Translations under genes and position numbers: made by a program | In this document: piece by piece, positions 1-35,018 of the stretch | How the letters are laid out: each line of letters starts with the position of its first letter | Position numbering within the stretch: the first letter of the stretch is position 1 | DNA from: a virus | Length of the DNA stretch: 35,018 nucleotides | Virus record (IMG/VR): IMGVR_UViG_3300022686_000079 | Span: 1-35,018 of that record | Reading direction: 5' to 3' (one strand) | Notes under the pieces: model-generated | What the model was told of the DNA's origin: nothing | The model's database searches: none | What the model saw: only the letters and a program-made list of their open reading frames with translations

Positions 1-334
1 AGCTAGCTTAACATGTGTAGAAGTTTCGACAGACGTAACTCCTATGGTCGCCTACACAATGTATGTTGTGAATGACGCTGCCCTTGTTACCTTGACTTTG
101 CCATCATCAGCAGCTTTTGGCGACATGTTTGTTGTTATTCGTAAAGGAGCTGGAGATGTCACTATTGCACAACAAGCGGGACAAACAATTCATTATAATG
201 GAACAGATACAACTACCGGAGCCGGGGGAAGTTTAGATTCAAATGCACAATGGGATGCTATTTGGATCAAAACAATTACAGCAAACACCGATTTTGTTGT
301 TTTAAACTCATCAGGTTCATGGACAGCTAATTAA
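1..334 (+). CDS. Tail fibre protein, C-terminal part (5' partial)
   Basis: The frame is open from base 2 to the TAA at 332-334, so the gene starts before the window. The first in-frame ATG (44) has no SD and is unlikely to be the start. About 110 residues are visible. They are Gly/Thr/Asn-rich and beta-like, with the runs LVTLTLPSSAAFGD, AGQTIHYNGTD and NSSGSWTAN, a pattern familiar from the C-terminal domains of phage tail fibres and tail-associated proteins. It is followed after 8 nt by the next structural gene. Host binding is inferred from family resemblance only. If the window were closed on itself the frame would run back without a start codon, so upstream sequence is missing. Confidence 0.6.
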   Translation, partial: ASLTCVEVSTDVTPMVAYTMYVVNDAALVTLTLPSSAAFGDMFVVIRKGAGDVTIAQQAGQTIHYNGTDTTTGAGGSLDSNAQWDAIWIKTITANTDFVVLNSSGSWTAN

Positions 335-342
335 GGAGATTT

Positions 343-984
343 ATGACTTTTAATACGGGTACAGGATTTACACAAGTGAATACGGATTCAGGTACGGCAA
401 CGATTACTGCTGCTAAGCCTAATCTTGAAATAGTCGGGGGTACAAATGCTGATACTTCTGCCTCTGGCAATACTATAACCGTCAATAACACGGCTAGCGG
501 AGGTGGAGGATGGGTTCTTCTTAATTGCCAAACAACTGATGGTGCAGATACAGAAATTGTATTTGATAATACCTATATCACAGATACATATAGTACGTAT
601 GTTGTAACATGTAATAACTATACGGGTACAGGAAATGGTATGCAAGTTAGTACAGATAATGGATCCACATGGGAAACAACAAATTACCAAGGAGACGATG
701 GAGGGGGGACAGGATCAGGCAGGATACTAACAGTTGAAAATGACTTTTTACAACAAACCGATGGAGCAGATTATGCTTGTTGGATATGGAATCCAACCGA
801 TTCTTCTATAAAAACTAAAATATATGCGGTAGGTGTTCAAACTGCGGATCAACCTGTAGGATACCGTACGGGGGGTTGGAGAGATGTTGCAGAAGATAAT
901 GACGCAATACGTTTCGTTGATGAAGATCTAGGGCTTTTGGGAGCAGATACAGTTTATTGTTTATATGGAATCGCAAAATCGTAG
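343..984 (+). CDS. Tail-associated structural protein
   Basis: 213 residues; start ATG with a good SD (AAGGAG, 5-6 nt upstream). The N-terminal part (about 10-50) has the pattern TDSGTATI...LEIVGGTNADTSASGNTITVNN. The same module appears in the long tail fibre at 33659 (TGDSGGAL...NILGGTNMTTAG), which ties the two ends of the window to one tail cluster. The C-terminal part (about 55-213) is Gly/Tyr/Trp/Asp-rich with no motif I recognise; it may be a beta-sandwich. No signal peptide or membrane segment. It lies in the late operon, directly before two lipoproteins. Its exact role (fibre, baseplate decoration or chaperone) cannot be told from sequence. Confidence 0.65.
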   Translation: MTFNTGTGFTQVNTDSGTATITAAKPNLEIVGGTNADTSASGNTITVNNTASGGGGWVLLNCQTTDGADTEIVFDNTYITDTYSTYVVTCNNYTGTGNGMQVSTDNGSTWETTNYQGDDGGGTGSGRILTVENDFLQQTDGADYACWIWNPTDSSIKTKIYAVGVQTADQPVGYRTGGWRDVAEDNDAIRFVDEDLGLLGADTVYCLYGIAKS

Positions 985-991
985 GAGAAAT

Positions 992-1186
992 ATGAAACTT
1001 TTAACAAGTTTGTTAATAATTGGCATGCTCACAAGTTGCAAAATCAGCTCTTGTTATCATATAGAAATTGAGCCGGGGTTAAATGAGAAGCCACCGTCGG
1101 GCTTCCATGTAAAAGACATGGCATGGGCAGAACAAGAGTCAGAAGGAATAAATATTATAGACATCCCTTTTATTTGTAGAAAGTAA
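992..1186 (+). CDS. Small lipoprotein, possible outer spanin
   Basis: 64 residues from the ATG at 992, which has a clear SD (GGAG, 5 nt upstream). A longer frame from 965 overlaps the previous gene and lacks an SD. The N-terminus MKLLTSLLIIGMLTSC is a lipoprotein signal peptide with lipobox LTSC, so the mature protein would begin at Cys16 and be lipidated. The remainder is short and polar with further cysteines. Lipoproteins of this size near the end of a late operon are often outer-membrane spanins (Rz1-like), but no inner spanin or endolysin is seen here, so the spanin role is only a guess. Confidence 0.6.
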   Translation: MKLLTSLLIIGMLTSCKISSCYHIEIEPGLNEKPPSGFHVKDMAWAEQESEGINIIDIPFICRK

Positions 1187-1223
1187 AATGAAAAATTTAT
1201 TGTACAAAAATAAGGATTTGATT

Positions 1224-1394
1224 ATGAAGTTAGGTATCATGCTTTTCATGCTAGCATGCTTCGTCGGAGGTTGTTCCTATGTCAACAGGTTGCTCCATTT
1301 ACCTGATGACAACCCTGTCGAAGAGCTGATCGAGGAGCAAATCAATGAAGCGCTGAACGTAGATATTGATTTGACTCCAGAATCAGCAGAGTAG
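1224..1394 (+). CDS. Small phage lipoprotein (LPDDNPVEE type)
   Basis: 56 residues from ATG 1224, chosen over an in-frame ATG at 1188 because AAGGA lies 7 nt upstream of 1224 and nothing similar precedes 1188. The signal peptide MKLGIMLFMLACFVGGC ends in lipobox VGGC. The mature part reads SYVNRLLHLPDDNPVEE...DIDLTPESAE. Short lipoproteins with a LPDDN..EE segment and a DIDLTP tail are common in tailed phages of Gram-negative hosts; their function is not known to me. It is the last gene before the strong terminator at 1417 and so closes the late operon. Confidence 0.65.
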   Translation: MKLGIMLFMLACFVGGCSYVNRLLHLPDDNPVEELIEEQINEALNVDIDLTPESAE

Positions 1395-1416
1395 TTCTTA
1401 ATGACATCTGAGTTTA

Positions 1417-1440
1417 GGGGTTGACATCAACCCCTTTTTT
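1417..1440 (+). terminator. Rho-independent terminator of the late operon
   Basis: A perfect 8-bp stem GGGGTTGA/TCAACCCC with a 2-nt loop is followed directly by six T. It lies 23 nt after the last late gene. Confidence 0.9.
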
Positions 1441-1478
1441 CTTTATTATGAAATTTAAACCAAATGAACAATAAGATA

Positions 1479-1507
1479 GTGACCAAAAACAGCTCATGCG
1501 ATACAAT
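1479..1507 (+). promoter_or_regulatory. Sigma70-like promoter of the 1587-3454 unit
   Basis: -35 GTGACC (1479-1484), 17-bp spacer, -10 TACAAT (1502-1507). It sits between two terminators and faces the two-HTH/ParB unit. Expected transcript start is about 1514. Confidence 0.5.
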
Positions 1508-1516
1508 TCCAGTAAT

Positions 1517-1575
1517 CTAACTTTACCTCATTAGTTAGGTTGTTTTCTTGGGCGCTTTTCGGAGCGCCTTTTTTT
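1517..1575 (+). promoter_or_regulatory. Leader with two hairpins; possible transcription attenuator
   Basis: First hairpin CTAAC/GTTAG (1517-1538). The second is a full intrinsic terminator: stem GGCGCT/AGCGCC (1551-1568) and seven T (1569-1575). The ATG at 1587 follows by only 11 nt with GGAT as a weak SD. Because the terminator is downstream of the 1479 promoter and directly before the gene it could attenuate that transcript. It may instead be a second backstop for the late operon. Confidence 0.55.
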
Positions 1576-1586
1576 ATAGGATAATT

Positions 1587-2201
1587 ATGAAAGAATTTGA
1601 TAAAAAACGCGGTTATTACTCGCGTACACAAAGAGGAAATAGAACTAATAATTACCTGACATTTGCTGAAAGGACAAAATTACAAGAGTGCTTAGAAAAA
1701 AAAATGTCGATTAAGGAAATCACACACGTACTTTGTATAAGCCGTAGTACAATATATCACGAACGTATGCGAATGGGCTGCACAAAGACGCCGTACGATG
1801 CCAAACAAGCGCAAAAACACGCGGAAGAGGCAAAAAAAAGTAAGCCGAGAAACGGACTCTCTATTGAATTAAAAAAAGACATGGTTTCTTTATATAAATC
1901 GTTAAAAAAATTGAAAACGCACATAAAGACATCAGAGGGGAAAAAAATATACCAAGATTGCATGTTTTATATATCTAAATTTCATTTAGATGAAACAAAA
2001 TTTAAACGAACTATAAACGTGCAAGAAACAAAAAAAATTTTACAACTCTGGTACAATGGTGTTCCACTAACCCAAATTGCTAGGGATTTAAACCGAGCCA
2101 AAAGTTCGGTTTGGAATGTAATAGAAAAAAACCAAAAACAAAACCAAAAACCAAAAGAGATTACATATTATGAAAAACTTAGAGATAAATGGGCAGAGTG
2201 A
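1587..2201 (+). CDS. Protein with two helix-turn-helix domains (IS30-like N-terminal HTH, no transposase)
   Basis: 204 residues from ATG 1587; the longer frame back to 1548 would run through the terminator hairpin. Residues about 23-62 (YLTFAERTKLQECL, KEITHVLCISRSTIYHE) match the HTH seen at the N-terminus of IS30-family transposases. A second HTH at about 152-193 (KKILQLWYNGVPLTQIARDL) follows a lysine-rich middle. The DDE catalytic domain is absent and there are no flanking inverted repeats, so this is a DNA-binding protein and not an insertion sequence. It overlaps the ParB-like gene by 32 nt, which suggests coupled translation. A centromere-binding or regulatory partner role is inference. 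Confidence 0.65.
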   Translation: MKEFDKKRGYYSRTQRGNRTNNYLTFAERTKLQECLEKKMSIKEITHVLCISRSTIYHERMRMGCTKTPYDAKQAQKHAEEAKKSKPRNGLSIELKKDMVSLYKSLKKLKTHIKTSEGKKIYQDCMFYISKFHLDETKFKRTINVQETKKILQLWYNGVPLTQIARDLNRAKSSVWNVIEKNQKQNQKPKEITYYEKLRDKWAE

Positions 2202-2967
2202 TATATCTGGCCAAATCTATTTCACCAATGACTATGACAAGTTTAATGTTCGTGCTGATAATAGAATTGTCTCAGAACATCACGTCAAACAACTAATGAG
2301 TTCAATCAAAAACCATGACAAAACATCCCTAAACCCAATAATGGTTAACTCTAATTATGAAATTATAGACGGGCAACATCGATTCCATGCCTGTAAAAAT
2401 TTAGATCTTCCGATCTATTACATAGTTGATAATGATTTTCAAAAAAATCAGATGATCGCACTTAACACTTCGCAAAAAAACTGGTCACTCAATGACTACT
2501 TGAGATATTACATGCAGAACGGTTCACATGATTACATCAAGCTAAAAGATTTTATGGATGATGTGGGATTCCCATTATCTATAACACTTAAGTGGATCGC
2601 CAATAAGACATCAAACTCTTATAAACAATTCAAAGTAGGAGGTTTTAAATTCCAACTCGCTCAAGAACGAATGAATGCTATTATCGCAGCTAGTAGATTT
2701 ATAGAGCATCTAAAGAGCAAGGATTTTAAGCCTATATCAGTGTATTACAACGCTTCTTTTCATGAAGCGCTAATGTCATTTTTTTTATCTCCGCTATGTG
2801 ACGTCGAACGCTTTTTTGACCGATTAGAAAAAGCACAACATAAATTTCATAATTGTATGGGAAAAACAAATTTTTTAAAGCAACTGTTAGAGATTTACAA
2901 TTATGAAAAACAAAAAGACCGACTAAAAATTATAGAAGATGGTAAAAAAGTGGAGCTTACATTATGA
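2170..2967 (+). CDS. ParB-like protein (DGQHR-type N-terminal domain)
   Basis: 265 residues. About 20-100 carry the ParB/Srx fold signature: start of the fold at NVRADNRIVSEHHVKQLMSS, then PIMVNSNYEIIDGQHRF with the nucleotide-binding box DGQHRF at 67-72. After this come LNTSQKNWSLNDYLRYY and a helical C-terminal half. ParB family proteins bind CTP and DNA in partition, and phage members may nick DNA. No ParA lies next to it, so plasmid-like partition is not shown. It overlaps the genes before and after (32 and 4 nt), forming one translational unit with two HTH proteins. Confidence 0.75.
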   Translation: MKNLEINGQSDISGQIYFTNDYDKFNVRADNRIVSEHHVKQLMSSIKNHDKTSLNPIMVNSNYEIIDGQHRFHACKNLDLPIYYIVDNDFQKNQMIALNTSQKNWSLNDYLRYYMQNGSHDYIKLKDFMDDVGFPLSITLKWIANKTSNSYKQFKVGGFKFQLAQERMNAIIAASRFIEHLKSKDFKPISVYYNASFHEALMSFFLSPLCDVERFFDRLEKAQHKFHNCMGKTNFLKQLLEIYNYEKQKDRLKIIEDGKKVELTL

Positions 2968-3278
2968 ACCAAGATAAATTAAAAAAATATATCACTGTAG
3001 AATCAAAAGAGATTCCGACACATCCTGAAGTAAAAAAAACAAATGCGGAAATTACGCATGAAGCAAAAACAAAATATATAAAAACAAAGTATTTTTTATC
3101 AAACCATGACCTTGGAAAAATATTAAACATTAGTCCAAGTGTTATTAGTTTATGGTGTAGAGGAAAAAATATGACATCATCCTCACGGGCAATCATAAAA
3201 ATTCTTTACGACTATCCCGAAATTATAGAGAAAATGATACAAAAACAAAATGAATCTCAAACCATGAGTTTTTTATGA
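2964..3278 (+). CDS. HTH DNA-binding protein
   Basis: 104 residues; ATG overlaps the ParB-like stop (ATGA). A lysine-rich N-terminus leads into a helix-turn-helix at about 46-80 (FLSNHDLGKILNISPSVISLWCRGK), similar to Cro/antitoxin-type HTH domains. The rest is helical and basic. It is likely a regulator of, or accessory factor to, the unit it is encoded in. No toxin partner is evident. Confidence 0.65.
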   Translation: MNQDKLKKYITVESKEIPTHPEVKKTNAEITHEAKTKYIKTKYFLSNHDLGKILNISPSVISLWCRGKNMTSSSRAIIKILYDYPEIIEKMIQKQNESQTMSFL

Positions 3279-3454
3279 TATTTGATCCAATGCCAATGTA
3301 TTTAGCACAAATGATTGTTCATTATGAAGACACAGAAGAGATCCATAGCTGCGAAATGTGTCAAAGCATGACGCCTGGATACTTGATAGAACACGGTGAA
3401 GATGAAACTAGGATTATATTTTTTCACATAGTGCAGGAAAAAAATTCGGAATAA
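3275..3454 (+). CDS. Small protein with a CxxC pair, unknown
   Basis: 59 residues. ATG at 3275 overlaps the preceding stop codon (ATGA), and the frame ends at TAA 3452-3454. The sequence is acidic with HSCEMCQSM in the middle (one CxxC), too little for a full zinc finger on its own. Position and overlap indicate that it belongs to the 1587-3454 operon. Function not recognised. Confidence 0.5.
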   Translation: MIFDPMPMYLAQMIVHYEDTEEIHSCEMCQSMTPGYLIEHGEDETRIIFFHIVQEKNSE

Positions 3455-3514
3455 AAAAACTTGTATATAATAAGTATTAATTTATAATTGTGGAAGGTGT
3501 GAGTGTTATGGCCA

Positions 3515-3554
3515 GCCCTTCCCTACCCTAACGGGTAAGGAGGGGCATTTTTTT
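3515..3554. terminator. Terminator between convergent operons
   Basis: An imperfect stem of about 14 bp, GCCCTTCCCTACCC against GGGTAAGGAGGGGC (3515-3546), with loop TAAC, is followed by seven T on the + strand. It closes the rightward unit that ends at 3454. It also lies immediately after the last leftward early gene, though on that strand no T-run follows the stem. Confidence 0.75.
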
Positions 3555-3783
3555 ACCCATTGATTTGGAGTGGAAGTTCCAGAATCTTAGAAGGTTTTTT
3601 TTCAATTATCTGCTCTTTAAGAGAATTTACTTCACTTTGCAGCTTTTGCATTTCGTGACACATTTCGTCGTACCGGCCAAAGATTCCACGACGTAAATTG
3701 TTAAGCTGAGCTTTAGTGCTGACAAGTTCATCAATAAATTGATCGATCTCTGTTTCTTGAAAAAATGTAGGTTGTCGTGCCAT
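3553..3783 (-). CDS. Coiled-coil protein, unknown
   Basis: 76 residues. Heptad-like spacing from about 15 to 60 (IDQFIDELVSTKAQLNNL, HEMQKLQSEVNSLKEQI) predicts a coiled coil. It is the last gene of the leftward early operon, 15 nt after the YqaJ exonuclease gene, so it may be a partner of the recombination proteins. No family recognised. Confidence 0.55.
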   Translation of the reverse strand: MARQPTFFQETEIDQFIDELVSTKAQLNNLRRGIFGRYDEMCHEMQKLQSEVNSLKEQIIEKKPSKILELPLQING

Positions 3784-3798
3784 GTGTTGTGCCTTGTT

Positions 3799-4677
3799 TT
3801 AACATTTAACAACAGAAGTAAGCCATTTTACTATAGGCTCTTTTCTGTATGGTTCCAAATCCATTACCTTTAGTTCGGGAATAGATTTATAATCAATCGT
3901 GCCTTTACATACGCTCTTCAGAAGCTTAACGCCTCCCCCGATGGCGCTAACTCCTCCTGAGCATTCAATAAGAGCTTCTTTTACTTTACTTTCTTCCTCT
4001 TGTAAAGTTTTCAGCTCTTGTTTCTTCTCTTTAACGCGCTCGTTAACGGAAATAAACTGCTTAGCTAGTTCGTTCCACTCCGCTCCCTCTTGAGTGGTAA
4101 CGTCTTTGCTTCCGAGCGGTGGTGCAGTAAAGTTTCGAACGTAATTAATGAAGTTCCCCTCTTCCTCAATAATCCGTTCGATCATTTCCTTATCGGGAGA
4201 AACTTCAACTAACTTGAAGTCACCATTTCGATAAGAAAAGTAGTGTAGCATTTCGATATTATATAATGCAAGCCCTACTGCGAGCTGGTGCTGCAGCTGC
4301 GGAATATATTTTTCTGGAACTAAGCCTTTATGGGCGAGCTCGTGATCCGCAGGATTAGCCGTTTTGATCTCAACAATCACGCTCTGCATCGGATCTATTC
4401 CGTCCAGGCTAGCCATCATGTAGTCTATTTCGGGATGAAACACGACTTGCGGTGAAATTGGTGTACCCGTATGCTTAGTGTAAGCATCGCGTGCCACGGG
4501 CTCAAGATCGTGACCACGTTGCATGTGCGGAAGTGTGGGGCTCTCACGAATCCCCAACTTTTCTTCCCATAGCTGGTAAGGTGTCTTATACGGGCTAACC
4601 CCTAGGATGATAGGCGCATCACTCGCACCTATCATCTTTTTTCTTAATTCCTTCCATTCTTCTGTATTTTGCTTCAT
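3799..4677 (-). CDS. YqaJ-type phage recombination exonuclease
   Basis: 292 residues. N-terminal MKQNTEEWKELRKKMIGASD is the standard YqaJ opening (W8, R12, GAS at 17-19). Then RGHDLEP (54-60) and the PD-(D/E)xK site: D92 in ASLDG, E103 and K105 in VEIKTA, and the QLQHQ helix at 127-131. A coiled-coil C-terminal half follows (about 195-240). The family digests double-stranded ends 5' to 3' to give the 3' single strand used in annealing. Its start shares one base with the ERF gene stop, matching the usual exonuclease/annealing-protein pair. Confidence 0.92.
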   Translation of the reverse strand: MKQNTEEWKELRKKMIGASDAPIILGVSPYKTPYQLWEEKLGIRESPTLPHMQRGHDLEPVARDAYTKHTGTPISPQVVFHPEIDYMMASLDGIDPMQSVIVEIKTANPADHELAHKGLVPEKYIPQLQHQLAVGLALYNIEMLHYFSYRNGDFKLVEVSPDKEMIERIIEEEGNFINYVRNFTAPPLGSKDVTTQEGAEWNELAKQFISVNERVKEKKQELKTLQEEESKVKEALIECSGGVSAIGGGVKLLKSVCKGTIDYKSIPELKVMDLEPYRKEPIVKWLTSVVKC

Positions 4678-5318
4678 TATGCTACCTCTACTTTTGTTGT
4701 TGATTTTTGAAGTTGTGCAATTACATATTTAAAAACATCCTCAGACATATGCGATAGCTTATCAACGCCATGGTGCGCTTCAAGCCAAACTAGCAGAGCT
4801 TGACGCCGTTCGACGTTGTCACCGAGCCAATACTCCAGTTCTGCGTATTGATCGTCTGAGATCCTCTTAGTTTCCTCTGCAGACACATCATGGGCCAACG
4901 TATCGTGAGCTTCCACGTCGTCTTCATCGCCAGTCTCTAAACAAAAAGTTTTAAGTAAAGCGTACTTGATAGCGTATGTGTACGCCTTGCCAATGCCCTT
5001 ATCTTGATTGTCGACGCCCTGCCCCACAGAACAAGTGACGATTTTATCAGAAGGGTCATCGATGTTGATAAAAGCAATCTCTACCTTAAGAGTAGTCAGA
5101 TTGCCCGACTTCTCATGTTCGATGATGTTTGGTACCATCATAATTCGATGTTTAGTAAATGCAGTATGAAACTTCTTCATAACTGCATCTGCTTGAACAA
5201 ACGAGTATAGTCCGTTTACTTTTTTATCACACTTTTGGATATAGGCAATATCACCCATCACCGCATTTAACTTTTGATAAATGTTCTTTTTTTTCTCGTT
5301 AATTTTTTCTTTACCCAT
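4677..5318 (-). CDS. erf: ERF-family single-strand annealing protein
   Basis: 213 residues. The ERF core is at about 12-137, with the diagnostic block DKGIGKAYTYAIKYALL followed by ETGDEDDVE (106-136). P22 Erf and relatives anneal complementary single strands during circularisation and recombination of phage DNA. It is encoded directly upstream of the YqaJ exonuclease. The C-terminal 70 residues are more variable, as in the family, and probably mediate protein contacts. Confidence 0.93.
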   Translation of the reverse strand: MGKEKINEKKKNIYQKLNAVMGDIAYIQKCDKKVNGLYSFVQADAVMKKFHTAFTKHRIMMVPNIIEHEKSGNLTTLKVEIAFINIDDPSDKIVTCSVGQGVDNQDKGIGKAYTYAIKYALLKTFCLETGDEDDVEAHDTLAHDVSAEETKRISDDQYAELEYWLGDNVERRQALLVWLEAHHGVDKLSHMSEDVFKYVIAQLQKSTTKVEVA

Positions 5319-5320
5319 AA

Positions 5321-5539
5321 CTACTCCATGGTTTTGTATAGCGGTTCAAACGCTCTTGTTACGTCGTCATCGTCGCCAGTTTCACTTATAAAAAAGATTA
5401 GATCATGAATCCAATCAGCAATCTCTTGCTCGGTTCGACTTCTTATGAAAAGTCGTATCATATCTTTTTGTTTGTGTGTGTTTTTCATTGTATAGTCTGC
5501 AAAAAAATTCATTAAGTTATCTTTATTCATGGTCTTCAC
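5321..5539 (-). CDS. Small early protein, unknown (related to 5523-5822)
   Basis: 72 residues, helical. The segment KQKDMIRLFIRSRTEQEIADW...FEPLYK resembles KDKVRIIESL...FAIWVD...FFPLFN in the upstream neighbour, suggesting an old duplication. It ends 2 nt before ERF and overlaps the upstream gene by 17 nt, so translation is probably coupled. Confidence 0.6.
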   Translation of the reverse strand: MKTMNKDNLMNFFADYTMKNTHKQKDMIRLFIRSRTEQEIADWIHDLIFFISETGDDDDVTRAFEPLYKTME

Positions 5540-5822
5540 CTTCCAAAATTATTTCCTTCCAATTGTTCACCGTTGCTTCCAATAACTTATCATTGAAAAG
5601 TGGGAAAAAAGTTAACATCATAGCTTGAGGAGAAAAGTTCAAAAGGTGAATACGTACAATATCTACCCAGATAGCAAAGTCCTTTGCACTGATTTTATCA
5701 AGCATTAAGCTTTCAATAATACGGACTTTATCCTTAGGTGTAGCACTCACGTACAAGTCTAATAGTTCAGTAGCGGATGTAACCTCTTCATCACTAAGAA
5801 TGTTTTCTATGTTGTTTTCCAT
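5523..5822 (-). CDS. Small early protein, unknown
   Basis: 99 residues, acidic and helical, no motif recognised. Overlaps both neighbours (17 nt downstream, 29 nt upstream), typical of a tightly packed early operon. Shares the KDKVR..W..FFPLF pattern with the next gene. Confidence 0.6.
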   Translation of the reverse strand: MENNIENILSDEEVTSATELLDLYVSATPKDKVRIIESLMLDKISAKDFAIWVDIVRIHLLNFSPQAMMLTFFPLFNDKLLEATVNNWKEIILEGEDHE

Positions 5823-6024
5823 CTACAACCTCCTTGACAACGGTTTTGATTAATTTGTTTGCAAATTCAGCAAGTGTATGAGCTTTAGCAAGCTCATAAT
5901 ATGCAGAGTCTACCAGATCTAATTCAAATAAAGCTTGTGCTTGTTCATAATACTCATCACTTTTTTTCTGAGTGTCTAAAACAAATATTTCTATATCTTT
6001 TAGTAAATTCTGTTTGTCTATCAT
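5794..6024 (-). CDS. Small helical early protein, unknown
   Basis: 76 residues, almost wholly predicted helix (EYYEQAQALFELDLVDSAYY, AHTLAEFANKLIKTVVKEV). Preceded by GAGGT as SD. In the 42 nt before it, a hairpin TGCATG/CATGCA (about 6043-6060) stands in the place where other genes of this operon have the GGGGC hairpin. Function unknown. Confidence 0.55.
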   Translation of the reverse strand: MIDKQNLLKDIEIFVLDTQKKSDEYYEQAQALFELDLVDSAYYELAKAHTLAEFANKLIKTVVKEVVDGKQHRKHS

Positions 6025-6066
6025 AACATCTTACCTCATTAATTGCATGCAAAAACATGCACGCGG

Positions 6067-6357
6067 TTATTTATCTACTTTTGTTATAGTCATCAATTTT
6101 TTGTACTCACCGCAAAAGTCACCCCAGATTGTAATTGAGTTGGCTTCAACGTCTGCGTCACCCTTGGTGGGAAAACGCAGGAATGATTCGTACGATTGAT
6201 CTCCATCAATGTTTTTAAAAGAAACTAAAAAACGTTGCTTCTTTATCACTTCACGTATACCTCTATCTTCTTCAAAAAGGTGGTTGTACGTGTGGAAGCG
6301 TGCGCCTGGTATAAGCGCACGTTTAAAATCTTCAATTGTTTTCCATGGTTTAGTCAT
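6067..6357 (-). CDS. Small early protein, unknown (paralogue of 7002-7292)
   Basis: 96 residues. WKTIEDFKRALIPGARFHT, then GIREVIKKQRFLVSF and FLRFPTKG line up with LADLKRAMKLGSRWKTT, KIREIVEVKTSKVGFF and WFEFPKST in the 7002-7292 product. The two are probably diverged copies of one family, with a compact beta-rich fold. The ATG overlaps the stop of the upstream gene. Function unknown; such small early proteins often act on host or defence factors, but nothing here shows that. Confidence 0.6.
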   Translation of the reverse strand: MTKPWKTIEDFKRALIPGARFHTYNHLFEEDRGIREVIKKQRFLVSFKNIDGDQSYESFLRFPTKGDADVEANSITIWGDFCGEYKKLMTITKVDK

Positions 6358-6548
6358 GGTTTTTCCGTATCAATTTTTAATTTTTGTATTTCGATTAACT
6401 TATTATGAAAATCTTTTACTTCATTATGAATTGCTTTTATGTCAGCTCTGCTAGCGAGATAAAGCGATACCCATATTCCCATAAAAGTTAAAAAAATTGT
6501 TAGGTTAGCACCTATGATTAAAATAATTTGTAAAGTCTCATCATTCAT
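6354..6548 (-). CDS. Small membrane protein with coiled-coil tail
   Basis: 64 residues. A single transmembrane segment at about 8-31 (IILIIGANLTIFLTFMGIWVSLYL) is followed by a polar helix (IKAIHNEVKDFHNKLIEI) with heptad spacing. It would be anchored in the inner membrane with the helix free. The position in the early operon argues against a lysis role. Function unknown. Confidence 0.6.
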   Translation of the reverse strand: MNDETLQIILIIGANLTIFLTFMGIWVSLYLASRADIKAIHNEVKDFHNKLIEIQKLKIDTEKP

Positions 6549-6567
6549 ATTACCTCTTTTGTTAAAA

Positions 6568-6582
6568 GGGGCTTTACGCCCC
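6568..6582. repeat. Intergenic hairpin copy 1 (GGGGC-TTTAC-GCCCC)
   Basis: A 5-bp stem with 5-nt loop, 8 nt after the stop of the 6591-6893 gene; in the leftward transcript it is followed by TTTT and then the SD leader of the next gene. Confidence 0.85.
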
Positions 6583-6590
6583 GCTATTTA

Positions 6591-6893
6591 CTACTCATCT
6601 AATTCTTTTTCGGTAAGATCTAAATTCCATGAATAATCTTCAAAAACATCGTTCGGATCGAGCGAAAAAAAAATGTTTAAGGCTTCTTCACCGCTCATCC
6701 AAGTAGTACAATCATACCAGCAGCTTTCATCCTTATGAAACTCACATCTCCACCCTTTTTGTTCATGATATTGTATGTTAAATTGCTGAGGAGCAGTAAA
6801 ATTGTACTTTAAATACTCGTCTCGAGCTTTTCTTATATGATCACTGCTTAGTAAACTTTCTATAGTTTTTAAATCTTTTTCTTTAGCTTTCAT
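6591..6893 (-). CDS. Small early protein, unknown
   Basis: 100 residues, rich in Trp, Asp and Glu (KGWRCEFHKDESCWYDCTTW), with three cysteines close together. No family recognised. Preceded by an SD (AAGGAAGG) within a leader that shares GAAAACAACAAAAC with other genes of this operon, and followed by the repeated hairpin. Confidence 0.6.
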   Translation of the reverse strand: MKAKEKDLKTIESLLSSDHIRKARDEYLKYNFTAPQQFNIQYHEQKGWRCEFHKDESCWYDCTTWMSGEEALNIFFSLDPNDVFEDYSWNLDLTEKELDE

Positions 6894-6936
6894 GTTTTCC
6901 TTCCTTATGTTTTGTTGTTTTCTTTCTATCTTCCGA

Positions 6937-6971
6937 AATCTCTACCAATTTATTGAAAGTTGGTAGAAATT
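6937..6971. repeat. Inverted repeat before the 6591-6893 gene
   Basis: Arms AATCTCTACCAA and TTGGTAGAAATT match at 11 of 12 positions around an 11-nt loop. It stands between hairpin copy 2 and the gene leader and may form an extra stem in the leftward transcript. Confidence 0.55.
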
Positions 6972-6980
6972 AAAAAATAA

Positions 6981-6995
6981 GGGGCTTTACGCCCC
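6981..6995. repeat. Intergenic hairpin copy 2
   Basis: Same 15 nt as copy 1, 6 nt after the stop of 7002-7292; followed in the leftward transcript by TTATTTTTT, which makes it resemble an intrinsic terminator. Confidence 0.85.
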
Positions 6996-7001
6996 CTTTT
7001 G

Positions 7002-7292
7002 TTAGTTTACAAGTTCATAAGTCATAAAAGGATCTCTGTGACCCTTTTCCTTCCACCACACAGGCCGAATTTCAACGATGTTTTCATTAAAAGTTAGTTC
7101 TGTTGATTTTGGAAACTCGAACCAACTCACAACTGTTTTTCCATCATCCCGTTCAGTAAAAAAACCAACTTTTGATGTTTTAACTTCCACAATTTCACGA
7201 ATTTTATTCTTACTGAAGAAACCGTATGCATGTGTAGTTTTCCATCTTGAACCTAATTTCATAGCCCTTTTTAAGTCTGCTAAAGTTTTCAT
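7002..7292 (-). CDS. Small early protein, unknown (MKTLADL type)
   Basis: 96 residues, mixed alpha/beta. Starts MKTLADLKRAMKLGSRW; the first seven residues, and nearly the same bases, also start the upstream gene (7346-7651) although the remainder differs. Resembles the 6067-6357 product over its length. Leader contains the shared GAAAACAACAAAACAGAGGT ending in the SD. Function unknown. Confidence 0.6.
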   Translation of the reverse strand: MKTLADLKRAMKLGSRWKTTHAYGFFSKNKIREIVEVKTSKVGFFTERDDGKTVVSWFEFPKSTELTFNENIVEIRPVWWKEKGHRDPFMTYELVN

Positions 7293-7327
7293 ATATACCT
7301 CTGTTTTGTTGTTTTCTTTAAAAGTAG

Positions 7328-7342
7328 GGGCTTTACGCCCCT
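7328..7342. repeat. Intergenic hairpin copy 3
   Basis: Identical 15-nt hairpin, 3 nt after the stop of 7346-7651; then TACTTTTAAAG and the shared A-rich SD leader in the leftward direction. Confidence 0.85.
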
Positions 7343-7345
7343 TGT

Positions 7346-7651
7346 TTAATAAAAGTTAAAAATATAAAAACAGTTTTCTACTTCCACAACAAGCATATCG
7401 TCATCGTCGTAAAGTTCTTTTTTCCATTCTTCAAAAGATTTATCACTTTCACTAGCTAAAATATCTTTATAAAGATCCTCTAAATTTGAATATTTTCCTT
7501 GAAAGCAATCTAAAAGTGTTACTAAGTTGAGATCCATCAAAAGAAAATTTTCTAGAATTGTAAGTATATGATGAAGATCAGTAGTTATATCATCAAAATA
7601 AAGATTAAGTAATGCATAATCTTTTTTATTTAAATCTGCTAATGTTTTCAT
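7346..7651 (-). CDS. Small acidic early protein, unknown
   Basis: 101 residues, strongly acidic and helical. MKTLADL at the N-terminus is shared with the next gene, while the remainder is unrelated, as if a recombination junction fell just inside the coding start. SD GAGGT. No family recognised. Confidence 0.6.
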   Translation of the reverse strand: MKTLADLNKKDYALLNLYFDDITTDLHHILTILENFLLMDLNLVTLLDCFQGKYSNLEDLYKDILASESDKSFEEWKKELYDDDDMLVVEVENCFYIFNFY

Positions 7652-7683
7652 AATTTACCTCTGTGTTGTTTTCTTTAAAAGTA

Positions 7684-7698
7684 GGGGCTTTACGCCCC
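7684..7698. repeat. Intergenic hairpin copy 4
   Basis: Identical 15-nt hairpin, 4 nt after the stop of 7703-7936; flanks on both sides match those of copy 3. Confidence 0.85.
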
Positions 7699-7702
7699 TT
7701 GT

Positions 7703-7936
7703 TTAATCTTCAATTTCGATATATCCAACAGACTCATTACCGAAAAATAAATCTATGATTGTAGGGGTTGCCCAATCTAAAGCAAGTTGCCCGTCCAGAC
7801 GAAATTTTTTACTTAATGCAAGAAAATTATCTGAGTAGTCAAAAAAATTTTTATCAACTTTAATTTTTTCTCTAAAAATATATTTATTTTTATAAGAAAA
7901 TTCATTGTCATCTAAAAAATATAACCTTAAATTCAT
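7703..7936 (-). CDS. Small early protein, unknown (paralogue of 7992-8240)
   Basis: 77 residues. MNLRLYFLD, KVDKNFFD and IDLFFGNESVGYIEIED match MKLTLYKFD, TVSDDFFD and IDLYDGKDGKPLGNIELIN of the upstream neighbour in the same order, so these are tandem paralogues. Probably a small beta-rich protein. SD GAGGT in the shared leader. Confidence 0.6.
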   Translation of the reverse strand: MNLRLYFLDDNEFSYKNKYIFREKIKVDKNFFDYSDNFLALSKKFRLDGQLALDWATPTIIDLFFGNESVGYIEIED

Positions 7937-7971
7937 AATTTACCTCGGTTTTGTTGTTTTCTTTAAAAAAA

Positions 7972-7986
7972 GGGGCGTAAAGCCCC
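7972..7986. repeat. Intergenic hairpin copy 5, inverted
   Basis: Reads GGGGC-GTAAA-GCCCC on the + strand, the exact reverse complement of the other five. In the leftward transcript seven T follow, giving the best intrinsic terminator of the set. It lies 5 nt after the stop of 7992-8240. Confidence 0.85.
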
Positions 7987-7991
7987 TTTTG

Positions 7992-8240
7992 TTAGTTGAT
8001 CAACTCGATGTTGCCGAGAGGCTTTCCATCCTTCCCGTCATACAAATCTATATAAGTACCGCCATCAAATTCTATACAGACATCATCAGATATGTCAAAA
8101 ATATCCCTTAACTTTTTATAGTCAATACCATCAAAAAAGTCATCTGAGACAGTTACAGTATCGACAATAAACCATTGATTCACGTCATATCCATCATCTG
8201 CGTTGCCCCAAGTATCGAATTTATATAATGTTAATTTCAT
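7992..8240 (-). CDS. Small acidic early protein, unknown
   Basis: 82 residues, very rich in Asp (DDGYDVNQWFIVDTVTVSDDF). Paralogue of the downstream gene 7703-7936. Acidity of this degree is seen in some DNA-mimic inhibitors, but that is only a possibility. SD GAGGT with the shared leader; hairpin copy 5 follows the stop. Confidence 0.6.
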   Translation of the reverse strand: MKLTLYKFDTWGNADDGYDVNQWFIVDTVTVSDDFFDGIDYKKLRDIFDISDDVCIEFDGGTYIDLYDGKDGKPLGNIELIN

Positions 8241-8271
8241 ACTAACCTCTGTTGTTGTTTTCTAAATTAAA

Positions 8272-8286
8272 GGGGCTTTACGCCCC
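8272..8286. repeat. Intergenic hairpin copy 6
   Basis: Identical 15-nt hairpin in the standard orientation, 11 nt after the stop of 8298-8564; TTTAATTTAG and the shared leader follow in the leftward direction. Confidence 0.85.
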
Positions 8287-8297
8287 TTAAATGCGAT

Positions 8298-8564
8298 TTA
8301 TATTTTAGGACGGCAACCAACATATGAAAAAATAGGTAGTGAATTTTCTATGCCAATAACTGATGTAGTCAGACGAGCAATGCCCACAAAAAAATAATCG
8401 TCAATTTTATCTTCATAGTGAGACAAGATGTCGAAAGCCCGTATTAGCAACTTGCGATATTTTTCTTTATTACCTTCATAAAATTCTAAGGAATGAAGAT
8501 CAATACCCAGTTCAATTCCCTTATGAAAAAAAGTTTCTATACTATCACTTTCTAAACTAGTCAT
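8298..8564 (-). CDS. First gene of the leftward early operon, unknown
   Basis: 88 residues, acidic N-terminal half, helical. The leader (8565-8590) carries GAAAACAACAAAACCGAGGT, the same as the internal genes, so this leader does not depend on an upstream hairpin. It lies directly downstream of a good leftward promoter and an operator-like sequence. No family recognised. Confidence 0.6.
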   Translation of the reverse strand: MTSLESDSIETFFHKGIELGIDLHSLEFYEGNKEKYRKLLIRAFDILSHYEDKIDDYFFVGIARLTTSVIGIENSLPIFSYVGCRPKI

Positions 8565-8630
8565 ATATACCTCGGTTTTGTTGTTTTCTAAATTTTCAAA
8601 ATATCATGCTTACTTTAAGCAAGCTTTATC

Positions 8631-8671
8631 AGTGAAACTATATCTCACTTTTACCGTATGCCTAAAGTATA
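8631..8671. promoter_or_regulatory. Operator-like region at the leftward early promoter
   Basis: Contains AGTGA/TCACT as an inverted repeat (8633-8651) followed by TTTACCGTATGC (8650-8661). The latter 12-mer recurs exactly at 9388-9399 in the second of two operator repeats. It lies just downstream of, and abuts, the -10 of the leftward promoter, so a bound protein would block the early operon. Confidence 0.5.
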
Positions 8672-8694
8672 ACAGACGCTGAAAATTTATGCAA
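8666..8694 (-). promoter_or_regulatory. Leftward early promoter
   Basis: -35 TTGCAT (8689-8694), 17-bp spacer, -10 TATACT (8666-8671) on the minus strand, heading the 8564-3553 operon. Confidence 0.7.
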
Positions 8695-8720
8695 CCCAAA
8701 ATATTGTGTTTTTTTGCGCG

Positions 8721-8749
8721 TTATCTTATAGTATAGCTTGACGTATATA
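8721..8749 (+). promoter_or_regulatory. Candidate promoter of the 8763 HTH gene
   Basis: -10 TATATA (8744-8749) with a weak -35 TTATCT (8721-8726) at 17 bp. The ATG follows the -10 by 13 nt, so the mRNA leader would be only a few bases. Confidence 0.35.
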
Positions 8750-8762
8750 TATAGGTGCTACG

Positions 8763-8993
8763 ATGGAACTAAAGGAATATCAAGAAAAAAATAAAATTAC
8801 TAATGTAAAGTTAGCAAAACAATTAAATATTTCAATTAACATGCTTGGGTTAATAAGAAATAGAAAAATTTCGCCGAATTTATTTATTGCATTGAAAATT
8901 TATAATTTAACTAAAGGCAAGGTTGACATTATAAAGCTTTTGAGTAAAGGGGATGAAAGAAAGCTGAAGGACTACGTAAGAAAGCGGATGTGA
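8763..8993 (+). CDS. Small HTH regulator (Cro/CI-type)
   Basis: 76 residues, basic. HTH at about 12-45: VKLAKQLNISINMLGLIRNRK with scaffold helices on both sides. It is divergent from the early operon and sits next to repeated operator-like sequences, the usual place for a Cro-like repressor. No dimerisation or cleavage domain is present, so it is not a full CI repressor. Short or no leader before the ATG. Confidence 0.7.
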   Translation: MELKEYQEKNKITNVKLAKQLNISINMLGLIRNRKISPNLFIALKIYNLTKGKVDIIKLLSKGDERKLKDYVRKRM

Positions 8994-9127
8994 AGCGGTT
9001 TAAAGGGCTTGTAAGGGCAAAAGTACTTTTATGATACCTATGGTACTGCTAAAGCACGATATGCCCGTACAAGCAAGTTATACGCGGTTAGCGGGGCTTA
9101 GGCGCTAACGCAACTATTTTATCACAT
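8988..9127. ncRNA. Highly structured intergenic region, candidate structured RNA
   Basis: Gene-free stretch between the convergent 8763 and 9149 genes. Paired elements: ATGTGA (8988-8993) with TCACAT (9122-9127); GCTTGTAAGGGCA (9007-9019) with TGCCCGTACAAGC (9062-9074), 12 of 13 pairs; AGTAC (9022-9026) with GTACT (9043-9047); GTTAGCG (9087-9093) with CGCTAAC (9103-9109). Nested and adjacent stems suggest a folded RNA; no T-run marks it as a simple terminator. No known RNA family recognised. Confidence 0.4.
9077..9086 (+). repeat. Recurrent motif GTTATACGCG, copy 1
   Basis: The same 10-mer occurs at 19128 and 33640, always outside genes; here it is directly followed by the GTTAGCG hairpin. 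Confidence 0.5.
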
Positions 9128-9148
9128 GAAACTTTTGCGGTCAAGCTT

Positions 9149-9301
9149 TTAGGCTTGCGTCAAGATAAAGGCGGAGATACCGCCGTCATAATACATATCA
9201 ATTGCTTTTTCAATCTCAAGCTCGGTTGCGTCGTAAATCTCATCAACCTCGTCCTCGAAAATTTCACTTAACCATATTCTTGCTTGTGCATAATCTAACA
9301 T
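9149..9301 (-). CDS. Small acidic protein, unknown
   Basis: 50 residues. ATG at 9301 with GGAG 5 nt upstream; the frame ends at TAA 9149. MLDYAQARIWLSEIFEDEVDEIYDA... is acidic and helical with a short YYDGGISAF tail. It stands immediately downstream of two operator repeats and a TATAAT, which suggests tight repression. Function not recognised; a small antirepressor or control peptide is possible. Confidence 0.55.
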   Translation of the reverse strand: MLDYAQARIWLSEIFEDEVDEIYDATELEIEKAIDMYYDGGISAFILTQA

Positions 9302-9336
9302 ATAATCTCCATGTTATAGGTATATGATATCATATC

Positions 9337-9366
9337 GTGACATTTACCGCAAGCAGGAATAGTCAC
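9337..9366. promoter_or_regulatory. Operator repeat 1
   Basis: A 30-bp element beginning GTGACATTTACCG and ending ATAGTCAC; GTGAC/GTCAC form an inverted repeat. It is repeated 44 bp further on. Confidence 0.6.
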
Positions 9367-9380
9367 TTATCTCAACTTCA

Positions 9381-9410
9381 GTGACATTTACCGTATGCGG
9401 ATATAGTCAC
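9381..9410. promoter_or_regulatory. Operator repeat 2
   Basis: Same 30-bp layout as repeat 1: GTGACATTTACCG, then TATGCGG, then ATATAGTCAC, with inner near-palindrome CCGTATGCGG. A perfect -10 (TATAAT) for leftward transcription lies at 9413-9418, next to its edge. Confidence 0.6.
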
Positions 9411-9412
9411 AC

Positions 9413-9418
9413 ATTATA
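9413..9418 (-). promoter_or_regulatory. -10 box TATAAT, weak promoter toward the 50-aa gene
   Basis: TATAAT on the minus strand with no convincing -35 at 16-18 bp. An activator may be needed, or initiation may be weak. Confidence 0.35.
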
Positions 9419-9584
9419 CTATCAAATTAAAAATAACAGATTTATAAATCACGGGTAGGCCCAGGGGGGCTGAGAAAGCAGGGTTTAAATATTAGGTTCC
9501 ATATTAGTTTCAGTGTTCATAACCCCAAAACCTCCCCAAAAAAATAATTTAAACAATACCAAACTTCCACAACCAAAGTAAATT
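9419..9584. other. Gene-poor stretch with a GC-rich patch and an 11-codon reading frame
   Basis: The patch at about 9452-9472 is nearly all G/C in otherwise AT-rich DNA. On the minus strand an ATG at 9520 has a strong SD (GGGGAGG, about 10 nt upstream) but opens only an 11-codon frame (stop 9485). It could be a leader peptide or the remains of a gene. No other gene seen. Confidence 0.3.
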
Positions 9585-9932
9585 CTATCTTAATTTTTCG
9601 AGAACATCAAAATCTATTTCTTTCCATTTGGTTACACCAACGTAAGTAGTTTCGCCGAAGTGATGTCTGCCAGGAGGTTTCCAAATTTCTTTTACAGAAT
9701 ATTCGGCAATAAGCGAATCTTTAGGATCGGATGGTATATGACATTTTATTTTATGTATGGTAGTATCAATAATAAATTCTGCGATATACCAAGCAGGATG
9801 ATCTTCTATGGTGTAAGTTGTTTCACATTTTCCTGAACCTGCATAAGTAGTATGTGTTTCCATGAGGTAGCCAAAGCATTCTATAATTTGTTTATGATAT
9901 GGTAAATCTTTTGTAACGCAAATTTCTTTCAT
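9585..9932 (-). CDS. Unknown protein
   Basis: 115 residues from ATG 9932. The frame extends to 9986, but 9932 has AAGGT 8 nt upstream and the upstream part overlaps the promoter region. Mixed alpha/beta; features include TTYAGSGKCETTYTIEDHPAW and KPPGRHHFGETTYVGVTKW. No family recognised. It is divergent from the 10053 regulator with its own strong promoter. It might be an accessory or anti-host protein, but nothing in the sequence decides this. Confidence 0.6.
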   Translation of the reverse strand: MKEICVTKDLPYHKQIIECFGYLMETHTTYAGSGKCETTYTIEDHPAWYIAEFIIDTTIHKIKCHIPSDPKDSLIAEYSVKEIWKPPGRHHFGETTYVGVTKWKEIDFDVLEKLR

Positions 9933-9974
9933 AATTAAACCTTTTTTTCTTTCATTCCAGTGCAATCGACTAGT

Positions 9975-10003
9975 ATTATACTGCATTTATTAATATTTTT
10001 CCA
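9975..10003 (-). promoter_or_regulatory. Promoter of the 9585-9932 gene
   Basis: -35 TGGAAA (9998-10003), 17-bp spacer, -10 TATAAT (9975-9980). The -10 lies inside the palindrome AGTAT-T-ATACT. Confidence 0.65.
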
Positions 10004-10016
10004 TATTTATTTCATA

Positions 10017-10052
10017 TTGAAAATATACCAATTTTAGGTATATACTCTAAGT
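10017..10052 (+). promoter_or_regulatory. Promoter and operator of the 10053 regulator; leaderless mRNA
   Basis: -35 TTGAAA (10017-10022), 18-bp spacer, -10 TATACT (10041-10046). The ATG begins 7 nt after the -10, where transcription should start, so the mRNA is probably leaderless. ATATACC and GGTATAT form an inverted repeat (about 10023-10045) between and over the boxes, a likely autoregulatory operator. Confidence 0.6.
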
Positions 10053-10301
10053 ATGGATGACCTAAATGTAATTAACTTTTATGACTTTTACGAAGACTGT
10101 TACGGTGATTTTCCGATGTGGGCTGTATACCTGCGTGGTTTACGATACCGGGAAGGTCTGACCCAAGTTCAACTAGCGGAACAGCTTGGTATTAAACAAA
10201 GTCATATCAGTGAAATGGAGAATGGAAAAAGAACAATCGGGAAAAAAATCGCTAAAAGATTGGAAAATATATTTGGTACCGACTATCGATTGTTCTTGTA
10301 G
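10053..10301 (+). CDS. XRE/CI-type HTH repressor (single domain)
   Basis: 82 residues. HTH_3 domain at about 27-78: LRGLRYREGLTQVQLAEQLG, IKQSHISEMENGKRTIGKKIAKRL. The N-terminal 26 residues are acidic and aromatic. There is no S24 peptidase domain, so it is not cleaved like lambda CI. Its leaderless transcript and palindromic operator resemble lambda cI transcribed from PRM. It resembles solitary antitoxin-type regulators as well, but the neighbouring divergent gene shows no toxin motif I know. Confidence 0.75.
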   Translation: MDDLNVINFYDFYEDCYGDFPMWAVYLRGLRYREGLTQVQLAEQLGIKQSHISEMENGKRTIGKKIAKRLENIFGTDYRLFL

Positions 10302-10327
10302 TATTTAAAATATTATAGATTAAAAAA

Positions 10328-10522
10328 TCAGGATTTTTCGACCACATTTTTTAAAACATATTCCATTTGTTCTGAAGTCAAAAAAGATTCTGAACAAGAA
10401 ATACAAATATGAGCTTTTACGGTAAAAGTTGATTCTTTTCCATTGATAATTGTTTTGTAAGTAACATTTAATGTTTTTGTTGGATGATCGCACCAACAGC
10501 AATATGTTTTATAACTTTTTAT
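10328..10522 (-). CDS. YgiT/MqsA-type zinc-finger protein with ATA in the start position
   Basis: 64 residues. CCWC at 8-11 and CISC at 40-43 frame KTLNVTYKTIINGKESTFTVKAHI; this is the two-CxxC layout of YgiT-type zinc fingers, without the HTH found in full MqsA. No ATG, GTG or TTG lies upstream in frame before a stop. ATA at 10522 stands exactly where a start is expected: AAAAAGGA lies 6 nt upstream, and the context (AGGactgattATAAAAAG) parallels the 9932 start (AGGtttaattATGAAAG). Either ATA is the start or the gene has lost its ATG. It ends in a short AT hairpin facing the 10053 gene. Confidence 0.5.
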   Translation of the reverse strand: MKSYKTYCCWCDHPTKTLNVTYKTIINGKESTFTVKAHICISCSESFLTSEQMEYVLKNVVEKS

Positions 10523-10546
10523 AATCAGTCCTTTTTGAATTCATTC

Positions 10547-10825
10547 TTATCCATTCCTCTCCTGTCCGCTCCTCTCCTGCCCATTCCAGTGCATAGGATC
10601 TTCATTATCATTTTTTTCTTTCTTTGATTTGCAATCAAGCCAATATCTTAAACAACTTAACCCACAAAAGTGATGCTTTCTTTCCAACATAGGCTTCATT
10701 AAAATATCAACTGTCAATTGTTCTATGTTTGGTATTTTCTCACAATCAAGGACAACCCTCCAAGAATCACAACAGTATGTATCAGCTAAGTCTTTTTTAC
10801 ATGAGTCGCAGAAAATTTTTTTTAT
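10547..10825 (-). CDS. Cysteine-rich protein with ATA in the start position
   Basis: 92 residues. Cysteine groups CDSC (6-9), CC (18-19) and CGLSC (54-58) suggest a zinc-binding protein; no named family recognised. No ATG/GTG/TTG is available at the N-terminus. ATA at 10825 has AAGG 7 nt upstream and overlaps the stop of the preceding gene as ATAA, the way ATGA overlaps work. The last 15 residues (HWNGQERSGQERNG) are encoded by a pentamer array. ATA initiation is inferred. Confidence 0.5.
   Translation of the reverse strand: MKKIFCDSCKKDLADTYCCDSWRVVLDCEKIPNIEQLTVDILMKPMLERKHHFCGLSCLRYWLDCKSKKEKNDNEDPMHWNGQERSGQERNG
10551..10590. repeat. CCNNT pentamer array D (8 units)
   Basis: Eight in-register pentamers such as CCATT, CCTCT, CCTGT, CCGCT; one ends in C. 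In the leftward mRNA they read ANNGG. This array encodes the C-terminus of the upstream gene and lies before the YgiT-like gene. Confidence 0.85.
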
Positions 10826-10917
10826 TGTGATGCCTTTTTTTTAATTAATTCATCAATTCTTATCCAATATTTTCCTTTTTTCGGAAGTCTATCGTAAACG
10901 CTAATCCAATTAGCCAT
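10822..10917 (-). CDS. Truncated DUF551-type protein
   Basis: 31 residues. MANWISVYDRLPKKGKYW carries the N-terminal signature of DUF551 (WISV.DRLP), but the protein stops where the family normally continues for some 40 more residues to a HWMP-type end. The ATG lies inside an AATGG pentamer of array C. The downstream gene overlaps its stop. It may be a remnant or a functional small form. Confidence 0.55.
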   Translation of the reverse strand: MANWISVYDRLPKKGKYWIRIDELIKKKASQ

Positions 10918-10983
10918 TCCATTCCATTCCATGCCTCTCCCATCCCCTCCTGTCCATTCCCCTCCAGTCCTCTCCATTCCACT
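10914..10983. repeat. CCNNT pentamer array C (14 units)
   Basis: Fourteen pentamers in one register; 13 fit CCNNT exactly (CCATT, CCTCT, CCCAT, CCCCT, CCTGT, CCAGT, CCACT) and one ends in G (CCATG). It lies between the membrane-protein gene (stop at 11011) and the DUF551 remnant, whose ATG it supplies. Confidence 0.9.
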
Positions 10984-11010
10984 TAAGTAAAGGTTTCCTT
11001 TTGTTACATC

Positions 11011-11346
11011 TTACCGTTGTATATGTACGGGATATGATATAGGGTGTATCTTGTTCTCTGATTTGTATAGTTTTTTGATCAAGAATAATTCTCGGTAGTG
11101 CTTGGCTTGATACGCATTTGACGCACAGTCAAGTCCCACTAGTAGAAAAACAGTTCCGAGTAGCCATCCTAAAAGTGTCCTGCCAAGATATGTTTTGTAC
11201 CCAATACTATTATTTTCTAAGTGAAACATAAAGCAACCAAATGCAATAAGTGCTAATCCTATTCCTATGCAGTAAGGTGCCATCTCCCCAGATATCTGAG
11301 CGTTTTGCAATGCCTGCTCTGCTGCCTTCTCGTATAAATCGCTCAC
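11011..11346 (-). CDS. Small membrane protein, two transmembrane segments
   Basis: 111 residues from GTG 11346. Transmembrane segments at about 23-41 (MAPYCIGIGLALIAFGCFMF) and 55-73 (LGRTLLGWLLGTVFLLVGL), then a basic C-terminal tail. The GTG overlaps the stop of a 13-codon frame (11387-11346, MTKDKRNTRRSAK), suggesting translational coupling since the GTG itself has little SD. Two segments and small size would fit a holin, but the operon position among non-lytic genes does not support that. Function unknown. Confidence 0.55.
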   Translation of the reverse strand: MSDLYEKAAEQALQNAQISGEMAPYCIGIGLALIAFGCFMFHLENNSIGYKTYLGRTLLGWLLGTVFLLVGLDCASNAYQAKHYRELFLIKKLYKSENKIHPISYPVHIQR

Positions 11347-11387
11347 TACTTTGCCGATCGTCTAGTATTACGTTTATCCTTAGTCAT
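11346..11387 (-). CDS. 13-codon reading frame coupled to the membrane protein
   Basis: ATG at 11387, stop TAG sharing a base with the GTG of the next gene. Encodes a very basic peptide. The evidence is only its position; it may be a leader that brings ribosomes to the weak GTG start. Confidence 0.25.
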   Translation of the reverse strand: MTKDKRNTRRSAK

Positions 11388-11417
11388 GTCTGCTCATTAA
11401 TTATTCCTTTAAAAAAA

Positions 11418-11512
11418 CCATTCCATTCCACTCCTTTCCTCTCCGATCCAGTCCCTTCCCTTCCAGTCCCTTCCATTCCCATCCACTCCTATCCTATCCT
11501 ATCCTATCCAGT
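11418..11512. repeat. CCNNT pentamer array B (19 units)
   Basis: Nineteen units in register, including CCGAT, CCAGT, CCCTT and a run of four CCTAT. It fills the gap between the end of the 11524 gene and the membrane-protein gene. Confidence 0.9.
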
Positions 11513-11523
11513 AAAAAAATAAG

Positions 11524-12114
11524 CTACTCAAACTCAATATCAATAACTTCAAAACGTCCATATCCAAGGGTTCGCATTTCTGCTATCCCTTGCAACTTTC
11601 CGCAATCTTCAACGATTTTTTTAATGTGTTGCTTTGAGATCAAAGTATCGTCGACTAGTAATTCAAATTCAGTCTCCCAGCCTGGTGAGCAAGCTACTCT
11701 GTAGCGTACATTACGCCCTTTCGTATTAGGGTTAGCTACCATTCGTACGTCGATGTAAACGGGTAAAGATGAATCGATAGGGACGTCCTGATCTGAAATA
11801 TTTTCCCAGTCGTCAAACATTTTGCGATTAAGGTAAGCTTTCGATGTTAGTACGTTAACTGCCGAAATCCATGTTTTTTGTATCGAACCACGGCCTACTT
11901 TTGTATGCACTGCAGCATTCTTTAAAGCAGCAAAAATGTAATTGTCGGGTATGTATAATTTTCCGTTGTCGTGAAAATACGAGTTTCTCCACTCGTCTGG
12001 ATTATTCCCTGAGCTGCCAGATTTTGGTTTCGATAAAGCCGTAAGTGCTTCAATGTTGAATTTATGAAAAACTAGTGGTTTAATACCTTTAATTTTAATT
12101 TTCGCTGTTAACAT
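11524..12114 (-). CDS. Conserved phage protein of the KGR/GRF type, possibly RAMP-like fold
   Basis: 196 residues. The order KIKGIKPLVFHKF (7-19), LYIPDNYIFAALKNAA, RGSIQKTW, NTKGRNVRYR, GKLQGIAEMRTLGYGRFEV (near the end) is that of a conserved protein I associate with many phages and mobile elements, usually annotated as hypothetical. The glycine-rich end and two-fold layout recall RAMP (Cas5/6/7-like) ferredoxin folds; this is an impression, not a match. ATG 12114 has AAAGGAT as SD. Flanked on both sides by pentamer arrays. Confidence 0.6.
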   Translation of the reverse strand: MLTAKIKIKGIKPLVFHKFNIEALTALSKPKSGSSGNNPDEWRNSYFHDNGKLYIPDNYIFAALKNAAVHTKVGRGSIQKTWISAVNVLTSKAYLNRKMFDDWENISDQDVPIDSSLPVYIDVRMVANPNTKGRNVRYRVACSPGWETEFELLVDDTLISKQHIKKIVEDCGKLQGIAEMRTLGYGRFEVIDIEFE

Positions 12115-12140
12115 AAGATATCCTTTTTTTGTTTAAATTT

Positions 12141-12265
12141 CCGTTCCATTCCTCTCCTGTCCAATCCTCTCGGCTCCATACCTCTCCATTCCTGTCCAAT
12201 TCTCTCCATTCCCATCCCCTCCTTTCCTGTCCTTTCCATTCCCCTCCTTTCCTTTTCTATCCATG
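12141..12265. repeat. CCNNT pentamer array A (25 units)
   Basis: Twenty-five pentamers in one register; 21 fit CCNNT exactly and the exceptions (CGGCT, CCATA, TCTCT or TCTAT, CCATG) differ at a single conserved position. It contains the stop codon of the 12532 gene and precedes the 12114 gene. Confidence 0.9.
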
Positions 12266-12532
12266 TTGAAAATTCCACAAGATAGTTTCGTGGTTTCGAA
12301 AGTTTTCTTGGTAAAAAACCATAGTTGAAGCGTAATAGTTGATGATGTCCTGTTTACGGTAAAGAAGCTTGCCTTCAACGTAAAACTTAGGGGGGGCATA
12401 TCCCCAAGATTCTGCCGTATTCAAATCTTTTTTGTTATGAAAAATCCCTAGAATAAGCAAATCTTTCTTAGATAAAAATTGCTGCCTAGCATAGCGATCT
12501 TCTAGAAGATTTACAAAATCATGAATTTTCAT
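12257..12532 (-). CDS. Excisionase/AlpA-like winged-helix DNA-binding protein
   Basis: 91 residues from ATG 12532 (a longer frame to 12550 runs through the -10 box). FLSKKDLLILGIFHNKKDLNTAESWG, then KFYVEGKLLYRKQDIINYY is the layout of MerR/excisionase-like winged helices (target recognition helix, then wing with R-K-D). The ATG is 7 nt after a -10, so the mRNA is probably leaderless. It is the first gene of the leftward operon and the natural candidate to bind the palindrome in its own promoter. Confidence 0.65.
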   Translation of the reverse strand: MKIHDFVNLLEDRYARQQFLSKKDLLILGIFHNKKDLNTAESWGYAPPKFYVEGKLLYRKQDIINYYASTMVFYQENFRNHETILWNFQHG

Positions 12533-12539
12533 ATCGGTG

Positions 12540-12603
12540 ATGATATACACCCGAAAAATTTATGTCAAGCCACTTGACATTTTATATTCGGAATGCATAT
12601 AAT
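12540..12603. promoter_or_regulatory. Divergent promoters sharing a palindromic operator
   Basis: Perfect inverted repeat TGTCAAG-CCA-CTTGACA at 12563-12579. Its two arms each contain TTGACA on opposite strands. Rightward: TTGACA (12574-12579), 18 bp, TATAAT (12598-12603). Leftward: TTGACA (12563-12568), 17 bp, TATCAT (12540-12545). One bound dimer would cover both -35 boxes and shut both operons. Confidence 0.85.
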
Positions 12604-12635
12604 AGTCGTTTTCAAATACAAACTAGGAGTTATTT

Positions 12636-13649
12636 ATGAAATTTATCATTTTAAACCAAAACCATAACACTGGAGATACTATGCCTATTAAAAATTTGAA
12701 TATAGAAGAAAATTACACAGTTGTGAGCACCGAATTTTGTCAGGACACCCGATTAACTCCGCAAACCAAAGGGATGTTAATTGACCTGTTTTCTCGTCCC
12801 GAAGACTGGGATATCAACATCCAAGGACTCATGCAGATGACTCACGGGATAGGGCGGGTAAAGCTCTACAAGAGCCTCAAACAGGCAGTGAAGTGTGGAT
12901 ACATGGTGCGTCTGCCGCAAAGTCGGAACGTAAAGCACCATTTCGCCAAAACGACCTGGATTGCGTGTCATGTTCCATTTTTGGCCGAAGAGCTGGACGA
13001 TGAAACGGTCGAAAAAATGTTCAACAACCAGATTTCGAACGAAGAATTTGACAAAATTTACAACCTCCAAATTACCAAAAAAGGTAATGCTGAAAATGTG
13101 GAAAAAATGTTCATAAGTGACGACAAATTGTTCAAAACTATTTTTACCATAGATCAAAAACGAATTGCGGGAATGAATAGAAATCCCGACAATAGCAAAA
13201 CCGCATGCAAAAATAGAACACAACAAAGTACTATATTAACAAAATATAATATAGAGAATAACAAATATGTTATAGGTCCTGATGTATCAGAACCGCATGC
13301 AGAAACGAACACAAAAAAGCCGCATGCAGAAAACAAACATGCGGATGAAATATCCTGGAACAAGGAGCAAAAAAAGTTTCAAAATTTGACAGATTGTAAA
13401 ATACAACTCTACAAGGAAGCTTTTCCTCGAATAAACCTGGAAAGAGAGCTTAGCGCCATGAAACTTTGGTTGACAAATAACCCCAAAAGGGCCAACAAAA
13501 AGGACTGGAACAAATTCATAACCAACTGGCTAACAAAAGCATACGACAAACAGCAACGGTATGAAGCCTATGCAGCACAGTCGGACAAAGGCAAAGTAAT
13601 GAGCATCAGAGACATCCCAAGCGTAGACTCGGAGGATCTAGGATGGTGA
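12636..13649 (+). CDS. Phage replication initiator (O-like, winged-helix N-terminus)
   Basis: 337 residues. The N-terminal domain (about 16-110) has the replication-protein pattern YTVVSTEFCQDTRLTPQTKG, LFSRPEDWDINIQGLMQMTHGI, GRVKLYKSLKQAVKCGYM. The middle is a low-complexity linker with repeated PHAE; the C-terminal part (about 250-330) is helical and may bind the helicase loader. ATG 12636 has a perfect AGGAG; an in-frame ATG at 12681 also has TGGAG and would fit relatives that start nearer the YTVVS block. Iteron-like repeats lie inside the gene. First gene of the rightward operon. Confidence 0.8.
   Translation: MKFIILNQNHNTGDTMPIKNLNIEENYTVVSTEFCQDTRLTPQTKGMLIDLFSRPEDWDINIQGLMQMTHGIGRVKLYKSLKQAVKCGYMVRLPQSRNVKHHFAKTTWIACHVPFLAEELDDETVEKMFNNQISNEEFDKIYNLQITKKGNAENVEKMFISDDKLFKTIFTIDQKRIAGMNRNPDNSKTACKNRTQQSTILTKYNIENNKYVIGPDVSEPHAETNTKKPHAENKHADEISWNKEQKKFQNLTDCKIQLYKEAFPRINLERELSAMKLWLTNNPKRANKKDWNKFITNWLTKAYDKQQRYEAYAAQSDKGKVMSIRDIPSVDSEDLGW
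13201..13344. other. Probable replication origin inside the initiator gene
   Basis: CCGCATGC direct repeats at 13201, 13293 and 13320 (the last two extend to CCGCATGCAGAAA) and an inverted CATGCGG at 13338-13344. Between the first and second lies a strongly AT-rich stretch (about 13216-13275) suited to unwinding. Iterons plus AT-rich DNA within the initiator gene is the arrangement of lambda ori in O. Confidence 0.6.
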
Positions 13650-14185
13650 TTCCCAAGCGCTACAAGGACGCTTCTGTGGAAATGCTTGTTGTTTCAACCG
13701 AGATTCAGGAGAAAGCAACGCACTGGGTGAAAAACCCCGGTGCGTCTCTGATTTTGACTGGACGACCTGGTTCTGGGAAGACACACACCATGTACGCCAT
13801 GGCAAACGGGTTGTTAAAAAAATACCATGAGAGTAATATATATTTTTTTAAAGCCAAGGGTGTAGATGATCGAATACTTCAAGAAATTGACACTTACAAA
13901 AACGCAAACTACTTCATATCAATGCTTTGTGAAGCACCCTTTTTGTTTCTTGATGATCTGGGAGTGGAGAAAACTACAGAACGAGCAGGAAAAGACATGC
14001 TGCACATCATCGACAGCCGGTCTGAGGAGATGTTGCCTACAGTGATTTCCACAAATTTAGCAGCTCAGGAGATAGAAAAACACTATGGAGGCCGATTCCT
14101 CTCACGCCTGAAGGAATATGAAATTTTAAAATTTCTTGAGATGGATCTCAGAGGGAGGAAAGTGGATGGCAACAGCAAAATGTGA
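13643..14185 (+). CDS. DnaC-like helicase loader ATPase
   Basis: 180 residues, AAA+ fold. Walker A GRPGSGKT (40-47), Walker B FLFLDDLG (100-107), sensor STNL after LPTVI, and GGRFLSRL with the arginine finger near the end. The family loads the host DnaB helicase at the phage origin, partnered by an O-like initiator. It overlaps the initiator by 7 nt. Shorter than DnaC (245) because the N-terminal DnaB-binding region is reduced, as in several phage forms. Confidence 0.9.
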   Translation: MVIPKRYKDASVEMLVVSTEIQEKATHWVKNPGASLILTGRPGSGKTHTMYAMANGLLKKYHESNIYFFKAKGVDDRILQEIDTYKNANYFISMLCEAPFLFLDDLGVEKTTERAGKDMLHIIDSRSEEMLPTVISTNLAAQEIEKHYGGRFLSRLKEYEILKFLEMDLRGRKVDGNSKM

Positions 14186-14387
14186 AAAATGCGAGAAAGA
14201 ACGAGACACAACTTTTGACTTCAGATGGGATGATGAGGGCAAACGCTTGACGATTTGCCTTTCTTGCGAAGAGAAAATCGCCGAAGGCGAACTTAAAAAA
14301 GAGCGTCGGAAACCCTTGAAACCAAAGGTTAATTTTGAAAATTTATTTAAGTCATCCCCCGATACCGCTGAAAAGACCCCGATTTAA
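14166..14387 (+). CDS. Small zinc-finger protein
   Basis: 73 residues from ATG 14166, where GGAGGAAAG precedes; an in-frame ATG at 14136 lies inside the loader gene. CEKC at 6-9 and CLSC at about 31-34 give a four-cysteine zinc ribbon; the C-terminus is lysine-rich. It overlaps the loader gene by 20 nt and RusA by 53 nt. Likely a nucleic-acid-binding accessory of replication. Confidence 0.6.
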   Translation: MATAKCEKCEKERDTTFDFRWDDEGKRLTICLSCEEKIAEGELKKERRKPLKPKVNFENLFKSSPDTAEKTPI

Positions 14388-14784
14388 AAAATTACTTGAT
14401 AAAACAATCACATACGACCCGCAAAAACAACAAAAAGTCGAAACCTTGATCGAAATAGCCGCGGAGAATCCTCATATTCGCGATTTAAAGCCCCTACAAG
14501 GCGATATCTATTGTTCCGCGACATTTGGTATAGGTCTACCCATTTCATGGCCACAGAAGCGAAAGAAACAGCAATTACACAAATGGTGCTCGAAACGCCC
14601 AGATATCGACAATTATCTAAAATTTTATCTTGATGTGTTAAATCAGGTTGTGTACGATGATGATTCCCAGATCGTCTGGGTTGAGATGAAAAAGTTTTAT
14701 GTTTTGGAACCTTTCGTTGAATTAAAATTCGAAGAAGTGCAAGATGGAGTGGATGCGTTGCACCACATGTGCAAAAACAGTTAA
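14335..14784 (+). CDS. rusA: RusA-type Holliday junction resolvase
   Basis: 149 residues from a TTG start with AAAGG 6 nt upstream. SKRPDIDNYLKFYLDVLNQVVYDDD (86-110) is the RusA signature, with D90, D92 and the aspartates at 108-110 as likely metal ligands. The N-terminus HPPIPLKRPRF matches the family opening. RusA is a homodimer that cuts four-way junctions. It fits with ERF and the YqaJ exonuclease as the recombination set of this phage. Confidence 0.9.
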   Translation: MKIYLSHPPIPLKRPRFKKLLDKTITYDPQKQQKVETLIEIAAENPHIRDLKPLQGDIYCSATFGIGLPISWPQKRKKQQLHKWCSKRPDIDNYLKFYLDVLNQVVYDDDSQIVWVEMKKFYVLEPFVELKFEEVQDGVDALHHMCKNS

Positions 14785-14932
14785 AGCGAACGAAGTCGGG
14801 ACATGCAAAAGTTGTCAAAGAGGTTTTTCGGGGGAGCTCTGCGATGACAGCTATGAATGGTATATTTTAAAAAAAAATATGAATGCGAAAGATTTTAAAA
14901 AATTTGTGGAGGGAAGTATTGAGACATCTTAA
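14744..14932 (+). CDS. Small zinc-ribbon protein
   Basis: 62 residues. CTTC (6-9) and CKSC (21-24) form a zinc ribbon; a further Cys follows at 33. The C-terminus (MNAKDFKKFVEGS) is helical. ATG 14744 or the in-frame ATG at 14753 could be used; GGAG lies just before the second. Overlaps RusA by 41 nt. Confidence 0.55.
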   Translation: MEWMRCTTCAKTVKANEVGTCKSCQRGFSGELCDDSYEWYILKKNMNAKDFKKFVEGSIETS

Positions 14933-15179
14933 AGATGATAAAAATAATTGGAAAGATTGTAGAACTGAACCACCGCAAGAAGATGAATCACCGATTTTAT
15001 TATATTATGAACAAGAAAATACTTATAAAATCGGAAGAGTGATTGGTTACAATAAATATTATTATAACTTTGATTATTCATATGATCCGTATGAAAAAAA
15101 ATGGATCGTACCCGATTTTGGAAGAATACCCGATAAATGGAAATATTTCGAAGAATATAAAAAAAGCTATGGGGAGTAA
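14919..15179 (+). CDS. DUF551-like protein
   Basis: 86 residues from TTG 14919, which has GGAGGG 5 nt upstream; a frame from ATG 14883 lies inside the previous gene and lacks an SD. W-K-DCRTEPPQEDESPILLYY then KIGRVIGYN and RIPDKWKYF follow the outline of DUF551 (W...LP, VLVY, W.P at the end) though weakly. Tyr-rich middle. The following gene starts with the base after its stop and shares the RIP..W.Y end. Confidence 0.45.
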   Translation: MRHLKDDKNNWKDCRTEPPQEDESPILLYYEQENTYKIGRVIGYNKYYYNFDYSYDPYEKKWIVPDFGRIPDKWKYFEEYKKSYGE

Positions 15180-15470
15180 ATGGCAAGATTAAGTATTGAA
15201 GAAAAAGGATTTACATTTTGGAAAGAAACTGCTAAAGAAACACCACAAATATATTCTGCGATATTGATGTGTTGGCTTGTAGAAAGAAACAACTATGTAA
15301 CAGAAAAAGGCTATGCGCTTACACGAGATGCAAATGTTTTCTATGATAGTAATTTATCTTTTTTAAAATATTATAACGTAGATACTCAAACATGGATATT
15401 AGGAGATAAAGACCGAATCCCGGAATATTGGGCATATTTACCTAATCCAGTGAAAAACGATGCCGTTTAA
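15180..15470 (+). CDS. Unknown protein with DUF551-like C-terminus
   Basis: 96 residues; SD GGGGAG just upstream. The end GDKDRIPEYWAYLPNPV parallels FGRIPDKWKYF of the previous gene and the HWMP..P end of DUF551 domains, while the N-terminal half has no clear match. Probably a diverged member of the same group. Overlaps the following small gene by 11 nt. Confidence 0.45.
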   Translation: MARLSIEEKGFTFWKETAKETPQIYSAILMCWLVERNNYVTEKGYALTRDANVFYDSNLSFLKYYNVDTQTWILGDKDRIPEYWAYLPNPVKNDAV

Positions 15471-15585
15471 GTCACAAGCACAGCGAAAATATCTTTATGC
15501 CAACAAACCGAAGATAGCCAAAGAATTTTCGGCCAAAACACCCAAAGGAAAAAAACTACCAAAAAAATCAAAAAAGAAAAAATAG
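15460..15585 (+). CDS. Small basic phage protein (MPFKSQAQRKYLYA type)
   Basis: 41 residues, ATG 15460 inside the end of the previous gene, stop TAG 15583-15585. MPFKSQAQRKYLYANKPKIAKEF followed by TPKGKKLPKK and a lysine tail is a widespread small phage protein (K-S-AQ-R-F/Y, PKIAKE.., LP..). Its function is unknown to me; the charge suggests nucleic-acid contact. Confidence 0.7.
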   Translation: MPFKSQAQRKYLYANKPKIAKEFSAKTPKGKKLPKKSKKKK

Positions 15586-15591
15586 TCTTAT

Positions 15592-15894
15592 ATGATTGAA
15601 TGTGTAAAATTTAAGGCTTATAACAACAACACCCTTCAAGGATTCGCTGATTTACATATTCCTAATTGGGGAATTGAAATCAGAGGATGTACACTTCACA
15701 AAAAAGGTGAAAACTATTGGATCAATCTTCCGTGCAAAGAAGATACGATCAATGGCGAAAAGAAATACTTTCCCATTATAAAATTTTATGACAAAGATCG
15801 CTTTCAAAAGTTTTTAGAGCAAGCTCTTGAAGTAGTCCTGGCTTTTATGAATCAAGAAGATCAAACAAAAGAAGATCCTGAGATATGTTTTTAA
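15592..15894 (+). CDS. SpoVG-like phage protein
   Basis: 100 residues. MIECVKFKAYNNNTLQGFADLHIPNWGIEIRGCTLHKK then WINLPCKE and YFPIIKFYDKDRF follow the order of SpoVG-like/primase-associated phage proteins (LQGFAD, IEI.GC, WI.LP). SpoVG relatives bind nucleic acid. It lies in the replication module, 6 nt after the small basic gene. Confidence 0.6.
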   Translation: MIECVKFKAYNNNTLQGFADLHIPNWGIEIRGCTLHKKGENYWINLPCKEDTINGEKKYFPIIKFYDKDRFQKFLEQALEVVLAFMNQEDQTKEDPEICF

Positions 15895-16295
15895 CAAATT
15901 CTGCTCTTATTTTATTAAGTGGTACATTTGGAAGCGTTTTAGGGTATTATATCAAAAAAAAATATGAAATTTATGCCGATAAATACATAGAAAAAGTGCA
16001 TATATCAATTGCAAATTTATCCGAAGATGATTTTATCAATATGATGATCGAGAATCGTGAACTCATAAAAACAATAACAAGTTATTTTTATGAAGTTAAT
16101 CAATCATGGAAAGAAGAAAAACATAAAATAAAAACCATGTTTGATGAACTATATCGTAAAGGATTGATCCCTAAGAAAAAAATACCATTACTTTTATTGG
16201 ATAAAGGGATAGTTATTGATACGTTTTTTACGATTCTCATTGATAAATCAAATGTAGTAACAGACGAATATTATAGAGGACTATCATGGCTATAA
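15885..16295 (+). CDS. Membrane-anchored helical protein, unknown
   Basis: 136 residues. One hydrophobic N-terminal segment (LTNSALILLSGTFGSVLGYYI, 3-23) then a long charged helical part. Overlaps the genes on both sides by 10 nt. No family recognised. Confidence 0.55.
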   Translation: MFLTNSALILLSGTFGSVLGYYIKKKYEIYADKYIEKVHISIANLSEDDFINMMIENRELIKTITSYFYEVNQSWKEEKHKIKTMFDELYRKGLIPKKKIPLLLLDKGIVIDTFFTILIDKSNVVTDEYYRGLSWL

Positions 16296-16552
16296 ATGTA
16301 CAAATAGTTTATTTCGACGATAAGCAAATGAGCTTATTGGTACCAGAAGACGAAATACAAAAATTTTTCGAACATTTAAACAACGATTTATTTTATATGA
16401 ATGAAGGATCCAATATCGGGTTTTGGACTTCTATGGGTAGCATTCGTTACATCTTAACACAACCATACATTCCACCTGCACAACCAGAAAATAAGGAAAA
16501 AGAAGATGGCAATGCATTGGAAATCGGAAAAGTGGAAGATAGCGGATCTTAA
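16286..16552 (+). CDS. Small acidic protein, unknown
   Basis: 88 residues; SD GAGGA 5-6 nt before the ATG. MAINVQIVYFDDKQMSLLVPEDEI looks like a small beta-rich fold. The C-terminus overlaps the ParB-DUF551 gene by 47 nt. No family recognised. Confidence 0.5.
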   Translation: MAINVQIVYFDDKQMSLLVPEDEIQKFFEHLNNDLFYMNEGSNIGFWTSMGSIRYILTQPYIPPAQPENKEKEDGNALEIGKVEDSGS

Positions 16553-17123
16553 AGAATATGACAAAAACCCAAGATCACTAGATCGTCATCAATCAAAAAA
16601 TCTAAAAGATTCTCTCTCAAAATTTGGTTTATGCGAACCAATTGTCATTAACACAGATGGTCTCATTATCGGAGGCCATCAACGTGTCCGCACTCTTATA
16701 AAATTAAAAAGACGTTGGGTAGACGTATATATACCGGAAAAACAATTGACGGAAAAAGAAGTCGAAGAGCTTAATATTCGGTTAAACAAAAACCAAGGTT
16801 CTTGGGACTTTGACTTGTTAGCAAATCATTGGCACCCTTCTGAATTAGTAGACTGGGGATTTGATGAAAAAGAGCTAGGACTAGATTTCAAAGAGGAGAT
16901 CATAGAAGAAAAACCCAAAAAAGAAAAAGAATCTCCCTGGACTCCCGTAAATAAAAAGTTACCAAAAATCCAAAAACCGTTATTAGTGGTAATAAAAGGA
17001 AGTGGAATCCGAACAGTTAGTTTAGCGCGGTACAAAAATAAGTCATGGGACATAGAAGAAATCCGCGAAGTAACAGTAACTCATTGGATGCCCTTCCCAG
17101 AACCCCCATTAGACGATGACTGA
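16506..17123 (+). CDS. ParB-like domain fused to a DUF551 domain
   Basis: 205 residues. Residues 8-110 are a ParB/Srx domain: KIADLKEYDKNPRS, PIVINTDGLIIGGHQR (GGHQR 56-60), then LTEKEVEELNIRLNKNQGSWD, as in the ParB-like proteins often found just before phage terminases. Residues 144-201 read SPWTPVNKKLP, LLVVIKGSG, W181 and VTHWMPFPEPP, which is a complete DUF551 domain. The two are joined by an acidic/lysine linker. Start at 16506 has AAGGA 8 nt upstream. It overlaps the small terminase gene by 8 nt. ParB-like role in packaging or DNA modification is inferred from context. Confidence 0.8.
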   Translation: MAMHWKSEKWKIADLKEYDKNPRSLDRHQSKNLKDSLSKFGLCEPIVINTDGLIIGGHQRVRTLIKLKRRWVDVYIPEKQLTEKEVEELNIRLNKNQGSWDFDLLANHWHPSELVDWGFDEKELGLDFKEEIIEEKPKKEKESPWTPVNKKLPKIQKPLLVVIKGSGIRTVSLARYKNKSWDIEEIREVTVTHWMPFPEPPLDDD

Positions 17124-17547
17124 AAAATATATACGAAAGAAAAAACGTACAGGGCCTTCCCATAAACGTGTAGATTGGGAAATGGTTGAAAAACTGGCAA
17201 AAATCATGTGTACGGTTGAAGAAATAGCATCTTTTGTAAAAGTATCCGTAAGCACGTTGGATAGAGCAGCTCATCAGCAATTTGACATGAACATTTATGA
17301 ACGCGTCGACAAGTGGCGAGATACGGGAAGATGTTCATTACGTCGCAAACAATGGCTACTAGCGGATAAAAATGCCGCAATGGCTATTTTTCTAGGAAAA
17401 CAACACCTTGGTCAATCAGACTCGCATTCTTTAATCCATTCAGGATCGCTAGCGCAAGAAATTGTGCACTTTGGCGATCTACCCGCAAAGAAATGGGAAC
17501 AAGAAAGTGAGCAATACGACTACGACGAAGAGGAGCAAAACGGGTAA
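17116..17547 (+). CDS. Terminase small subunit
   Basis: 143 residues. HTH at about 14-50 (DWEMVEKLAKIMCTVEEIASFVKVSVSTLDRA), a helical middle with RRKQWLLADKNAAMAIFLGKQHLGQ typical of small terminases of this type, and an acidic C-terminal tail. TerS recognises phage DNA and brings it to TerL. Its position, overlapping TerL by 41 nt, agrees. Confidence 0.8.
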   Translation: MTEKYIRKKKRTGPSHKRVDWEMVEKLAKIMCTVEEIASFVKVSVSTLDRAAHQQFDMNIYERVDKWRDTGRCSLRRKQWLLADKNAAMAIFLGKQHLGQSDSHSLIHSGSLAQEIVHFGDLPAKKWEQESEQYDYDEEEQNG

Positions 17548-18871
17548 GGAAATCCTTAGGATACCCGACTTTGTTCCTCGAGATTATCAATTAAATTTAC
17601 TGCGTGAAATGGATAATGGCTGCAAACGAGCCGTTATTGTATGGCATAGACGAGCCGGAAAGGAAATAGCCTGCTTTAATTGGATGATAAAGATGGCCTG
17701 GTGGCACCGGGTGGGCACCTATGTATATTTTTTCCCCACATCAACCCTAGGACGAAGAATTCTATGGGATGGAGTAAACCGTGACGGAAAAAAATTCATT
17801 GATTATATTCCTAAACAGATAATACAGGGTCAGATAAATAACAATGAAATGAAAGTGAGGCTGACCAATGGAAGTATCATCCAAGTCATCGGCACTGACC
17901 AAATCATTAATGTTGGGATTAACCCTATCGGGTGTGTCTTCTCCGAATTTTCGCTACAAGATCCTCAATGCTGGAATTTCGTTCGTCCAATTATGCGTGA
18001 AAACGGTGGCTGGGCGATATTTAATTTTACGCCGAGGGGTAAGAACCACGCATACGATCTCTACCTCATGGCCAAAAACAACCCTCATTGGTTTTGTGAA
18101 AAACTTACAATCAATGACACCGGAGTCCTTACCGAAGAGGACATGGAAGCCGAACGGCGTGAAGGTGTCTCCGAACATATCATCCAGCAAGAGTACTTCT
18201 GTAGCTTTAATCAAGGTGCCGAAGGTTCTTATTACGCGAAATATCTCAACAACGCAGAGATACAAGGACGCTTAACAAATGTGCCATTCGATTCACACAC
18301 ACAAGTCCATACCTATTGGGATATAGGTGTCTCTGATGAAACAGTAATCCTATTTGTACAACATGTAGGCCAAGAGGTACATATCATAGATATGTATACA
18401 AACCAAGGGGAAGGACTGGATCATTATGCAAAAATCTTGCAAGAAAAATCCGAACAAAAATCCTATGTATATGGGGATCATTATGCACCTCATGATATTG
18501 AAGTTCGGGAACTTGGTTCGGGCGCCTTGTCAAGACGTGCACTAGCGCGCGAATTAGGAATTAATTTCCGAATTGTCCCAAAATTATCTATTCAAGAAGG
18601 GATTGAGAGAGCCAGAGGAATATTCCCCAGAGTTTGGATTGACATAGATAAATGTAAATATTTAATAAAATGTCTTGAGAACTATCACAAAAACTACAAC
18701 GAAAAACACAATGTCTATTCTGACAAACCTGTTCATGATTGGTCTTCACATTGTGCTGATGCTTTTCGCTATATGGCAGTTGCTCAAAATCAAAGTAGGA
18801 AAGGAAAAATGAGCGAAGAAGACGCATATCTTTTGGAACAATTATATACTTCAAAAAAACATTTTTACTAA
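17507..18871 (+). CDS. Terminase large subunit
   Basis: 454 residues from GTG 17507 (the frame is open further back to 17462 inside TerS). ATPase: HRRAGKE at 47-53 as Walker A, and SEFS after INPIGCVF as the Walker B region. RNase-H-type nuclease: YWDIGVSDET, YGDHYAPHD and HDWSSHCADAFRYMA supply the acidic residues. It pumps DNA into the prohead and cuts it. The start is uncertain since no strong SD precedes 17507. Confidence 0.93.
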   Translation: MSNTTTTKRSKTGKEILRIPDFVPRDYQLNLLREMDNGCKRAVIVWHRRAGKEIACFNWMIKMAWWHRVGTYVYFFPTSTLGRRILWDGVNRDGKKFIDYIPKQIIQGQINNNEMKVRLTNGSIIQVIGTDQIINVGINPIGCVFSEFSLQDPQCWNFVRPIMRENGGWAIFNFTPRGKNHAYDLYLMAKNNPHWFCEKLTINDTGVLTEEDMEAERREGVSEHIIQQEYFCSFNQGAEGSYYAKYLNNAEIQGRLTNVPFDSHTQVHTYWDIGVSDETVILFVQHVGQEVHIIDMYTNQGEGLDHYAKILQEKSEQKSYVYGDHYAPHDIEVRELGSGALSRRALARELGINFRIVPKLSIQEGIERARGIFPRVWIDIDKCKYLIKCLENYHKNYNEKHNVYSDKPVHDWSSHCADAFRYMAVAQNQSRKGKMSEEDAYLLEQLYTSKKHFY

Positions 18872-18899
18872 TTAAATAAAAATATACTATGAGGATACT

Positions 18900-19127
18900 A
18901 TGCCCAGAAAAGGACAAAAAATAAAGCCTGGTAGTTTAAAAGGTGGTAAATCCCAGCCTGCAACAAATGCAAAAGCAGGAATAGGAAAACGCTTTCAGGC
19001 AATGCAGAATAAATTAAAAAAAGATGGAGCGCGCGATCCAGGGGCGTTGGCTGCGGCCATTGGACGTGCAAAATACGGCTCCAAAAAAATGGGAAAGATG
19101 GCCTCCAAAGGCCGTAAACGCAAGTAA
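18900..19127 (+). CDS. Small basic phage protein (RDPGALAAAIGRAKYG type)
   Basis: 75 residues, Lys/Arg/Gly-rich. RDPGALAAAIGRAKYGSKKMGKMASKGRK is a conserved motif of small proteins encoded near terminase and portal in many podoviruses. SD GAGGA. Function unknown; may bind DNA or be a minor virion component. Confidence 0.7.
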   Translation: MPRKGQKIKPGSLKGGKSQPATNAKAGIGKRFQAMQNKLKKDGARDPGALAAAIGRAKYGSKKMGKMASKGRKRK

Positions 19128-19137
19128 GTTATACGCG
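19128..19137 (+). repeat. Recurrent motif GTTATACGCG, copy 2
   Basis: Directly after the stop of the 18900 gene, in the 56-nt leader of the portal gene; followed by a hairpin with TTGGCT (19141-19146) and AGCCAA (19157-19162). Confidence 0.55.
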
Positions 19138-19183
19138 AGGTTGGCTCTTTCACATCAGCCAAGCTCTATACATTTAGAGGGCG

Positions 19184-21253
19184 ATGGCAACCGATTATTC
19201 TTATATAGAAGAATGGGATACCAGGTATGAAGAGGCTTATTATGCCTGGGATCCCTTTTATCCTAAAGCAGATAGAGATTTACGCTTTTTCTTAGGCGAT
19301 CAGTGGGACGAAAAAGAAAAGCGCGACCTTTTTCAAGAGGGACGTAGCACTTTCGTATTTAATCGCGTTCGAAGAAATATCAACATGATAACGGGCTATC
19401 AGCGCAAGCACCGCTTATCTTCAATTGTAATGCCCTTTGAAGACGCCGATCAACTATTAGCAGATCAATATACGAAATGCCTATTTCATGTAATGAACTA
19501 TGGCGATGGTTACCAAATAATTTCCGACTCATTTTCCGGAGCTTTAAAAACAGGATGGAACCTGATAAATGTTTGGATGGATTATCGAAATGATCCTGTA
19601 AATGGTGAAATACGATTCTCAAGAGAACCATATAACGGCTTTATACTTGATCCATACCTATCACGAGTTGATTTTTCAGATTGCGGATACATCCTTAAGC
19701 GAAAGTATCTTAACGTCGAACAAGTTGCCTCAATGCTTCCGAAAAGGGAAAAAGATCTTTACATGTTGTATCGCGAAGGCTGGGAAAGGGATGATAAGTT
19801 TACATGGCTACCTTATCAACGTCAGCCAAATGGCCAGCAGCTTATGGCATATGATGAGATGTATCAGCAAAAATGGCGCAATGTGCCAACACTTGTTGAT
19901 ATGGAAACGGGAGAAATGGCCGAGTTTGATATGGACAAAGAAACAATCAAAATGTTTCTACGTCAATATCCCCAGCTTGAAGTTATCAAGCGTCCCAAAC
20001 GATATATCGAAAAAATTACTATTGTTAACAATCATTTTATGGATAAGGAGGAAAACCCTTACGGCCTAGATGAATATCCGTTTGCTTTAACTACAGCCAT
20101 ATTTGAACCTGAAAGCGACCAATGGGATTTGAAAGTCCAATCATTGATCCGTTGTCAAATCGATCCCCAGCGTGAAGCGAACCGCAGACGTTCGCAAATG
20201 AGCGATATCCTTGACTCACAAATCAATTCAGGATGGATAGCCGACGAAAATTCCGTAGTAAACCCCCGTTCACTTTTTCAAGCATCACAAGGAAAAGTTA
20301 TTTGGAAAAGAGAAGACGCAAAGCCAGATGCCTTAACAAAAATACCCCCTGCACAGATACCCCCATCAATGTTCCAACTACAAGAAGTTTTCGATAACGA
20401 CATGATGGAGATTGTCGGAGTAAACGATGCAGCCATGGGGCAGATAGAACAAGCAAATGAATCTGGCGTCATGATGATGCTTAGGCAAGGTGCATCAATT
20501 GTAAATCTACAAGAAGTTTTCGACAACTTAAGGCTTACACAAAAAACATTAAGCAAAAAAGTACTTAAATTAATTCAAACATGGACTCCGGAAAAAATAA
20601 AAAGAACTATCAATCAAGAACCAGCAGAAAACTTTTACGACCCTGATTTTGTTAAATACGACGTAGTCGTTCAAGAAGGAATACTTACCGAAACACAACG
20701 ACAAATGTATTTCCGCCAGCTCGTGGATCTGCGCCAACTTGGAGCACCAGTTACCGGAGAAATGCTGGCAAAAGCAGCTCCAATACAAGGCAAATCAGAA
20801 TACAACGAACAACTAGCCGAGCTTGAGAAACAGCAACAAGAGCAGGCGCAACAACAGCAACAAATCCAGCAGCAAGTATTGCAAACACAATCACAAATGT
20901 CACAAGCAAAAGCTATCTCAGATGTTGCGCTATCAAAAGAGCGCTTTACCCGAGCCGTTGCAAATATGGGACTTGAAGATGAGCGAGCTTCCGAAGCTAT
21001 ACACAACCGAGCTCAAGCCAATCTTGAACGCGTTCGGGCAGTAAAAGAAATAGAGATGATGGACGACGAACGTCTTATGAAATACCTGACGATGATTCAA
21101 ATGATGGAAGAAATGAGCAAGCAAAAAGAAGAAGAAGTTAAGGAAGACGACGTAAATATCTCCGCAGGAGCAAACGATGCTCCTCAGAGAACCCAGGTAC
21201 CACAAGTGCCTGAAGAACAAATAGATACTATGGAGGTGGATCGTGTCTTATAA
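19184..21253 (+). CDS. P22-like portal protein
   Basis: 689 residues, close to P22 gp1 (725). The opening WDTRYEEAYYAWDPFYPKADRDLRFFLGDQWDE and RSTFVFNRVRRNINMITGYQRKHR is characteristic, as are DPYLSRVDFSDCGY and INSGWIADE. The C-terminal third (about 540-600) is a Gln-rich coiled coil (QQQEQAQQQQQIQQQ), corresponding to the barrel helix of P22-type portals. The dodecameric portal is the DNA channel and assembly start point. It overlaps the next gene by 11 nt. Confidence 0.92.
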   Translation: MATDYSYIEEWDTRYEEAYYAWDPFYPKADRDLRFFLGDQWDEKEKRDLFQEGRSTFVFNRVRRNINMITGYQRKHRLSSIVMPFEDADQLLADQYTKCLFHVMNYGDGYQIISDSFSGALKTGWNLINVWMDYRNDPVNGEIRFSREPYNGFILDPYLSRVDFSDCGYILKRKYLNVEQVASMLPKREKDLYMLYREGWERDDKFTWLPYQRQPNGQQLMAYDEMYQQKWRNVPTLVDMETGEMAEFDMDKETIKMFLRQYPQLEVIKRPKRYIEKITIVNNHFMDKEENPYGLDEYPFALTTAIFEPESDQWDLKVQSLIRCQIDPQREANRRRSQMSDILDSQINSGWIADENSVVNPRSLFQASQGKVIWKREDAKPDALTKIPPAQIPPSMFQLQEVFDNDMMEIVGVNDAAMGQIEQANESGVMMMLRQGASIVNLQEVFDNLRLTQKTLSKKVLKLIQTWTPEKIKRTINQEPAENFYDPDFVKYDVVVQEGILTETQRQMYFRQLVDLRQLGAPVTGEMLAKAAPIQGKSEYNEQLAELEKQQQEQAQQQQQIQQQVLQTQSQMSQAKAISDVALSKERFTRAVANMGLEDERASEAIHNRAQANLERVRAVKEIEMMDDERLMKYLTMIQMMEEMSKQKEEEVKEDDVNISAGANDAPQRTQVPQVPEEQIDTMEVDRVL

Positions 21254-21503
21254 ACAAGGTTATTCAGCTCGTATGGATGAATCTCTTGGAATGAGAAGAG
21301 GTAAAGAGAGCGGTAAAAAGCAATCTTACAAAGCTCGAAGAGATGAGTCATACGGTATGAAAGGGAAAAAGATGTTGGGACATGAAAAGAAACCCATGAA
21401 ATGCAATGCCTTTGCAGCGCAAAAATATGACATGGGAAAAATCAACAAAAAACCAATGGAAATGCGTGGTTATCCACGACAAGCCTGGGACTACAAGTAC
21501 TAG
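21243..21503 (+). CDS. Small basic protein with internal repeat
   Basis: 86 residues from GTG 21243 with GGAGG 5 nt upstream. GYSARMDESLGMRRGK is repeated as SYKARRDESYGMKGK, and the rest is rich in Lys, Met and Tyr. Small basic proteins of this kind occur next to portal genes in several podoviruses. No function known. Confidence 0.6.
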   Translation: MSYKQGYSARMDESLGMRRGKESGKKQSYKARRDESYGMKGKKMLGHEKKPMKCNAFAAQKYDMGKINKKPMEMRGYPRQAWDYKY

Positions 21504-21512
21504 GAGAAAGTT

Positions 21513-21875
21513 ATGAAACAAGAGACTGGTGAGACACGCGACGCTATTTTAGAAGATGATGAAAAACTCATCCAGGAAATACTCAATGCCAATGCAAATC
21601 GTAAAGAAAAATATTGGATTGTTATTTTCGCCAAGCCCGCAAAAGGGAGCGTCGACGGCAAGCCAACCTTAGCCAAACACATTAAGCCTTACAACGTAAA
21701 ACCTACCTCTCAGGTGGGGATGATCGTTGGAGAGGTAAACAATGAAAAAGGAACCATTGAGTGGGATGTAAACATGCCACAGGCTCCTTTCGATTTTGAT
21801 GGTTTGGGAGCACAGATGGATGATGAGGTTGTCGTAGAAACAACGTCCATCCCTCATGCTTATATTACAAAATAG
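21513..21875 (+). CDS. Virion-region protein, unknown
   Basis: 120 residues; SD AGGAG. A helical acidic N-terminus (DDEKLIQEIL) is followed by a beta-rich part (YWIVIFAKPAKGSVDGKPTLAKHIKPY, SQVGMIVGEV, GTIEWDVNMP). It lies between portal and scaffold, so an assembly role is likely. No family recognised. Confidence 0.55.
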   Translation: MKQETGETRDAILEDDEKLIQEILNANANRKEKYWIVIFAKPAKGSVDGKPTLAKHIKPYNVKPTSQVGMIVGEVNNEKGTIEWDVNMPQAPFDFDGLGAQMDDEVVVETTSIPHAYITK

Positions 21876-21910
21876 CGCCGCCAGCTTAAGGGCGAGTAAG
21901 GAGTTATACG

Positions 21911-22582
21911 ATGGAAGAGGCTTACGAAAATCAAACGGGCGATCAAGCGGAGGCCGCCGCTCCGGCAGTTGAAAGTTCTCAAGAAACCGAACAGGCGCAA
22001 GCAACACAGGAACAACAAGTTCCACTAGAAGCTTTGCAAGCCTTGCGGTCAGAGAAACAACAACTCGCTGACGAACTCAAGATGGTTAAAGACTATTTGA
22101 GCGTCATGAATCAGCAACGCTCTCAAACACAGGAAAAACCCAAAGATGAGTGGGACAACTACTCAGAAGATGACGTCCTGACTGTTGGAGAGGCGAAAAA
22201 ATTTCTCAATAAACTAAATCAACAATACCAAATGAGTATTGAGGAATTGCGCATGATACAAAAACATAATGATTATCAAGACGTCGTCACTAAGTATTTA
22301 CCCGATGTATTAAAAACCAACCCGAGTCTAGCACAGACTCTAGAACAAACGAAAAATTATGAACTCGCATATTACTTGGCTAAAACAAGCGAAGGTTATC
22401 AAAAAGATCACAAAAAATCGAAGAAAAACGCCGATGCGGAACGCATAGTTCAAAATGCCAATAAGGCAGGATCGCTCTCAAGCGTAGGGCAGACATCTCC
22501 GATTAACCAAGCCAAACGTTATAACCAAATGTCAGATGATGAGTTCAAAATGGAGATGAGCAAGAACTTGGGGTATTTTTAG
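21911..22582 (+). CDS. Capsid scaffolding protein
   Basis: 223 residues, acidic and Gln/Glu-rich, mostly helical with a coiled coil at about 40-75 (ALRSEKQQLADELKMVKDYL). The position directly before the major capsid gene, the composition, and a C-terminal helix with conserved-looking MSDDEFKMEMSKNLGYF mark it as scaffold. Its leader contains GTTATACG at 21903, close to the recurrent motif. Confidence 0.8.
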   Translation: MEEAYENQTGDQAEAAAPAVESSQETEQAQATQEQQVPLEALQALRSEKQQLADELKMVKDYLSVMNQQRSQTQEKPKDEWDNYSEDDVLTVGEAKKFLNKLNQQYQMSIEELRMIQKHNDYQDVVTKYLPDVLKTNPSLAQTLEQTKNYELAYYLAKTSEGYQKDHKKSKKNADAERIVQNANKAGSLSSVGQTSPINQAKRYNQMSDDEFKMEMSKNLGYF

Positions 22583-22592
22583 GAGATAGCAA

Positions 22593-23537
22593 ATGTCAAA
22601 CATTACAACAGTTGCTGTCTTGCCACCAGCGGTAAGGGAATACTACGATCGACTGCTTTTGATGACAGCCTATCCAAGGCTTGTACATACAAAGTTTGCT
22701 CAAAAAAGAGTACTTCCAGAAAAAATGGGAGATACCATTGTTTTCCGCCGCTATGCAAGATTAGCTACAGTACCCATTCCTTTACAGGATGGTATTACTC
22801 CTCCGGGAGCACCATTATCGGTATCCGATATCAAAGCACGCGTTGATTTCTACGGAAATTTCGTAACGATCACGAATCAAGTCGAATTGACTGTTGAAGA
22901 TCGTGTGCTGAACGAAGCTTCCAGACTTCTAGCGCAAAATTTAGCTCAAACTATGGACGAGGTAACACGTGATGTGCTCGCCTCCACCATGAGCGTTCTG
23001 CAGGCCGAAAACGGAGTTAACGGTAATACTCCTACAGAGCTAACAAAGGCAGATATTGATATTGCCGTACAAACATTGCTTGGAAATGATACCGAAATGA
23101 TCTCGGAGGTAATTGAAGGAACACTTAAATTTGGTACCGTACCAGTAAGACCTTCTTTCTTTGCATATATTGATACAGCCCTTCTAGATGATCTAGAAGC
23201 AGTATCTAACTTTGTACATACTGCAAATTACCCTTCACAACAACCTGTATTGGATGCTGAGTGGGGAACAACTGGCAACGTTAGGTGGCTATACACATCC
23301 GTAGGTAGTGTAAGTGCCGCTTCACCTGCTGTTTATAATAACTTTATCATTGGTAAAGAAGCATATGCAGTCGTTCACTTGGGATCAGAAACAGGTGAAT
23401 TCTATGTAGAGCCGCTTGGTTCTGCCGGATCGGCCGATCCTCTACACCAAAGAGGTTCTGTAGGTTGGCAGCATCCATTTGTGTCTAGAATCCTAAACGA
23501 TGCCTTCATGTTAAATCTTGAAGCTACACATTCATAG
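22593..23537 (+). CDS. Major capsid protein, N4-gp56 family
   Basis: 314 residues. PPAVREYYDRLLLMTAYPRLVHTKFAQKR, then GDTIVFRRYARL, PLQDGITPPG, GNFVTITNQVELTVEDRVLNEASRLL, HLGSETGEFYVEPLGS and QRGSVGWQHPFVSRILNDAFML follow the order seen in N4-gp56 family capsid proteins (HK97 fold). SD AGGAG. It forms the icosahedral shell. Confidence 0.92.
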   Translation: MSNITTVAVLPPAVREYYDRLLLMTAYPRLVHTKFAQKRVLPEKMGDTIVFRRYARLATVPIPLQDGITPPGAPLSVSDIKARVDFYGNFVTITNQVELTVEDRVLNEASRLLAQNLAQTMDEVTRDVLASTMSVLQAENGVNGNTPTELTKADIDIAVQTLLGNDTEMISEVIEGTLKFGTVPVRPSFFAYIDTALLDDLEAVSNFVHTANYPSQQPVLDAEWGTTGNVRWLYTSVGSVSAASPAVYNNFIIGKEAYAVVHLGSETGEFYVEPLGSAGSADPLHQRGSVGWQHPFVSRILNDAFMLNLEATHS

Positions 23538-23546
23538 GAGGAATAT

Positions 23547-24146
23547 ATGGCACAAGTAAAAACCTTTACATGGACTAACCCAAATCCAGCAGTTGCAAGA
23601 AATCTTGACTGTGGTTTTGACCCCGTCGAGATAACAATCGTAGATCTTACCAATGGCGGGTCATGGTATTGGAATGCCGGATTTGTAGATGACAGCGTAC
23701 TTGATGTAGATGCTGGAACTATTTCCGGATCAGATGGCGTAACGCCTTTATCGCAAAATGCCATTTATGGTGCAGCGATAACAGGATTTACAAATGCTAC
23801 ACCAGGTGTAATTGCTGCGAATAACATTGCCCAAGTTGGTATTGTAGCAGGAGACACAATAAAGGTATCAGGACTAGCTGATGATGGATCAGCAGCTAAT
23901 TCATTAAATGGTACTTTCACAGTCGCCTCTGTATCAGCTACAGAAATTACCTTAGTAGATGATACAAGCAGCGGATTTTCAGCTTATGTAAGTGGAGGAT
24001 TTGCAGTGCGTGTATCTGATGAAGACGGCAATCCTATCCCAATCGAAAACGTTGCGATTCGCGGCCTTACTATTGGAACCAATGCTGTCGGAGCAAGCTC
24101 CGCAAATATGACAGCAGTAGTAAGAGGCGATGAGCCAGTTGTTTAA
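23547..24146 (+). CDS. Capsid-associated protein with an FCCH-like domain (probable decoration protein)
   Basis: 199 residues; SD AGGAGG. Residues 1-60 are beta-rich. Residues 77-152 (AITGFTNATPGVIAANN, GDTIKVSGL, NGTFTVASVSATEITLVDDT, YVSGG) form a domain also present two or three times in the tail-hub protein at 26044; the pattern is that annotated in phages as ubiquitin-activating enzyme E1 FCCH-like. Gene position right after the capsid gene suggests a head decoration or minor capsid protein. Confidence 0.65.
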   Translation: MAQVKTFTWTNPNPAVARNLDCGFDPVEITIVDLTNGGSWYWNAGFVDDSVLDVDAGTISGSDGVTPLSQNAIYGAAITGFTNATPGVIAANNIAQVGIVAGDTIKVSGLADDGSAANSLNGTFTVASVSATEITLVDDTSSGFSAYVSGGFAVRVSDEDGNPIPIENVAIRGLTIGTNAVGASSANMTAVVRGDEPVV

Positions 24147-24150
24147 AAAA

Positions 24151-24170
24151 AGGGGACTTAATTGTCCCCT
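24151..24170. terminator. Hairpin after the capsid genes
   Basis: Stem AGGGGAC/GTCCCCT with a 6-nt loop, preceded by seven A and not followed by a T-run on the + strand. In the late direction it is more likely an mRNA 3'-end or stability element than a terminator. Confidence 0.5.
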
Positions 24171-24185
24171 ACAAAGGAGAAAAAT

Positions 24186-24554
24186 ATGCAAAAAGAATCC
24201 AATAATGATGTAGATCTAGAAAGATTAAGAAGGCTGCCGATAATTAATCGAAATAACCCTCACAAGAAATATTCCGAAAAAGAAGAAAAACATTTAAGGG
24301 ATATATCAACATTCGAATTTTACAATTTAGAGGAACCAGGATTGATGATTACTTTTCCATATGGTTCAACGACAAATAAACATACCTTCAAATTTATGCA
24401 TGGAGGTAAATACAAAATTCCACGATTTTTAGCTCGATTTGTCGATTCAGCAGCAACGCCTTTGTGGGGTTGGGAGCCTGATGGAACCGGATCGCTTCAA
24501 AAGGTTTTTAAAGGATGGAACTCTCGATTTCAAATGAGAGAGGTATATGATTAA
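24186..24554 (+). CDS. Virion-region protein, unknown
   Basis: 122 residues from ATG 24186, which has AAAGGAG 5 nt upstream; the frame back to 24162 runs through the hairpin. Charged N-terminus, then FMHGGKYKIPRFLARFVDSAATPLWGW. Overlaps the adaptor gene by one base. Probably a head or connector component. Confidence 0.55.
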   Translation: MQKESNNDVDLERLRRLPIINRNNPHKKYSEKEEKHLRDISTFEFYNLEEPGLMITFPYGSTTNKHTFKFMHGGKYKIPRFLARFVDSAATPLWGWEPDGTGSLQKVFKGWNSRFQMREVYD

Positions 24555-25474
24555 TGGCTGTTTGGGATCTTGATGAAATTAGAAATAAAATTAGACAAGT
24601 TACAGGAAGATATTCACCAGAAGAATTATCGAATCGAGAACTTTTGGAGCGAATTAATCAATATACTCAATACACATTGCCAGCAGAGTTAAAATTAGAA
24701 CGTTTTCACACATTCTATGAATTTCTAACCGAAGCAAACGTCCGGGATTATACCTTACCAGCTGGATATGTAAATTTTGAGCCTCCTGCAACAATAGATA
24801 ACTTACTTCTACTTTGGTATCAAGATCCTAATCGCTTTATAGAAAACAACCCCATGAACGTTGCCAGACAAACGATTGGAACCGGAAATGGAGCAACAAC
24901 TAATTTTACCTCGACCGCATCGGGGTTTCCTATACTGCCTAATACAACTGTAGTTACCGATGACAATGAAGTATTTGAAGATACAAACACAGTATGGACA
25001 ACATCAAATGTAAATCTCACTGGATCTTTAGGAGGATCGGGAACAATAAATTATAGTACGGGAGCCGTGAACGTTACATTTAGTACAGCTCCATTAAGCG
25101 GCCAAAATATTATTTTTTCTTATATACAATTTAATCCCGGAAGACCCACAGCTGTTTTGTTATATAATAACAAGTTTACATTTTTCCCTGTTCCGGATAC
25201 AGCCTATCGTTTCAAAGCCAAAGCCTATGCAAATTCTTTAATTATAACCAATACCGGAGCAATCCAAACCGAATTTATTAACTCATCCGATAGACCTTTA
25301 GAAAATCAATGGGGACCCCTTATATCTTACGGAACAGCCCGTCAAATCCACGCGGATTGGGGAGAGATAGATGCTTACGGTGAAGTGACAGCTTTATATA
25401 AGGAACAGCAATCATACGCAATAAGACGAACCAATCAAAATCTGCTCAATACAAGAGCAGCACCTCACTTTTAG
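24554..25474 (+). CDS. Head-tail adaptor (P22 gp4-like) with an inserted beta domain
   Basis: 306 residues. The N-terminal part (DLDEIRNKIRQVTGR, LLERINQYTQYTLPAELKLE, TFYEFLTEANVRDYTLP) and C-terminal part (ENQWGPLISYGTARQIHADWGEIDAYGEVTALYKEQ) match gp4-type adaptors that ring the portal. Between them (about 108-190) sits an extra Thr/Asn/Gly-rich beta segment (GTGNGATTNFTSTASGF, INYSTGAVNVTFSTAP) of tail-sheath-bead type. Role assigned by similarity of layout and position. Confidence 0.75.
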   Translation: MAVWDLDEIRNKIRQVTGRYSPEELSNRELLERINQYTQYTLPAELKLERFHTFYEFLTEANVRDYTLPAGYVNFEPPATIDNLLLLWYQDPNRFIENNPMNVARQTIGTGNGATTNFTSTASGFPILPNTTVVTDDNEVFEDTNTVWTTSNVNLTGSLGGSGTINYSTGAVNVTFSTAPLSGQNIIFSYIQFNPGRPTAVLLYNNKFTFFPVPDTAYRFKAKAYANSLIITNTGAIQTEFINSSDRPLENQWGPLISYGTARQIHADWGEIDAYGEVTALYKEQQSYAIRRTNQNLLNTRAAPHF

Positions 25475-25483
25475 GAGAGAAAA

Positions 25484-26044
25484 ATGACTTGGAACGCATC
25501 CCTTCCGGCAAATTCAACAAAGATTCGGGACTATCCAACGGTTTTAACCAACAATTTTGTTGCCATTGAACAAGGCGACAGCTCATTAAATCAATGGGCG
25601 ATCAATCTTATCGATCGAAATGTTATACCCTCAGCACCCCCCGTTGATCCCACAGCAATTACCGATAATATTACTTTATATACAAAGCCAGATGCATCGG
25701 GAAGAAGAGAGCTACATTATATAGATGCAGATGCGACACCTAATGTCATACAACTTACTCAAGGAGTACCCATTCTAGCAACCACCGGTGAAACATTTTT
25801 AGGGGGTGGAATTGGAATAAAATGGGGTGTAAGAAACGGGACAAACGGAATAACTGTAAATTATGCAATGGAAGGATTAACACCATTTAATACGGCTACT
25901 TTGAATGTTCAACTAACAGTAATAAGAACAGGAATATCTTCATCATCAGCATCAGTAGTAGATTTGTCATTAACCGCATCTGGTTTTGATTTTAACCAAG
26001 GAACATCTCCAAGAGATGTATACTGGGTCGCAATAGGTTATTAA
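25484..26044 (+). CDS. Tail structural protein, unknown
   Basis: 186 residues; SD AGGAGAG. The N-terminus (SLPANSTKIRDYPTVLTNNFVAIEQGDSSL) is a short helical attachment-like region, the middle carries ITLYTKPDASGRRELHYID, and the C-terminus is Ser/Thr-rich beta. It ends at the first base of the hub gene. Likely a tail fibre or adaptor subunit. Confidence 0.6.
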   Translation: MTWNASLPANSTKIRDYPTVLTNNFVAIEQGDSSLNQWAINLIDRNVIPSAPPVDPTAITDNITLYTKPDASGRRELHYIDADATPNVIQLTQGVPILATTGETFLGGGIGIKWGVRNGTNGITVNYAMEGLTPFNTATLNVQLTVIRTGISSSSASVVDLSLTASGFDFNQGTSPRDVYWVAIGY

Positions 26045-28467
26045 TGGGATATCAACCTTATTTAATTGCTCCATTTAGTACAGGTCTCGATACCGATCGT
26101 GAACCTTGGCTTACCCCCCAGGACGCATTTAAAAATATTGAAAATGCACACATTCATCATGGATTTATTGAGAAAAGAGGTGGTTATACCCTATTAGGTG
26201 TGATGGTTCATGGTGAAGCTATTACGGGAGCAACAAATGCCGATCCAGCGGTCTTTACAATAGCTTCTACAGCAGGCCTTTCAGATGGAACGCGAGTTTC
26301 TATATATAATTTATCAGGAGGAACCTGGAATACACTAAACGCTCAAACATATACGATAGACAATTTAACCCCGACCACATTTACCTTAATAGATTCAGGA
26401 AATAATCCTGTAGATGGAACAGGATTAGGGGGATACACTGCATCTTCTGGAAGGATTGGCATTCCGCAAACAACGCGAATAATGGGAATCATAAATTTTA
26501 TTACCTCAGCAAATTCACGCAATTTTTTAATCGTAGATCAACAAAGAATAGCAATATATGACTCTGTAAATAATATATTTCAACCTCTGGATCTTTTTAC
26601 TGGAGGCATGAGCCAGGATATCGATGTATTTGATGGGACAGATACAGATTATATTTGGTGGACAAATTGGCAGGCAAGCACCCTAACTACAAATCGCGTC
26701 TATATAACAAATGGAAAAGAATACGACAGTGGTAACAATGTTGATGGAATTGTGTTTTACGATGGACAAAACGATTATGTAGAACAATTCCAGCCTACAA
26801 TTCGTTCCGGAGTAACACTTTATGGATGTAAATTAATATTTAGCATTAAAAGTCGTCTTCTTACTTTATTTACTTTTGAATTTGATGGAACGCTGCAAAC
26901 ATTTCCACAAAGAGCACGTTGGTGCGCCGCGCAAGATCCTAATAACTGGGATGATGTGACACCTGGAGGCGGCGGCTTTGTAGATGCGCCGACGGGCGAC
27001 CAAATAATAACAGCACGACAAATACAAGATATAATTATTGTTTATTTTACAAATAGCGTTTGGACAATACGTCCAGTACCGGATCCCGCATTGCCATTCC
27101 GTTGGGACAAAGTAAATTCTTTCCGTGCAGCAGACGGTAAGGTGGCATCTATTGATTATGATCGTTATGCCGTATCCGCAGGTCAAAGAGGAATTGTTGC
27201 TTGTGATGGAGTAGAAACAAAAAGAATAGATGAAAATATTGAAAACTTTGTTACAGATCAAATCAATCAAGACGAATTTACAAAAGTATATGGCGGAAGA
27301 AACTACGCATTTAGAAGGAGTTGGCTCTTATATCCCGAAGAAGATAATGAGGAAGCAAACGCAGCACTTATTTATGATGATGAATCCAATTCATTTACAA
27401 CATACCGATTTGAAAGAACAGTAGATATTGGAGGAAATGCAGTTGAAGTTGATATGAATGTTTTAGGATATGGAACGGTAAATATTGACTTTGCAGCACA
27501 AGATTTCAATGAAACAACTGGATATGATTGGTGTGCAGTAGACGCAGGCGAATCAACAGCCTTATCATTTTCGTGGGGAGGAAATTCAGAGCTATTTCTT
27601 GGAGGTAATCGATATGGTCAAATTTTACGACTAAATGAAGGCGAATCAGACCTTGGAACAAATATAACATTATCTTTAACAAGCGCTTCCTGGAATCCTT
27701 TTAAAGAACAAGGGATTGAATGTCAAATGGGGTATTTGGATATTTATGCAGATAGTGACAAATTTACAAAATTAACAGTAAGGATATTTAAAGATGACAG
27801 TGAATATCCTTATGTTATTCAAGGCTTAGATCTTCTTCCCCAAATGCATTATCACTCATCTATAAGCTCGGTAATCCCAAATGCAGATCCAACCACAGGA
27901 TTTACTGTATTTTCGGAAAGTCATGGCATTGAAACAAATGAGTTATTTTATATTTATGGCGTAGACGGATCAATCTTTTACAATGATCGACAGTGGCAGG
28001 CTAATTCCGTTACAGAAAATACCATATCAGTTCAGTTCGATATAACCGGATTCGGTACAGCAATAACAGGTATTACCCAAGCAAACCCAGGAGAAGTTAC
28101 AGCTGCAGGTCATGGGTTTAGCGATGGGGAGTTGATTTATATAGTGGATGTATCCGGTATGACAGAAGTTAATAATCAGAGATTTGTTGTTGCAAATGCC
28201 ACAACAGATACCTTTGAACTAAGGGGAATAAATACGACAGGTTTTTCTATGTATACGTCTGGGGGATATGTGTTTGCATCATATGTTAACGGGGGAAAAA
28301 TCTTTGAAAGAGGTTTTTTTCGAACAAAGGTATGGAAAAGAGTCTATGCCGGAGGCGTTGGATATCAACATAGAGTACAAATAGGAAGTTCAGGCACCAA
28401 TACACCTTTGCATATTGATGCTTTCAAACCATGGTTTAGACCACGAGGAAGGAGAACACTCGGATGA
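26044..28467 (+). CDS. Tail hub protein (P22 gp10-like) with FCCH-like modules
   Basis: 807 residues. The opening YQPYLIAPFSTGLDTDREPWLTPQDAFKNIENAHIHHGFIEKRGGY is typical of P22 gp10-type stabilisation/hub proteins; the middle is a beta-propeller-like series (RWCAAQDPNNWDDVTP, IIVYFTNSVWTIRPV). Beta modules of the FCCH-like type occur at 59-138 and again at about 605-745 (AITGITQANPGEVTAAGHG, TFELRGINTTGF). gp10 closes the portal channel after packaging. It overlaps neighbours by 1 and 4 nt. Confidence 0.78.
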   Translation: MGYQPYLIAPFSTGLDTDREPWLTPQDAFKNIENAHIHHGFIEKRGGYTLLGVMVHGEAITGATNADPAVFTIASTAGLSDGTRVSIYNLSGGTWNTLNAQTYTIDNLTPTTFTLIDSGNNPVDGTGLGGYTASSGRIGIPQTTRIMGIINFITSANSRNFLIVDQQRIAIYDSVNNIFQPLDLFTGGMSQDIDVFDGTDTDYIWWTNWQASTLTTNRVYITNGKEYDSGNNVDGIVFYDGQNDYVEQFQPTIRSGVTLYGCKLIFSIKSRLLTLFTFEFDGTLQTFPQRARWCAAQDPNNWDDVTPGGGGFVDAPTGDQIITARQIQDIIIVYFTNSVWTIRPVPDPALPFRWDKVNSFRAADGKVASIDYDRYAVSAGQRGIVACDGVETKRIDENIENFVTDQINQDEFTKVYGGRNYAFRRSWLLYPEEDNEEANAALIYDDESNSFTTYRFERTVDIGGNAVEVDMNVLGYGTVNIDFAAQDFNETTGYDWCAVDAGESTALSFSWGGNSELFLGGNRYGQILRLNEGESDLGTNITLSLTSASWNPFKEQGIECQMGYLDIYADSDKFTKLTVRIFKDDSEYPYVIQGLDLLPQMHYHSSISSVIPNADPTTGFTVFSESHGIETNELFYIYGVDGSIFYNDRQWQANSVTENTISVQFDITGFGTAITGITQANPGEVTAAGHGFSDGELIYIVDVSGMTEVNNQRFVVANATTDTFELRGINTTGFSMYTSGGYVFASYVNGGKIFERGFFRTKVWKRVYAGGVGYQHRVQIGSSGTNTPLHIDAFKPWFRPRGRRTLG

Positions 28468-29030
28468 CCATCCCAACAAACATTGTTTTTCCCCTTCATG
28501 AGGAAAAAATATCGCAAGGGAATCCAACAGATTTAGCAAAATATTTGACCGAATTGGTTTTCACTCTCCAACGAATGTATGAAGAAATAGCCCAAGCTAC
28601 TAACGGAAATATTCGAGCAGATTTTCTTGAACAAGATCGCAGGTGGACACCTACATTAAAAGATACGGGAACAGCAGCAACATTTACGTACGCCCACCAA
28701 AACGGCTGGGCTTTTAGACGCGGACTAAATGTAGATGCGTGGTTTGATATTGAATTTAGCGCTCCTTCAGTAGCTCCCACGGGAAATATGTATATAGAGC
28801 TGCCTTACAAAGTTGCGGAAACGACGCAAATGCCATTTGTAGGTGTTGCACAAACTTCAAATTTTGGTTATACATCAGGTACCTATTGTGTTGTAAATGC
28901 AATCAGCGACACATTTCGTGCAGAGATCTGGAACGTCGGAAACGGAACAGCGACTACAAATCAACTCACACCTACCTCGGGCCGTATATTTGGACATATA
29001 AGTTATATAGGACAACAAGATGAGTTCTAA
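28464..29030 (+). CDS. Tail structural protein, unknown
   Basis: 188 residues; ATG overlaps the hub stop (ATGA). The N-terminus LHEEKISQGNPTDLAKYLTELVFTLQRMYEEIAQATNG is a helical trimerisation-like region; the rest is beta-rich with SYIGQQDEF at the end. Likely a short fibre or needle-type protein of the tail tip. Confidence 0.6.
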   Translation: MTIPTNIVFPLHEEKISQGNPTDLAKYLTELVFTLQRMYEEIAQATNGNIRADFLEQDRRWTPTLKDTGTAATFTYAHQNGWAFRRGLNVDAWFDIEFSAPSVAPTGNMYIELPYKVAETTQMPFVGVAQTSNFGYTSGTYCVVNAISDTFRAEIWNVGNGTATTNQLTPTSGRIFGHISYIGQQDEF

Positions 29031-29493
29031 TATTGATGAGCTAAGATGGGTGCGTGCTTTTACACCCGATATAATCCCAAAATATTTAGTAGAACAAGTA
29101 AGAGACCGGGACTACAGCGTGGAAGATTTTTACAAATACCAGCAGTTAAATTGTATGACCAAAGAAGGAGATTCACCAAAATTGAATCCGCTTAACAATT
29201 TATGGGTGCTTGTGAATCCTGAAAACGAGGTAAAAGGATTTCTTTGGTTTGTTATAGACACGTTGGGAAAAGACATTGTAATAAATACTTTTTCAATGGA
29301 CAAAGAATATTGGGGCGGTGGAAAAGCGGTAAAAAAAGCCGCAGAATATGTAAAAGAATTTTTGAAAAAGTTACAGTTTAACAAGGTATATTGGATTACT
29401 AACTATCCAAAACATTCAGAGCGTCATGGTTTTAAACGCTCAAAAAGTATTTTAATGGAATATTCGGAAGAACCGGAGGAAAAAGATGGGTAA
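29020..29493 (+). CDS. GNAT-like acetyltransferase family protein
   Basis: 157 residues. WVLVNPENEVKGFLWFVID, IVINTFSMDKEYWGGGKAVKKAAEYVKEFLKKL and KVYWITNYPKHSERHGFKRS follow the GNAT fold: strand, acetyl-CoA pyrophosphate loop (YWGGGKA), helix, and the final HGFK turn. Proteins of this kind are common inside podovirus virion operons. Whether it acetylates anything is unknown; the loop is less canonical than R/Q-x-x-G-x-G/A. Confidence 0.7.
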   Translation: MSSNIDELRWVRAFTPDIIPKYLVEQVRDRDYSVEDFYKYQQLNCMTKEGDSPKLNPLNNLWVLVNPENEVKGFLWFVIDTLGKDIVINTFSMDKEYWGGGKAVKKAAEYVKEFLKKLQFNKVYWITNYPKHSERHGFKRSKSILMEYSEEPEEKDG

Positions 29494-29980
29494 AACACTT
29501 CTCGGAGGCGTTTCTCATGAAGGGAACGTAAGTATGCTAACTCCGGAACAACAAAAACAAATGTCGAATATAGTTTCTCAGTTAGGCCCCGATGTTCAAG
29601 GAGTTTTTCAGAACATGCTGGGACCTCAATCAGCTGAGGAATATCAAGATGTGTTCCAACAAACTTATGTTGATCCGGCAATGCAGGCTCTCCAACAACA
29701 AATATTACCAGCGGTACAACAACGCTTCACGGATGCAAATGCAGGAAGCTCATCTGCTTTAAATCAAGCATTAGCACAAAGTGCAACGGATGTTTCCACT
29801 GCAATAGGCTCCCAATATGGGCAATTCCTGCAAGGACAACAAGGAATGCAACAAAATGCAATTAATTCCTATTTAAACATGTTAGGCCAGCAAACCTTTA
29901 GTCCATTGATACATCAGCAACAAGGAGCAATCCCCACATTTTTGACTGGATTGGGCCAAGGAATAGGATCTAGTTTCTAG
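29486..29980 (+). CDS. Probable small ejection (internal virion) protein
   Basis: 164 residues, Gln-rich and helical (LTPEQQKQMSNIVSQLGPDVQGVFQNML, MQALQQQILPAVQQRF, FLQGQQGMQQNAINSYL), with a glycine-rich end. It sits at the start of a three-gene block of helical Gln/Lys-rich proteins like P22 gp7/gp20/gp16. Role inferred from composition and order. Confidence 0.65.
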   Translation: MGKTLLGGVSHEGNVSMLTPEQQKQMSNIVSQLGPDVQGVFQNMLGPQSAEEYQDVFQQTYVDPAMQALQQQILPAVQQRFTDANAGSSSALNQALAQSATDVSTAIGSQYGQFLQGQQGMQQNAINSYLNMLGQQTFSPLIHQQQGAIPTFLTGLGQGIGSSF

Positions 29981-29989
29981 GAGGAAATT

Positions 29990-31069
29990 ATGCCACAACC
30001 AATTATTTATAAAGATCAATGGGGACAAGCTGCCTCCGCTTTAGGACAAGCTTTAGGAGGATTTGGGGGAAAGCAATACAAAGATTATCAAGAAAGACAA
30101 TCTTTATCGGCACTAGAACAGGCATTACAAGACCCCTCAATATCTCCCGAACAAAGGCAAATGGCATATGCAAAAGCAATCCAACAAATGGGAACGGAAA
30201 AAGCAAAACCGATATTGGAAATGTATGACCGAAATCGGAAAGAAAGCGCATGGGCATCAGCTTTTGATGAATATGAAAAATCGAACCAATGGGAAGATTT
30301 AAAAACACCCGAAGGAAAAGCGAAATTCATGTCTTTATTTGCCTCAAAAGGAGGCGATCCTTTGCAAGCTTTTAAATTGTTTGATGAGAAGAAGGGCGGA
30401 GAAAGCGCTTTTGATAGAGAAATAGGTAAAAGAAAAGCTAAAATTATAGGTAATTTTTTAGAATCAGGATTAGAATCAGATTCTTTTAATGAAAATCTTG
30501 AATTTTTAGAAGATAATATAGAAAAAGTCGGCAGACAAAACGCTTTTTTGGGAGCTGAAATACCAGGTTTTCAATCAGGAATATTTACCGAATATGCAAA
30601 TAGAGGAAATTTAGTATTAGATGGAGTGATAAAAATATTCAACAGAAATGGTCAAGTAGCACAAAAAAAATTAAAATGGATCAGAGATACATTTTCAATA
30701 TCGCCCTATGATACTCAAGCGCAAATTCAAGGTAAAATAAATGCTCTTAAATCTTTAGCAAAAGATACACAAGAATTTGAAGAGAGAATGGGGGAATCGA
30801 TAGAAAAAAATGGTACAAACATTCCTGACAAAGAGCTGTTTCAAGCTACGCAAAATTTAAATAAAAAATTTAATGAATTTGAAAAAAAATACAATTATAA
30901 AGATACAAAACCAGCAACTACACCAAAAAGTCCGCAAAAAGAACCGGAATTGAAAGAAAATCAATACTTTTCGAAGACATTACCAAAAGAAGCAGAAGAA
31001 GATACAACCGCGATCTCACAAACCGGGGAAACTTACATATTTCAAAAAGGTAAATGGAAAAAACAGTAA
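29990..31069 (+). CDS. Probable ejection protein
   Basis: 359 residues; SD AGGAGG. N-terminal QWGQAASALGQALGGFGGKQYKDYQER, then a long helical body and a Lys/Pro/Glu-rich tail ending QTGETYIFQKGKWKKQ. Second of the three internal virion genes. Overlaps the next gene by 16 nt. Confidence 0.65.
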   Translation: MPQPIIYKDQWGQAASALGQALGGFGGKQYKDYQERQSLSALEQALQDPSISPEQRQMAYAKAIQQMGTEKAKPILEMYDRNRKESAWASAFDEYEKSNQWEDLKTPEGKAKFMSLFASKGGDPLQAFKLFDEKKGGESAFDREIGKRKAKIIGNFLESGLESDSFNENLEFLEDNIEKVGRQNAFLGAEIPGFQSGIFTEYANRGNLVLDGVIKIFNRNGQVAQKKLKWIRDTFSISPYDTQAQIQGKINALKSLAKDTQEFEERMGESIEKNGTNIPDKELFQATQNLNKKFNEFEKKYNYKDTKPATTPKSPQKEPELKENQYFSKTLPKEAEEDTTAISQTGETYIFQKGKWKKQ

Positions 31070-33624
31070 TGAATTTTATTATAACTAAACCAGAAAAAAA
31101 AGAAGAAGAACAAGAACAAGAACAAGAACAAACTGGTTTTATCATCAAAGCCCCTGCTGAAAATAAAAAAGAAAGCAGAGAAGAACTTAAAAAACGTTTG
31201 CGAGAAGAAGCCAATCCTTTTAGTAAAATGAAAAAGGATGCAAAACGTTTGGGTTCATTTGCAGGTAAAGCTTTAGAAGGGGCAAAAACATCTGTTGAAG
31301 CAGTCACAAAAGACATAGAAAAACTAAAAGAACCAGTAGATAATGTTTTTAATGCATTAGGAATATCACTTCCTGAAATACCACAAACACCATTTGAACA
31401 AACACAAAAAAATTACGATCAGAAATATCAAGAATACACAAAACAAGGCATGAGTCCTGAAGAAGCAGAGACGCGATTAGGAAAAAGGCCATATCCCCTT
31501 ACTAATGACATGTTAGTAGATGCTTATCAAAATTTAGTATCTTATGACAAAGATTGGATGGATGAAATATTGGAAGAAGGCGTTAAAACTGGAGCTGAGT
31601 TTTATACCTTTGGAGGTATGATTCCAGGTGTTTCTGTTCCTCCATCAATTAAAGAAATGGGTCATGGTTTTGTGTTTGGAACAGCAGCAGAAGCAGCAAA
31701 ACAAGCTGGATCAGATTCTTTAGGACAAATAATTGCGGGTTTTACTGCGTTATACGGAAAAAAGGCTCTTAAAGGTGGCTGGAATGTTTTAAAAAAAGGG
31801 GTGGAATTCGGAAGAAAATTACTGGATGCATCTAAAATACCACAAGAATTTCCTTTATTTTTGACAGAAACAAGCGAAGCGGCGCTAGCTGATTTAGAAC
31901 TATCCCAAAGAAACCTAACAAAAAGAATGGCTAAGGTAAATGACACAGCTGTAAAAACTTTTGAAGACAACATTTCAAAAATTGCCGAACCAAACTATTC
32001 AGAAGTAGGGGAGTATAATACTCGAGAGATACAAAATGAAATAGAAAGAAAAGCAATCGAACAAACCCAATCATTATTTTTAGACAAAATAGTTGAATTA
32101 CCAAAATCAAGAAAATCAGCATGGGAAGATATACAAAAAGTAGTCAACAATAATTTTTCTGCAGCTAAAGAATCGTATAAATCACTTTATGAAACAGCTG
32201 AATTTTTAGGTGCACGAATGGAAGTAATGCCGAGCGCATCCTTTGATGCTGCACGAAACTTAACACATGAGATGAGAGGTACTTTACTTAATATAGCAGA
32301 AGAAACAAAAGTTTCCAAGGTAGCTGAAACAATTGTAGAAAACCTTTTGCCAGAAAATATTGCAGAACAAACAGAAAATATTTTTCAACAACTTACTAAT
32401 GAAGGTTTAGATGTAGATTACCAAGAAGTGGCACAATGGGTGCAGGATGCAGTGCAAAATCCACAAGCAGTGACAGTTGATCGATTAATGAAAACCTCAA
32501 GATCAATTTCGCGCATCCTTTCCAAAGCAGATATTATGCCCGCTCCAGTCAAGCTGTTAAGTCAGATACAAGAAGCAATTAAACTAGATATACAAAGAGG
32601 ACTTAGACCTAATGATATTGCATTAAATACTTGGAACCAAGCAGAAGAATTGTATGGAAAGACACATCAAACTTTTGGAAAAGATTCAGTAAAAAAATTC
32701 ATGAAATCGGAAGCCCCAAGTGCAATGGCATATAAATATACAGATGCCAACCATCTAGAACAACTTAAAAAAGCATTACCCGATAGTCCCGAAGCACAAA
32801 AATATCTTGATCGGTTGGTCACTGAAAATATATTAAGCAAACCACGAAATGAAGCGATAAAAGCAGCGCAAGAAGCATCACCATATCTTAGTGCAGAAGC
32901 ACAAAAGGCTTTAGAAGAAGCATTAGCAATTGGAGATAATTTAACTACACCAGCAGCACAATCAGCAGCTAGGGCAAAATTATTTGAAGATGTACAGAAA
33001 GTTATAGCTGGAACGGGTGAAGCGGATTATGCTTTAAATTTGATGAAATCACCAAATGGATATCGATTTGTTGAAAAATCTTTAAGTCATACCAAACAAG
33101 GAAAACAAATCTTTAAAGGTTTGCAACGAAGTATGATGGAAGGAATTTTTAAACAATTTACAAATAAAAAAAATCAATTAGATTTTGACAAAATATCTCA
33201 ATCTTTACGCGATCCCCATACACGTTTTTTAATAAAAGAATCAATGGGAGAAGAAACATTAAAATTTATGCAAAATCTAGATTTTTATGGGAAAAATCTA
33301 TCAACAAATATAAACAATTTGGCGGAAAAAAACTTCAGTGGTTTAAGAAATATATTCAAACAATATGGATCTAAAGCTAAATATGCTTTAGTTGCTTTAT
33401 CACCATTTATGAAACTAGCCGTTATTCCTGCAATAGGCTTAGAAGTAGGAGAAAGGGCATACCGGGCAAATTTGTATCGAGTGATGCGTAACCCTCAGAG
33501 CAGGAACATTTTAAAAAAAATGGGTCAGAAAAATGTGTCTTCTGGGGAAATGCAAAAAATGTTATCAAGATATTTACAAATCACAAAGAGATTAGAAGAA
33601 GAACAAGAAGAACAAGAAGAATAA
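31054..33624 (+). CDS. Large ejection (internal virion) protein with E/Q repeats at both ends
   Basis: 856 residues (or 851 if ATG 31069 is used). Almost entirely helical. Residues about 10-24 are EKKEEEQEQEQEQ, and the C-terminus is RLEEEQEEQEE, both encoded by GAA/CAA triplet runs. A hydrophobic stretch at about 776-795 (YALVALSPFMKLAVIPAIGL) may insert into a membrane during DNA ejection. No lysozyme or transglycosylase motif seen. Position and size match the largest ejection protein of P22-like phages. Confidence 0.68.
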   Translation: MEKTVMNFIITKPEKKEEEQEQEQEQTGFIIKAPAENKKESREELKKRLREEANPFSKMKKDAKRLGSFAGKALEGAKTSVEAVTKDIEKLKEPVDNVFNALGISLPEIPQTPFEQTQKNYDQKYQEYTKQGMSPEEAETRLGKRPYPLTNDMLVDAYQNLVSYDKDWMDEILEEGVKTGAEFYTFGGMIPGVSVPPSIKEMGHGFVFGTAAEAAKQAGSDSLGQIIAGFTALYGKKALKGGWNVLKKGVEFGRKLLDASKIPQEFPLFLTETSEAALADLELSQRNLTKRMAKVNDTAVKTFEDNISKIAEPNYSEVGEYNTREIQNEIERKAIEQTQSLFLDKIVELPKSRKSAWEDIQKVVNNNFSAAKESYKSLYETAEFLGARMEVMPSASFDAARNLTHEMRGTLLNIAEETKVSKVAETIVENLLPENIAEQTENIFQQLTNEGLDVDYQEVAQWVQDAVQNPQAVTVDRLMKTSRSISRILSKADIMPAPVKLLSQIQEAIKLDIQRGLRPNDIALNTWNQAEELYGKTHQTFGKDSVKKFMKSEAPSAMAYKYTDANHLEQLKKALPDSPEAQKYLDRLVTENILSKPRNEAIKAAQEASPYLSAEAQKALEEALAIGDNLTTPAAQSAARAKLFEDVQKVIAGTGEADYALNLMKSPNGYRFVEKSLSHTKQGKQIFKGLQRSMMEGIFKQFTNKKNQLDFDKISQSLRDPHTRFLIKESMGEETLKFMQNLDFYGKNLSTNINNLAEKNFSGLRNIFKQYGSKAKYALVALSPFMKLAVIPAIGLEVGERAYRANLYRVMRNPQSRNILKKMGQKNVSSGEMQKMLSRYLQITKRLEEEQEEQEE

Positions 33625-33639
33625 GTTGACAAACATCTA

Positions 33640-33649
33640 GTTATACGCG
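33640..33649 (+). repeat. Recurrent motif GTTATACGCG, copy 3
   Basis: Lies in the 34-nt gap before the tail-fibre gene, 9 nt from its ATG; GGAG follows as SD. Confidence 0.55.
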
Positions 33650-33658
33650 GAGAAAAAA

Positions 33659-35002
33659 ATGGCTTTTTTACCTTCAGCTTACTCATCCCCAACGGGATTG
33701 AGTCGAGTTATGTCGCTGCCCATACTAGCGCAGCAAGCACCCACTACTTCAGATATCAAATGGCCTTATGGCCAGATCTGGCTCGATATTAACAATGGAT
33801 TATCCTACATTCTGACAAAAAAAGCAAGTGGTTCTGCAACATGGAACTTAATGTCGCCTGGAGCATCAGATGTTGATACATTAACAGGTGATTCAGGAGG
33901 TGCCCTCGCACCAGCCGCAGGAAATATGAATATTCTGGGTGGCACAAACATGACCACAGCAGGTGCCGGAAGTACGATAACCATAAACATGGACGATGCT
34001 ATTTCCGTAGCTACCAGCGTTACATCACCACTATATACCGCCGGTGCAGGCGTCGATGTTGATGTAGAAGCTCCAACAGGGCAAGACGTTATCATTAAAA
34101 TGGGTGATGCAGCAGGAGCGAACAAAGTATCCTTTACTGATAGCACAGATTCAGAAGTTGCAGCAATTGACTCAAACGGTGGCTTCACCATGGGGTCAAT
34201 CACCTTTACCGGACTGCTTACGGCAAATGCCTCAGCAACCGTCAATACAGCTGGCACTGCATTAACGCTAGCAGCAGATAACTCCGCCGACGCGGTTATT
34301 TTAGGTGGAGGCACCTCTGCAAGAGCGATCACGATCGGTCAAGATGCGGCGGCTCATACGATTGCCATCGGACAAGCAGCCGCTGGAGCCATCACCGTAG
34401 ACACAGCAGCAGGAATTTCTCTCGATTCCGCAACCGCTTCTAACTTTACTGTAACCGGAGCTGCCGATCTTACTGTGGATTCTTCAGCCGGATCTGTAAT
34501 TGTGGACGGTGGCGAAGCGGCTATTGATGCAGTACGAATCAATGCAAGCGATGCGGCTGGTGGTATTGATATTGATTCCGGAACGGGAGGAATTGCCATT
34601 GATAGTACAGGAGCCATTTCGCTTGATGCTGCAGGACTTGCCAATTTCAACGTTACCGGAGCTGGTAATGATCTAACATTCGGTAGTGCTGGCGGAAGGG
34701 TCATTGTAGACGCAGGCGAGGATGCAGCACAAGCTATCTACTTGCACGCAGACGGTGGAACATCGGAAACCATTCAACTTCATGCCGATCAAGGCACCGG
34801 GGTTTCTTCAATTTACTTATTATCAGATGTTGGAGGACTGACTCTTGAAGCAACAGGCCTTGCGTCTGATGACGCCATCAACCTTGAAGCAACAGCAGGC
34901 GGTATCGATGTAGACGCAGCCCTACAAATTAATATTGCTTCTTCTGAAAACGCAGCTGATGCGATTGTAATTAATGCTTCATCTGGTTTGTTTAAATTAT
35001 AA
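33659..35002 (+). CDS. Repetitive tail fibre protein
   Basis: 447 residues; SD GGAG about 10 nt upstream. N-terminal attachment region (PSAYSSPTGLSRVMSLPILAQQAPTT, IWLDINNGLSYIL) about 1-70, then TGDSGGALAPAAGNMNILGGTN (shared with the 343 gene) and YTAGAGVDVDVEAPTG. From about 200 to the end come repeats of a short D-A/G-I-x-L/I unit (ITIGQDAAAHTIAIG, LTVDSSAGSVIVDGGEAAIDAV, IYLHADGGTSETIQLHAD), probably a trimeric beta-helix shaft. Composition is richer in G/C than most of the window. Likely binds the host surface, directly or via the next fibre gene. Confidence 0.75.
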   Translation: MAFLPSAYSSPTGLSRVMSLPILAQQAPTTSDIKWPYGQIWLDINNGLSYILTKKASGSATWNLMSPGASDVDTLTGDSGGALAPAAGNMNILGGTNMTTAGAGSTITINMDDAISVATSVTSPLYTAGAGVDVDVEAPTGQDVIIKMGDAAGANKVSFTDSTDSEVAAIDSNGGFTMGSITFTGLLTANASATVNTAGTALTLAADNSADAVILGGGTSARAITIGQDAAAHTIAIGQAAAGAITVDTAAGISLDSATASNFTVTGAADLTVDSSAGSVIVDGGEAAIDAVRINASDAAGGIDIDSGTGGIAIDSTGAISLDAAGLANFNVTGAGNDLTFGSAGGRVIVDAGEDAAQAIYLHADGGTSETIQLHADQGTGVSSIYLLSDVGGLTLEATGLASDDAINLEATAGGIDVDAALQINIASSENAADAIVINASSGLFKL

Positions 35003-35018
35003 TATATTGGTACAATTT

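Follow-up and report, generated by a model that had tools for sequence, protein, structure and literature searches.

Six small phage genes, each with its own leader and a stop-proximal hairpin, form an apparent cassette array upstream of ERF and YqaJ recombination genes

Six consecutive minus-strand genes in an IMG/VR phage record each end a few nucleotides before an exact copy of the same GC hairpin, and each is preceded by a form of the same A-rich leader. The window, that is, the whole stretch of DNA analysed, comprises 35,018 bp with a GC content of 37.8%. On balance, we lean towards reading these genes as an accessory small-gene array of six cassettes, with terminators gated by translation, junctions that offer homology for cassette turnover, and accessory early products. 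This reading draws on the anatomy of the array, its absence as a block from relatives, the terminator character of its hairpin elsewhere and a recombination-type footprint at the fourth cassette.

The window encodes a P22-type portal (PF16510), a terminase, a major head protein and two HTH regulators. The phage has a temperate look, and the leftward operon that carries the array is repressor-proximal and probably early. The array lies between the promoter/operator region and the ERF–YqaJ recombination operon, as follows:

8637–8695, minus strand: candidate promoter and operator-like repeats upstream of the array, as read from the letters
6067–6548, minus strand: two overlapping genes 3′ of the array, without hairpins (64 aa; 96 aa, g6067)
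5321–6024, minus strand: three more overlapping small genes, without hairpins
4677–5318, minus strand: ERF single-strand annealing protein (PF04404, E 2.8e-19)
3799–4677, minus strand: YqaJ-family exonuclease (PF09588, E 2.8e-26)

The candidate promoter reads TTGCAT-17-TATACT, with TGT ahead of the −10 element (extended −10). Direct copies of an operator-like repeat, GTGACATTTACCGYAWGC, of the form GTGACATTTACCG(C/T)A(A/T)GC, were recognized by eye at 9337 and 9381 (9337–9410), and a third, related copy at about 8640, beside the leftward promoter. The operon ends with the ERF and YqaJ genes, downstream of the array on the same strand, as a preliminary description of this DNA had stated. Past the sixth hairpin it is compact, with overlapping or nearly abutting genes and no hairpins. 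The YqaJ exonuclease is conserved in the phage family, at about 50% identity in relatives.

The hairpin, GGGGC-(TTTAC/GTAAA)-GCCCC, occurs in six exact copies at 6568, 6981, 7327, 7684, 7972 and 8272, with stems of 5–8 bp; shuffled sequences gave an expectation of 0.26 matches to the 15-nt element with up to 3 mismatches allowed. An A-rich leader with a Shine–Dalgarno (SD) sequence, GAAAACAACA(AAA)C(A/C)GAGGT, precedes five genes (8298, 7992, 7703, 7346 and 7002), and the sixth (6591) is preceded by a diverged form. Past the last hairpin there is no more than a partial AACAAAAGAGGT. The first gene, next to the promoter, has no GC hairpin before it; because it also carries the leader, the array consists of six complete leader–ORF–hairpin units:

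8298–8588, minus strand: cassette 1, leader (8569–8588) and ORF of 88 aa, pI 5.2
8272–8286, minus strand: hairpin 1, 11 nt after the stop codon, tail TTTAATTT
7992–8262, minus strand: cassette 2, leader and ORF of 82 aa, pI 4.1, paralogue of cassette 3
7972–7986, minus strand: hairpin 2, loop inverted (UUUAC), 5 nt after the stop codon, U7 tail
7703–7961, minus strand: cassette 3, leader and ORF of 77 aa, pI 4.7
7684–7698, minus strand: hairpin 3, 4 nt after the stop codon, weak tail TACTTTT, in the upstream copy of the cassette 4 direct repeat
7346–7675, minus strand: cassette 4 (g7346), leader and ORF of 101 aa, pI 4.1
7327–7341, minus strand: hairpin 4, 4 nt after the stop codon, tail TACTTTT, in the downstream copy of the cassette 4 direct repeat
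7002–7316, minus strand: cassette 5, leader and ORF of 96 aa, pI 9.6, MKTLADxKR family
6981–6995, minus strand: hairpin 5, 6 nt after the stop codon, tail TTATTTTTT (good terminator)
6591–6922, minus strand: cassette 6, diverged leader (6903–6922) and ORF of 100 aa, pI 4.7
6568–6582, minus strand: hairpin 6, 8 nt after the stop codon, tail TTTTAAC

This anatomy bears out the preliminary description. All six genes end just before a hairpin, at 4–11 nt past the stop codon rather than the 3–11 nt given there, and one hairpin is indeed inverted, the copy at 7972 having its 5-nt loop reversed between unchanged stems. The near-identical leader with the SD is there as well, before five genes, the first of them without a preceding hairpin, and in diverged form before the sixth. 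GC hairpins occupy all six gaps of the array versus one of the nine other co-directional gaps of the window; across the phage family they occur in 25 of 192 such gaps, against a shuffle expectation of 3.9. The single other GC hairpin of this kind in the window (24147–24161) is in the structural region, two genes from the start of the major head protein, and structural-region gap hairpins are present in several relatives as well. No sigma-70-like promoter was found in the leaders, and promoter-like matches in the region were at the level of shuffles. Neither the leader pattern nor the hairpin-plus-leader pattern was found in viral contigs, and an Rfam search returned sub-threshold chance matches only.

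A 17-nt form of the hairpin was found in 68 other viral contigs, where it is intergenic in 65 of 68 cases (96%, compared with 19% of random positions), flanked by a T-run in 52 of 68 (76%, compared with 6%) and within 40 nt of a stop codon in 48 of 68 (compared with 9% of random positions). Because of this intergenic, T-run-flanked and stop-proximal placement, the 17-nt hairpin can be regarded as a common intrinsic terminator sequence. The array copies combine a GC stem with a U-tract, as intrinsic terminators do, and the other contigs support their assignment to the terminator type. Two of the T-tracts (7972 and 6981) are strong, two (8272 and 6568) intermediate and two (7684 and 7327) weak; hairpin 2 (7972) is the strongest terminator of the six. 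With four of the six tracts imperfect, some copies may hardly terminate.

The same weak tracts are the starting point for a different account, in which the hairpins mainly protect mRNA 3′ ends or delimit processed monocistronic segments and the leader is a translation enhancer, termination and recombination being unimportant. The two hairpins with poor T-tracts (TACTTTT) nevertheless keep perfect stems, and exonucleases working from the 3′ end would be stopped by a GC hairpin behind each ORF. We regard this account as unlikely, as it leaves the retained T-rich tails and the duplication footprints unexplained, and the hairpin acts elsewhere as a terminator.

The hairpins could also be recognition elements for a phage protein, either boxB-like RNA or operator/stoperator DNA, with an incidental resemblance to terminators. 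The core, loop included, is invariant in the six copies, the palindrome is nearly orientation-independent, and five copies, read on the transcribed strand, fold like lambda boxB, into a 5-bp stem capped by a GNRNA pentaloop (GUAAA). The inverted copy, however, has the loop UUUAC; all six copies sit 4–11 nt past stop codons and not near promoters; and elsewhere the hairpin is terminator-like, with T-runs and after stop codons. Neither a boxA near any hairpin nor an arginine-rich N-like protein was found, and we judge the recognition-element account to be very unlikely. Antitermination of the lambda nut (boxA–boxB) type was likewise considered and set aside: five of the six loops fit GNRNA, but boxA and an arginine-rich small protein are missing.

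If the hairpins are terminators, their position relative to the stop codons becomes important. In E. coli, a translating ribosome almost abolishes termination at a terminator located a few base pairs past a stop codon (PMC4824070). The repression was measured for tR2 in E. coli, which may not represent the host here, and full termination was reached in that system only beyond 27 nt (PMC4824070). The spacing of 4–11 nt in the array is within the ribosome-repressed range, so all six terminators should be strongly translation-gated, and six serial terminators therefore need not silence the recombination genes, even without an antiterminator. If each site stopped transcription with a constant efficiency of 0.5, only 1.6% of transcripts would get past all six, which would require that gating, weakness of the terminators or both be at work. 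The earlier suggestion that an operon of this design needs antitermination is consequently probably wrong, since stop-proximal terminators are largely repressed by ribosomes (PMC4824070); the sequence check for its components (boxA, an N-like protein) is the negative one given above.

Structural relatives of the phage were located through the major head protein (80 loci, 77–90% identity), and 21 long relative records were read whole. The hairpin array is in none of these 21 records, and none of the six array genes is matched in the fetched relatives. Among the eight relatives in which both anchors could be mapped, the distance from the Cro-like gene to the start of YqaJ is 1,264–1,703 bp in seven and 3,308 bp in the eighth, compared with 4,086 bp here. 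In most relatives a single small gene and a different gene, of recombinase size, make up this interval. The 3.3-kb interval (G013, the same record as L118) holds several small genes, the first two of which share the leader CAACACAACAAAT(T)GAGG; ahead of this leader stands a C/G hairpin that differs in sequence from that of the array. Comparison of the array region with the shorter intervals of the relatives marks the promoter-proximal slot of the operon as a place of gene gain.

Two unrelated phages with a cassette 5 homologue, L141 and L138, also have stop–hairpin–leader junctions. In L138 (4625–6008), a leader, ACTTAAGGAAAGGACATG, occurs four times before small genes, and two of these are preceded by GC hairpins just past stop codons. 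A DNA similarity search with the array gave no match in phage records. The search with ERF returned nothing in genomes and one distant locus without an array in viral contigs.

Several head-protein matches touch on the identity of the hosts. The major head protein (22593–23537) is 86% identical to one on L136, a 36,464-bp contig binned in a Chlamydiae metagenome-assembled genome, and weaker matches were seen in 7 more of 232 genomes of the Chlamydiae phylum; these genomes may represent hosts of the phage family or may contain misbinned phage contigs. In four loci (L083 5517–6690; G090:C368; G112:C388; G144:C19) the head-protein match is in two pieces with an insert between them, perhaps an intron, an intein or a gene split.

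The operon contains footprints of duplication. Cassettes 2 and 3 are distantly paralogous, with a moderate score (Z 5.5) that exceeds every one of 500 shuffles, and cassette 5 and g6067 are paralogues with Z 8.4, matched at 3e-24 and 1e-17, respectively, by a profile built without window sequences. Cassette 4 lies between near-identical direct repeats of ~90 nt, perfect over the first 43 nt, which span the stop codon of the preceding gene, the hairpin and the leader and extend into the first codons. Because the repeats reach into the first codons, cassette 4 starts with MKTLADL, as the cassette 5 family does, and the remainder of its body is unrelated. A crossover between the two repeats would delete ~357 bp, corresponding to cassette 4, and leave the start of cassette 5 intact. 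The flip of the 5-nt loop between unchanged stems in hairpin 2 is a further local rearrangement. These footprints show duplication or recombination at the junctions and are not evidence of exchange between phages; a single local duplication of recent date, rather than an exchange system, could account for the 43-nt perfect repeats.

An extension of that thought is that the whole array arose by recent tandem duplication of one leader–gene–hairpin unit followed by fast divergence of the ORFs, with no exchange and no regulatory role. The two paralogue pairs in the operon and the near-identical units around cassette 4 would fit such a history. Most cassette ORFs, though, are dissimilar while the intercistronic units are near-identical, the start of cassette 4 is that of one family although its body is unrelated, and homologues of cassette 5 occur in unrelated phages, all of which make this origin distinctly unlikely.

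The idea that genes are swapped in and out between the repeats, put forward in the preliminary description, is borne out in part. It is supported by a gene-gain block absent from eight syntenic relatives, by the two paralogue pairs and by the ~90-nt direct repeat around cassette 4. Gene content changing exactly at hairpins was not seen: the array is absent from the relatives as a whole, and no relative with a subset of the cassettes was found in viral contigs, in one genome per species or in phage and plasmid records.

Five of the six array proteins are acidic (pI 4.1–5.2). Searches of the array proteins against Pfam and PHROGs gave nothing usable; cassettes 2, 4 and 6 and g6067 have no match in phage records, and the cassette 2/3 family and the body of cassette 4 have no relatives in viral contigs. 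Cassette 5 belongs to a family also represented in nine further viral contigs and in a single faecal phage record; every member starts with MKTLADxKR or a near form. Its structure model is a confident small SH3-like barrel (pLDDT 91). From the PDB, the fold search with this family yielded only SH3/KOW-like barrels, none of them significant; its single good match was an uncharacterised protein of a Rhodococcus phage. The mostly acidic products of 77–101 aa are plausibly accessory early proteins, such as counter-defence or host-takeover factors; their acidity is compatible with an anti-defence role but is no test of it.

Elsewhere, the window appears to encode an RNA-guided VIPR system, a type of system described in a 2026 preprint (PMC13142463):

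11524–12114, minus strand: Vipr-like protein of 196 aa (phrog_4652, 6e-15)
10540–12265, minus strand: VIPR-like region, with tracts of 5-nt GGA-NN units at 12252, 11509, 10980 and 10587

Of the 51 units in the window, 47 have A as their third base (GGA-NN), in contrast to the pyrimidine of the GGY-NN units in characterised VIPR types (PMC13142463). A homologous Vipr-like gene (59% identity) flanked by similar tracts is present in the relative phage L098. A Paenibacillus cellulosilyticus plasmid record (L220 3001–4026) contains a Vipr-like homologue with 15 GGY-type units and an adjacent HNH-like ORF, and two genomes of the Chlamydiota search group (L223 and L224) have Vipr-like homologues near GG-NNN tracts. 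Under a 1-nt skip rule, no guide targets were found among the fetched loci. The Vipr identity is based on the association of gene and tracts and not on fold, a poor structure model of the protein (pLDDT 41) having been set aside.

Under the favoured reading of the array, a ribosome finishing the upstream ORF would cover the hairpin and polymerase would pass; were the upstream ORF untranslated, the terminator would fire. The downstream genes, ERF and YqaJ last, would be expressed through a series of translation-dependent gates. The near-identical intercistronic units of ~45–90 nt would provide homology for duplication, loss or exchange of cassettes, by the phage's ERF/YqaJ or by host recombination, and a newly arrived cassette would come with the start and stop signals that it needs. 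The role of ERF/YqaJ in driving the exchange is our inference. A stricter version, in which every cassette has a ribosome-gated terminator, the next cassettes and ERF/YqaJ depend on all prior translation, and each junction is an exchange site of the phage's recombinase, strikes us as doubtful. If the favoured reading is true, it provides a rule for assembling modular small-gene arrays without breaking operon expression, each module coming with a start signal and with a terminator that only translation of the module keeps silent. The signature (a stop codon, a hairpin within about 11 nt and a common leader) could then be used to find candidate anti-defence genes in uncultured phages.

Several known systems share parts of this design. 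Integron gene cassettes also line up as single ORFs with a similar inverted repeat behind each one, and the array resembles them in both respects. It differs in that its hairpin is a perfect 15-nt element without attC-like arms and a leader is within each unit; moreover, no integrase was found among the window ORFs scanned (part of the total), and in the operon no recombinase beyond ERF/YqaJ.

The promoter early stem-loops (PeSLs) of T4-type phages (Arbiol 2010 and Comeau 2014, as cited in PMC4503421 and PMC5931544) are, in the summaries given by the citing papers, likewise repeated units with a stem-loop terminator between small early genes, for which modular shuffling by homologous recombination has been proposed. 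As summarized there, a PeSL contains an early promoter within the unit; in the array a translation leader with an SD makes up the second half of the unit, and no promoter is evident. The phage type also differs from that of the PeSLs in these summaries, and here there is one array of six.

In Cluster O mycobacteriophages, invariant 17-bp palindromes occupy intergenic gaps of a leftward small-gene operon, the orientation of their central bases is not fixed, and a gene is flanked by direct repeats, all of which recall the array; insertions and deletions there were attributed to recombination between palindrome copies (PMC4351075). Those palindromes, however, number 30+ copies genome-wide, many within genes, are of unknown function and are not tied to gene starts (PMC4351075), whereas the array has 6 copies, strictly 4–11 nt past stop codons and with T-tracts. 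In Cluster K, a conserved sequence (SAS) is located at the start of many small non-structural genes, with an inverted repeat (ESAS) just upstream in about half of them, whose sequence is specific to phage subgroups (PMC3203893). ESAS elements, by contrast, are 17-bp imperfect repeats with variable spacers and without terminator features, and the SAS sequence is unrelated (PMC3203893): the 13-bp SAS GGGATAGGAGCCC is not found in the array, whose leader is GAAAACAACA..GAGGT.

Early anti-defence genes of archaeal viruses are also small, unrelated genes behind near-identical upstream sequences, and the common upstream sequence was used to find them (PMC11065993). There the common element is a strong promoter for each gene (PMC11065993), whereas here it is a terminator plus a translation leader within one operon. 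Taken together, the array has the look of an accessory gene set that grows and can be swapped; it resembles the repeat-bounded cassettes of a few other phages and is not wholly new. It differs from them in that its unit joins a translation leader to a stop-proximal terminator and has no evident promoter.

Follow-up and report, generated by a model that had tools for sequence, protein, structure and literature searches.

Two adjacent small open reading frames on the minus strand of the genome of an uncultured phage carry ATA where a start codon would be expected, which raises the question of whether their proteins are made and, if so, from which codon. The window, by which we mean the whole stretch of DNA analysed (35,018 nucleotides), is a 35-kb virus record whose portal protein shows 20-25% identity to podovirus portals. 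The features that bear on the question directly are:

10547..10825, minus strand: Cys-rich ORF, 92 residues from the ATA, an orphan whose last codons cross array A4
10823..10825, minus strand: proposed start codon of the Cys-rich ORF, ATA, sharing ATAA with an upstream TAA (10824-10822)
10833..10842, minus strand: Shine-Dalgarno (SD) sequence of the Cys-rich ORF, an A-run plus GG (AAAAAAAAGG), containing A_AAA_AAG at 10840-10834
10328..10522, minus strand: second ORF ("YgiT-like" in an earlier note on this DNA), 64 residues from the ATA, an orphan with two CxxC motifs
10520..10522, minus strand: proposed start codon of the second ORF, ATA
10529..10536, minus strand: SD sequence of the second ORF, AAAAAGGA, with GG 7 nt before the ATA
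9585..9932, minus strand: neighbour gene used for comparison, with an ATG start and the leader layout found at the ATA frames

The ATA codons at 10825 and 10522, their SD sequences and the ATAA overlap are as the earlier note described them, and the gap from GG to start is exactly 7 nt at both, identical to that at the ATG starts 9932 and 12114. The note had likened the context of 10522 to that of the ATG start at 9932; an A-run, GG and 7 nt are indeed common to the two, and recur at the ATA of the Cys-rich frame and at the ATG gene 12114. The two ATA sites have SD scores of 10 and 12, where annotated starts have a median of 11.5; the SD of the Cys-rich ORF is only AAGG. Canonical starts are lacking near both N-termini, again as claimed: the first in-frame ATG, GTG or TTG is TTG 10717 in the Cys-rich ORF, 36 codons past the ATA, and TTG 10381 in the second ORF, 47 codons past it. 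Both frames show the pattern of an AUA-initiated gene: an ATA where the start should lie, preceded by an SD at a workable distance, and no canonical start close by in frame. Elsewhere on the minus strand, five small genes (starts 7292, 7651, 7936, 8240 and 8564) share a near-identical leader, GAAAACAACAAAAC-GAGGTANAT-ATG.

From stop to stop, the Cys-rich frame occupies 10840-10547 (97 codons) and the second frame 10540-10328 (70 codons), both on the minus strand. The Cys-rich frame has a fair coding signal: its 0.107 bits per codon fall within the range of coding windows and exceed 99.1% of windows read in a wrong frame. The signal is marginal for the second frame, whose score of 0.020 lies between the coding and wrong-frame distributions, at the 5th percentile of coding windows, with 4.6% of wrong-frame windows matching or beating it and with an equal score in its own +1 frame. 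Residue shuffles of the second frame reach its two CxxC motifs in 2.7% of cases; the Cys-rich protein has eight Cys and one CxxC only. Read from the ATA, the first Cys cluster falls 5-7 residues in (I-KKIF-CDSC; I-KSYKTY-CCWC), and a first cluster so close to the N-terminus is usual in small zinc proteins.

No usable homologue of either protein was found in IMG/VR, INPHARED, PLSDB, GTDB genomes or 22 VIPR-phage records; a search for relatives of the neighbour genes 9585-9932 and 11011-11346 likewise returned none. The sole GTDB match, in L124, is a chance match within a 622-residue protein. The matches that the second protein made with TAL repeats among PDB sequences proved to be sums of sub-threshold repeats and were rejected, and the AlphaFold model of the Cys-rich protein alone (pLDDT 57) is too poor for use. 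The YgiT-like label is not borne out: against TIGR03830, the second ORF scores 14.4 bits (E 0.025), below the cutoff of 61.8 for a YgiT/MqsA-type zinc protein. The HTH gene at 10053-10301 on the plus strand and the convergent CxxC ORF at 10328-10540 on the minus strand both match this one MqsA profile weakly, the HTH gene resembling its second half (E 0.006) and the CxxC ORF its first half.

Chance supplies such sites at a measurable rate. Taken one at a time, the two are only modestly unusual: SDs equally good as theirs accompany 9.3% and 3.0% of the window's 1,773 ATA triplets. Together they stand out more. The window contains 41 start-less ORFs (stop-to-stop frames that span 60 or more codons and have no canonical start among the first 20), and four of them have an ATA with an SD score of at least 10 within 20 codons: the two sites discussed here and two ORFs antisense to annotated ORFs, at 22946-23227 and 5650-5853. 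Among ORFs lying in otherwise empty gaps, surveyed in the window and in 15 further contigs that include overlapping records, only the Cys-rich frame pairs a near-cognate codon (ATA, ATT, ATC or CTG) with a good SD; the second frame is masked in this comparison by a rival TTG ORF. The pair of sites exceeds chance, though not overwhelmingly, and it was chosen by a reader hunting oddities.

Of the readings considered, initiation at AUA is the likeliest, with odds close to even, and its principle is already known in bacteria. As start codons, the two ATAs proposed in the earlier note fit best because the SD layout is that of the ATG neighbours, the N-terminus falls just before the Cys cluster, no canonical alternative is at hand, and AUA initiation has precedent; against this proposal stand the lack of found homologues and the marginal second frame. 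We put at close to an even chance the full claim that both ATAs are genuine, weak start codons of two small Cys-containing, probably zinc-binding proteins. The A-rich SD, with GG exactly 7 nt upstream, would position the ribosome, the initiator tRNA would decode AUA poorly, and output would then be a fraction of the ATG level. The sequence itself establishes the codons, the SDs and their spacing, the lack of canonical starts, the overlaps, and what the arrays and the vipr gene described below are; that the proteins are produced and that AUA is the codon used we infer, together with any coupling or low-expression role.

Precedent comes from Staphylococcus aureus, where infC and ccpN start at AUA and cvfC1 at AUU, all with strong SDs, which bears out the earlier note's remark that AUA initiation is known; the cvfC1 product has 61 residues and is possibly a zinc finger (PMC13009471). 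Reporters of ccpN, citZ and cvfC1 with their native AUA or AUU gave about 10% of the AUG level, up to 30% for ccpN (PMC13009471). An Escherichia coli rpoS variant with ATG changed to ATA retains RpoS production, at a level reduced by up to 5-fold (PMC12864459), although AUA by itself is put at 1% or less of the ATG level in that species (Hecht et al. 2017, as cited in PMC12864459). The S. aureus genes resemble ours in having an ATN start behind an SD, in a small, possibly zinc-binding product (cvfC1), and in the low output expected. They differ in being conserved, in having extended SDs and in being backed by ribosome profiling and reporters, whereas the genes described here are phage orphans with shorter SDs. 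By analogy, very low or conditional expression from ATA is plausible, as is a role of AUA initiation in keeping expression low, for which bacteria offer known parallels. If true, these would be phage examples of AUA initiation overlooked by gene finders limited to ATG, GTG and TTG, and small genes concealed between guide-RNA arrays that would otherwise be left unannotated.

The setting of the two genes is more informative than their ATA starts. They sit in a VIPR locus with GGA-core guide-type arrays, G-rich tracts that the earlier note had missed as such. The remaining features of the locus are:

12138..12262, minus strand: GGANN array A1, 25 units, several imperfect
11524..12114, minus strand: Vipr-family RAMP protein (PHROG 4652), 196 residues, ATG behind an A-run, GG and 7 nt
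11420..11509, minus strand: GGANN array A2, 18 units
11011..11346, minus strand: membrane-like orphan gene between A2 and A3, GTG start
10916..10980, minus strand: GGANN array A3, 13 units
10822..10917, minus strand: short upstream ORF MANWISVYDRLPKKGKYWIRIDELIKKKASQ, beginning in the last A3 unit and stopping on ATA 10825
10548..10587, minus strand: GGANN array A4, 8 units, one imperfect
10525..10554, minus strand: nine-codon ORF leaving A4, MDKNEFKKD, its stop 2 nt before ATA 10522

The minus-strand order is therefore A1, vipr, A2, the membrane-like protein, A3, the Cys-rich ORF (ATA), A4 and the second ORF (ATA), and the Cys-rich ORF stops only after crossing A4. VIPR was described in phage SUSP1 as a RAMP protein with guide RNAs (vrRNAs) of alternating GGY and NN, which bind DNA with 1-nt skips; other VIPR types may carry "a related consensus" instead of GGY (PMC13142463). 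A profile of 19 Vipr-family members, searched against 295 ORFs from the first 50 kb of phage SUSP1, hit the ORF at 28474-29061 with E 9e-21 (next best 0.69), and hhalign of the family profile against this ORF gave a probability of 99%. We infer from the surrounding GGY arrays and the single neighbour gene that SUSP1 28474-29061 is the published Vipr. The predicted structure of the 11524-12114 protein (pLDDT 77.7, low in the glycine-rich loop region) resembles Csm3/Cas7 proteins by Foldseek (E 2e-8) and aligns with Csm3 chain 6xn3_F at Z 11.0 over 154 residues (3.9 A). This predicted structure has the RAMP fold, with an RRM core and glycine-rich loop, and GxGRF is invariant near the C-terminus in the family.

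As in published VIPR, the Vipr-family gene here is phage-encoded and flanked by same-strand pentanucleotide arrays of a constant triplet and variable NN. The core, however, is GGA where the published one is GGY, and here small orphan genes, two of them seemingly ATA-started, lie between the arrays. We regard the GGA core as a variant of VIPR, not as grounds for exclusion from it. A reading of the GGA arrays as a CsrA sponge was abandoned once the link to Vipr emerged. No Rfam match was found at 9300-12700 and no tRNA in the window. Just upstream of A1, a small protein (12257-12533, minus strand) has by eye the look of an AlpA/excisionase-like DNA-binding protein and is a possible Vipr accessory; it has no match in Pfam, PHROG or NCBIfam.

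Measured between first bases, the stops of the two array-leaving ORFs lie at +1 and -5 nt relative to the ATAs, and in the second case a TGA (10527-10525) ends two nt ahead of ATA 10522. As in stop/start coupling of the ATGA or TAATG type, the junctions ATAA and TGATTATA put the start on or just past the upstream stop, but the start is ATA, not ATG, and the upstream ORFs come out of guide arrays. We reject the coincidence of stops as proof of coupling: three rarely interrupted frames exit each array, and because frames leaving GGANN arrays are rarely interrupted, a stop close to the next start is unsurprising. Termination followed by reinitiation could nevertheless contribute at the ATAs, adding to direct initiation. 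A bolder proposal, which we consider a long shot, is that the GGANN arrays, with their SD-like GGA and ATG, load ribosomes, and that the ATA genes are read mainly through reinitiation of array-exiting ORFs; guide RNA and small proteins would then be alternative outputs of a single transcript, a Vipr-bound array giving no protein and a free array giving protein. The stretch contains a third stop/start junction, TAGTG, formed where the TAG that ends a 13-codon ORF (11344-11387, minus strand) runs into the overlapping GTG start of the membrane-like gene.

Two alternatives that the earlier note left unweighed have to be set against AUA initiation. Start-codon loss, in which a former ATG mutated to ATA and the frames are recent leftovers, scarcely or not expressed, in an accessory region that changes fast, is unlikely, if still deserving of serious weight. 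Neither gene turned up in a relative, the 22 VIPR-phage records included, and both look dispensable; the Cys-rich ORF has no clean end, running across A4, and the coding score of the second frame is weak. Both ORFs are nevertheless fully open with intact SDs, and the identical change in two adjacent genes would take two events.

For the Cys-rich frame only, a -1 frameshift (or transcriptional slippage on eight A) at A_AAA_AAG could carry ribosomes out of ORF 10917-10822 into a fusion, MANWISVYDRLP...KKK-GITIKKIFCDSC..., leaving the ATA start unused, which we judge rather improbable. The heptamer at 10840-10834 is of the dnaX type and in the right frame, the Cys-rich frame being -1, and the upstream ORF, 31 codons long, scores well for codons and has a DUF551-like N-terminal motif, albeit sub-threshold (Pfam E 0.009). 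The likeness to dnaX ends with the heptamer and frame relation: no stem-loop is predicted here, downstream folding energy equalling that of shuffles (z 0.06), and no RNA structure was found at either junction. Moreover, an A-run followed by GG is a normal leader in this phage, present at genes 12114 and 9932, which require no frameshift, and the second gene carries only C_AAA_AAG.

It is improbable, too, that one or both frames are not genes but leader or tail of the guide-RNA arrays, matching ATA and SD by chance. GGANN arrays flank both frames, the +1 frame of the second ORF does as well as the ORF itself, and 3-9% of ATAs bear an SD this good; on the other side are stop-free runs of 97 and 70 codons, the coding-like composition of the Cys-rich frame, and the two CxxC motifs of the second. 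A consensus or assembly error concealing true ATG codons is very improbable, for although this is a lone metagenome-derived record, two separate substitutions would have had to fall on start codons within 35 kb where nearly all other gene starts are normal.

Downstream of the vipr gene, both the window and 16 of 18 relatives have arrays of 5-nt units with GG in phase that exceed all shuffles; a further relative, L150, has an AGTNN array, invisible to this G-based test. All 16 NN dinucleotides are present in GGA arrays pooled from seven loci. Among the Vipr-gene relatives L125-L151, the core triplet varies, being GGA, GGC/GGY or GGT, with AGT in L150 and L151, and the array core and Vipr protein may co-vary. 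A GGA-core locus in a family with a varying core helps delimit the breadth of this newly described system.

Searches for guide targets with 0, 1 and 2 skipped bases, covering 1.3 Mb, found no more matches than reversed sequence did, and IMG/VR scans with 8-unit 1-nt-skip patterns gave 7 hits for A2 and 15 for A3, none extending to the full guide; no convincing target emerged from either approach. The joined NN letters of the L127 array at 2821-2880 (AAGAAGCCATCAAAAGGC) match L129, a related VIPR phage, exactly (18/18, zero skip) at about 4606-4623; we set this aside as probably chance. In L123 (10820-11150), a threefold alternation of GGANN arrays is seen with pieces like the 3' half of a tRNA (GGTTAGTGGGTTCGACTCCCGCATCGCC), which may be a guide-RNA tail or processing signal. 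A complete tRNA-like sequence directly follows a GGANN array in L037 (6808-6957). Near-identical constant pieces lie between arrays in L142 from 3543 (TTATTATGTCCGTAAGGGCTTCAACTGAGG) and in L140 from 3603, and are candidate guide-RNA tails.

Follow-up and report, generated by a model that had tools for sequence, protein, structure and literature searches.

A very probable VIPR locus in a P22-like phage

The window, that is the whole 35,018-base viral record analysed here, carries P22-like portal, coat and terminase genes and contains what is very probably a VIPR locus of a P22-like short-tailed phage, in which a 196-aa protein is Vipr and four arrays of GGA/NN pentamers are vrRNA guides. A linked gene of the Vipr family, the fold of its product, and the design, strand and position of the arrays together identified the locus as a VIPR system. 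The following features were found (window coordinates):

10551..10590, minus strand: array 1, 8 units, vrRNA-like ANNGG (GGA/NN) pentamers
10914..10983, minus strand: array 2, 14 units, vrRNA-like, with a small hairpin (GCTAAT-TGG-ATTAGC) after the array
11418..11512, minus strand: array 3, 19 units, vrRNA-like, starting 12 nt past the vipr stop codon
11524..12114, minus strand: vipr (between arrays 3 and 4), coding for a 196-aa phrog_4652-like protein of the RAMP/Cas7 kind, predicted to bind guide RNA
12141..12265, minus strand: array 4, 25 units, vrRNA-like ANNGG (GGA/NN), ending about 27 nt before vipr
12257..12550, minus strand: 97-aa ORF upstream of array 4, with its stop codon in array 4; no family, no conserved relative
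12540..12568, minus strand: promoter-like site TTGACA-17-TATCAT oriented towards the cassette, from a match to the consensus alone

VIPR (Viral Interference Programmable Repeat), a CRISPR relative encoded by phages, was reported in 2026 (bioRxiv, April/June; PMC13142463, doi 10.64898/2026.04.26.720920) as RNA-guided DNA recognition with a gapped code, and it may predate CRISPR. According to the main text of that paper, a VIPR system consists of a Vipr RAMP protein, usually one accessory gene (loci “typically include” one) and vrRNAs of 9–16 YNNGG repeats followed by a structured invariant 3′ tail. The RAMP gene is flanked by these intergenic pentamer vrRNAs with a fixed GGY and a hypervariable NN, and all types are described as having GGY/NN “or a related consensus”, the latter in supplementary Figure S17. 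Through its NN pairs the vrRNA reads double-stranded DNA, skipping one base, as a means of repressing competing phages and satellites, and in the SUSP1 system such RNAs were shown by experiment to act as programmable guides. Besides SUSP1, the described systems include a type II system from a Pseudomonas fulva prophage; the words GGA and tRNA are absent from the main text (PMC13142463).

By extension from these published relatives, transcription of all four window arrays in the sense of vipr would yield vrRNA guides. Vipr subunits, we infer probably one per pentamer, would coat the RNA by gripping the fixed GGA bases, and the NN pairs would base-pair with a DNA target with one base skipped between pairs (NNxNNxNN). 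Binding of the target would then silence genes of a competitor, be it another phage, a satellite or a prophage.

Pentamer arrays in the window

The initial annotation, made from the letters of the window, had described four arrays of 8, 14, 19 and 25 units (66 pentamers) in unbroken register, all of which were recovered at the same coordinates. The information content computed over the 66 units was 1.80, 1.89, 0.28, 0.10 and 1.58 bits at positions 1–5 of CCNNT, in agreement with the description of positions 1, 2 and 5 as nearly fixed (CC..T) and positions 3 and 4 as free. The latter contained 14 of the 16 possible dinucleotides, only CG and GG being absent. On the gene strand the pentamers read GGA-NN, and a GGA every 5 nt in the RNA sense, as previously noted, is correct. 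The longest perfect CCNNT run comprised 19 units, whereas 50 first-order Markov shuffles gave no run above 3 and the opposite strand none above 2; the reversed pattern gave 0 matches versus 25 for CCNNT. The alternation of fixed and free positions had been ascribed to selection on the fixed bases, which we consider correct. The free positions, however, had been taken as the unconstrained part; most likely it is they that carry the information, as the letters of the guide.

The annotated overlaps between arrays and reading frames also held up: ORF 12257–12550 terminates inside array 4, ORF 10547–10717 passes through array 1, which supplies its protein tail, and CAT at 10915–10917 can serve as a minus-strand start (the ATG at 10917). 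The arrays had further been placed at successive junctions of one operon. This needs qualifying, as the 196-aa gene is the only one with support; for the small ORFs that separate the remaining arrays there was no Pfam, PHROGs or neighbour support. No function could be assigned to the arrays or the small ORFs from Pfam, Rfam or PHROGs, and no strong hairpin or structured 3′ tail was detected at the window arrays apart from the small hairpin after array 2.

The spacing GG-N3-GG might be thought to serve formation of a G-quadruplex in RNA or DNA, as GG every 5 nt suits, judged from sequence, a two-tier quadruplex with 3-nt loops. We regard this as extremely unlikely: such a structure needs neither a fixed third base nor a long unbroken register, and the linkage of the arrays to a RAMP gene is left unexplained.

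The vipr gene and its product

The window protein matched PHROG 4652 (E 6e-15), and its gene is closely flanked by arrays, which lie 27 nt upstream and 18 nt downstream of the vipr profile match. The family profile led by the window protein (A2) matched PDB 36pp, “SUSP1 Vipr protein”, at E 6.2e-43, and an isolate-rich family profile matched the same entry at E 2e-73. A Felixounavirus family member matched SUSP1 Vipr at E 1.5e-127, whereas the match of the window protein by itself was weak (E 0.0025); the window protein was linked to the isolate-phage family by hhalign at 97.7%. The C-terminal G-rich motif GYGRFEV is kept across the Vipr family, in line with Vipr as a single-RRM RAMP homologue that has a G-loop. 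The AlphaFold (AF2) model of the window protein had a mean pLDDT of 85.6, and its best Foldseek matches were Csm3/Cas7-type RAMPs of CRISPR type III (Csm3 chains, E 1.6e-8). Matches of the window protein to diphtheria toxin (E 0.11 or worse, 26 residues) were dismissed as chance.

Identity with a class 1 CRISPR-Cas system was considered and rejected. The tandem-repeat search of the region gave pentamer arrays only and nothing of the repeat-spacer type of CRISPR; among the tested proteins of the stretch examined, no further one was recognised as cas-like.

Linkage of arrays and vipr across viruses

Viral contigs were scanned with the degenerate CCNNT array pattern alone, and unit diversity was read for each match. 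Many unrelated contigs (35–67% G+C) were found to carry several degenerate arrays each, on one strand only, with the CC orientation opposite to that of the neighbouring genes. A profile built from the array-adjacent gene (window 11524–12114, minus strand) matched 34 loci including the window, with 25 distinct proteins; nine of these loci were its own seeds. About 30 loci besides the window, found from the array pattern alone, encode a homologue of the window protein beside the arrays; nearly all of the 34 loci were obtained in this manner, L146 being found by protein search. The arrays of all 34 loci have GG on the gene strand, without exception. An early idea, that A-to-N mutagenesis as in DGRs had acted on a CCAAT template, was dropped when the link to vipr appeared.

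The reverse test, a search with the protein alone, detected the family in Felixounavirus HY02, LittleE, Trine, MakoManhole, prophiBWHA-1 and LESphi2. No CCNNT arrays were present in the flanks of these six isolated phages; the third base was C in LittleE, Trine, MakoManhole and LESphi2 (GGC) and T in HY02 (GGT), and prophiBWHA-1 showed a weak array. When IMG/VR was scanned for GGY arrays, vipr was found in 90 of 120 loci, with the array strand equal to the gene strand in 89 of the 90. The general motif is GGx-NN, with x constant within one phage. Two further Vipr homologues (L283:5001-5576 and L284:5001-5582), which belong to another clade than the window, had no GGxNN array in the flanks examined, and they are possibly array-less or have their arrays elsewhere.

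These homologues bear on the functions that had been proposed from the recurrent GGA. Sponge RNAs for CsrA/RsmA, of the CsrB type, carry recurrent GGA, and the GGA every 5 nt in the transcript would fit such a sponge as well as tandem Shine-Dalgarno-like sites that trap ribosomes. Since the third base is C or T in homologues with the same gene and layout, both functions fail as general explanations. Besides, sponges of this type differ from the window arrays in the absence of a strict 5-nt register and of a link to a RAMP gene, and it is the RAMP gene that the arrays were found to track, not a CsrA gene or a start of translation, which makes a sponge or ribosome trap very improbable. A third suggestion, that the arrays are (passive) recombination spacers, is argued against by the tight linkage to a RAMP-type protein.

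The comparison with cellular genomes concerns a further possibility, that the arrays are a neutral degenerate microsatellite or an assembly artefact. Array 4 does contain an imperfect duplication, detected by tandem-repeat search, and uniform CCNNT microsatellites do occur in cellular genomes. Among matches of 14 units, however, 21 of 29 in viral contigs were degenerate, compared to 2 among the first 119 listed from cellular genomes, the other 117 being mostly plain microsatellites. The cellular CCNNT repeats listed were thus nearly all uniform, unlike the window arrays, and a cellular origin of the degenerate arrays was rejected. As information is confined to three positions and the same design, gene and strand recur in independent contigs and isolated phages, we give this possibility hardly any credence.

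Some contigs showed unusual arrangements. In L152 (Spongiibacteraceae MAG PAKT01000050.1), a contig binned as a bacterium, thirteen close-set GGA arrays were found beside vipr at 4449–5346; it is probably a provirus or a misbinned phage. L043 (10496–11781) and L130 contain about 20 consecutive vrRNA-like blocks of 6–17 units separated by gaps of mostly 4 nt, nearly all of which end in the same two units, AAAGG AACGG (sense); these would make up a long array of guides whose 3′ ends are constant. In L041, L116, L255 and L274 several degenerate GGA arrays each were present, with no Vipr homologue recognised in the stretch examined; these may have divergent or truncated vipr genes.

The window clade and turnover of guides

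In a tree of 35 proteins, GGA arrays were distributed across several deep branches, although the sample was chosen partly by GGA arrays and does not measure their frequency. The window fell into a clade with L146, L072, L047, L095 and L269 (100/100 support, long branch). Four other clades contained a conserved downstream partner gene, in agreement with what the VIPR paper describes for vap, whereas comparison of neighbours revealed no conserved accessory (vap) gene in the window clade; as it has neither a family nor a conserved relative, we do not assign the 97-aa ORF (12257..12550) as such a gene.

Pairwise comparisons within the clade were discordant. The window and L146 showed 79% identity in Vipr and a terminase match of 37%, while the window and L072 showed 57% in Vipr and 70% in terminase, so that transfer of the VIPR cassette from one phage backbone to another is probable. 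The window and L146, its nearest relative, had at most 3 consecutive units in common, which equals the shuffled expectation; the guides of these related phages have no common run beyond it, and the guides thus turn over completely while Vipr remains 79% identical. An AATGG unit is common to most array 3′ ends in both phages, so that the terminal unit probably does not vary and is no part of the guide.

Search for targets

Natural targets were searched for in IMG/VR viral contigs with 8-unit seeds of arrays 2, 3 and 4 under the rule of one skipped nucleotide. Seed matches numbered 4, 13 and 30 for arrays 2, 3 and 4, respectively, and no natural target was found, as no match extended beyond chance. 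The best extensions, of one extra unit (L288), two extra units (L298) and one unit on each side (L432), are compatible with chance given the number of matches. All-against-all matching of guides and targets in the collected loci showed no excess either (25 for skip 1; other skips gave 17–38 and reversed guides 21). The outcome, which covers arrays 2–4, is a null result and not evidence against targeting.

The arrays could alternatively be binding sites for Vipr itself, either DNA operators or an autoregulatory RNA site setting the level of Vipr, with no recognition of a target. They directly flank vipr, and no target was found for the three scanned arrays, both of which favour this reading. 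A simple binding site, however, requires neither complete turnover of the free positions nor 14 of 16 dinucleotides, and in the homologous SUSP1 system such RNAs were, in the published account, proven to be programmable guides (PMC13142463). We consider this reading unlikely, and the arrays are best explained as VIPR guides.

tRNA-like elements after arrays in relatives

After arrays in L146, Trine, LittleE, MakoManhole and prophiBWHA-1, short elements were found in which a canonical T-arm (TTCGANT loop) is closed by an acceptor-like stem. These minihelices contain no D or anticodon arm; in L047 a full tRNA-like gene lies 8 nt after an array. The tRNA-like elements located directly after vrRNA arrays were:

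L146:10810-11140
L276:5579-5860
L277:4725-4905 and 6185-6370
L280:1650-3130
L281:4870-4915
L047:6887-6956

Across 412 kb, 19 T-arms had the sense orientation and 1 the antisense. The acceptor halves paired better with each other than with shuffled partners except in 14 of 5000 permutations, a rough test given that the elements are few and partly related. Among the GGY loci such T-arms followed arrays only in L326 and L417, and no tRNA-like element was found at the window arrays. The elements are possible signals for processing by RNase P/Z, and they offer a testable route for guide maturation.

A tentative reading, which may well prove wrong, combines these observations. The window clade would form a VIPR variant of its own, with GGA instead of GGY as its code and without an accessory protein. 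In several lineages, two phages of the clade among them, the post-array elements, whether minihelices of acceptor stem and T-arm or a complete tRNA-like gene, would recruit host RNase P/Z, which would then release the single guides. The change from Y to A may also alter the skip rule or the contact with the repeat.

Surroundings of the cassette

Two divergent near-perfect matches to sigma-70 promoters were found at window positions 12540–12603, overlapping a 19-bp inverted repeat at 12562–12580, ATGTCAAG-CCA-CTTGACAT. Both lie between the VIPR cassette and a replication-like gene (12636–13649), and the site looks like a shared operator. On the other side, just past array 1, a small HTH_3 (Cro/CI-like) regulator (10053–10301, plus strand; Pfam E 5e-13) is transcribed towards the cassette.

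Comparison with known systems

The window locus agrees with the described VIPR systems (SUSP1, P. fulva type II) in having a homologous Vipr RAMP gene with intergenic arrays on either side, made of pentamers with two free letters and lying on the gene strand, and in being carried by a phage. It differs in its third fixed base, which is A and not C or T, in arrays of up to 25 units (8, 14, 19 and 25) versus the published 9–16, in the lack of a conserved vap gene in the window clade and in that no structured tail was seen in the window. The longer arrays may hold overlapping vrRNAs, and as the paper states that loci “typically include” an accessory gene, its absence was not taken as a bar to membership. 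The loci of isolated phages (Felixounavirus HY02, Mycobacterium phage LittleE, Gordonia phages Trine and MakoManhole, and Pseudomonas phage LESphi2) share gene family and array layout with the window and differ from it in GGC or GGT arrays and a conserved downstream partner gene; those of actinobacteriophages additionally carry tRNA-like hairpins after the arrays. To class 1 CRISPR-Cas systems (type III Csm3/Cas7) the likeness lies in the RRM-type RAMP fold of Vipr, whereas the stretch examined showed a single minimal RAMP, with no CRISPR array and with no other gene recognised as cas-like. Compared to the described VIPR systems, the window locus and its relatives present the gapped design with A as the third letter across a deep, varied range of viral contigs.
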